Shown piece after piece: positions 1-40,278 of a stretch of DNA of 40,278 bases. The notes below the pieces were generated by a model. It searched no databases. It was given only the letters and a program-made list of their open reading frames with translations, and had not been told where the DNA came from. The stretch covers positions 1 to 40,278 of the forward strand of contig JABDLU010000008.1 in assembly GCA_013002865.1 (NCBI GenBank), written 5' to 3'. The DNA comes from Acidimicrobiia bacterium (GTDB lineage: Bacteria; Actinomycetota; Acidimicrobiia; Spongiisociales; SHLN01). The first letter of the stretch is position 1. The number at the start of each line of letters is the position of its first letter. A program made the translations under genes and the position numbers.

Positions 1-2
1 AC

Positions 3-587
3 CGGCACCCGCTGGAGACGGCCAGGGCGTTCGCCAACATCGACCAGCTGAGCGGTGGCCGTCTGATCTTCGGCGCCGGGGTCGGCTGGGCCGCCGAGGA
101 GTTCGAGGCGCTCGGTGTGCCGTACGACACCCGGGGCGCTCGACTGAATGAATGGATCGAGATTCTTCGTTCGTGCTGGACGGGTCGGCCCGAGCCACGG
201 CAGTCAGAGCACTATGACCTTCCCGGCGGTCTGCTGATGTTCCCCACCCCGGCGGCACCCCCGCCCATCCTGGTCGGGGGTATGTCCAAGGCTGCGGTGC
301 GCCGGGCAGGTCGGCTCGCAGACGGATGGCTGGCGTTTCAGAACGCCGACGCAGTCGACTACTCGACCCTGGAGGAACGACTGGCGTTGATGCGCTCGGC
401 GGCCGCCGACGAAGGCCGCTCGGCAGGTCGGGTGGTCGTCCGGCTGACCGGGCCGCAAGATTCAGTGGTTCGGGCCCTCCCCGGGTTGGCCCGAGTTGGG
501 GTCGACGAGGTGATCATCGAAGTCGACTGGGGGTCGGACGATGGTCCGGATCGCACGCTGCAACGCATGCGATCGAGTATCGCCTGA
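3..587 (+). CDS. LLM-class F420-dependent oxidoreductase (5'-truncated by window edge)
   Basis: Frame 3 is open from the window start: RHPLETARAFANIDQLSGGRLIFGAGVGWAAEEFEALGVPYDTRGARLNEW...ILVGGMSKAAVRRAGRLADGW, typical of luciferase-like F420 oxidoreductases. Confidence 0.9.
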   Translation, partial: RHPLETARAFANIDQLSGGRLIFGAGVGWAAEEFEALGVPYDTRGARLNEWIEILRSCWTGRPEPRQSEHYDLPGGLLMFPTPAAPPPILVGGMSKAAVRRAGRLADGWLAFQNADAVDYSTLEERLALMRSAAADEGRSAGRVVVRLTGPQDSVVRALPGLARVGVDEVIIEVDWGSDDGPDRTLQRMRSSIA

Positions 588-598
588 GGAGGCAAATC

Positions 599-982
599 AT
601 GGACGCAATCACGACAGAATCAGCTCCGGAGCCCCGGGGGCCCTATCCCCATGTGCGGATCGACGGGGACCACATGTGGGTGACCGGCCAAATCGGCCGC
701 GATCCCCAGAGCGGCGCCTTCGTCGACGGAGGGTTCGAACCCGAATTCCATCAGGCGATCAGCAATCTGGAGGCGATTCTGGACGAGGCCGGCGTGACGT
801 TGGCCGATGTGGTCCACACGTGCGTGCAATTCGTTGTTGAAGACGATCTCGATGCGATGAACCGGATCTACGCCGAACGGTTCCCCACACCGTATCCGGC
901 CCGGACCAGCTTCGGTGCGGCCTTTCTGTGGAAGGGTGCCACGGTGCAAATCGATGCGGTGGTGAGGCGCCCGACTGCCTAG
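599..982 (+). CDS. RidA/YjgF/YER057c family protein (Rid family deaminase-like)
   Basis: ATG at 599 after GAGGAGG; 128 codons; RGPYPHVRIDGDHMWVTGQIGRDPQSG...ISNLEAILDEAGVTLADVVHTCVQF...PARTSFGAAFL, Rid fold motifs. The listed ORF start (326) is an over-extension. Confidence 0.88.
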   Translation: MDAITTESAPEPRGPYPHVRIDGDHMWVTGQIGRDPQSGAFVDGGFEPEFHQAISNLEAILDEAGVTLADVVHTCVQFVVEDDLDAMNRIYAERFPTPYPARTSFGAAFLWKGATVQIDAVVRRPTA

Positions 983-1260
983 GCCGTCGACTCCTCGATG
1001 CCGAGCACATCGGGGAGCAGTGGGGAGTGCGCCACGACGCCGGCCACGCCCGGCACCCGTTTCATCACGATCATCTCGATGCCCGCCACCATCGTCATCA
1101 TCGACAACGGGCAGGTTCCGCATGCGCCCATCAACTCGACGCTGACCACTCCGTCGGCAGTGACACCGCGCAAGACCAGGTCGCCCCCGTCGGCTTGCAG
1201 GGCAGGTCGAATCTCGCCCAATGCGGATTCGAGTGCTTCGGTGTCGATGTCGACCGCCAT
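979..1260 (-). CDS. NifU-like C-terminal domain Fe-S scaffold protein
   Basis: LQADGGDLVLRGVTADGVVSVELMGACGTCPLSMMTMVAGIE: NifU_N/C-type CxxC (CGTC) motif. Confidence 0.85.
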   Translation of the reverse strand: MAVDIDTEALESALGEIRPALQADGGDLVLRGVTADGVVSVELMGACGTCPLSMMTMVAGIEMIVMKRVPGVAGVVAHSPLLPDVLGIEESTA

Positions 1261-2300
1261 CAGAACACCGTAATCCAGGTCCCGGCGTTGGCGGCCAGTG
1301 CCAGGTCGTAGACCAGGGCGGCGACCGCGGCGTCGAGTGCGGGCATTCCCATGTGGGTCATGATCGTGCGTTCGTCGGCGGCTTCACGACCGGGCTTCGT
1401 CCCGGGCATCAGCTCAGTGGCGATATCGGCGTAGATGTCGGCCGCGGAGAGGTCGCCCGGCTGCAGGCCGCCGAGCCGCCCCACCTCCGGTCCTTCGATC
1501 CATTCCAGATCCCGTCCGTACCAGCCGACGGCCCACTTCTCGAAGCGCGTCGCGCAGGCCTTGTCGACATCCCGAAACCCGGTGGCGGCGCACACGTGCG
1601 TTCCCGGCTGCACCCATTCCTCCATGAGGACGGGCTGAGGCGCGGTGGTCACGACGCACACGATGTCAACGTCGGCCACCGCGCTCTCGACGCTGTCGGC
1701 GATTGCGACGGGTACCCCGAGCAGATCTCCGATCTCGGCGGCGAACCTCTCGGCAGCGCCTTGTTGGGTGTCGAAGGCGACGACAGTCGAGAGGGAGAAC
1801 AGCTCGTTGAGGGCACGCACGTGCGTGCGACCCTCGTTGCCGCACCCGATGACGGCGACGGACCCGGAATCAGGCCGGGCGAGGTATTTGGCTCCGACGG
1901 CGGCGTGCCCGCCGGTCCGCATGTTCGTGACCGATGTCCCGTCGACCAGCGCCAGCGGCATGCCGGTTTCGATGTCGGTCACCAGGTCGAGGGCTGAGAT
2001 GGCGGGGAGCCCCCGGCGTGGATTCTGCCGATACGAGCCCAGCCACTTCACCGCGGCCCGTTCGAGGGGACGGATCATCGCCGGGAACGCTTGCACCACA
2101 CCGTGTCCGAACTCCGGCTCCGGGCCGAGGCGATCGTGCACGTAGAGGTTCACCGGGTTGGTTTGCTCCACCTCGCCGGCACCCACCCACCGGAAGGTGT
2201 CGAGCACCCGGTTGAGGCACTCGGCGGGTGTCAGGAGTTCTTCGACCTCCTGTCTCGAGACGACGAGGATCTCGCCGGGTGCGCGGTCCCGGTCTGTCAC
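1260..2300 (-). CDS. Ornithine cyclodeaminase/mu-crystallin family protein
   Basis: AAVKWLGSYRQNPRRGLPAISALDLVTDIETGMPLALVDGTSVTNMRTGGHAAVGAKYLARPDSGSVAVIGCGNEGRTHVRAL: characteristic OCD family Rossmann region. Confidence 0.9.
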   Translation of the reverse strand: MTDRDRAPGEILVVSRQEVEELLTPAECLNRVLDTFRWVGAGEVEQTNPVNLYVHDRLGPEPEFGHGVVQAFPAMIRPLERAAVKWLGSYRQNPRRGLPAISALDLVTDIETGMPLALVDGTSVTNMRTGGHAAVGAKYLARPDSGSVAVIGCGNEGRTHVRALNELFSLSTVVAFDTQQGAAERFAAEIGDLLGVPVAIADSVESAVADVDIVCVVTTAPQPVLMEEWVQPGTHVCAATGFRDVDKACATRFEKWAVGWYGRDLEWIEGPEVGRLGGLQPGDLSAADIYADIATELMPGTKPGREAADERTIMTHMGMPALDAAVAALVYDLALAANAGTWITVF

Positions 2301-3241
2301 AGCGGCTCATCCAGCGCCTGCAAGCCGGCCGCCGCCTTGCGTATCTCCGCCACCGCCCCCTCCGGTATGGGTCGGTACGGCTTGCGGGGAGCACCGGGCC
2401 GGGCGCCCCCCATCTCCGACAGGGTATTGAGGTAGCCGTGTTCGTGGGAGAGCATTGACGGCATGTCGGGCCGTCGGATGGAGGCCGACAGGTGCTGCAA
2501 GGCGGCGAAGGCGTTCTGCACCCACGGGTCGTCGTGATTACCGCTGCGGCACTCCTCGATGAATCGGTTGCCGGCCTTGAGGCCTGCCCAGCTGAAGATT
2601 CCGGTCGCCCCGGCTGCGCCGAGCATCGAGGCGTGGAAGAACGCCGGGTCGTTGCCGGAGAATACGTTGACTCGATCGGCGATCGTGAGCAGCACTTCGT
2701 CGAAGTGCGGGAGAGCGGTGTTGGATTCCTTGATCGACTTGATGTTGTCGATCTCGAGGAGTCGTTCCCACATGCGGGGAGTGATGTTCACTCCATTGAG
2801 CGGCCCATAGTTGTACAGCATCAGCGCCATTTCGCCGTCGAGTGACTCGGCAACCTCGACGAAGAAATTCATGGCCCACTCCGGCGTCACCGGGAGCGCA
2901 TACGGGGCCGCCAGCATCGATCCGTCGGCTCCGGCTTGCTCCGCATAGCGGGCCCGGCGGACCGCCTCCCGCTGATAGGCCGCGGTGCTGCCGATCACCA
3001 CCGCCATGTCGGCCGCAGCGGCCGCCTCGACTGCGGCGTCACATACGGCATTGAACTCGTTTTCTGCGACGTTGGTCATCTGGCCCATCGACCCGAACAC
3101 GATGCAGCCCGGGACTCCCGCCTCGGCCAGCAGGCCGATGCTGTGTCTCACTCCCTCGAGGTCGACCTCCTCGTCAGCATCCAGACTGAGGGGAACCAGC
3201 GGGAACAGCCCCGCCAGCGGTTTGCGATTGAACTCAGGCAT
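2297..3241 (-). CDS. Dihydrodipicolinate synthase (DapA) family aldolase
   Basis: GLFPLVPLSLDADEEVDLEGVRHSIGLLAEAGVPGCIVFGSMGQMTNV...MLYNYGPLNGVNITPRMWERLLEIDNIKSIKES. ATG at 3241 preferred to the ORF start 3271. Confidence 0.88.
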   Translation of the reverse strand: MPEFNRKPLAGLFPLVPLSLDADEEVDLEGVRHSIGLLAEAGVPGCIVFGSMGQMTNVAENEFNAVCDAAVEAAAAADMAVVIGSTAAYQREAVRRARYAEQAGADGSMLAAPYALPVTPEWAMNFFVEVAESLDGEMALMLYNYGPLNGVNITPRMWERLLEIDNIKSIKESNTALPHFDEVLLTIADRVNVFSGNDPAFFHASMLGAAGATGIFSWAGLKAGNRFIEECRSGNHDDPWVQNAFAALQHLSASIRRPDMPSMLSHEHGYLNTLSEMGGARPGAPRKPYRPIPEGAVAEIRKAAAGLQALDEPL

Positions 3242-4346
3242 CGATGCCCTCCATAGTCGTGAGTCGTTCAAAGAGTTTCGACAGCTGGGCCGCCCGGTCG
3301 GCTATCTGGTCGCTAGCAACGGAGTCTCCCGGCAGGCCGAGCTGATCCATGGCGGCCTGGGCGGATTCCGTGTAGACGACGGTGGCGTCGGACTGGATCT
3401 CTTCGATCCCATCCCAGCGAGCGGCGTCCTGGTTGAGTGCGATTGCGGCGTCGGTATCGAGGCCGGCCGGTAGGTCGAGCTCGATGCCACCGCCATCGAC
3501 CTGGACCGGGTAGCCGCCGGGCAGGCCGTTTGGGCCTGAGATGTGGGTGCGGACCGTTCGATCCCCGATGAGGGCCAGTACGTTCTTGACGGCCGAAGCT
3601 GCGAAGAGCGAAAACTCGTCCACCCGCGACCAGTCGATCGGCTCGGGCCAGGCGAGCATCGTCTCCAGTGGGTGATCCCCGGTCACATCGCGGCCGGCGA
3701 GCTCGATATGCAAGTGATGGGGCACGTCCGTCCCATGACTCAGCAGCGCATGTGAACCCACCAGCGACACCTCGAAGTCTTCGGGGACGGCGTTTGCCAC
3801 GTCGACCAGATAACGAGTGATCTGGGCAACGCACACCTCGACGTTCCCGGCCCCTGCCACCGGGCCGCGGCCGAAGTGCCGCCACAACACTGGATTGACC
3901 ACGTCCGGAAAAGAGGCGTTGACGATGCGGGTGTCGACGCCTGCCGCCACCACCGCTTCCATCAATTGCATGCCAGGGAGGAGATGCCAGGGGAGCCACA
4001 TCCCGAACCGGGCCTGGCGCAGCACGGCCCGAACATCGGGCGCCACCCGGGCGTTCATCAACCGGCGGGGAGACTGCACCGTGGCCGAATGCAGGATTGC
4101 GTCGGGGCGGGTTTCCGCAAGCAGTCGGGCGAGCCGATCGGTGTCGGCCAGGTCTAACTGGTGGTGTTCCCAGCGCTTGGCATGACCCTGAAAGACCGCG
4201 CCGATCATGGTCAGGTTGGTGCGGGAGGGACCATCCCAGGGCGAACGCTTTACGGTGATGATGCGATCGATTTCCGGGGACCGGGCAAGGAACTCGAGCG
4301 CGCCGCGGCCGAGCGCACCCAGACCCGTCATCAGGACCGTCTTCAC
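3234..4346 (-). CDS. NAD(P)-binding Rossmann-fold oxidoreductase (saccharopine dehydrogenase-like)
   Basis: GTG start at 4346 behind GGAGG; VKTVLMTGLGALGRGALEFLARSPEIDRIITVKRS Rossmann motif; the listed ORF start 4706 lies in non-coding sequence. Confidence 0.7.
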   Translation of the reverse strand: MKTVLMTGLGALGRGALEFLARSPEIDRIITVKRSPWDGPSRTNLTMIGAVFQGHAKRWEHHQLDLADTDRLARLLAETRPDAILHSATVQSPRRLMNARVAPDVRAVLRQARFGMWLPWHLLPGMQLMEAVVAAGVDTRIVNASFPDVVNPVLWRHFGRGPVAGAGNVEVCVAQITRYLVDVANAVPEDFEVSLVGSHALLSHGTDVPHHLHIELAGRDVTGDHPLETMLAWPEPIDWSRVDEFSLFAASAVKNVLALIGDRTVRTHISGPNGLPGGYPVQVDGGGIELDLPAGLDTDAAIALNQDAARWDGIEEIQSDATVVYTESAQAAMDQLGLPGDSVASDQIADRAAQLSKLFERLTTMEGIDA

Positions 4347-4495
4347 GGCGACACGCCACCTCCGGCCGGCTCCACATTGCTGCTGTGATGGGGAGTACGG
4401 CTCAGTACGCGTCGTAGGCGCGTGTTCACGCTGGTTCCCTGTCCGTTGGTGGCGATTCGCTGTGACTTTATCAAGTGCAGGAACTCGACGGTGGC

Positions 4496-5086
4496 TCACG
4501 CCTCTGGTGCTGCGGCCGTCGAGATCATTTCGACGAGGCTCTCGACAGTGGCTGAGGTGAAACTGTGCTGGGCAACCACGGCTCTGGCCACCACCCCGGC
4601 GACCAGTGTCTCCAGTGCGAGGATATCGACGTCGGGTCGCACGTCCCCGCGGGCAATGCCACGCTGGATGACACTTCGGACCGCACGGCTCAGTTGCTCC
4701 ACCCACTCGGCGAAGAGTGCCTGCAGCTGCGGATCGGTGGTGGCGGCGCCGACCAGGCTTCCGACCAGCCGCAGGGTTCCGGGTTCGCGATAGTCCCGCG
4801 AGCGATGCTCGAGGATCCAGCCGATTTCGTCGGCGAACGAGTCCAGTGTGGGTGCTTCCACGTCTCCGAAGTGCTTGCGGGCTGCCGCTACGACCAACTC
4901 CTGTTTGGTGCGCCAGTGGCGATAGATGGTGGCCTTGCTCACCTTGGCGGCTGCGGCAATGTCGTCGGTGGTGACGTCCGCATATCCCCGGCTGATCAGC
5001 AGGTCGTAGGTGGTATCGAGGATCGACGTACGGACCAGGCCGGCTGTGTCCTGGTGGCGCATACCGTGCTCGTGCTCCACTGCCAT
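4496..5086 (-). CDS. TetR/AcrR family transcriptional regulator
   Basis: ILDTTYDLLISRGYADVTTDDIAAAAKVSKATIYRHWRTKQELVVAAARKHF: TetR N-terminal HTH. Confidence 0.93.
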   Translation of the reverse strand: MAVEHEHGMRHQDTAGLVRTSILDTTYDLLISRGYADVTTDDIAAAAKVSKATIYRHWRTKQELVVAAARKHFGDVEAPTLDSFADEIGWILEHRSRDYREPGTLRLVGSLVGAATTDPQLQALFAEWVEQLSRAVRSVIQRGIARGDVRPDVDILALETLVAGVVARAVVAQHSFTSATVESLVEMISTAAAPEA

Positions 5087-5097
5087 GACGCGGGACG

Positions 5098-5607
5098 CTA
5101 GCTCGCAGGGGTCGAGCCGGCCGGTCGCCGCTCGGCCGGGTGGGTTCGTTCGCGGTGAAAGTCCGTGGTGGCGACGGTTCTGAGGGTGAGCGCCGTCATC
5201 TTCCAACCGTCCTCCGTGCGCCGACACTCGACCTGATAGCGACCCCACAGGTGCCCGTCGGCCGACCGGTCGAGATACCGGTGCCAGGCGTATACGTACG
5301 CATGGAGGGAGGCGGCGGTGGCCGAGGTGAATGCAACTTGGGCGTTGCTGATGTGATGACTGGTTGCTTCGAACACGGTGTCGAGACCCGGGCGGATCCG
5401 GCCGGGAATTTCGTCCCGGCCCCGGATCGCCGGGAACTCCGGGCCGTAGTCGATGACGGCGTCGTCGGTGAACAGCTCGGCGACCAGGTCGGGCTCGTTG
5501 CGGTCGAAGTGGTAGGCGTATCGGTTGAGCAGTGCGGCGATCTCCAGCTGATCTTCCGCCGTCCCGGCTGCCGATCCGCCGCCGTCCGATAGAGAGTTCG
5601 TGTTCAT
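5098..5607 (-). CDS. Nuclear transport factor 2 / SnoaL-like family protein
   Basis: DQLEIAALLNRYAYHFDRNEPDLVAELFTDDAVIDYGPEF...GRYQVECRRTEDGWKMTALTLR; ATG at 5607. Confidence 0.88.
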   Translation of the reverse strand: MNTNSLSDGGGSAAGTAEDQLEIAALLNRYAYHFDRNEPDLVAELFTDDAVIDYGPEFPAIRGRDEIPGRIRPGLDTVFEATSHHISNAQVAFTSATAASLHAYVYAWHRYLDRSADGHLWGRYQVECRRTEDGWKMTALTLRTVATTDFHRERTHPAERRPAGSTPAS

Positions 5608-5740
5608 GGGGCCTCCGCCGATTGGGCCGCTCCGCTCGCAGAATGTCCGTCCGTTAGGGTACCCGCAAGTACCGATCGGGTGCAGAGCACAGGGGAGCAG
5701 TGTCGAACTCTCCCGGGAATCGAGGCGGCGGAGGGATGTC

Positions 5741-6217
5741 ATGAGCGAAGAGCAGTCGCAAGCGCGCAGCACGCTGTGGGACCGTACCTACCAGGTCGGT
5801 GTGGTCGTCCGGGACCTCGATCGTGCGAAGGCGTTCTACGAGCGCATCGGCATCGGACCGTTCGAGGAGGGTCCCTCGGCCCACACCTTGCGCCGGGAGA
5901 TCTACGGTGAGCCGGCGCCCGATGTCGAGGTGCGCGGCACCCTTGCCAAGATGGGCAGCATTGAGTTCGAGTTGATGCAGCCGGTGTCCGGCAATTCGAT
6001 CCAAGCCGAGTTTCTGGAGCGACACGGCGAGGGCATCGTCCATCTCTGCGCATTCACCGATGACCTCGAACGCGACAAAGAGGAACTCACCGGCCTCGGC
6101 TACACCGTGATCTCCGAAGGGTGGCTGGACGACGGTGGCCACTTCGCATACTTCGACACCCGGGAGGTCGGCGGCCTCGTTCTGGAGCTGTTTCAGACGG
6201 GGTCGAGCTGGCAGTAA
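5741..6217 (+). CDS. VOC family protein (glyoxalase/bleomycin-resistance/methylmalonyl-CoA epimerase-like)
   Basis: YQVGVVVRDLDRAKAFYERIGIGPFEEG...GEGIVHLCAFTDDLERDKEELTGLGYTVISEG...FAYFDTREVGGLVLELFQ. Confidence 0.9.
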   Translation: MSEEQSQARSTLWDRTYQVGVVVRDLDRAKAFYERIGIGPFEEGPSAHTLRREIYGEPAPDVEVRGTLAKMGSIEFELMQPVSGNSIQAEFLERHGEGIVHLCAFTDDLERDKEELTGLGYTVISEGWLDDGGHFAYFDTREVGGLVLELFQTGSSWQ

Positions 6218-6236
6218 CCCGGGGGAGGCAATCACG

Positions 6237-7148
6237 ATGACCATGGTGCGCTGGCGGATGGGCCTCGGTGTGGCCATCATCTCGTTCAGCGCCATCCTCG
6301 TACGGCTGTCAGATGGCTCTCCCATCACGGTGGCGTTCTTCCGAACCGCTTATGCCATTCCCATCCTGCTCGTGCTGAGGGGGGTCATGCGACGCAGCGA
6401 CACCCGGTCGAAGCGCCAGCGGGTGCTCGCCGTCACTGCCGGGTTCGCTCTTGCCGCAGATCTGGCGGCCTGGCACGTCGCCATCGAGCTGATCGGTGCC
6501 GGGCTGGCCACCGTCGTCGGCAGCGTGCATGTGGTCACCACCATGGCTGCCGGATGGCTCCTCCTCCGACAAAAACCAACCGTGCTGGCACTGGCCGCCA
6601 CCCCGGTCGTATTGATCGGCGTTGTCCTGATCTCCGGATTTGGGAGCAGCGACGCCCACGGAGACGATCCGGTGATTGGCGTGTTCTTCGGCCTGCTCAC
6701 CGCGGTGCTCTACACCTCGTACGTTCTCCTGTTGCGCGGCGCAGGAACGTCCGGAGCCTCACCCGTGGATCTGCTTCTGGATGCCACGACCGGCGCGGCC
6801 GTCGGATCGCTTCTCCTCGCCCCGCTGGATAGCGGCTTCACGCTGGCCCTGTCGTGGCCCGCCCACGGGTGGCTCCTTCTGCTGGCCCTCGGTGCGCAGG
6901 TGACCGGCTGGTTGTTGATCACATCGAGCCTGCCCTTGATTGAGGCGTGGGAAGCCTCGATGCTGCTCGTGCTCCAGCCGGCCGGCACCATCCTCTGGGC
7001 GTACCTCGTGTTCACCGAAGTGTTCTCCCTATCCCAGTGGCTTGGCCTGGTAATCGTCATCGGCGGGGTCATGGCGGTCACCGTCGACCGGGCACGCGCT
7101 GGTGCGAGCTCGCCTCCACCCGCTAAAGTCGGTACTGACGGGTACTGA
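6237..7148 (+). CDS. EamA/DMT superfamily transporter
   Basis: Multi-TM protein: GVAIISFSAILVRLSDGSPITVAFFRTAYAIPILLVLRG...LQPAGTILWAYLVFTEVFSLSQWLGLVIVIGGV. Confidence 0.9.
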   Translation: MTMVRWRMGLGVAIISFSAILVRLSDGSPITVAFFRTAYAIPILLVLRGVMRRSDTRSKRQRVLAVTAGFALAADLAAWHVAIELIGAGLATVVGSVHVVTTMAAGWLLLRQKPTVLALAATPVVLIGVVLISGFGSSDAHGDDPVIGVFFGLLTAVLYTSYVLLLRGAGTSGASPVDLLLDATTGAAVGSLLLAPLDSGFTLALSWPAHGWLLLLALGAQVTGWLLITSSLPLIEAWEASMLLVLQPAGTILWAYLVFTEVFSLSQWLGLVIVIGGVMAVTVDRARAGASSPPPAKVGTDGY

Positions 7149-7186
7149 GAACGCCCGCTGCAGTTCGTCGAAAGCCGGGAGAAGCA

Positions 7187-7864
7187 ATGGCTGTGACCGA
7201 ATACGACAAGGTCGAAGTGGCCCATCCGGAGCTCAAAGAGCTCGCCGATGCCGTTCAGGACGTCAAGGGCGACCCCCACGCTCGCACCACCGTCGAGCGC
7301 GACCTCGAGGGTCAGCAACGGTACATGGAGAAGTATCGGGAGGTGTCGGCCACCGACCCGATCCAGCAGGGATGGGACGCCAACGAGCCCGAGTTCCATG
7401 CCAAGACCAAGATCTTCTCGGTCATGGCCTCTGCGTTCGAAACCGAAATGGGTCACGACGAGGGTCGGGCAGCCGTCAACCGGGCCCGCCGCCGCCAGGG
7501 CGAAGAGATGGGCACGATGATGGCCGAGAAGGTCCGGGCAAAAGGACTCCCGCTCAGCCTCGGCAACTTCTTCAACGAATTCTGGTCGTACTTCCAATGG
7601 TCACCCAAGCTCGACACAGAGAAGTACTTCGACGACAGCGGCAACATGGTCAAGTACGTGCTGCGACTGAACTGTCCCATCGGTGACTACTTGCGCGACA
7701 ACTCGCCGGACACCGACTACTCCTCGAACTACTGCGATCTCGACGAGTACATCATCAAGGCCTACAACCCCAACGCCCGCTACTCCCGGAAGCACTGGGT
7801 GCCGGGCGGCGATCTGTATTCAGAGTTGATCTGGGAAATCGACACGGCGGACGCCATCGACTGA
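7187..7864 (+). CDS. L-2-amino-thiazoline-4-carboxylic acid hydrolase-like protein (tentative)
   Basis: 225 aa; ...LNCPIGDYLRD...YCDLDEYIIKAYNPNARYSRKHWVPGGDLYSELIWEID resembles the C-terminal pattern of ATC hydrolase-like proteins; RBS-like GGGAGAAG upstream. Confidence 0.5.
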   Translation: MAVTEYDKVEVAHPELKELADAVQDVKGDPHARTTVERDLEGQQRYMEKYREVSATDPIQQGWDANEPEFHAKTKIFSVMASAFETEMGHDEGRAAVNRARRRQGEEMGTMMAEKVRAKGLPLSLGNFFNEFWSYFQWSPKLDTEKYFDDSGNMVKYVLRLNCPIGDYLRDNSPDTDYSSNYCDLDEYIIKAYNPNARYSRKHWVPGGDLYSELIWEIDTADAID

Positions 7865-7940
7865 CGCCCCTGGACGGCGGCCGGCCGAACAACACGCCGT
7901 TGGCCGCGGCCGACGGGCCTTCGAGGGATAGGGAGCTGAT

Positions 7941-8993
7941 ATGCAAGCGCTGCTCATGGTGGGGGAGGGCACCCAGGAAATCGCCGACATCCCGGTGCCC
8001 GAGGTGCCAGAAGGCTGGGCACTGGTACGGACGATCGCATCGGCGGCCGGGCTCTTCCACACGCAGATGGTCAAGGGAATGCTCGACACCGGAGGCCTCC
8101 CGAGAATTCTTGGTCACGAGATCGTCGGTGAGATCGTGGAAGCCGGCTCGCCGGCCAGCCCACCGGCGGGAACGCTCGTCGTTGCCGATGCCGTGGTCGG
8201 CTGCGGTGTGTGTGAATGGTGCATTCGCGGCGAAGACAGCGTTTGCCCGTGGATGCGTCATCTCGGAATCGACCTCGACGGAGGTTTCGCCGAGTATTCG
8301 CTGGTCCCGGAGTCGAACCTGTTTCCGCTGCCGTCCGATATCCCGATCGCCGAGGCGGTGATGCTGAGTTCAGCGCTACCCGCCGCCGTGCACGCCGTGA
8401 CACGGGTCGGAGTCACGTCGGGCGCCCGGGTGGCGGTGAGCGGCGTTGGCAGTATCGGCTTCACCGTGTGCCAGGTCGCTAAGGCCTACGGGGCTACGAC
8501 CATCGTCGCCGCCGACGTCAGCGATGAGCAGCTGGCGGCGGTGGAGCCGTGGGTGGATGCGACGGTCAACGTCGGCGACATGACACCGACCGATGCCGCC
8601 ACCGCGATGAGCGAGGCAGGAGAGACTCCGCACGGGTTCGACATCGCATTCGAGACCGCCGGCCATCTCTCGAGTGTCGAGACAGTCATCGCCGCACTCC
8701 GGCCCGGAGGCAAGGCGATGATGATGGGCATCTGTGACGGCCCAACGGCTATCTCCTTCGACAGCTATCTCGCCCAGTTCGTGCGACGAGAGATCTCCCT
8801 GATCACGACCTTCGGATTCACCCGCCGGGACTTCCTGGTCGGCAACGCTCTCTACCTGGGCGGGCGGCTGGACCTCAGTCCGCTGGTCGGGCCGACCGTG
8901 GCGCTCGAGGATGTCCCATCCGTTCTCGCCCATATCGAGGAGCACGGAACAGGTGGCAAGCGGTATGTGGTGGACGTCGGGATGGCCGGGTGA
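7941..8993 (+). CDS. Zinc-binding alcohol dehydrogenase (MDR) family protein
   Basis: PRILGHEIVGEIVEAG, CGVCEWCIRGEDSVC structural-Zn cluster, VAVSGVGSIGFTVCQVAKAYGA Rossmann motif. Confidence 0.92.
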   Translation: MQALLMVGEGTQEIADIPVPEVPEGWALVRTIASAAGLFHTQMVKGMLDTGGLPRILGHEIVGEIVEAGSPASPPAGTLVVADAVVGCGVCEWCIRGEDSVCPWMRHLGIDLDGGFAEYSLVPESNLFPLPSDIPIAEAVMLSSALPAAVHAVTRVGVTSGARVAVSGVGSIGFTVCQVAKAYGATTIVAADVSDEQLAAVEPWVDATVNVGDMTPTDAATAMSEAGETPHGFDIAFETAGHLSSVETVIAALRPGGKAMMMGICDGPTAISFDSYLAQFVRREISLITTFGFTRRDFLVGNALYLGGRLDLSPLVGPTVALEDVPSVLAHIEEHGTGGKRYVVDVGMAG

Positions 8994-8996
8994 GCG

Positions 8997-9728
8997 TCAG
9001 CTGGCCAGCCATCCGCCATCGACCGGGACGAATGCGCCTGTCATGTAGCTCGAATCGTCCGAAGTGAGAAACGCCGCTACCCGTGCGATTTCGGCCGGTT
9101 CAGCAGGGCGTCGGAGTGGTATGTGCGCCATGAACTCGGCGGACCGTTCCGGATCGGCGAGGCTGCCGGCGCTCATCGGGGTGTCGGTCACGCCCGGCCC
9201 GATGACGTTGACGCGAATGCCCAGCGGCGCCAGATCGAGGGCCAGCGACTTGCCGAGCATCAGCACGCCCCCTTTCGAAGCGCAGTATGCGGACGCCGAC
9301 GGCAGGGCCACGTGTGAGTTGAGCGACCCGATCAGCACGATCGCTCCGCCGTGTCCTGCCGCCCGCATGTTTCGGGCGGCTGCCTGTGCGGTCAAAAAGC
9401 TGCCGGTGAGGTTGACATCGACCACCTGTCGGAACGCATCTACCTCGACGTCGAGCGCATGGCCGCCGATTTCTATCCCTGCACATGTGACGATGTTGTT
9501 GATCGAACCAAACCGCTCGGCGGTCGCCGACACGGCCCGCTCGACCTCAGCCTGGTCGGTGACATCTGCCGCCAGCGCGATGCTGCCGTCGAGAGCGGCG
9601 GCGGTCCGTTCGGCGCTTTCCCCATCGAGGTCGACGCACGCCACGGCGTCGCCGCGAGCAGCGAGAACGGCGCATGTCGCGGCTCCGATTCCGGACCCTG
9701 CGCCGGTTACAAGGGTGACGTTCCCCAT
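8997..9728 (-). CDS. SDR family oxidoreductase
   Basis: MGNVTLVTGAGSGIGAATCAVLAARGD; SASAYCASKGGVLML (YxxxK); FLTSDDSSYMTGAFVPVDGGW. Confidence 0.94.
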   Translation of the reverse strand: MGNVTLVTGAGSGIGAATCAVLAARGDAVACVDLDGESAERTAAALDGSIALAADVTDQAEVERAVSATAERFGSINNIVTCAGIEIGGHALDVEVDAFRQVVDVNLTGSFLTAQAAARNMRAAGHGGAIVLIGSLNSHVALPSASAYCASKGGVLMLGKSLALDLAPLGIRVNVIGPGVTDTPMSAGSLADPERSAEFMAHIPLRRPAEPAEIARVAAFLTSDDSSYMTGAFVPVDGGWLAS

Positions 9729-9898
9729 GGTGCTCCTCGTCGACGGTGGCGCCCATCCTACGGTCGGGGCGCTTCCGCAGTCCCCCACGGGGGTCGTCGG
9801 GTTGCGGGTCGGGGACGGCATCTCGCACGATTACGATGCGACGAATCTCAGTTCGGCGAGGGCACCGGATCCCACCGTCGCAACAAAGGAGCCATGAC

Positions 9899-10960
9899 GT
9901 GGAAGCTCCCCAGGCCTATGACTATTCGCAGCGGCCCGCCCGTCTGCCCGATCCCGTCGACGACGCCAACCGCGACCTCGACATCCCGTTGGAGACGCGG
10001 GTCGAGATGTACGAGATGCAACTGCTCCTCCGCCAGTTCGAGAAGCGCGCTTACGACCTGTTCATGCAGAACCTGGTTAAGGGAACGAGCCACCTTTCGT
10101 TGGGAATGGAGGCGATCGCGACGGGCTTCGGCGCAGCGCTCCGGCCCGACGACTACACGTTTGCGACCTATCGCGGCCATGCCCACACACTTGCCCGGGG
10201 AGCGCCGCCGGGTCCGGTGATGGCTGAGCTGCTCGGAAGGGAAAACGGCATCCTCCAGGGCAAGGGCGGGTCGATGCACCTGACGTCGGTCGAGCACGGC
10301 ATGATGGGCAGTTACGCCATCATCGGTGCTCATTTGTGTATTGCCAACGGGGCTGCCTGGAGTGCCCAGATGCGAGGCACGGATCAGGTCGCCGTGTCGT
10401 TCTTCGGCGACGGGACCACCAACATCGGTGCCTTCCACGAGGCCCTCAACTTCGCCGTCGTGTGGAACCTGCCGGTGGTGTTCGTATGCGAGAACAACCT
10501 GTACATGGAATACACCCCGATCGATGTCGTATCGGCGGTTCCCAACCCGGCCGCCGACCGCGGTCCCGCCTACGGGCTCGAGGGGATTGTGATCGACGGG
10601 AACGATCCCGACGCGGTCTTCACGGCGGCACGGGCCGCCATCGAACGCGCCCGCCGCGGTGGCGGGCCGTCCCTGATCGAGGCCGTGACCTACCGCCACG
10701 GCGGTCACAGCCGGGCCGACCCCGGCAAGTACCGGCCTGAGGCCGAAGTGGAGGCGTGGCTCGAGCGGGATCCCATCCCCATGTACCACCAACGGCTCCT
10801 GGGCCTGGGAGTTGGTGAGGGGGACCTCGCATCCATCCAACAGTCCGTGGCCGGGGAGGTCGAGGCGGCAACCGAGTTCGCCAAGAGCGGCGACTTTCCT
10901 GATGAGGCCTCGCTGTTGACAGACGTGTGGGCCGACGGGGGTTCCGCATGGCGGAACTGA
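9899..10960 (+). CDS. Thiamine-diphosphate-dependent dehydrogenase E1 component, alpha subunit
   Basis: GTG start at 9899 after AAAGGAG; YRGHAHTLARGAPP...GKGGSMHLTSVEHGMMGSYAIIGAHLCIANGAAWSAQMRG...FFGDGTTNIGAFHEALNFAVVWNLPVVFVCENN. Confidence 0.92.
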   Translation: MEAPQAYDYSQRPARLPDPVDDANRDLDIPLETRVEMYEMQLLLRQFEKRAYDLFMQNLVKGTSHLSLGMEAIATGFGAALRPDDYTFATYRGHAHTLARGAPPGPVMAELLGRENGILQGKGGSMHLTSVEHGMMGSYAIIGAHLCIANGAAWSAQMRGTDQVAVSFFGDGTTNIGAFHEALNFAVVWNLPVVFVCENNLYMEYTPIDVVSAVPNPAADRGPAYGLEGIVIDGNDPDAVFTAARAAIERARRGGGPSLIEAVTYRHGGHSRADPGKYRPEAEVEAWLERDPIPMYHQRLLGLGVGEGDLASIQQSVAGEVEAATEFAKSGDFPDEASLLTDVWADGGSAWRN

Positions 10961-11922
10961 CCTACCGGGAAGCCGTGGCGCGCGGGATCGCTCAGGAGAT
11001 GCGTCGCGACCCGAGGCTCGTGATGCTCGGAGAGGACGTTGCCGCAGCGGGCGGAGTCTTCAAGACGACGGTCGGATTGATCGACGAGTTCGGACCGGAC
11101 CGGGTTCGCGACACGCCGATATCCGAGCAGGCCATTCTCGGGGCAGCCATGGGAGCTGCGATGACCGGAATTCCCGTCATCGCCGAGATCATGTTCTCCG
11201 ATTTCCTGGCGGTGTGCTGGGACATCGTCGCAAACGAGATGGCGAAGAGCCGCTACATGACGGGGGGCCAGGTGAGCGTCCCGGTTGTGATCCGGACCGC
11301 CAACGGCGGGGGAGCCCGCTTTGGCGCCCAGCACAGCCAGAGCGTGGAGAACTGGTGCATGATGATTCCGGGCTTGAAAGTGGTTGCGCCGTCCACGCCT
11401 GCCGATGTGGTTGGCTTGATGGCGGCCTCGGTCAGGGACCCCGATCCGGTGGTCTTCTTCGAGCATAAATCCCTCCTCGGCACCAAAGCCGATGTGCCAG
11501 ACGAGGACGTCGTCGATCGCCTGGGTGAGGCCGTCGTACGACGGGAGGGGACCGACTGCACCATCGCCGCCCTGGCGCTGATGGTCCCACGAGCCCTCGA
11601 GGCTGCCGACCGTTTGGCTGAGGAGGGCATCTCCGCGGAAGTCATCGACGTACGGTCACTGGTGCCCCTCGACACCCGCACGCTGCTGGCCTCGGTTGAG
11701 AAGACCGGTCGGTTCATCACCGTAGAAGAGAATCCCCGACTGTGCGGCTGGGGGGCCGAATTGGCATCGATCGTGGCCGACGAGGCCTTCTGGAACCTCG
11801 ATGGGCCGGTGGTGCGGATCACGACTCCCCACATCCCGCTCCCCGCAGCCGAGTCGCTGGAAGACATGAGCATCCCGACGGTCGACAGAATCCATCAGAC
11901 GGTGCGGACCGCTCTCGCCTGA
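10948..11922 (+). CDS. Thiamine-diphosphate-dependent dehydrogenase E1 component, beta subunit
   Basis: MAELTYREAVARGIAQEMRRDPRLVMLGEDVAAAGGVFKTTVGL...; overlaps the alpha subunit by 13 nt. Confidence 0.93.
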   Translation: MAELTYREAVARGIAQEMRRDPRLVMLGEDVAAAGGVFKTTVGLIDEFGPDRVRDTPISEQAILGAAMGAAMTGIPVIAEIMFSDFLAVCWDIVANEMAKSRYMTGGQVSVPVVIRTANGGGARFGAQHSQSVENWCMMIPGLKVVAPSTPADVVGLMAASVRDPDPVVFFEHKSLLGTKADVPDEDVVDRLGEAVVRREGTDCTIAALALMVPRALEAADRLAEEGISAEVIDVRSLVPLDTRTLLASVEKTGRFITVEENPRLCGWGAELASIVADEAFWNLDGPVVRITTPHIPLPAAESLEDMSIPTVDRIHQTVRTALA

Positions 11923-12148
11923 AGAGCTCGCTCGCGGTGTCGACGTCGACACGCGGGATAAGCCACGCTGGTATCCGCTGCAATCCGGCTAGAGTGGGCG
12001 CACGCACGGTTATCGTGCTTCACCTCGCTGTGCTTCTGTCGTTCCGTCGGGTTGCTGCGAAGTTGTTCGGTTGTGGGGTCGTCTCGATCCCGGATCCGGG
12101 TGCTTGGTTGCTGGGTGTCATCGACGGTTCAGCTCAAAGGAGCACGCA

Positions 12149-12403
12149 ATGTCCACCAACATCTATGTAGGAAACCTCTCCTTCTCGACCAACACCGACG
12201 ACCTGGAGCGCCTCTTCGCCGAGCACGGCGAAGTCACCAAGGCCCAGGTGATCACCGACCGTGACACCGGCCGCTCGCGCGGTTTCGGTTTCGTTGAGAT
12301 GGCCTCGTCCGACGCCGCCCAGAAGGCGATCAGCTCGCTCAACGGCGCCGACGTCGAAGGACGCAGCCTCAAGGTCAACATCGCCCAGGAACGCTCCCGC
12401 TGA
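12149..12403 (+). CDS. RRM-domain RNA-binding protein
   Basis: MSTNIYVGNLSFSTNTDDLERLFAEHGEVTKAQVITDRDTGRSRGFGFVEM: RNP2 (IYVGNL) and RNP1 (RGFGFVEM) motifs; AAAGGAG RBS. Confidence 0.95.
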   Translation: MSTNIYVGNLSFSTNTDDLERLFAEHGEVTKAQVITDRDTGRSRGFGFVEMASSDAAQKAISSLNGADVEGRSLKVNIAQERSR

Positions 12404-12463
12404 TTCAGGTTGCAACTAGCCGGTTGCACACCTGCGGCAGTCTGACCTCGTCCGCTACCACCA

Positions 12464-12718
12464 GTGGGTAGGGGCGGGGGCGAAGCCGCCGCCAAGCGAG
12501 CCCGGGAGCGATCCCGGCTGGCAAAGCGGGCGGCCAAGGAAGCCAAGCGGGCCGAGCGAGCGGAGGACGACTCCGCTCTGTCGGCGGGCACGGAAGCCGA
12601 ATTGATGGCGGAGTTCGCAGAGCTCAGTGCCGGATACGAGGCCAAGCGGGTCAGCCACGACGTGTTTGTCTCCGAGAAGCTTCGAATCTTCGAAGAGCTC
12701 GGGATCGAAGCCGGCTAG
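12464..12718 (+). CDS. Small basic protein with SHOCT-like C-terminus (hypothetical)
   Basis: 84 aa, K/R/A-rich N-terminus, C-terminal LMAEFAELSAGYEAKRVSHDVFVSEKLRIFEELGIEAG; followed by a strong terminator. GTG start uncertain. Confidence 0.55.
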   Translation: MGRGGGEAAAKRARERSRLAKRAAKEAKRAERAEDDSALSAGTEAELMAEFAELSAGYEAKRVSHDVFVSEKLRIFEELGIEAG

Positions 12719-12734
12719 GAACAACCCAGAGACA

Positions 12735-12772
12735 CGAAAGCCGGCCCGGTATCACTACCGGGTCGGCTTTCG
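12735..12772 (+). terminator. Strong terminator-type hairpin
   Basis: CGAAAGCCGGCCCGGTA-TCAC-TACCGGGTCGGCTTTCG: 17-bp stem with one G.U pair and a 4-nt loop, 16 bp after the 12718 stop. Confidence 0.85.
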
Positions 12773-12811
12773 CTTTGTACGGTTGAACTCGTCTCTGCGT
12801 AGCGTTGCCTC

Positions 12812-13183
12812 ATGCCGATACGAATCTCCCGGGAACGGTTCGAGGAATTGGTGGCCGAGGCCCTCGACTCCATTCCCGACGAACTGGCCGAATACATGGA
12901 GAACGTCGCCGTCGTCGTGCAGGCCTGGCCGAATGCTCGCCAGCAGCGCACCCACCGCGGCATGCTCCTTGGCCTGTATGAGGGAGTCGATCTGACCCGC
13001 CGGGGCCCGCTGTCCTATCACGCGGTCATGCCCGACCGCATCACGATCTTCCAGGGCCCGCACTGCCGGATCACCAGTACCGAAGATGCGTTGCGGGACC
13101 GGATCGCCACGACCGTGATCCACGAAGTCGGGCACCATTTCGGTATTTCGGACGCCCGGCTTCAAGAGCTTGGCTGGTCCTAG
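12812..13183 (+). CDS. Metallopeptidase family protein (zincin-like)
   Basis: HEVGHHFG metal-binding motif; RGPLSYHAVMPDRITIFQGPHCRI; minimal zincin family layout. Confidence 0.9.
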   Translation: MPIRISRERFEELVAEALDSIPDELAEYMENVAVVVQAWPNARQQRTHRGMLLGLYEGVDLTRRGPLSYHAVMPDRITIFQGPHCRITSTEDALRDRIATTVIHEVGHHFGISDARLQELGWS

Positions 13184-13192
13184 AGCAGGAAC

Positions 13193-14611
13193 TCAGCGGG
13201 GTCGGATGAGGCCGGGGGTGTCGAGGATGAGCTGGAGGCCGGCGGAGACACCGGAGGCCGACATCCCGGTGCTTCCCGGGGTGGAGGCGTTCCAGCGGGG
13301 ATCGAAGCCGTACACGAAGTTGCCCATCACCCCGAGGTTCTTCATGGCAACGACGTCGTCGCGCACCTGTTCGGGGGAGATGGGGTTGTTGCCGTTGCAG
13401 GCCCAGGTGATGCCCTCGTAGCGCATCTCGCCGTTGCCCCAGATCGGCGCCCCGGTGGCGGCCAGCTCCTGCATCCAGTTCGACGCGGTGTTGGCGTCCG
13501 CACAATGCCCGGTCTGGGGAGCGTGGGCGTCCAGCCAGGGGGCTCCGACGTAGTTGAGGTGCTGGCCGGGGGCGGTGTGAAACAGGATCTGCGGTCCGCT
13601 GAACCCATTGGCGGCCTGGGCGTCCTTGATGCCGCGCACCACCTCCGCCCAGATGGCGCCGTGTTCGCCGCCGCAGCAGTCATCGGTGGTGTCGCCCCCC
13701 ATCACCCAGGCGTCGATGGCGCTCCGGCCCGAGAAGTCGGGGCGGGTCCAGCGGCTGGCGATGGTGTTGCCGTATTGATAGGCGTTGCCGGCGTTGAGCT
13801 TGCCCGACTCCACCGAAAACTGATTGGGTCCGTCCCAGGCGACCACGATGCCCACCTTGAGGCCCCGGGCGGCCGCTTTGCCGATGAGCCGTTCGACATC
13901 GTTCAGGTAGTCGGTGTTGGGATTGGAGAAGTTCCCGAACGTGTGACCGAACCCGTTTCCGGTGTTGATGTCCTGATTGATGTTGACCACCGAGAACCAG
14001 AAGCCGGTCAGATTCTGGCCGCCGGTCCCGCTGGCATTGGCGAGGCGGTCGACATATTCCTGCATGGCGCCGTCGTTGGCCTTGGCGGCGATTTGCCAGG
14101 CGGTGTCCCACAGCCGCAGCGTGCCTCCGGTCTGGGGTGGCGGGGGCGGGGGTGGCGCCGTTGTGGTCGTGGTCGGAGGAGGCGGCGGGGGAGCGGTCGC
14201 CGGCGGGCTGGTCGTGGTCGTCGGCGCGTTGGTGGTCGGCGGGGTCGGAGGGGAGGTCGTCGTTGTAGCCGCGCCCGGTGTTGGGGCGGTCGTGCTGGTG
14301 CTCGTCGTGGTCGCCGGCGAGTCGTCGTCGGTGTCGGTCTCGCCGTCCGGCGCCTCGTCGGTTGTGGTCAGGGGATCACCGGCGGGTCCGGGTGCCAGCG
14401 AGTTGAGAAGGTCGAGCTCCGTGGATGCTTCGGGGAGATCCGGCAGAGCGGCTTCCGGGGACGGCCGGGTGAGGGCCGGTGGCGTCGTCTCCGACCGCAG
14501 CAGCACGCCGCCGGTCTGCTCGGGTGGCCCGCTCGTGAAGTACGCGCTGCCAGCGCCCAGCAGCAGGAGCGGAAGGACGAAGGCGGGAACGAGCCAGAGG
14601 GCGCGGCGCAT
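13193..14611 (-). CDS. Secreted/anchored protein with Pro/Thr-rich linker and DUF4038/GH140-like TIM-barrel domain (putative)
   Basis: N-terminal TM (LVPAFVLPLLLLGAGSAYF), long TTT/PPP linker, then LRLWDTAWQIAAKANDGAMQEYVDRL...NGEMRYEG...VRDDVVAMKNLGVMGNFVYGFDPRWN. Confidence 0.65.
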   Translation of the reverse strand: MRRALWLVPAFVLPLLLLGAGSAYFTSGPPEQTGGVLLRSETTPPALTRPSPEAALPDLPEASTELDLLNSLAPGPAGDPLTTTDEAPDGETDTDDDSPATTTSTSTTAPTPGAATTTTSPPTPPTTNAPTTTTSPPATAPPPPPPTTTTTAPPPPPPPQTGGTLRLWDTAWQIAAKANDGAMQEYVDRLANASGTGGQNLTGFWFSVVNINQDINTGNGFGHTFGNFSNPNTDYLNDVERLIGKAAARGLKVGIVVAWDGPNQFSVESGKLNAGNAYQYGNTIASRWTRPDFSGRSAIDAWVMGGDTTDDCCGGEHGAIWAEVVRGIKDAQAANGFSGPQILFHTAPGQHLNYVGAPWLDAHAPQTGHCADANTASNWMQELAATGAPIWGNGEMRYEGITWACNGNNPISPEQVRDDVVAMKNLGVMGNFVYGFDPRWNASTPGSTGMSASGVSAGLQLILDTPGLIRPR

Positions 14612-14809
14612 GTACGGCTGGCGCCCCTAGCGGCCGGCCGCGGCGGAGTCGGAGGACGCCTCGGTATGCATGGTCCTCTATGTCGGCAAGCTAGCCGCAG
14701 GACATGAGGGCTACCGGGCCGATTTCCCGTCGATCAGTGGTGGGGGCCTAGGAAACGACGCCGTTCTGCATGGCCCACAGGGCAGCGGCCGCCCGGCCAT
14801 ACTGGGGCC

Positions 14810-15394
14810 GTGGACGAACGCACCGCCTGGAACCGTCGCTACGCCGAAGGCGACTACGTGCCCCGCACCGCTCCCAGCCCCTTCCTGGAGGAGTGGCTCG
14901 ACCGGCTGCCCCGGGGTCGAGCCCTGGTCGTGGCGTGCGGGACCGGTCGCAATGCCATGCGCCTCGCTGAGGCCGGCTTCGAGGTGGACGCAGTCGACAT
15001 CTCGGAGGTGGCCATCGCCCGGGCCACGGAGGAGTCGGAGCGGCGCGGACTCGGCGTGCGCTGGCACGTCTCGTCGCTCGACGACTTCGAGATCCCGGCC
15101 GGTGCCTTCCGGCTCGTCACCAACATCCGCTATCGCAATCCCCACCTTTGGCCGCGCCTCGTCGATGGGCTGGCATCGGACGGATGGGCGCTGGTCGAAC
15201 ACCACCTCAAATCGACCGCCGACGTCGTCGGACCGAGTCAGCCGGAATTCCGCCTCGACCCCCAGGAGCTGCTCCGGGCCTTCGAGTCGTTGCGGATCGT
15301 CTACTACTCAGAGGTCCTCGAAGCAGGCGATGTAGACGTCGGCGATTACGCCCTTGCCCGCCTGGTGGCTTGCAAGGGCGACCCCGGCTTCTGA
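14810..15394 (+). CDS. Class I SAM-dependent methyltransferase
   Basis: WNRRYAEGDYVPRTAPSPFLEEWLDRLPRGRALVVACGTGRNAMRLAEAGFEVDAVDISEVAIARA; start codon GTG. Confidence 0.9.
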   Translation: MDERTAWNRRYAEGDYVPRTAPSPFLEEWLDRLPRGRALVVACGTGRNAMRLAEAGFEVDAVDISEVAIARATEESERRGLGVRWHVSSLDDFEIPAGAFRLVTNIRYRNPHLWPRLVDGLASDGWALVEHHLKSTADVVGPSQPEFRLDPQELLRAFESLRIVYYSEVLEAGDVDVGDYALARLVACKGDPGF

Positions 15395-15400
15395 GCCGGA

Positions 15401-15844
15401 TCAGTCCAGCGCCTTCTCCAGGTTGTCGAACTGCTGGTTCATCACGCCGACGGCCTGTTCTTGGAGCTGACTGGACATCTCGTCGGGCGCTACTTTCACC
15501 GTCGTGTGGTTGTGCTGGGTGACCCGGGTGCCGCCGTTGGGAAGCGGCTCGAATGTCATCTCCGACCGATAGCCCATCATGTCGTTGTCGACGCTCCACT
15601 CGATCCGGTTGGGTCGGTCGACCACGTCCAGCGTCACGTCCATCGGGAAATGGTCGCCCTCCCCGACGATCTGGTCCCAGCGGTAGACGGCCCCCGGAGC
15701 CGGGCCGTCTCCCGTGATCTGTTGGCAGCCGTCGACGGCCGGGCACCAGATCGGGTCGTTGAGCGGGTCGACGACGAAGTCGAACACGGTTGCAGGGTCG
15801 GCGCGATAGTCGCGTTCGCCCCGCATGTCGATAGTTGCAGCCAT
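15401..15844 (-). CDS. SRPBCC family (START-like) protein
   Basis: MAATIDMRGERDYRADPATVFDFVVDPLNDPIWCPAVDGCQQI...YRSEMTFEPLPNGGTRVTQ. Confidence 0.88.
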   Translation of the reverse strand: MAATIDMRGERDYRADPATVFDFVVDPLNDPIWCPAVDGCQQITGDGPAPGAVYRWDQIVGEGDHFPMDVTLDVVDRPNRIEWSVDNDMMGYRSEMTFEPLPNGGTRVTQHNHTTVKVAPDEMSSQLQEQAVGVMNQQFDNLEKALD

Positions 15845-15960
15845 GGAATCCCCCTTCCAGCTGCGGAAGCCCCCCGATCGGTGGGGCTACCCGGGAACAT
15901 ACCAAACTGATCCGACCGGAGGAGGGGCGGGGTCCGGCGCTAGCGCCCTTTGGCATACTG

Positions 15961-16851
15961 ATGCGAATGGAACCAGACATCAGGCGGACGCGGCGTTGGA
16001 GCTTCGTCGGCGTAGGCGCGTTCGGCATCATCGTGTCGCTGGCCGCCGATCACCTCGGCTTCGGGTATCCCGGCTTCGGCGTGATCCAGGTCTCGGGTCT
16101 GCTGGCGTCGGCGGCCCTGGTCGTTATTGGCCTCGCCGGACTCGACCCGGTCGATCCCCAGACTCCCGATGTGCCCCGGACGCCGGCCCGGTTCGATCCG
16201 CCGCTCCACCACGAGCTCACCGCCTGGGTGCGTCCCCTGATCCGGATACCACGCCGAATGGTTCTGCCCATCGCCATCGGCCTGGTGCTGGTCGTCGGTC
16301 TGGGGTTGCTCGGGCGAGTGACCCGTGGGGAGCCGGTCCCGATGCTCGACCTTGAGATCGAACGTGATCTCCTCCTGTCCGACCGGCTGGCATCAGTGGC
16401 TTCAGCTCTGTTGGGAGCAACCGATCGGAGAGACCCGACCCTCGCCACTTTCTGCCCGGACGGGTGCCGGTTCGATCCGGCGTCCCTCCGCCGGCACCTC
16501 CGGGTCGAGACCGACGGTGAGGCTGGTCGCATCACGGTGGCCGTCCGCGACGACGATCCCCGTGCTGCCGCGGCCGGCGCCACTGCCATGGTCGAGGCCT
16601 ACGTGCAGAACGTGGCAGCGGCTCCAAGGCGTCCGTACGGCGAGTCCGTGATTTGTCTGTTGTCCCTCAATGGGTCTTGTGAACCCGTGCAACAGCCGAT
16701 TGCCGTGGTGGACCGGACCGGAGCGGGCGTCCCGACGGAGACGACGAATCAACCGCAGCCACCCGATGTTGCCGCCTTCGTTCTGATCGCCGCAGTCGCC
16801 GTCGCTGGAACCAGGCGCCTCGTCCGCACCCCCGAGCCGGCCGGCCGGTAA
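15961..16851 (+). CDS. Membrane protein with Wzz/polysaccharide co-polymerase-like topology (hypothetical)
   Basis: N-terminal TMs, extracytoplasmic segment with DDDPRAAAAGATAMVEAYVQNVAA (Wzz-like), C-terminal TM PDVAAFVLIAAVAVAGTRRLV. Start uncertain (15961 or 15967). Confidence 0.6.
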   Translation: MRMEPDIRRTRRWSFVGVGAFGIIVSLAADHLGFGYPGFGVIQVSGLLASAALVVIGLAGLDPVDPQTPDVPRTPARFDPPLHHELTAWVRPLIRIPRRMVLPIAIGLVLVVGLGLLGRVTRGEPVPMLDLEIERDLLLSDRLASVASALLGATDRRDPTLATFCPDGCRFDPASLRRHLRVETDGEAGRITVAVRDDDPRAAAAGATAMVEAYVQNVAAAPRRPYGESVICLLSLNGSCEPVQQPIAVVDRTGAGVPTETTNQPQPPDVAAFVLIAAVAVAGTRRLVRTPEPAGR

Positions 16852-16944
16852 CGACCACACCCGCCTGCGAAAAAGACGGGTCGGACGTCGCGCCACCCGC
16901 GGCTCTGAGGTCGTCGCCGACGGGCCCCGTGTAGGTTCGCTGGC

Positions 16945-18432
16945 ATGGGCAATCGCGACGAAGGGGTGCTGGAGGCACCCGCCGAACAGTTCGATCCCGA
17001 GCGTGTTGCTGCCGCTCTGCGAATTGCCCAGTCCGTGCAGGCGGTCAACCACACCTTGGTGACGGTCATCGGAAACCTCGTGCCGGCAGTGGTCTTCGTA
17101 GTGCTCGATTGGGACGGTCTCGTCGCCAGCTACGCCCTGTACCCGCTGGCCGCAGTAGCGCTCGTGTCGCTGCTGGCCCTTCGCAGTTACTGGCGGCTCC
17201 GCAACCGGCCGCCGCCCGAGCGAGTGAGTCCCCGGCGCATCCGGGCCATCGAAGCCCAGTTCGCGATGAGCGGTGCGGCCTGGGGTTTGGCCACGTTCCT
17301 CGTGATGGGTCAGTACAGCCGATCAGACTCGCTGGTCGTGTTTATCGCCATGGGGACGTTCTCATATGCCACCGCTGGCACCTTTGGCACCGTGCCGCGG
17401 GGCACGGCCGTATTGAGCGTCCTCGTGTACCTCGGCATCTTCGGCGGAGTGCTGGTGAACGACGTTCTGTCGCCGGGGGTCTTGCTCCTGATCGGGATCG
17501 GCCAGGTTGCCGGGGTGGTGCTGACGATCCGGTGGAATTGGCTGACGGCGATCCGGTCTCTCCAGCTCCACTCGGTTGTCGAGACGCAACGGGAGACGCT
17601 TGCCGGTGTCGCCGAACAACTTGGCAAGTACATCTCGCCTCAGCTCTACGAGAGGATCTTCCGTGGCGAGCAGCGCGTGGAGATCCGTTCGACGCGCAAG
17701 AAGCTCACGGTCTTCTTTTCGGACGTGGTCAGTTTCACCGAAATCACCGATCAGCTCGAGTCCGAGGAGCTCACCGCCCTGTTGAACCATTATCTCGGCG
17801 AGATGTCGCTCATCGCCGAGCAGCATGGAGCGACGTTCGACAAATTCATCGGTGATGCCATCGTGCTCTACTTCGGCGATCCAGACACCCGCGGGGTCAC
17901 CGAGGACGCGGAGGCCTGTGTGCGCATGGCGATCGACATGCAGCGGAGGGTCCGCCAGCTCCAAGGCGAGTGGCGGGATCGAGGAGTGGAACGTCCGTTC
18001 GAAATCCGAATCGGTATCAACACCGGCTATTGCACGGTTGGCAACTTTGGGAGCCCGGAGCGGATGAACTACACGATCATCGGGAGCGAAGTGAATCTGG
18101 CGTCTCGGCTGGAATCGGCGGCCGACGTCGGCGGCATCCTGTTGTCACACGAGACGTACTCGCTGGTGAAGGACTGGGTAATGGCCGAGGAAGCCCAGGC
18201 CATTACCGTCAAAGGATTCGCCCGTCCGGTAACGACCTATCGGGTTCTCGGGATCTATGACGACCTGGAACGCCAGGGCCGTGTTATCCACCGCGCCCAT
18301 TCCGGGTTCTCGGTCACCGTGGACAAGGCCCGATTGAGCGAAGATGATCGGGCAGCTGCCATCCGATCGCTCGAGGAGGTGGTTGGCGAATTGTCTGAGC
18401 AGGACCCTGGCGCCGCGGGCTCGTCAGCCTGA
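16945..18432 (+). CDS. Membrane-anchored class III adenylate/guanylate cyclase
   Basis: Several N-terminal TMs then FFSDVVSFTEITDQLESEELTALLNHYLGEM...FDKFIGDAIVLYFG...IRIGINTGYCTVGNFGSPERMNYTIIGSEVNLASRLE. Confidence 0.94.
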   Translation: MGNRDEGVLEAPAEQFDPERVAAALRIAQSVQAVNHTLVTVIGNLVPAVVFVVLDWDGLVASYALYPLAAVALVSLLALRSYWRLRNRPPPERVSPRRIRAIEAQFAMSGAAWGLATFLVMGQYSRSDSLVVFIAMGTFSYATAGTFGTVPRGTAVLSVLVYLGIFGGVLVNDVLSPGVLLLIGIGQVAGVVLTIRWNWLTAIRSLQLHSVVETQRETLAGVAEQLGKYISPQLYERIFRGEQRVEIRSTRKKLTVFFSDVVSFTEITDQLESEELTALLNHYLGEMSLIAEQHGATFDKFIGDAIVLYFGDPDTRGVTEDAEACVRMAIDMQRRVRQLQGEWRDRGVERPFEIRIGINTGYCTVGNFGSPERMNYTIIGSEVNLASRLESAADVGGILLSHETYSLVKDWVMAEEAQAITVKGFARPVTTYRVLGIYDDLERQGRVIHRAHSGFSVTVDKARLSEDDRAAAIRSLEEVVGELSEQDPGAAGSSA

Positions 18433-21400
18433 TGTCACGATGACCATGTCGGAGCCGGAGCGGCCGAAGGTCTCGGGGGCGTAGATCTCTTCGGCCTTGG
18501 TGGGGGGAACGACGAAGGTCCCGGGAGTGGTGGCCCGCGCCACGTAGGTGTACTCGTAGGTGCCGGCGCCGAGCAGTGAGCTGAAGGCTTCGGCCCGGTC
18601 GTCGCGCAGGTTCTGATGCTCGTACCACTGCCACCACCAGTAGGTGACCCGGGGGGCGTCGGAGAACTCCTCCGCCGGGATGGGTGGGGTCACCGCCAGC
18701 GCCGGGTTGAGGGGCTCTAGTCCGGCGGGGAGGGGGTCGACCAGGGCGACGTGGGTGCGGCGGCTGTCGGCCACCATGGTGAGGCGGACCCGGACGTCGG
18801 CGCCGGCCTTGATTTGCCAGGTGCCGTCGGCATCGCGAGTCACATCGCCCGGGTCGTCGACGGCTTCGTAGCTGCGCTGCACCGCGAAGCCCCGGTCGAG
18901 CGGATCGAGGTCGAGGTCGTCGGGGGCGTAGCGGAGGCCGAGCCGGTAGTAGAGGCGACCGGTGCCGTCCTTCTGAACGACGAGCCGGCTCTCGCCGCCG
19001 GTGGCCTGGTCGATGAGGTCGGCCATCGGGACGATGGTCTCCGCCCGATCGGTGGTGCGGCCGGCGAACTCGTGCTCGGCGGCGTACAGGTCGCCCAGCC
19101 AGATGCGGGCCACGAAGTCGGGGGTGGCAGCCTCGAACGTGTCGAAATACTTGTTGAGCGCCAGCAGGATGAAGGCGTTCTCCTGCACGTTGTTCCAGCG
19201 GCCCCGGGTCTGGTTGCCGAGCAGCCCGGCGACCACCTTGGGGATCAGGTCGCTGGCCGGGGCCTGCTGGATCAGGGCGTCGAGGACGATGCCGTCGGTG
19301 CGGCGGTCCGAGTGCAGCAGCAGGTAGGCGTCTTCGCCGTAATCGGTAGTGAAGGTGGCCGCCGCCGCGGTCTCGGTGACCCGGTTCTGGAAGGTGCGTT
19401 CGATCTCGGCGGCCGATGCGCCATCGCCGATCACCGGCCACAGCCAGGCCAGCGCGTCCAGTTCCAGCGTGGCACCGGCCCGCGAGTACAGCTGGCCGGC
19501 CTTGGCCGTGTCGCGGTCGCCCGCCACGTTGCGGACGTGGAGGGCGTAGGCGCTGAGGCTGTCACGGGTCTGCTGGGAGTAGTCGGCCGGGTAGAACTGC
19601 TCGATATTGCGCAGGTAAGACAGCGCCCGTTCCAGACCGCCGGACGGCACGGCGTAGCCGTTGGCCTTGGCCTCGACCAGGGCATGGGTGGCCTGGATGC
19701 TGTGATAGGGAATGGTCTCGTTGGTGCGCCGCCAGATGGCGAAGCCGCCGACGTCGGTCTGCAGGGCGAGCAGGTCGTCGATGTCCTGGGCGACCCGGGC
19801 GTCCAGTTCGGCGGCAGGCGGCAGTCCTTCGGCGTCGAAGGCATCCAGCACGTCCCTCAGGGCCGCAATCGCCAGGATGCGGGAGGCCAGCGCGTCCGAG
19901 CTGTCGTAGCGATAGTCGTTCAAGTAGATGACGGCGTCCGTCAGGGCCTGCAGAGCGGTTGATGAGGTGTTGACCTCCAGCCCGCCGAACTGCGGGAACA
20001 CGGCGGTGGGGGCCAGGATCGACTGGGCGATTACCCCGTCGTCGACTACGCCGTAGGTGGCGAACGCCTCGCTGGTGGCCGGCGTGTACACCGGGAGGGA
20101 GATGGTGGCGGCATCGGCCAGGGTGCCGCTCACCGCCGCCACCCGGAAGCGGGCGGTCCCGACGTCCTCGGCGGCGGCCGGGAACCGGACCTCGATGCGG
20201 TCGTTGGCCGGCACCGTCACCCGCCGTCCGGCGCCATCGGTCAGCGTCAGGTTGGCGGTCTGGATGCCGACCTCGACGGTCAGGTCCTGGTCGGTCTGGT
20301 TCTGGAGCACGACCGGCAGCTCGAAGACGTCGCCGAAGTTGAGGAACCGGGGAGCGGACGGGCGGACCATCAGCGGCAGGCGGGCGGTGATGTTGGATTC
20401 GGCCGAACCAAACCGGTCGACGCCGTCGACGGCGACGACCATCACCCGATAGCGGGTGAGGTTGTCGGGCAACGGGATATCGACGGTGGCCGTACCGTCG
20501 GCGGCGGTGGTGACCTCCGGCTCGAACACGGCCAGCGCATCGAAGTTGCTTCGCACGTCGATGGGCGACTCGCCGTCGTCTCCCAGGCCGGCCGGGGCCA
20601 TCGCACGGGCGGCGCCGTCGGCCGATTCCTCGGTCGCGAAATCGCTGCCGCCGGCGCCGGCAAGGGTGGTCGTGGCGGCGGAATCGCCGTCCGAGGCGAA
20701 CCGCTCGGGGTTGGCGAGCTCGATAGTGCTGCGGAGGTAGCGGGTGCCGAGCTGGGACCAGATGGGCCGGTAGAAGACGTCGAGGGGATCTGGGAGCTGA
20801 TAGTTGGTCAGGGCGAGGACCGCCTCGTCGACGACGACCAGGGCCAGCTCGGCGTCCGGAACCGGGGCGCCAGTGGCGTCGCGGACGGTCACATCGACCC
20901 GGGTGGTGCTGCCCGGCTCGGTTGTCGGGTCGGCCGGCGTCGCCGTCACCTGGAGAGTGCGGCTGACCGGGGGCACCTGCAACGTGAGGCTCCCGGTAGC
21001 AAAGGCGGGGCGCGGCGGAGCGTCGGAGAGGGGCTCACCGGCGTCGGTGGTCCGATCGGTCGATCCGACGACGTCAACCTGGACGTGCAGCGTCGGGATG
21101 TGCTGGTCGGCGATCGGGACGGTGAGCACCGTACCGGCTGCGGCCACCGTGAAGTGCTCCTGGGAGACCACGCCGTTTCGACTGATGGTGAGCAGGCCTT
21201 CGGCGGGCAGGAACGGCGTGTCGATCAGGATCTCGGCGACGTCGCCGGGGGCGTACTCGGCTTTGTCGGGGATCAGGGTCACGTCTTGCTGGGTAACGGT
21301 GCGCTCCGGACGGGGAGTGCCGCCGCTCACCCAGCGGGTCAGCTCGCTGCGGCTGGTGCGGCCGGCCGCATCCTCGACCACGGCGACCACCTGATACTGG

Positions 21401-24400
21401 CCGCCGATGTCGGTGGTGAACTCACAGGACAGCGGCTCGTCGGCCGACGACACGGTGCAGGTTTGGGCCTCGACTGCGATCTCCTGCCACTCGCCGTTGA
21501 CGACCCGCCACTCCAGCCGGCCGGCGGTGATGGTCACCGGGCGTCCGGCAACAGCGGCACCGTCGATATCGGTCACGATCGCCTCGATCGAGAGCGGCTC
21601 ACCGGCCTTGACGAAGGTGCGGGCGCTGCGCAGGCCGACATAGTTCTCGGCGGGGTGGACCAGCAGGTCGACGCCGTCGGCCCAGGCCTGGCGGTTGACG
21701 TCGAACACGGTGGCCTGGGATGAGACGGTGGTGGGGAGGCCCTCCCCGTCGCCGTCGAAATCGATCCGGAGGTAGTGGGCACCGTTCCCGTCGGTGCGGC
21801 CGGCGAAGGTCTCGACCGTCCCCGGATCGAACGTGGGACCGAAGCCCCCGCCGAACCCTTCGTCGAAGGCGACGTCTGCCCCGAACCCGCCGCCGCCGAA
21901 ACTGTTGCCGCCGAAGTCGTCCCGGTACCACCACGGGATCCACACGCCGAAGGTGAAGTCGTCCCAGTTGGGCGGGGAGTAGGTGGCCTGGCGGGTCGTG
22001 ACCGTCCACTCGACCTCGGCGTCGGGGAGCGGGCCCCCGGAGAAGTAGGCGGCGTCGACCGCCACGGTGGCGGGCCGGCCGACCACGTACGGGCCGGGCG
22101 TCTCGGCGCGGGCGCTGACTTCGAATTCGGGTCGGCGGAACTCCTGGATCTGGAACGTATGGCTGTGGGAGCGCTGCAGGTTGGAGGCACCGTCCAGCGA
22201 GAGGTTGACCCAGGCTTGCCCCAGGTTGGCGCCGGGGGGTATCTCGACGGCGAAATCGAATCCGCCGAGGGCGTTGAGGTCGACCGACCCGGAGCCGATC
22301 TCGTTGCCGAACCAGTCGTTGACCTGGTAACCGACCGACGCATTGGCGGCCACCTCGGCCAGCTGGGCGTCGGCGCTGGTGGTGAGGCGGCGCACCCAGC
22401 CCTTGAAGCGGGCCGTCTCGCCCGGGCGGTACATCTGGCGGTCGTCGAACACGTACCAGACGGACTGGTCGGTCTGGTCGGAGCGGTACCAATCGGAATC
22501 GAAGATGGTGCTGTCCTCGCCCAGCCGGGCGATCAACTGGCCGGCTCCGCTGTTGCGTGACGAGGGTTTGTCGAAGGTGGCCAGGCCGTCGGCGTTGGTG
22601 GTGGCGGTCCCCGAGATGTTGGAGAAGGACACCTCGACGCCGGACAGCGGCTGACCGGAGCGCAAATCGGTCGCCCAGGCGACCAGCTGGTCGTTGTCCT
22701 CGAACACGTCGGTCCCGACCGTGGTGGCCTGCGCCCATACCAGGGTGGGGCGGTTGCTCCAGTAGTCGTTGTCGTTCGGGGTGAGGGCGGCCAGCGCCCC
22801 GGTCGGCTCGACCAGCACGATCACGTGGCCCGGTGCGCCATCCAGGGCCTCGCCCAGCTCGATGGCGGTCTCGGTCAACTCGTTCTCGTCGGCGTTGGTG
22901 TCGACCGTGAAGTCGGCCACCTCCTCCCAGGCGGACGGCAGGGGCCTGGGCTCCCGGTTGTTCCAGCGGTTATCCCAGTAATTCGTGTACGACGGCCAAT
23001 CGGACGGATCGACTGAGAAGAGGTGCACCCGGAGCTCGTCGTGATTGACCGTCGTGACCGACAGGGCGGGCTCGTCGGCCAGCGGGTCGAGGGTGATGAG
23101 GCGGTTCCGGAACTGATCGAGGTACGGGCGGGCGTCATCGATGTCGAACTCGACCCGTTCGTCATCGCCCAGCGTCTGGCCGAAGACGTCCGGCAGGTCG
23201 GCGTCGACGGTCACCCGGTAGGTGGTGCCTCCAACGGTGGCGCCGCGGATGGAGATCGAGTCGTAGTCGGCAAACACGCTCATCCCGGCCAGGGTGGGCT
23301 CGATGCGGATCATCGATGGGTCGAAGGCGTCGAGGTCGAGCGGGTTGTTGAAGCTGATCCACAGGCTGCGGCCCGGTTCACACCGATCGTTGCCCTGACA
23401 CGAGAAATCGTCGATGGCGAGCGGGGCGTAGGTGCGGGCGGTGAACCGTTCGCTGCCGTCGGACACCCGGGGGCCTTCCGCCGAGGGGGTTTGCGGTCCC
23501 ACCTGGATGGCCAGGGCGGTGTCGGGCTCGAACGCCTCGACGGCCCGGAACGCCAGCCAGCGATTCTCCAGCAGCCCGTCGGTGCGGTTGCCGATGCGGT
23601 CGTCGGCGGCGATCTCGTCGTCGGTGGCGAGGCGGATGGCCTTCTGGTCACCGCCGGCGGTCAGGGTGATGGTGTCCAGCACGGCGGCGGCGTCGACTCG
23701 CTGGTCGAACACCACCAGAAAGACCGGCTCCAGGGTGAGAGAGTCGCCCTGCGGCTGGAACGACTGCACCTGCACCGGGGGAGTGGTGAACTCCCACGAC
23801 ACGGTCTCTGCCAGGCGGCCGCCGGTCTCCGAGGTGGTGCCGGCCGGGATCTCCACCCGGTAGGACGTGGCCATCGGGAGGCGATCGAACAGCGTGCGGT
23901 CGTGCTCGAAGCGGAGCGTGCGGGTGCCGATCCATTCCCAGCGTCCCGGCAGCTCGGGAGTGACGGTGACGGGGACATCGAGCTCGGTGAGCTGGTCGAA
24001 GGTGGCGAGCGGGACCATCGGCTGGTTGAAGGTGATGCTGATGAACGGGGCGATGTCGACGTCACCCTCAGGCTGGAAGCGGAGCACCTCCAGTGGGCCG
24101 GTGGGAACCTCCGGTGGGGGGTCGCCCGGATCGGCCGGGAAGGGAACGTCGATGGTCTCGCCGACCAGTGGCGGGCGGAGCGACTCGGCGGGGCGGTTGA
24201 AGTCGAGCCGATCGTCGGCGGGCACCATCCACTCGGGGAGGCGGTCGAAGATGGCGGCGACGGCGTCCTCGTCGAGCGGTTCGCCATCGACGACGGAGAT
24301 GGGCGCGGGGTCCTCGAAGATCTGGGCGGTCCCGGCGCTGAGGCGCACCGTCAGCGGCTCACCGGGCGGGCCGAGGGCGAGGATCTCACCGGAGCCGCCG

Positions 24401-24531
24401 GGTCCACCACCGCTCGGTGGGGGATCGTCGGACGATGAGGTGCACATGGTGGCAACGAGGGCGAGCACGATGAACACGACGAGTGCGCCTCCAATTCGCG
24501 TAGCTGTCCGACCGCTGGTAGCTGTCGCCAT
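18424..24531 (-). CDS. Alpha-2-macroglobulin family protein (2035 aa, thioester motif absent)
   Basis: N-terminal membrane anchor; MG-domain text (SVWYVFDDRQMYRPGETARFKGWVRR; TADGTATVDIPLPDNLTRYRVMVVAVDGVDRFGSAESNITARLPLMVRPSAPRFLNFGD; TED-like LNDYRYDSSDALASRILAIAALRDV). Confidence 0.93.
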   Translation of the reverse strand: MATATSGRTATRIGGALVVFIVLALVATMCTSSSDDPPPSGGGPGGSGEILALGPPGEPLTVRLSAGTAQIFEDPAPISVVDGEPLDEDAVAAIFDRLPEWMVPADDRLDFNRPAESLRPPLVGETIDVPFPADPGDPPPEVPTGPLEVLRFQPEGDVDIAPFISITFNQPMVPLATFDQLTELDVPVTVTPELPGRWEWIGTRTLRFEHDRTLFDRLPMATSYRVEIPAGTTSETGGRLAETVSWEFTTPPVQVQSFQPQGDSLTLEPVFLVVFDQRVDAAAVLDTITLTAGGDQKAIRLATDDEIAADDRIGNRTDGLLENRWLAFRAVEAFEPDTALAIQVGPQTPSAEGPRVSDGSERFTARTYAPLAIDDFSCQGNDRCEPGRSLWISFNNPLDLDAFDPSMIRIEPTLAGMSVFADYDSISIRGATVGGTTYRVTVDADLPDVFGQTLGDDERVEFDIDDARPYLDQFRNRLITLDPLADEPALSVTTVNHDELRVHLFSVDPSDWPSYTNYWDNRWNNREPRPLPSAWEEVADFTVDTNADENELTETAIELGEALDGAPGHVIVLVEPTGALAALTPNDNDYWSNRPTLVWAQATTVGTDVFEDNDQLVAWATDLRSGQPLSGVEVSFSNISGTATTNADGLATFDKPSSRNSGAGQLIARLGEDSTIFDSDWYRSDQTDQSVWYVFDDRQMYRPGETARFKGWVRRLTTSADAQLAEVAANASVGYQVNDWFGNEIGSGSVDLNALGGFDFAVEIPPGANLGQAWVNLSLDGASNLQRSHSHTFQIQEFRRPEFEVSARAETPGPYVVGRPATVAVDAAYFSGGPLPDAEVEWTVTTRQATYSPPNWDDFTFGVWIPWWYRDDFGGNSFGGGGFGADVAFDEGFGGGFGPTFDPGTVETFAGRTDGNGAHYLRIDFDGDGEGLPTTVSSQATVFDVNRQAWADGVDLLVHPAENYVGLRSARTFVKAGEPLSIEAIVTDIDGAAVAGRPVTITAGRLEWRVVNGEWQEIAVEAQTCTVSSADEPLSCEFTTDIGGQYQVVAVVEDAAGRTSRSELTRWVSGGTPRPERTVTQQDVTLIPDKAEYAPGDVAEILIDTPFLPAEGLLTISRNGVVSQEHFTVAAAGTVLTVPIADQHIPTLHVQVDVVGSTDRTTDAGEPLSDAPPRPAFATGSLTLQVPPVSRTLQVTATPADPTTEPGSTTRVDVTVRDATGAPVPDAELALVVVDEAVLALTNYQLPDPLDVFYRPIWSQLGTRYLRSTIELANPERFASDGDSAATTTLAGAGGSDFATEESADGAARAMAPAGLGDDGESPIDVRSNFDALAVFEPEVTTAADGTATVDIPLPDNLTRYRVMVVAVDGVDRFGSAESNITARLPLMVRPSAPRFLNFGDVFELPVVLQNQTDQDLTVEVGIQTANLTLTDGAGRRVTVPANDRIEVRFPAAAEDVGTARFRVAAVSGTLADAATISLPVYTPATSEAFATYGVVDDGVIAQSILAPTAVFPQFGGLEVNTSSTALQALTDAVIYLNDYRYDSSDALASRILAIAALRDVLDAFDAEGLPPAAELDARVAQDIDDLLALQTDVGGFAIWRRTNETIPYHSIQATHALVEAKANGYAVPSGGLERALSYLRNIEQFYPADYSQQTRDSLSAYALHVRNVAGDRDTAKAGQLYSRAGATLELDALAWLWPVIGDGASAAEIERTFQNRVTETAAAATFTTDYGEDAYLLLHSDRRTDGIVLDALIQQAPASDLIPKVVAGLLGNQTRGRWNNVQENAFILLALNKYFDTFEAATPDFVARIWLGDLYAAEHEFAGRTTDRAETIVPMADLIDQATGGESRLVVQKDGTGRLYYRLGLRYAPDDLDLDPLDRGFAVQRSYEAVDDPGDVTRDADGTWQIKAGADVRVRLTMVADSRRTHVALVDPLPAGLEPLNPALAVTPPIPAEEFSDAPRVTYWWWQWYEHQNLRDDRAEAFSSLLGAGTYEYTYVARATTPGTFVVPPTKAEEIYAPETFGRSGSDMVIVTSG

Positions 24532-24679
24532 CCAGTCCCCTTGTCGCTTGTGGGGTCTGACGCTCCACGGCCCACGTTAGGTTCCAGGCCCGGCGTCCTC
24601 GGGATTCCATCGGCCGATGCCCACCGGGACTTGTGCCACAGCCCGTCGGTACGGTGTGTGTCATGCGAATAGGATGCAC

Positions 24680-24694
24680 TGCATGAACCATGCA
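24680..24694. promoter_or_regulatory. Candidate antitoxin operator (inverted repeat TGCATG-AAC-CATGCA)
   Basis: Perfect 6-bp arms, 3-bp spacer, 15 bp before the vapB-like start. Confidence 0.55.
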
Positions 24695-24708
24695 TGTACA
24701 GTGGAGTC

Positions 24709-24930
24709 ATGGCGATGATCCAAATCCGGGACTTATCCGATGATGTCCATAGGGCCCTGCGGGTCAAGGCGGCGGCGGCTGGTCTGTCGCTCAGCGCCTA
24801 CCTGCGGCAAGAACTCGAAGCGCTGGCCCATCGCAAGTCTGTCGGCGAAGTTCTCGATGGCTGGCCGGGGGAGCGGCCGGACATAGATCGCAGCACGATC
24901 CTGGAGGCCGTCCGGACCGACCGCCCATGA
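24709..24930 (+). CDS. Ribbon-helix-helix antitoxin (VapB/FitA-like)
   Basis: MAMIQIRDLSDDVHRALRVKAAAAGLSLSAYLRQELEALAHRKSVGEVLDGW: FitA/Arc-type RHH. Confidence 0.88.
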   Translation: MAMIQIRDLSDDVHRALRVKAAAAGLSLSAYLRQELEALAHRKSVGEVLDGWPGERPDIDRSTILEAVRTDRP

Positions 24931-25325
24931 CGGTGGTCGACGCCTCGGTGCTCGTCGAGGCGCTCGTCAGTGGCAGCGCGCACGGGAGAGCGGCCCGGGG
25001 GCGACTGACGCAAGAGCCACAACTCCTCGCCCCCTACCTCGTCGATATCGAGGTAGCCAACGCGATCCGACGCCTGGAGGCAAGCGGGGCCGTGCCCCCT
25101 GCCCTGGCGGCGACGGCAATCGTTCAGCTGCGGCAATTGCCGGTGACCCGGGTCTCCCACACCCCCTTCCTTCCGCGGATCTGGGAGTTGCGATCCTCGA
25201 TCACTCCCTATGACGCCGTCTACGTGGCCCTCGCCGAAGCCGCCGGCACCCCACTCCTGACCGCAGACACCCGCCTCGCCTCAGCCCCCGCCATCGATTG
25301 CCAGATCGAGCTCCTCAACCCCTGA
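24927..25325 (+). CDS. PIN-domain ribonuclease toxin (VapC family)
   Basis: MTVVDASVLVEAL...LLAPYLVDIEVANAIRRLEASG...ITPYDAVYVALAEAAGTPLLTADTRLA: PIN acidic residues; ATGA overlap with the antitoxin. Confidence 0.92.
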   Translation: MTVVDASVLVEALVSGSAHGRAARGRLTQEPQLLAPYLVDIEVANAIRRLEASGAVPPALAATAIVQLRQLPVTRVSHTPFLPRIWELRSSITPYDAVYVALAEAAGTPLLTADTRLASAPAIDCQIELLNP

Positions 25326-25333
25326 GTTCGATA

Positions 25334-25358
25334 GGACGGGCGACGGGGGACGGGGGAC
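25334..25358. repeat. G-rich heptad repeat (GGGSGAC)n, short copy
   Basis: GGAC-GGGCGAC-GGGGGAC-GGGGGAC directly abutting the NACHT gene stop codon. Confidence 0.7.
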
Positions 25359-28300
25359 TAGACCGTCACCGCCACCCGGCAGCCGCGGAAGTTGAGCCAT
25401 TCGTCGGGGCGGAGGTCGTAGCGGTCGCGGCCCCGGTAGGTGGTGCGGGCGTGGACCTCACCGAGATACCAGGCGCCGCCCATCCCCACCCGGCTCACCG
25501 TGATGGGAGCGTTTTCGTTCTCGCGGCCGTCGTCGGGATCGTACGGGTAGGGCCAGCTGGTCTGGATGGGATCGTCACCCCACAGGCTGGAGGTGAGGTC
25601 GTAGGTGTTGCCGCATAGGTCGGCGATGCCTTCCGGGGTGTCACCGTCGGGGAAGACCCCGATCGGCGTCGGACCTCGCACGTGGGTCTCGGTCGTGTTG
25701 CCGCGCAGCGGGTCGAACTCGTTGCCGTAGGCGAACCGCCGCCGCTGGCGGCCTGCCGCGGCGGCCTCCCACTCGGCCTCGGTCGGCAATCGGAACGGCA
25801 GGTCGGATTGCACGGCCAGCCACAGGGTGTAGGCCCGGGCCTCGAACCAGCTGATCCCGATCACCGGCTGCATGGGATTGTTGAACCGGGGGTCGCGCCA
25901 GTGGCGGGGCTCGGTGCGGCGGCCCTCGGGGTAGTACTCACGCAGGTGGGCCTCGAATTCCTCGTCGGTCATGTTCATCCGACGCAGCCACAGCTCATAC
26001 ATGGGCCGCTCCATGCGGTCGCTGCGGTACTCCTCCTCAACCAGTTCGGGGTCGGCCTGGAAGCGGTCCCGCCAGAAGCGGGCCATGCGCCGCACGTTTA
26101 CCACCGTGTCGCGGCCCGAGCGCCACGCCTTGGCTTCGTCCCCGGGCCAGAATCGCTCGTCCTCATATCCGTCACCGGCGATGAAGCCCGCCCATTCCCG
26201 GTTGGTGACGGCGAACTTGCCGAGCGCAAACGGCTGCAGGGTCACCGGCCCGGCCGGCACCTCCTCGTAGTAGAGGACGCCCCGGTACTCGTAGGGCCCA
26301 TCAGACCCGATGACATACTCGCCACCCGGGACCTCCACCATTGGCGGGAGCAAGTACTCCCCGTACGGCCCGGTGCAGCGCTCGAAGCGGGGCCCGCCGA
26401 GGTGGCCGACGGCCAGGCCGGCGGCGACGCGGCGGCGCAGGTCGATGTCGGGCCGGCGACTGTCCGTCCATAGCCGGTTGGCGAGATCGTTCCGGATCTT
26501 GGGCTCGAGCAGACCGGCCAACTCGGGAAGCGCCGCGCACCGGCCCGCCAGTACCAGGTTGGCTTCAGCCAATTCCTCGATGAAGCGGCCCGGGTCGGGT
26601 GACATCGGCGCCGCCATCAACACCGTCTCCTCCCAGCCGGTGCCGGGCAGCGGGGGGAGTGGGTCGGCCGGGCCGAGTCCGGCCAGCTCTTCGTGCACCG
26701 GGATTGCGGAGGGCGGAACGAGCCGCTCCATCTCCGGCTGCGCCGTGAGGTGCCGGGCGGCGAAATACTCCTGGATCAGCTGGTGAGTGAACGTGACCTC
26801 GTCGGTGAGTTCACGCTCGTCGAGCACCCCGAGCGCCTCCGCCGCCGAGATCACCTCTTCGGCGGCAGGGTGGTCGATGAGCTCCAGCGCCCGGTCGTAG
26901 GCGGTTTGCACCAGCCAGCCGTCGCCGCCCTCGACCGTGGCCTGCATGCGGTAGGCGAGGCGCTCCAGGGCGGAAAGGAGGATTCCTCGGTCGGGGAGTT
27001 CCACCGGGGAGGACCAGCGCCACGAGATCACGCTGCGCCGGTCCCGGTCGGTGAGCAGTTCCTCATCGTCGAACAACGGGTTGTCGCGCTCCAGCTCGCG
27101 CTTGACGGCCTGGCGGACGAAGCCGGTGAACAGCCCGGCCCGGCCGGTGGGGATGGCGCCCTCCGCTTCCACCTGATCGACCAGCAGCTTGAGGAAGAAG
27201 GGCGACCGGAACATGTCGATGTGGTCGGTCCCTCCGATGTGCTCCCAGATCTCGGCCCAGCGGCGAGGGGAGTACAGCTTCAGGTATTGGCGGACCTGGC
27301 TGTTGGAGAGGGGCTCGAGGCGTACCTGCGGTACCCGCAGGGTGGGGGAGGACAGGGGAGTGGAATAGTCGAGGCTGCGGCACGAGAACACGAACCGGTT
27401 GCCCCACGCACCCGACGTGGTGGCGTGCACAAAGTCCTTCCAGGCCCGCACACTCGAGCGGTAGCCGGACTGCCCGGCGGCGTTCATCTCGTTGAGGCCG
27501 TCGAGGAGGAACAGCACCCGGCCGGCATCGACGAGCTCTTCGAGCGGAGCGAGGTCACCGGCGCGCTTCTCCCACATGTCGGCCGCCCACCCGGCCGGAT
27601 CGTCGCCCGACCGGTACTGGTTGAGCGGCAGGTAGAGGGTGATGGGAGCGGACTCGTCGCCCCCCTGGATGCCTCGCAGCGCGGCTTCCAGCTCCAGCCG
27701 GCGCAGCACGGTGCTCTTGCCGGCGCCGGGCGATCCCAGCACGACCAGGGCCGGGTCGGGCACCTCCCGCAGCAGTTTGCCGACGCTTTCGATCGGCCTG
27801 CTGTCGGTGCCCCAGCGCTCACCGTCGCTGTCCTCACCCTGGTCGACCAGCATGGTCAGCTCGACGAAGCGGGCGTCGATCTGGTAGCGGGGTTGGGACC
27901 ATTGCACCAGTCGGGCCAGGCGGTATTCGTCGAACGACCCGGGGTCGCGCCGGACCAGGGCGGCCAGGTCATCTGGGGACACCACCGCCCGGCCGTCGTC
28001 GGCGCGCAGTTGTTCCAGAAGCGCAGCCGGGTCCGCCGCCGGCGCGTCCGACGCGAAGCGGATTCGCCGGCCGGGGTCGAGGTGAGACGGAGTGCGCAGC
28101 GGCGGCAGCTGTCCTGCCCGTTCGGTCGGCACCAGCTCGAACACGGTCTCGACGTGCTCGTGGTCCTGCAGCAGACGGGCTCCCCACGACCGGATCTCGA
28201 TCGAATCAGGCAGGCTGCCCGCTACCTGGTCGTAGGCGGCGGCGGTGAGCAGGATCTGCCCGCCGTGCCCGGCCGAGTTGAGCCGGGCGGCCCGCTCCAG

Positions 28301-29239
28301 GGCCTCCGGGCTGGCGGTGCCGTCGCCAACATGGATGGCGGCGCGGGTGAGGAGGGTGCCGATCCCGGGCCAGTCGGCCTCCCACGGCTCGGTCTCGATG
28401 CGCCGCAGCAGCGCCACCGCCGCCCGGCCGGCGGCGTCGGCGGACGGGAACTGCAGGAACGACGATCCCGGTCCGGCCTCCAGCACCCGGCCCTCGAACT
28501 CGGTGGTCACGGACTCGACCAGGGCTTCGTAGCGGCTAACGATGGAAGAGATCGATTCGGCGAATCGGACCGTCAGCTGGTCGGCGTCTTCCAGGTCGAG
28601 ATGCACGATGGCGGGCCCGGTTGCCGCCGAAGCCGCCCGCGCCGGAGTAGGGGTTCCCCCTTCCCGGGCGGCGAGCAGTGCTTCGGGCCGCCACAACAGT
28701 TCATAGAGGCGGTGCAGGGTGTCGGTACCGCGCAGCCCCCGCTCCTCGAAGAACGCACAGCGGCCGGCCAGGGCGCCGTCGAGTGTGGCGTAGACGGCGT
28801 CGGAGATGATGATCTGGTCGCCGTCGGCCAGCTGCTCGATGCGGGAGGCCACGTTGATGACGTTCCCGTACATCGTGTGCTCCTCGCGGATCCCCACCCC
28901 GGCGTGGATGGCGATGCGGACGTGCAACTGGTCGATCCGGTCGCCGACATCCCTGTTAGCGACGGCGATGGCGTGCTGCATCTCGATGGCGGCCCGGCAC
29001 GCATCGGGCCCTTGCGGGAAGATCGCCAGCATCCCGTCGCCGGTGTGGGCGATGATCTCGCCGCCCCACTCGGCCACCAGCGGATGGAGCAGGTCGTCGT
29101 GCAGCTGGACCTTGCGGCGCCCGGCCTCGTCGCCCTTCAGGGTGTAGTAGGCGGTCGAGCCCTCGATGTCGGTGAACATGGCCACGGCGAACCGCGCGGC
29201 CGACGATGCGGATGGGCTGTGCCGGCTGTTCGCATCCAT
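25358..29239 (-). CDS. Class III cyclase - degenerate cyclase - NACHT NTPase - FGE/SUMF-like domain fusion protein (1293 aa)
   Basis: FTDIEGST...HTGDGMLAIF...GNVINVASRIE (cyclase); Walker A GSPGAGKST (27710-27736), Walker B VLFLLDGLNEM, FVFSCRSLDY and FTHQLIQEYFAARHL (NACHT); MVEVPGGEYVIGSD...FALGKFAVTNREWAGFI...FRLPTEAEWEAAAAG...GGAWYLGEVHARTTYRGRDRYDLRPDEWLNFRGCRVAV (FGE-sulfatase-like). Confidence 0.93.
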   Translation of the reverse strand: MDANSRHSPSASSAARFAVAMFTDIEGSTAYYTLKGDEAGRRKVQLHDDLLHPLVAEWGGEIIAHTGDGMLAIFPQGPDACRAAIEMQHAIAVANRDVGDRIDQLHVRIAIHAGVGIREEHTMYGNVINVASRIEQLADGDQIIISDAVYATLDGALAGRCAFFEERGLRGTDTLHRLYELLWRPEALLAAREGGTPTPARAASAATGPAIVHLDLEDADQLTVRFAESISSIVSRYEALVESVTTEFEGRVLEAGPGSSFLQFPSADAAGRAAVALLRRIETEPWEADWPGIGTLLTRAAIHVGDGTASPEALERAARLNSAGHGGQILLTAAAYDQVAGSLPDSIEIRSWGARLLQDHEHVETVFELVPTERAGQLPPLRTPSHLDPGRRIRFASDAPAADPAALLEQLRADDGRAVVSPDDLAALVRRDPGSFDEYRLARLVQWSQPRYQIDARFVELTMLVDQGEDSDGERWGTDSRPIESVGKLLREVPDPALVVLGSPGAGKSTVLRRLELEAALRGIQGGDESAPITLYLPLNQYRSGDDPAGWAADMWEKRAGDLAPLEELVDAGRVLFLLDGLNEMNAAGQSGYRSSVRAWKDFVHATTSGAWGNRFVFSCRSLDYSTPLSSPTLRVPQVRLEPLSNSQVRQYLKLYSPRRWAEIWEHIGGTDHIDMFRSPFFLKLLVDQVEAEGAIPTGRAGLFTGFVRQAVKRELERDNPLFDDEELLTDRDRRSVISWRWSSPVELPDRGILLSALERLAYRMQATVEGGDGWLVQTAYDRALELIDHPAAEEVISAAEALGVLDERELTDEVTFTHQLIQEYFAARHLTAQPEMERLVPPSAIPVHEELAGLGPADPLPPLPGTGWEETVLMAAPMSPDPGRFIEELAEANLVLAGRCAALPELAGLLEPKIRNDLANRLWTDSRRPDIDLRRRVAAGLAVGHLGGPRFERCTGPYGEYLLPPMVEVPGGEYVIGSDGPYEYRGVLYYEEVPAGPVTLQPFALGKFAVTNREWAGFIAGDGYEDERFWPGDEAKAWRSGRDTVVNVRRMARFWRDRFQADPELVEEEYRSDRMERPMYELWLRRMNMTDEEFEAHLREYYPEGRRTEPRHWRDPRFNNPMQPVIGISWFEARAYTLWLAVQSDLPFRLPTEAEWEAAAAGRQRRRFAYGNEFDPLRGNTTETHVRGPTPIGVFPDGDTPEGIADLCGNTYDLTSSLWGDDPIQTSWPYPYDPDDGRENENAPITVSRVGMGGAWYLGEVHARTTYRGRDRYDLRPDEWLNFRGCRVAVTV

Positions 29240-29356
29240 CTCCGCCCCCCGAGACCTCCCCGTCGTTCACGCGGCCGGGCTGATCGACCCTACCAAAGGG
29301 GCTGCCGGGCGGGCTCGGCAATCCGTTGCTCACCTTCGCGCGGCAGTATTGGGCAT

Positions 29357-30373
29357 GTGAACCGACGATTGCTTCCGTGGCTGCTGGCCCTTGCCGTTCT
29401 CGCAGCGGGTGTCTACCTGGTGGCCGGACGAAGCGGCGACCGCGAGGCGCCTCAGGTGCTGGCGGCCGAGCAGACCACAACGACGCAACCGGGAACTGCT
29501 CCCTCAACCGCCACAGCCCAGCCGTCCACAACAACGACGACGTCCCCCACTACGACGACCGTTGCACCTTCGACCACGACGACGGTCGGGTCGACCACAA
29601 CCACGAGTCCACCGACGACCACCACCACGGTTCCACCCCCGACGACGACCTCCGTGGCGCCCAGCGATTACGCATTTGTTCCCAAACCGGCCCCGGGCTT
29701 GAACACCGTTGCGCCCGGTGGAGCGCTGACCAAGCATCTGGCGGCCGACATCGCGGCAGCGTTCGGATTTGAGACGGCGACCGTCGAGGCGGCCATCGGA
29801 GGAGTGGATCTCCCCCCGGAGGCCGGCGGCAACCCGGAGGGCTGGCTGGCCCCAGGGACCTACCAGCCCGCCGAGGGCGCTACCGCCGCCGACGTCGTCC
29901 AAGCGATGGTGGACCGGCGCGTGGAACAGCTCGAACAGCGGGGGATTCCGCGAGCGCAGTGGCGTCGAGTCCTGACGGCGGCGTCGGTGATCGAGAAGGA
30001 GACCTACAACCAGACCGAGAAACCCCGCGTGGCGCGCGTGTTGGCGAACCGGCTGGCCGGCGGCGGCAAGCTGCAGATGGACTCGATCATCTTGTATCCG
30101 GTGCCCGAAGATCGCATCTTCACCACCGCTGCCGAGCGCGCCTCCAACCAGCCGTACAACTCCTACGAGCACAACGGCCTGCCGCCCACCCCGATCTCGG
30201 CCCCCGACGAAGCGTCCATCGACGCCTTCCTATCCCCACCTCCCGGGAGCTGGTGGTTCTACGTCACCATCAACCTGCACACCGGCGAAACCCTCTTCGC
30301 TAACACCTACGAACAACACCAGGCCAACGCCGCCCTCCTCTACGCCTGGCTCGAAGACAACCCGACGCGGTAG
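29357..30373 (+). CDS. mltG: MltG/YceG-like endolytic transglycosylase with Thr-rich linker
   Basis: GTG start at 29357; TM then TTTT/PPP linker; EGWLAPGTYQP...LTAASVIEKETYN...VARVLANRLAGGGKLQMDSIILY...YNSYEHNGLPPTPISAP...WFYV: MltG motifs. The listed ORF start (26693) is antisense over-extension. Confidence 0.9.
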   Translation: MNRRLLPWLLALAVLAAGVYLVAGRSGDREAPQVLAAEQTTTTQPGTAPSTATAQPSTTTTTSPTTTTVAPSTTTTVGSTTTTSPPTTTTTVPPPTTTSVAPSDYAFVPKPAPGLNTVAPGGALTKHLAADIAAAFGFETATVEAAIGGVDLPPEAGGNPEGWLAPGTYQPAEGATAADVVQAMVDRRVEQLEQRGIPRAQWRRVLTAASVIEKETYNQTEKPRVARVLANRLAGGGKLQMDSIILYPVPEDRIFTTAAERASNQPYNSYEHNGLPPTPISAPDEASIDAFLSPPPGSWWFYVTINLHTGETLFANTYEQHQANAALLYAWLEDNPTR

Positions 30374-30375
30374 GC

Positions 30376-30459
30376 GGTCGCCGGACGCCGGACGCCGGAC
30401 GCCGGTCGCCGGTCGCCCGTCGCCCGTCCCCAGACCCCCGTCGCCCGTCCCCAGACCCC
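30376..30459. repeat. Heptanucleotide tandem array, 12 x 7 bp
   Basis: GGTCGCC GGACGCC GGACGCC GGACGCC GGTCGCC GGTCGCC CGTCGCC CGTCCCC AGACCCC CGTCGCC CGTCCCC AGACCCC, exact 7-bp register. Confidence 0.85.
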
Positions 30460-30489
30460 CGCCCGATAGGGCAGGCCGGTCGTGTCAGT

Positions 30490-30512
30490 CCCCCGGCCCG
30501 CAGGGCTGGGGG
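30490..30512. repeat. Intergenic hairpin (REP-like candidate)
   Basis: CCCCCGGCCC-GCA-GGGCTGGGGG, 10-bp stem with one G.T wobble; followed by CCGCC..GGAGCGCAGCGGA..GGCGG. Confidence 0.6.
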
Positions 30513-30669
30513 AAGGTACCGCCGCCGGAGCGCAGCGGAGGCGGGGGTAGGGGGTCTTCTGTACCCCACAGGGGGCGATTTGCGCAAGCAGCCCTTCGCC
30601 CAGCGGACAGCCAGACGTTTCTGCTTCGGGCCTTTTGGGTAATGGCAGGGTGATCGAACAGGGGGAACG

Positions 30670-31065
30670 ATGACGACCACTGATCAATCAACAACAACCA
30701 TCGACATCTCACCCGCGAGGACGTTTGGCGTTGGGCTTGCGGCCGCTGTGGGATACGTCGTGGGCTTCTACGCCGGGCTCATCGCTCTGCTGATGATCAC
30801 CGGCTTCGACGGCATCGCCGATGCACCATTTGAGTGGGCGACGATCCCGGCCGGGATGTTGCTGGCGGGCGCGGCTGGCGCTCTTGCCAGCCCGGAACGG
30901 CGCGTCGCAATCGCGCCCGCCCTGGGGAGCGCTGCCGTCGCGGCGGTACCAACGGTGCTCGGGGTCATGGCGCTGGACGGCGACTACGGGCACGCCATCG
31001 TGATCGGGGGAGTGGTGGCCATCGCGGCCACAACTACCGCAGTGGTGACCGCACATCGCTCCTAG
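30670..31065 (+). CDS. Small multi-TM membrane protein (hypothetical)
   Basis: TFGVGLAAAVGYVVGFYAGLIALLMITGF...GMLLAGAAGALAS...AIVIGGVVAIAATTTAVV; preceded by GGGGGAACG. Confidence 0.7.
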   Translation: MTTTDQSTTTIDISPARTFGVGLAAAVGYVVGFYAGLIALLMITGFDGIADAPFEWATIPAGMLLAGAAGALASPERRVAIAPALGSAAVAAVPTVLGVMALDGDYGHAIVIGGVVAIAATTTAVVTAHRS

Positions 31066-31084
31066 CTCGGAGGCCCGCCGGTTC

Positions 31085-31114
31085 GGGGTAGACATCTAAG
31101 GGGTAGACATCTAA
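31085..31114. promoter_or_regulatory. Tandem 15-bp direct repeat GGGGTAGACATCTAA x2 (candidate operator)
   Basis: Two identical adjacent copies, each containing TAGA-CA-TCTA dyad; 38 bp before the SDR start. Confidence 0.55.
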
Positions 31115-31152
31115 GACGTGAAATACTCCAGCCAACCACCAAAGGGTCTCGA

Positions 31153-32118
31153 ATGAACAAGCTCTCCCTTCCTGCCTCGCTGGTCGACAGCGCCCTGGAA
31201 GGCACCATCGTCGCCAGTTTCTCCAGGATCGGCTTCACCGTCCGCGACAAGCTGTACGACCTCTCGCCGGTCGATGCAGACTTGACGGGCCGGGTGGCGA
31301 TCGTCACCGGCGGCACCAGCGGCATCGGGCGGGCCACTGTCGCCGGCCTGATGGCAACAGGAGCCAAGGTCTATCTGACATCTCGCAGTGAGGAGCGCGC
31401 CGACGAGGCCGCCAAGGAGCTGAACGAGTCCGGCAGCCCGGGGACCGCCGTGGGGCGCAGCCTCGACACCGGCGATTTCGAGAGCATTCGCGCGTTTGCC
31501 GACCAGATGGCGAGCGATGTCGCCGAGATCGACATGCTGATCAACAACGCCGGCGCCCTCACCGACGAGTACCGCACCGGTGAGCAGGGGATCGAGTTGA
31601 CGCTCTCCTCCCATCTGCTCGGCCCCTACCTGCTCACCAACCTGTTGCGACCCCACCTCACCAGTGGGGCCCGGGTGCTGTTCATGTCCTCCGGCGGCAT
31701 GTACACCCAGGGGCTCGACCTCGACAAGATCGAGATGTCCGAAACCGACTACCGGGGCGCCGTCGCCTATGCCAGGGCCAAGCGAGGCCAGGTCGAGATG
31801 GTGACCTACCTCGGCCCGCAGTGGGCTCCCGAGGTTGTCATGCACGCCATGCACCCCGGCTGGGTGGACACCGCCGGCGTCGACGCCGGCATCCCATTGT
31901 TCGGCAAGATCATGGGCCCGATCCTCCGCACCGCCGAGCAGGGAGCCGACACCATGGTCTGGCTGGCCGCCACCGGCGGCGGCTCGGCCGCACCCGGTCA
32001 GTTCTGGCACGACCGCCGGCCCCGCCGCACCGTATACATCCCAGGAACGGGAACCGACGACGCCAACCGCCGCCGGCTGATCGACTGGCTCGATCAGCAC
32101 GCCGGCTTGTCGACGTAG
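31153..32118 (+). CDS. SDR family NAD(P)-dependent oxidoreductase (DHRS12-like)
   Basis: VAIVTGGTSGIGRATVAGLMATGAKVYLTSRSEERADEAAKEL...NNAGALTDEYR...YARAK. Confidence 0.92.
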   Translation: MNKLSLPASLVDSALEGTIVASFSRIGFTVRDKLYDLSPVDADLTGRVAIVTGGTSGIGRATVAGLMATGAKVYLTSRSEERADEAAKELNESGSPGTAVGRSLDTGDFESIRAFADQMASDVAEIDMLINNAGALTDEYRTGEQGIELTLSSHLLGPYLLTNLLRPHLTSGARVLFMSSGGMYTQGLDLDKIEMSETDYRGAVAYARAKRGQVEMVTYLGPQWAPEVVMHAMHPGWVDTAGVDAGIPLFGKIMGPILRTAEQGADTMVWLAATGGGSAAPGQFWHDRRPRRTVYIPGTGTDDANRRRLIDWLDQHAGLST

Positions 32119-32137
32119 CCAACGCAAGGAGATACTC

Positions 32138-33781
32138 ATGAACGGCGCACAGGCAATGGCGGCCCGGCTGGTCGACCACGGCGTCGACGTGATCTTCGCC
32201 CTCCCCGGTGAGGAGAACCTGGCCTTTGTCGAGGCCGTGTCCGACACCGATATTGAGCTGGTGGTCACCCGTCACGAGCAGCACGCCGCCTTCATGGCGG
32301 CCGCCCACGGGCGTCTCACCGGACGACCCGGCGTGTGCCTGGCGACGCTCGGGCCGGGCGCCCTTAACCTGTTCACCGGTTTGGCGCACGCCCAGCTGGG
32401 CGGCATGCCCCTGATCGCCATCACCGGACAGAAGCCCCGCACCGATAACGAGGAAGGCTCCTTTCAGGTGGTCGACATCGTCGCCGCCGCCGGGCCGGTG
32501 ACAGCCTGGGCCACCTCAATCGACGACCCCAAGAACGTGGCGTCGACCGTTGATGAGGCCTTCAACCGGGCCCTGGCGGGTCGACCCGGGGCGGTCCTCA
32601 TCGAACTACCCGAGGACGTTGCATCCGAATCGGCCGGCACCTCTCTCCAGCCCATTACCACGCCGACCCCAGCGGCGGCCGCCCCGGACGCGGTCGCCGA
32701 GGCCGCCGGTCTCATCAACGGCGCCGAGCGCCCGGTCGTGCTGGCCGGCTCGGGCGCCACCCGCCCGGAGGTCGCCGCTGCCCTGACCCGCTTTGCCGAG
32801 CAGACCGGCATCGGAGTGCTGGCCGCCCAGCTTGGCAAGGGCGCCATTTCGGAATCTCACGACCTGTCGATGCGGTCCCTTGGCATTCACCGGCCCGACT
32901 ACGCCCACCTGGCCATCGAGCCCGCCGACGTCGTAGTGACGGTCGGCTATCAGCCGGTCGAACACCCACCGCTGGCATGGAACCCGGAAGAAACCAAGAC
33001 CATCGTCCACATTGCCCCGTGGGCGGCCGCCATCGAACGCGGCTATCAGCCTGCCGCCCAGCTCACTGGCGACGGGGCCGCCACCCTCGGTGCCCTGGGC
33101 GAAGAGATCGCACCGCGAGACACCGCCCGGGTAGCCGGGATCCGGGCCACTATCGAGGAGCTACTGGCAGCCGAAGACGCCGGTGACGGCTCGCCCCCCT
33201 CGCCATTGCACGTGGTTCGCACCGTGCGCGACGCTATGGGCCCCGACGACATCGTCACCCTCGACAACGGCGCCTACAAGATCTGGTTCGCCCGCCACTA
33301 CCGGACCGAAGCCCCAAACACGCTCCTGCTCGACAACGCCCTCGCCACCATGGGGGCCGGCCTCGGCACCGCTATGGCCGCCGCCCGCCTTCATCCCGAC
33401 CGGAAAGTCGTGGCCGTGTGCGGCGACGGTGGCTTCCTGATGAACGTCCAGGCGCTAGAGACCGCCAACCGGATGGGCCTCACGATGACGGTGCTGGTCG
33501 TCCGGGACGACGCCTACGGGTTCATCGAATGGCACCAGGACGAACAGGGCCGCCCCAACGAAGGGGTCTACCTCGGCAACCCCGACCTCGCCACCCTGGC
33601 GACCGCCTTCGGCGCCTCCGCCCACGTCGTCGACCGGGATCACCCCCTGAGTGCCACCCTCAAAACCGCTCTCGGCGAGCCCGGGGTCAGTCTGATTGAC
33701 TGTCCGCTGGACTATGCCATCAACGAGATTCTCAGCTCAGATCTGTACGACCGAGCCCGAAAGGCCTATGACGAACGATGA
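32138..33781 (+). CDS. Thiamine-diphosphate-dependent enzyme, acetolactate synthase large subunit-like (candidate 2-oxo acid decarboxylase)
   Basis: FALPGEENLAFVEAV...RHEQHAAFMAAAHGRLTGRPGVCLATLGPGALNL...CGDGGFLMNVQALETANRMGL; RBS AAGGAG. Confidence 0.93.
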   Translation: MNGAQAMAARLVDHGVDVIFALPGEENLAFVEAVSDTDIELVVTRHEQHAAFMAAAHGRLTGRPGVCLATLGPGALNLFTGLAHAQLGGMPLIAITGQKPRTDNEEGSFQVVDIVAAAGPVTAWATSIDDPKNVASTVDEAFNRALAGRPGAVLIELPEDVASESAGTSLQPITTPTPAAAAPDAVAEAAGLINGAERPVVLAGSGATRPEVAAALTRFAEQTGIGVLAAQLGKGAISESHDLSMRSLGIHRPDYAHLAIEPADVVVTVGYQPVEHPPLAWNPEETKTIVHIAPWAAAIERGYQPAAQLTGDGAATLGALGEEIAPRDTARVAGIRATIEELLAAEDAGDGSPPSPLHVVRTVRDAMGPDDIVTLDNGAYKIWFARHYRTEAPNTLLLDNALATMGAGLGTAMAAARLHPDRKVVAVCGDGGFLMNVQALETANRMGLTMTVLVVRDDAYGFIEWHQDEQGRPNEGVYLGNPDLATLATAFGASAHVVDRDHPLSATLKTALGEPGVSLIDCPLDYAINEILSSDLYDRARKAYDER

Positions 33782-35142
33782 TTGAAACCACCAACCCCGC
33801 CACCGGAGAAACCCTCGCCTCCTATCCGAAGATGGACGCCGCCGAGGTACGCAGGATCATTGAGCTAGCCGACGCCCAGCATCGGCAGTGGCGCCGCACC
33901 TCGTTCCAGGAGCGATCCGGCATCGTCCGCAAGGCGGCCGACATTCTCGACTCCCGCAAGAACGAACTGGCCGCCCTGATGGCCGACGAGATGGGCAAGC
34001 CGGTTGCGGCCGGCCGATCCGAGGTGGAGAAGTGCGCCTGGTGCTTCCGGCACTACGCCGACAACGCCGAGCGGTACCTGGCGGACGTCCAGATCGACAC
34101 CGACCGCACCAAGAGCTACATCCACCACGAGCCGCTCGGAGTGGTCCTGGCGGTGATGCCGTGGAACTTCCCGCTATGGCAGGTGGTGCGGTTCGTTGCC
34201 CCCGCTCTCATGGCCGGCAACGCCCCGCTGCTCAAGCACGCCTCGAGCGTGACCGGCACCGCGCTGGCGCTCGAGGAGATCCTCAGCGAAGCCGGCGTCC
34301 CCGACGGCCTGTTCCGCACGCTGGTCATAGGCAGCGACCTGGTCGACGGCATCCTCGAGCACGAGCTGGTGCGGGCCGTCACCCTCACCGGTAGCGGCCC
34401 GGCAGGCTCTGCCGTCGCCAAGAAGGCCGGCGAGCAGCTCAAGAAGGCCGTCCTGGAGCTGGGGGGCAGCGACCCGTACGTGATTCTCGAAGACGCCGAC
34501 CTGGATGCCGCCGCCGATACCTGCGCCAACAGCCGGATGATCAACGGCGGGCAGAGCTGCATCGCCGCCAAGCGGTTCATCGTGCACGACACGGTGTATG
34601 ACGAGTTCCTGGAGAAAGTGACCGCCAATATGGCCGACAAGGTCATGGGTGATCCCCACGACGAAGGCTCCGACTTCGGGCCGCAGGCTCGCGTCGATCT
34701 GCGCGATGAGCTCCACGAGCAAGTTACCGGCACCATCGAGGCCGGCGCCCGCCTGGTGATGGGCGGGGAGATACCGGACCGGCCCGGTGCGTGGTATCCG
34801 GCCACTGTCCTCGCCGATGTCCGGCCCGGCATGCCTGCCTTCGATGAAGAGACGTTCGGCCCGGTCGCAGCCGTGGTCCGGGCTGCCGACGAGGCCGAGG
34901 CCATCCGGCTGGCCAACCTCAGCGAGTTCGGGCTGGGCGCCGCCGTGTTCACCCGGGATGCCGAGCGGGGGGAGCGGATCGCCGCCGAGGAGCTGGAGGC
35001 CGGCAACTGCTTCGTGAACGCCTTGGTGGCCTCCGATCCCCGGCTGCCGTTCGGCGGCATCAAGACCTCCGGGTTCGGCCGGGAGCTCGCCGACCTGGGC
35101 ATCAAGGAGTTCGTCAACGCCAAGACCGTGGTTGTGGCGTAG
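33778..35142 (+). CDS. Aldehyde dehydrogenase family, NAD(P)-dependent succinate-semialdehyde dehydrogenase-like
   Basis: GVVLAVMPWNFPLWQVVRFVAPALMAGNAPLLKHASSV...VLELGGSDPYVILEDADLD...NGGQSCIAAKRFIVHD; ATGA overlap with the upstream gene. Confidence 0.93.
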   Translation: MIETTNPATGETLASYPKMDAAEVRRIIELADAQHRQWRRTSFQERSGIVRKAADILDSRKNELAALMADEMGKPVAAGRSEVEKCAWCFRHYADNAERYLADVQIDTDRTKSYIHHEPLGVVLAVMPWNFPLWQVVRFVAPALMAGNAPLLKHASSVTGTALALEEILSEAGVPDGLFRTLVIGSDLVDGILEHELVRAVTLTGSGPAGSAVAKKAGEQLKKAVLELGGSDPYVILEDADLDAAADTCANSRMINGGQSCIAAKRFIVHDTVYDEFLEKVTANMADKVMGDPHDEGSDFGPQARVDLRDELHEQVTGTIEAGARLVMGGEIPDRPGAWYPATVLADVRPGMPAFDEETFGPVAAVVRAADEAEAIRLANLSEFGLGAAVFTRDAERGERIAAEELEAGNCFVNALVASDPRLPFGGIKTSGFGRELADLGIKEFVNAKTVVVA

Positions 35143-35215
35143 CCATACGGAAGGCGTCGGTGCCTCGTACTGGGGGTGAGCGCCGATCCGCGCCACGACG
35201 AAACGTGAGGAAGTC

Positions 35216-35782
35216 ATGAGCAACCTGTCCATTCCCGTGATCCTCGGGACCGCCCGCCCCGGGCGCGAATCGGCCGACGTCGCCGCCGTGGTGCTCGACG
35301 CCATCAAACAGCGCGGCACCGCCACCGAACTGATCGACGTCGCCGACTACCCGATTTCCGGCACGGAAGACCCCGACGAGGCGGCCCGGCTGGGACGGTA
35401 CAAGGAGCTGATCGACTCGGCCGACGGATTGGTGATCGTGGTTCCCGAGTACAACCACGGCTATCCCGGCGAGCTCAAGCTGCTGCTGGACAGTGCCTAT
35501 GAGGAGTACAACCACAAGCCGCTCGGCGTGGTCAGCGTCTCATCGGGCATGATCGGCGGTGCCCGCGTCACCGAGCAGCTCCAGCTGGTATCCCTCGCCC
35601 TCGAGATGATCCCGGTCGAGCCGACGGTGCACGTCCGGACCGTCAAGGAGGCCCTCGACGACAATGGCGGCTTCGAAGAGGAGGGCCTCGAAGGCGCGCT
35701 CGCTTCGATGCTCGACAAGGTGACCTGGTACGCCTCGGTGATGGCCCCCGCCCGCCGCGCCCGCAACCAAGAACCCGACTGA
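35216..35782 (+). CDS. NADPH-dependent FMN reductase family protein
   Basis: IPVILGTARPGRESADVAAVVLDAIKQRG...SADGLVIVVPEYNHGYPGELKLLLDSAYEEYNHKPLGVVSVSSGMIGGARV. Confidence 0.93.
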   Translation: MSNLSIPVILGTARPGRESADVAAVVLDAIKQRGTATELIDVADYPISGTEDPDEAARLGRYKELIDSADGLVIVVPEYNHGYPGELKLLLDSAYEEYNHKPLGVVSVSSGMIGGARVTEQLQLVSLALEMIPVEPTVHVRTVKEALDDNGGFEEEGLEGALASMLDKVTWYASVMAPARRARNQEPD

Positions 35783-35893
35783 TCGGTCGACCCGACCGCT
35801 GCTCAAGCGGCGTCACCTGCGAGTAAGTCGGCGATGCCATGCTTCCCGGCACGGGAGGGAGAAAGCTGGATATTCTGCCCGCGGCGCTTCGGA

Positions 35894-36424
35894 TCAGCGC
35901 GGTATCCGGTCGGCGCCGCTGACGTCGGAGAAGATGTCGGGGTCGAGATGGCCGCCTCCGTGAACGACGCTGACGTCACCCGTGGTTTCGAGGACGACGT
36001 AGCGGACCTCGTCGTAGTTGCGCACGTTGGCCTCGCGGAGCTTGCCGCGCACGTCATCCTCCGTCACCCGAACCCGGCGCAGATTGTCGGTCAGCATTTC
36101 GCTGCCGGCCATCAATAAGGTCGGTGTGTTGTCAACCAGGCGGGACACCCACCCGAACCGTCGCCGACCGAGCGCGATGATCGCCTGCACTCCCAGCAAG
36201 GACGCCACCGCGATCAGTCCTTCGATCAGTGAAGAGTTCGACAGCGTCACCGCCGCCAACAGCGATCCCATCGCCACCGTGACCGCAAAATCGAACGACG
36301 ACATCTTCGCAAAGCTCCGCAGCCCGATGATCTGAACGTACAGGACCACCCCGACCACCATGGCGGTGGCGGACAGAACGACGAACCCGACGTCGGACCA
36401 CGACGTAAAGATTTCGGTGGACAT
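35894..36424 (-). CDS. DUF421 (YetF-like) membrane protein
   Basis: YVQIIGLRSFAKMSSFDFAVTVAMGSLLAAVTLSNSSLIEGLIAVASLLGVQAIIALGRRRFGWVSRLVDNTPTLLMAGSEMLTDNLRRVRVTEDDVRGKLREANV; start at 36424. Confidence 0.9.
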   Translation of the reverse strand: MSTEIFTSWSDVGFVVLSATAMVVGVVLYVQIIGLRSFAKMSSFDFAVTVAMGSLLAAVTLSNSSLIEGLIAVASLLGVQAIIALGRRRFGWVSRLVDNTPTLLMAGSEMLTDNLRRVRVTEDDVRGKLREANVRNYDEVRYVVLETTGDVSVVHGGGHLDPDIFSDVSGADRIPR

Positions 36425-36527
36425 GGCGAGCCTCTCCTTCTGGCCGGCGTCGGTGACGGGGCGAGAGACTATCCCACACGCCCGCCGGTGGCGCCGGACA
36501 CCGCATCGTGCATTTAGAGTTGCCATC

Positions 36528-39095
36528 ATGGACGCGCTTCCATCCGGGGTACTGACGCTCCTGTTCACCGACATCGAGCAGAGCAGCCGGCTGTGGGACG
36601 AGCATCGCTCCGACATGGCGGTGGCCCTGGTCCGTCACAACGAGCTGCTCAAGTCGATCATTGCCGAGCACCAGGGGTTCGTGGTCAAGGACAAGGGCGA
36701 CGGCTTTTTCGCCGCCTTTGTGGCCCCGGCCGATGCCGTTCGCTGTGTGGTCGATGCCCAGCGGCGCCTGCGCGCCGAATCGTGGCCGGACCCCGTCGAC
36801 ATCAAGGTGCGGATGGGCCTTCATACCGGAGCCGTCGAAGCTCACGAGGGTGACTATCACGGGCCGACCGTCAACCAGGTGGCCCGCATCGAAGGGCTGG
36901 CGCACGGCGGACAGGTATTGCTCTCGGAGACAACCGTCGCCCTACTGGGCGGGGACCTGCCGGACGGCGTCGGCACCCGAGACCTCGGAGCACACACCCT
37001 GAAAGGTATCTCCCAACCCGCCCGTGTCTATCAGCTGACCGCTCCGGATCTTCCCGAGGAGTTCCCGCCGCTGGTCTCCAGCCATGCCGTGGGAGTGCCG
37101 CTGCCCGACTTCCCCACCTCGTTTGTGGGCCGGGAGGACGACCGCCGCGCCCTGGCTGGCTACTTCACCGGCAACGGCACCCGGCTGGTCACACTGCTTG
37201 GCCCGGGCGGCATCGGCAAGACCCGCCTGGCCGTTGAAGCCGCCCGTGAGGTAGCTCCCGAGCTGGGGGCGTCCGCCTACTTCGCCGACCTCACCTCGGT
37301 GCAGGTGGCGACCGACGTGCCGGGGGCGATCGCCGCCGCCCTCGGCGTCCGGGTGGAAGGGGCGGCACCTCCGGTCGAGCTGATCGCCCAGCGGATATCC
37401 GAGCCCAGCCTGCTGGTGGTCGACAACTTCGAGCACGTGCAGGACGCCCAGGGGACCGTCGGCGAGCTCGTTAACACCGTCGAGCCGCTCCGGATCATGG
37501 CCACCAGCCGGACCCCGCTCCAGGTACGGGGCGAGAAGATCTACCGGCTCGATCCGCTCGGGGTGGCCGGCGGCAACGGCCGGCGGCCTCCGGCCGTGCA
37601 GCTCTTCTACGACCGGGCGGCCGACTACGGAGTCGAACTGGCCGACGCCGGACCGGAAGCTAACTCCGTGCACGCCATCGTCGAGCGGGTCGACGGGCTC
37701 CCGCTGGCCATCGAGCTGGTGGCGGCCCGCACCCGGGTGCTAGACGTCACCGAGCTCAACGCCCGGCTGCAGGAATCCATGGGGGTGATCGGGAGCGGGG
37801 GAGCCGAGCTGCCCGAACGCCAGCGCACCATTCGCTCCACTATCGACTGGAGCCTGAAACACGTCTCCGAGTCGCAGCGCACGCTGTTCCGCCGGCTGGC
37901 GGCGCTCCCGGCGGGCGCATCGCTGGACGTGCTGGAAGCCGTTGCCGGCACCGACCTCGACGAGGACCTGCTCGATGCCGTGCAGGGGCTGGTCGACTAT
38001 TCGCTGGTCCAGGCCGTGCGGGGCCTACCGGGCGGCACCCGCTACCGCCAGCTGGTGCCGATGCGCGAGCACGGCCTCGATCTGCTTCGGGAGGCCGGTG
38101 ACGAGGAGCAGGTCCTGGGCCGCCTGGTCGACTACTTCGTCGATACGGCAGTGGAGCGTGGCCAGAGCTTCGAATTCAGCCACGAGCCCGAACGGGAACT
38201 GCGCGTCGATCACCAGAATCTCCTGGCGGCGATGCGCTTCAGCCTCGACCACAGCCGGGCCGGTGACCTGGCCGAAGCGTTCAACCACTTCTGGGTGTAC
38301 TGGTTCAACGCCGACATCGGCATGACGGCACTTCCCTGGCTGGCCGCCGCCGCCGAGCAAGTCGATACCCCGTACATGGACTTCTTAATGGGGTTCTTTG
38401 CATTCCAGCAAGGCGACATGGAGTCGGTGGGCGAGCGGATGGGCCGTGCCATTGAAGGCTTTTCCGAACTGGGCGACCAACGGGCCCTCAACCGGGCTCG
38501 CTGGTTCGCCGGTGCTGCCCATCCCGATCTGACCGAGGGCCGGCGCATGCTGCTGGCGGGCAAGGAGTACTTCGATACCGAGCAGGACGGGATCAGTCGG
38601 TTTCTGCCACTGCTGTTTCTGAGCATTAATGCGGTACTGCAGGGCGACACCGCCCAAGTGGTTGAGCTGCGCAAGTCGCTCCTCAACTGGGCCGAGCGGG
38701 CCGACTACCGGGTGCTGATCGCCTGGGGGCACTGGAACCTGTCGCTGGGCTACATCGCCATCGAGGACTTCGATGCCGCCGAATCCCATGCCCGGGCGGC
38801 GCTCGAGATGATGGTTGAGGATCAGTACATCGAGGGCATGGCGTCGGCCCTGGACCTGATCGGGATCCTGGAAAGCCGCGCTGGCAATCACGAGCGGGCG
38901 CTGCCGTTGTTCGGGGCCGCGAGCGACGGATTCGAAAAGATTCAGGCCCACCGCTGGTTCGAGTCGGAGATGTTCATGAACCAGGCAATTGCGGCGGCCA
39001 CCGAGGACATGGGCGAGGAGCGGGTGGCGGGGCTGCTCGAGCAGGGACGGGCCGCCGGCCTCGACGAGATGCTGAAGTCGGTCGAGTCGAACTAG
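36528..39095 (+). CDS. Class III cyclase - P-loop ATPase (STAND/NB-ARC-like) - TPR-like protein
   Basis: LLFTDIEQSSRLWDEH...VVKDKGDGFFAAF...GPTVNQVARIEGLAHGGQVLLSE; LLGPGGIGKTRLAVEAA Walker A; LLVVDNFEHVQDA Walker B; helical repeats at C-terminus. Confidence 0.93.
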   Translation: MDALPSGVLTLLFTDIEQSSRLWDEHRSDMAVALVRHNELLKSIIAEHQGFVVKDKGDGFFAAFVAPADAVRCVVDAQRRLRAESWPDPVDIKVRMGLHTGAVEAHEGDYHGPTVNQVARIEGLAHGGQVLLSETTVALLGGDLPDGVGTRDLGAHTLKGISQPARVYQLTAPDLPEEFPPLVSSHAVGVPLPDFPTSFVGREDDRRALAGYFTGNGTRLVTLLGPGGIGKTRLAVEAAREVAPELGASAYFADLTSVQVATDVPGAIAAALGVRVEGAAPPVELIAQRISEPSLLVVDNFEHVQDAQGTVGELVNTVEPLRIMATSRTPLQVRGEKIYRLDPLGVAGGNGRRPPAVQLFYDRAADYGVELADAGPEANSVHAIVERVDGLPLAIELVAARTRVLDVTELNARLQESMGVIGSGGAELPERQRTIRSTIDWSLKHVSESQRTLFRRLAALPAGASLDVLEAVAGTDLDEDLLDAVQGLVDYSLVQAVRGLPGGTRYRQLVPMREHGLDLLREAGDEEQVLGRLVDYFVDTAVERGQSFEFSHEPERELRVDHQNLLAAMRFSLDHSRAGDLAEAFNHFWVYWFNADIGMTALPWLAAAAEQVDTPYMDFLMGFFAFQQGDMESVGERMGRAIEGFSELGDQRALNRARWFAGAAHPDLTEGRRMLLAGKEYFDTEQDGISRFLPLLFLSINAVLQGDTAQVVELRKSLLNWAERADYRVLIAWGHWNLSLGYIAIEDFDAAESHARAALEMMVEDQYIEGMASALDLIGILESRAGNHERALPLFGAASDGFEKIQAHRWFESEMFMNQAIAAATEDMGEERVAGLLEQGRAAGLDEMLKSVESN

Positions 39096-39772
39096 AAGCG
39101 GCGCTGGCCGCCCTCGTACGGCGGGGCCGCCCCGGCGAGATGTTCCTCGACTGATGGCCCGCCCAACTCGTCCCGCTTGGCCACCCCCAGCCGGTAGCTG
39201 AGGTAGAGCAGGGGGACGATGGTGGGCCAGGAGGTGATCGTCTTCCACACCGCCAGCGCCTCGGGCTGCTCGACCACGAACAGCCAGGCCGACACGCCGC
39301 CCCGGATAGCGAAGTACCAGAACCAGACCCACGAGGCCAGGGTGTACGCGGGGCGCACGTCGTCCCGCCAGTACCAATCGAGCGGCCAGCGGCGATACGC
39401 CCAGCTGGCCCACCCCGACAGCGGCCGTTTGACGAGGATCGAAATCAGCGCCCCGCCCGCATAAGCGAGGCCCGAGACGATCCCGGGCAGGAAATAGCTC
39501 TCCGCTCGCCCCGACCGCAGCGCTAGGAAGGCCGCAAAGGCCACCGCCCCGATTCCGGCCACCGCATAGACGATCTGCTGCCCTTTGCGGATCCGCCACA
39601 ACGCCACGAGAACCCCGGCCGCGATCGCCACTGCCGACGCAACGCCCAGGCTCCACACCGCATTGACGGCCACGAACAGCAGCGGAGGAGCCAGCGAATC
39701 CCCCAGCGTCCGGTCACCGATGAACAGCCCGGTGATCTCCTCACGAATGTCGTCATTGACGGTGTTGGTCAT
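39092..39772 (-). CDS. DUF3159 family membrane protein
   Basis: ITGLFIGDRTLGDSLAPPLLFVAVNAVWSLGVASAVAIAAGVLVALWRIRKGQQIVYAVAGIGAVAFAAFLALRSGRAESYFLPGI...WFWYFAIRG; ATG at 39772. Confidence 0.85.
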   Translation of the reverse strand: MTNTVNDDIREEITGLFIGDRTLGDSLAPPLLFVAVNAVWSLGVASAVAIAAGVLVALWRIRKGQQIVYAVAGIGAVAFAAFLALRSGRAESYFLPGIVSGLAYAGGALISILVKRPLSGWASWAYRRWPLDWYWRDDVRPAYTLASWVWFWYFAIRGGVSAWLFVVEQPEALAVWKTITSWPTIVPLLYLSYRLGVAKRDELGGPSVEEHLAGAAPPYEGGQRRF

Positions 39773-39832
39773 GTCTCCCCTATACGAGGCCGTCTCCCCC
39801 CAAGATGCTCGCACGTGCGGGCACCGGTTGCT

Positions 39833-40061
39833 GTTACCTCCCCCGCCGAAGATGGGGAAGGCAAGGAGGCGGCTGAGAGCGAGGGTGTTACCTCCCCTGC
39901 GAGCGCCGCGAGTGGGGAAGGCAAGGAGGCGGCTGAGAGCGAGGGTGTTACCTCCCCTGCCAGCGCAGCGAGTGGGGGAGGCCAGGCGGGGGGTGAGAGC
40001 GAGGGTGTTACCTCCCCTGCGAGCGCAGCGAGTGGGGGAGGCCAGGCGGGGGGTGAAAGCG
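39833..40061. repeat. Approximately 60-bp tandem repeat (minisatellite), about 4 copies with internal dyad
   Basis: Units 39833-39886 (54 bp), 39887-39946, 39947-40006, 40007-~40061: GTTACCTCCCCTGCGAGCGCMGCGAGTGGGGRAGGC...GAGAGCGAGGGT. Confidence 0.92.
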
Positions 40062-40092
40062 CGTTCCTGTGCTCCTGTTTGGGTCGCCCCCC

Positions 40093-40278
40093 TCACCACT
40101 CCGACTGAGACCGATCCCGATACCGGGGCGGCACCAGCCACAGCGGCCGGCCCGAGTAGTAGATCACCCAGTAGGTGACGAAGAAGACCAGAAACGGCGT
40201 GGTGGAGAGTGCCCGGACGGTCTCTGATTGGGAATCCGCGCCGATGACCCACCCGACGACCCCGGAGAGCATCGCAAA
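40093..40278 (-). CDS. Membrane protein C-terminus (5' end beyond window)
   Basis: Reverse strand open from the window edge: FAMLSGVVGWVIGADSQSETVRALSTTPFLVFFVTYWVIYYSGRPLWLVPPRYRDRSQSEW*. Not in the ORF track because it has no start in the window. Confidence 0.65.
   Translation of the reverse strand, partial: FAMLSGVVGWVIGADSQSETVRALSTTPFLVFFVTYWVIYYSGRPLWLVPPRYRDRSQSEW

What the first reader, a model, noticed from the sequence alone, without database searches (positions are those of the whole stretch)
25358..29239. Cyclase - pseudo-cyclase - NACHT - FGE-like single-chain protein: candidate undescribed STAND-type signalling/defence system
One 1293-aa ORF joins a class III nucleotide cyclase domain, a second degenerate cyclase-like domain, a NACHT NTPase (GSPGAGKST, VLFLLDGLNEM, FVFSCRSLDY, FTHQLIQEYFAARHL) and a C-terminal FGE-sulfatase/C-type-lectin-fold domain. 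NACHT/STAND proteins usually pair an N-terminal effector with a C-terminal sensor. Here the effector slot holds a nucleotide cyclase, so the testable model is ligand binding by the FGE-like domain, NACHT oligomerisation, then cyclic nucleotide synthesis. Bacterial NACHT proteins include anti-phage proteins (established); a defence role here is inference. A developmental or stress-signalling role is equally open.
Basis: partly seen in the sequence, partly recalled or inferred. Interest (0 to 1): 0.78.

Follow-up and report, generated by a model that had tools for sequence, protein, structure and literature searches.

The report
Cyclase-armed bacterial NLR-like sensor protein
This bacterial gene joins a signal-making enzyme (a nucleotide cyclase), a switch domain related to animal and plant immune receptors, and a lectin-like sensing domain in one protein; the overall design was already predicted for bacterial defence, but having a cyclase as the output is a variant I did not find described.

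Summary
The ORF at 25358-29239 (minus strand, 1293 aa) encodes class III cyclase, degenerate cyclase, NACHT NTPase and FGE/C-type-lectin-fold domains. Cyclase 1 keeps both metal Asp and the transition-state Asn/Arg but lacks the usual Lys/Asp substrate pair (Ala64/Thr122). Cyclase 2 has the cyclase fold but lost one metal Asp and the Asn. The FGE domain lacks the catalytic Cys pair.

The chassis is not undescribed: Kaur et al. 2021 (PMC8195603) predicted STAND NTPase-FGS proteins as conflict systems with interchangeable N-terminal effectors. I found two chassis relatives with other N-termini: a 39%-identical NACHT-FGE protein on a plasmid/ICE-like contig, and a metallophosphatase-NACHT-FGE protein in an IMG/VR contig. 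That paper's text does not list a cyclase among NTPase-FGS effectors, and I found no second cyclase-NACHT-FGE protein. Cyclase-STAND fusions themselves are common in this order.

Defence is plausible but unproven: the window is metabolic, with no reverse transcriptase, template repeat or recognised partner effector. Most likely mechanism: ligand binding by the FGE-like domain drives NACHT oligomerisation, cyclase-1 domains pair between protomers, and a cNMP acts on receptors encoded elsewhere. New variant of a known kind.

The parts
25358..29239 (-). Whole gene, 1293 aa: cyclase 1 - pseudo-cyclase 2 - NACHT - FGE-like
28682..29188 (-). Cyclase 1 (aa 18-186): D24, D68, N129, R133 kept; A64 and T122 in place of the Lys/Asp substrate pair
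28124..28618 (-). Cyclase 2, degenerate (aa 208-372): D215 and R319 kept, second metal Asp replaced by G258, Asn by E315
26735..27895 (-). NACHT module (aa 449-835)
   Evidence: Pfam stretch 498-600, extent from alignment with the G063 homologue
27710..27736 (-). Walker A GSPGAGKST (aa 502-510, K508)
27485..27517 (-). Walker B VLFLLDGLNEM (aa 575-585)
26747..26791 (-). Winged-helix motif FTHQLIQEYFAARHL (aa 817-831)
26378..26437 (-). Linker RRRVAAGLAVGHLGGPRFER (aa 935-954), shared with NACHT-FGE relatives
25370..26347 (-). FGE/C-type-lectin-fold domain (aa 965-1290), no catalytic Cys pair; presumed sensor

Best explanation
A bacterial NLR-like (NACHT STAND) sensor whose output is a cyclic mononucleotide. 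The FGE/lectin-fold C-terminus binds a cue, possibly an invader molecule or a glycan. Nucleotide exchange then lets the NACHT module oligomerise. That brings cyclase-1 domains of neighbouring protomers together into catalytic homodimers, each with complete metal and transition-state residues. The product cNMP (base unknown, because the purine-specifying Lys/Asp pair is missing) acts in trans on cNMP receptors encoded elsewhere in the genome. Cyclase 2 is a catalytically dead regulatory or spacer domain that may hold cyclase 1 inactive in the resting monomer. The protein belongs to the STAND NTPase-FGS family predicted by Kaur et al. 2021, with a new effector. Shown by sequence: the domains, the residues kept or lost, the chassis homology and the effector swapping. 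Inferred: ligand binding, oligomerisation, cyclase activity and biological role. I put the activation logic at about 0.5 and an anti-phage or other conflict role at about 0.4.
For: Domains. Catalytic residues of cyclase 1 intact, those of cyclase 2 lost; in a cyclase 1:cyclase 2 pair neither site would hold the full residue set, which favours pairing between protomers (inference). Same NACHT-FGE chassis with a different N-terminus: G063 homologue, 39% identity over aa 435-1258, on a contig with ParA, Replic_Relax and Phage_rep_O genes; metallophosphatase-NACHT-FGE protein in IMG/VR locus L078. FGE active-site Cys pair absent, so sensing rather than catalysis. The genome has 17 cyclase matches and 9 cNMP-binding domains above cut-off, so cNMP signalling exists. 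Family precedent: PMC8195603; validated metallophosphatase-NACHT defence protein DS-8 in PMC13092281.
Against: Window neighbours are metabolic or cell-envelope genes, with no defence island or dedicated receptor gene. No reverse transcriptase or template repeat in a 90% complete genome. Only one occurrence of the full architecture, so no conservation test on the combined protein. The altered substrate residues could mean a weak or dead cyclase 1. The AlphaFold model of the NACHT-FGE part was unusable (pLDDT 41), and the tandem cyclase arrangement was not modelled.
Confidence: 0.5

Rival explanations
1. Regulatory, not defence: a cyclase-STAND signalling protein of the common actinobacterial type, in which the FGE-like domain senses a metabolite, glycan or envelope cue and cNMP adjusts transcription through CRP-like proteins.
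For: Cyclase-STAND fusions are common in the order (14 of 30 NACHT-scoring loci, query included); tandem cyclase-AAA_16-TPR proteins in the same genome; metabolic and envelope neighbours; 9 cNMP-binding domains above cut-off.
Against: The NACHT-FGE chassis is patchy (one other genome among 345 of the class); that copy is on a plasmid/ICE-like contig and another relative in an IMG/VR contig, which fits conflict genes better.
Confidence: 0.33
2. Intramolecular pseudo-heterodimer as in mammalian soluble adenylyl cyclase: cyclase 1 and cyclase 2 pair within one chain to form one site, and the NACHT-FGE part modulates it without oligomerisation.
For: Tandem arrangement with a short linker; tandem cyclase-NTPase-TPR proteins of sAC-like order exist in the genome; cyclase 2 keeps R319.
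Against: Cyclase 2 has Glu at the transition-state Asn and has lost the loop before it and one metal Asp, so neither composite site is complete.
Confidence: 0.2
3. Cyclase 1 is not an active enzyme: both cyclase-fold domains bind nucleotide or act as protein-interaction modules, and the true effector is recruited in trans.
For: Lys/Asp substrate pair replaced; inactive cNMP cyclase domains are reported in related ternary conflict systems (PMC7159879).
Against: Both metal Asp and the Asn/Arg pair are kept, which is not expected in a dead domain.
Confidence: 0.15
4. A Pycsar-like pyrimidine cyclase fused to its own sensor.
For: PADLOC PycC matches (E 2e-9); purine-specifying residues missing.
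Against: An ordinary membrane cyclase in the same window also scores against PycC models, so the match is generic; the residues do not match the published UTP or CTP sets; no CNBD-TIR or CNBD-TM gene recognised nearby.
Confidence: 0.08

Closest known systems
STAND NTPase-FGS conflict systems (Kaur et al. 2021, PMC8195603; predicted)
   Same: NACHT-clade NTPase in the middle, FGS/FGE domain at the C-terminus, exchangeable N-terminal effector
   Different: Effectors named in its text are TIR, DRHyd, calcineurin, caspase, trypsin, kinase, FHA and EADs; a tandem class III cyclase is not named for this chassis. No DGR found here.
Bacterial NACHT (bNACHT) antiphage proteins (PMC12169576) and DS-8 metallophosphatase-NACHT (PMC13092281)
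   Same: Effector-NACHT plan with a C-terminal sensing part
   Different: Other effectors and C-termini; only a weak match to the EruA antiphage NACHT model (38.5 bits against a cut-off of 1000)
Cyclase-STAND/AAA-TPR proteins of this order, and mammalian soluble adenylyl cyclase (sAC, own knowledge)
   Same: N-terminal class III cyclase(s) followed by a STAND-type NTPase; tandem forms in the same genome
   Different: C-terminal TPR or other regions, not FGE; AAA_16-type NTPase rather than the NACHT-FGE chassis
DGR-diversified NACHT-CLec targets (Dore et al. 2024, PMC10907252)
   Same: NACHT fused to a C-terminal CLec/FGE fold, proposed antigen sensor
   Different: No reverse transcriptase or template repeat in this genome
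Pycsar PycC (PMC11224242)
   Same: Class III cyclase fold lacking the usual purine-specifying residues
   Different: Here one chain carries its own switch and sensor; no CNBD effector gene recognised beside it; recognition residues differ

Membership tests
STAND NTPase-FGS conflict proteins (PMC8195603) | STAND NTPase of the NACHT, MNS or nSTAND1 clade | tested here: met
   Pfam NACHT above cut-off, Walker A/B, winged-helix motif
STAND NTPase-FGS conflict proteins (PMC8195603) | C-terminal FGS (PF03781) domain | tested here: met
   aa 965-1290, E 2e-35
STAND NTPase-FGS conflict proteins (PMC8195603) | N-terminal effector or EAD, exchangeable between members | tested here: met
   Cyclase here; other N-termini in P0002 and L078; cyclase not in the published list
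STAND NTPase-FGS conflict proteins (PMC8195603) | Frequent (not obligatory) DGR association | tested here: not met
   No RVT_1 match, no repeat of the 3' end; genome about 90% complete
STAND NTPase-FGS conflict proteins (PMC8195603) | Counter-invader function | not testable with these tools
   needs phage assays
Class III nucleotide cyclase (cyclase 1) | Two metal-binding Asp; transition-state Asn and Arg | tested here: met
   D24, D68, N129, R133
Class III nucleotide cyclase (cyclase 1) | Lys/Asp purine-specifying pair of typical adenylate cyclases | tested here: not met
   A64, T122
Class III nucleotide cyclase (cyclase 2) | Cyclase fold | tested here: met
Class III nucleotide cyclase (cyclase 2) | Full set of catalytic residues | tested here: not met
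   second metal Asp and Asn lost
Formylglycine-generating enzyme | Active-site Cys pair near the C-terminus | tested here: not met
   Only C1209 and C1287 within aa 965-1290, no close Cys pair; location of the pair in FGE is from own knowledge
bNACHT antiphage proteins | N-terminal effector, central NACHT, C-terminal sensing domain | tested here: met
   definition from PMC12169576
bNACHT antiphage proteins | Phage protection | not testable with these tools
   no close homologue with data found
Pycsar | Cyclase with an adjacent cNMP-binding effector (PycTIR or PycTM) | tested here: not met
   Pfam scan of the main ORFs of the window shows none; not every ORF was scanned
Pycsar | Published UTP/CTP recognition residues | tested here: inconclusive
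   A64/T122 differ from the residues quoted in PMC11224242, but no structural superposition was made

The most novel reading that the evidence does not exclude
A bacterial NLR-like receptor that turns recognition by a lectin-fold domain into a diffusible cyclic mononucleotide alarm, through NACHT-driven pairing of cyclase domains between protomers, with a pseudo-cyclase as built-in brake and possibly a non-purine product: an NLR that signals by second messenger rather than by a nuclease, protease or TIR effector.
Probability: 0.25. Interest if true: 0.7.

Novelty: new variant of a known kind. Interest (0 to 1): 0.42.

Why it matters
If the cyclase is switched on by NACHT assembly, this would join two strands of bacterial immunity research, NLR-like STAND sensors and cyclic-nucleotide alarm signalling (Pycsar, CBASS), in one chain with an easily assayed read-out (cNMP). 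It would also add an effector type to the predicted NTPase-FGS family and offer a simple way to test whether FGE-like domains act as sensors.

Tried and rejected
DGR hypothesis: rejected for this genome (no RVT_1; only chance-level matches to the 3' end), with the caveat of 90% completeness. Pycsar membership: PADLOC PycC hits also appear for an ordinary membrane cyclase in the window, so they are generic. FGE enzyme activity: no Cys pair. Search for the same full architecture: none in 59 relatives, in 345 class and 397 phylum genomes, in 138 order genomes, in plasmids, or in GTDB contigs by exact peptide patterns (a weak method that only reaches close relatives); phage records gave no match to the NACHT-FGE part. 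AlphaFold of NACHT-FGE from three sequences failed (pLDDT 41) and was not used for fold comparison. The tandem cyclase arrangement was not modelled because single-domain homologues all align onto cyclase 1. Synteny: only the YceG/MltG gene is shared with congeners, and the other genes tested are not beside it; three of those four contigs are short.

Full report
OBSERVATION. The ORF at 25358-29239 on the minus strand is uninterrupted, starts with ATG and encodes 1293 residues. Pfam places a class III cyclase at 21-154, NACHT at 498-600 and FGE-sulfatase at 965-1290, all above curated cut-offs. The 'second degenerate cyclase' is not seen by Pfam, but it is real. A profile built only from other proteins finds it at E 1e-15; its AlphaFold model has mean pLDDT 87 and matches Mycobacterium avium Ma1120 and other class III cyclases in the PDB (E 5e-12).

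ACTIVE SITES. Aligned with about 55 cyclase domains, mostly from the same order, cyclase 1 keeps both metal ligands (D24, D68) and the transition-state pair (N129, R133). The Lys and Asp that usually select the purine base are A64 and T122. Cyclase 2 keeps D215 and R319 but has G258 for the second metal Asp and E315 for the Asn, and has lost the loop before it. So cyclase 1 is probably active with uncertain base preference, and cyclase 2 is a pseudo-enzyme. A cyclase 1:cyclase 2 pair would have no complete site, whereas a pair of cyclase 1 domains from two protomers would. That makes NACHT-driven proximity a natural switch (inference).

NACHT AND SENSOR. Walker A, Walker B and the winged-helix signature FxHxxxQEYFAA are present (the comparison with NACHT signatures is own knowledge). 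A profile of this protein and its closest homologue finds NLRP5, NLRP9 and NLRC4 among weak PDB hits for the NACHT part, and EgtB, FGE and Treponema TvpA for the C-terminus. Within aa 965-1290 the only cysteines are C1209 and C1287, so the Cys pair of true FGE is missing and a binding role is more likely. An AlphaFold run on NACHT-FGE with three sequences failed (pLDDT 41) and is not used.

RELATIVES. No other genome among 138 of the order has the NACHT-FGE chassis. Among 345 genomes of the class one other has it: G063, 39% identity across NACHT and most of FGE. Its N-terminus is not a cyclase, and its contig carries ParA, Replic_Relax and Phage_rep_O genes, so it looks plasmid- or ICE-borne. 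An IMG/VR contig (L078) encodes metallophosphatase-NACHT-FGE and shares the R..AG...G.iG..R linker ahead of the FGE domain. So the NACHT-FGE chassis recurs with different N-terminal effectors. Another IMG/VR contig (L103) encodes cyclase-TM-FGE (the TM segment read by eye). Cyclase-STAND fusions are themselves common here: 14 of the 30 NACHT-scoring loci examined in the order have an N-terminal cyclase, the query included, though none of the others showed an FGE domain in the stretch held. The same genome has tandem cyclase-AAA_16-TPR proteins that resemble soluble adenylyl cyclase in domain order.

SURROUNDINGS. The gene lies between an alpha-2-macroglobulin gene and a YceG/MltG gene, with mostly metabolic genes beyond. 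No defence island or cNMP-binding effector gene was recognised in the window and no reverse transcriptase in the genome. Nine cNMP-binding domains above cut-off exist elsewhere in the genome, so receptors for a diffusible product are available. In four congener copies of the YceG locus this gene is not next to it.

LITERATURE. Kaur et al. [quoted passage not shown] Nucleotide cyclase is not in that list, although the same paper notes a cyclase-FGS-TRADD-N-caspase protein in Gemmata. cNMP cyclases are common in the related ternary systems, where several copies are inactive (PMC7159879). NACHT-CLec proteins are DGR targets in Thiohalocapsa (PMC10907252). A metallophosphatase-NACHT protein (DS-8) is validated in defence (PMC13092281). 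Figure 2I and the source data of Kaur et al. could not be read here and might show a cyclase example.

VERDICT. A real, intact protein: a new effector variant of a known, predicted family. The defence role is plausible (about 0.4) but rests on family analogy, and regulatory signalling is the main rival. No report of this exact architecture was found in the open-access library searched.

Noticed in passing
36360-39095 (+) and 16945-18432 (+): A class III cyclase - AAA_16 - TPR protein (911 aa) and a separate 495-aa cyclase with a hydrophobic N-terminal half: with the gene studied, three cyclase genes within about 22 kb; the genome has 17 cyclase matches.
   Followed up: partly
18424-24531 (-): 2035-aa bacterial alpha-2-macroglobulin with bMG10 and Big domains, next to the gene studied.
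   Followed up: no
L103:3882-5480: Cyclase - probable transmembrane segment - FGE-like protein on an IMG/VR contig (3300037418_003752), a second way of joining cyclase and FGE domains.
   Followed up: partly
L078:3057-6614: Metallophosphatase - NACHT - FGE protein on an 83-kb IMG/VR contig; resembles the DS-8 metallophosphatase-NACHT defence protein in plan.
   Followed up: partly
L177:370-4227 and L178:297-4100 (own genome, contig C83): Two tandem-cyclase - AAA_16 - TPR proteins of sAC-like domain order.
   Followed up: partly
L059:10143-13451: NACHT-FGE homologue whose first ~240 residues have no Pfam family (weak HTH-like hit), on a plasmid/ICE-like contig; possibly an effector-associated domain.
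   Followed up: partly
about 25895-26107: Helical-looking insertion inside the FGE-like domain (about aa 1045-1115), shared with the G063 homologue but mostly absent from L078.
   Followed up: no
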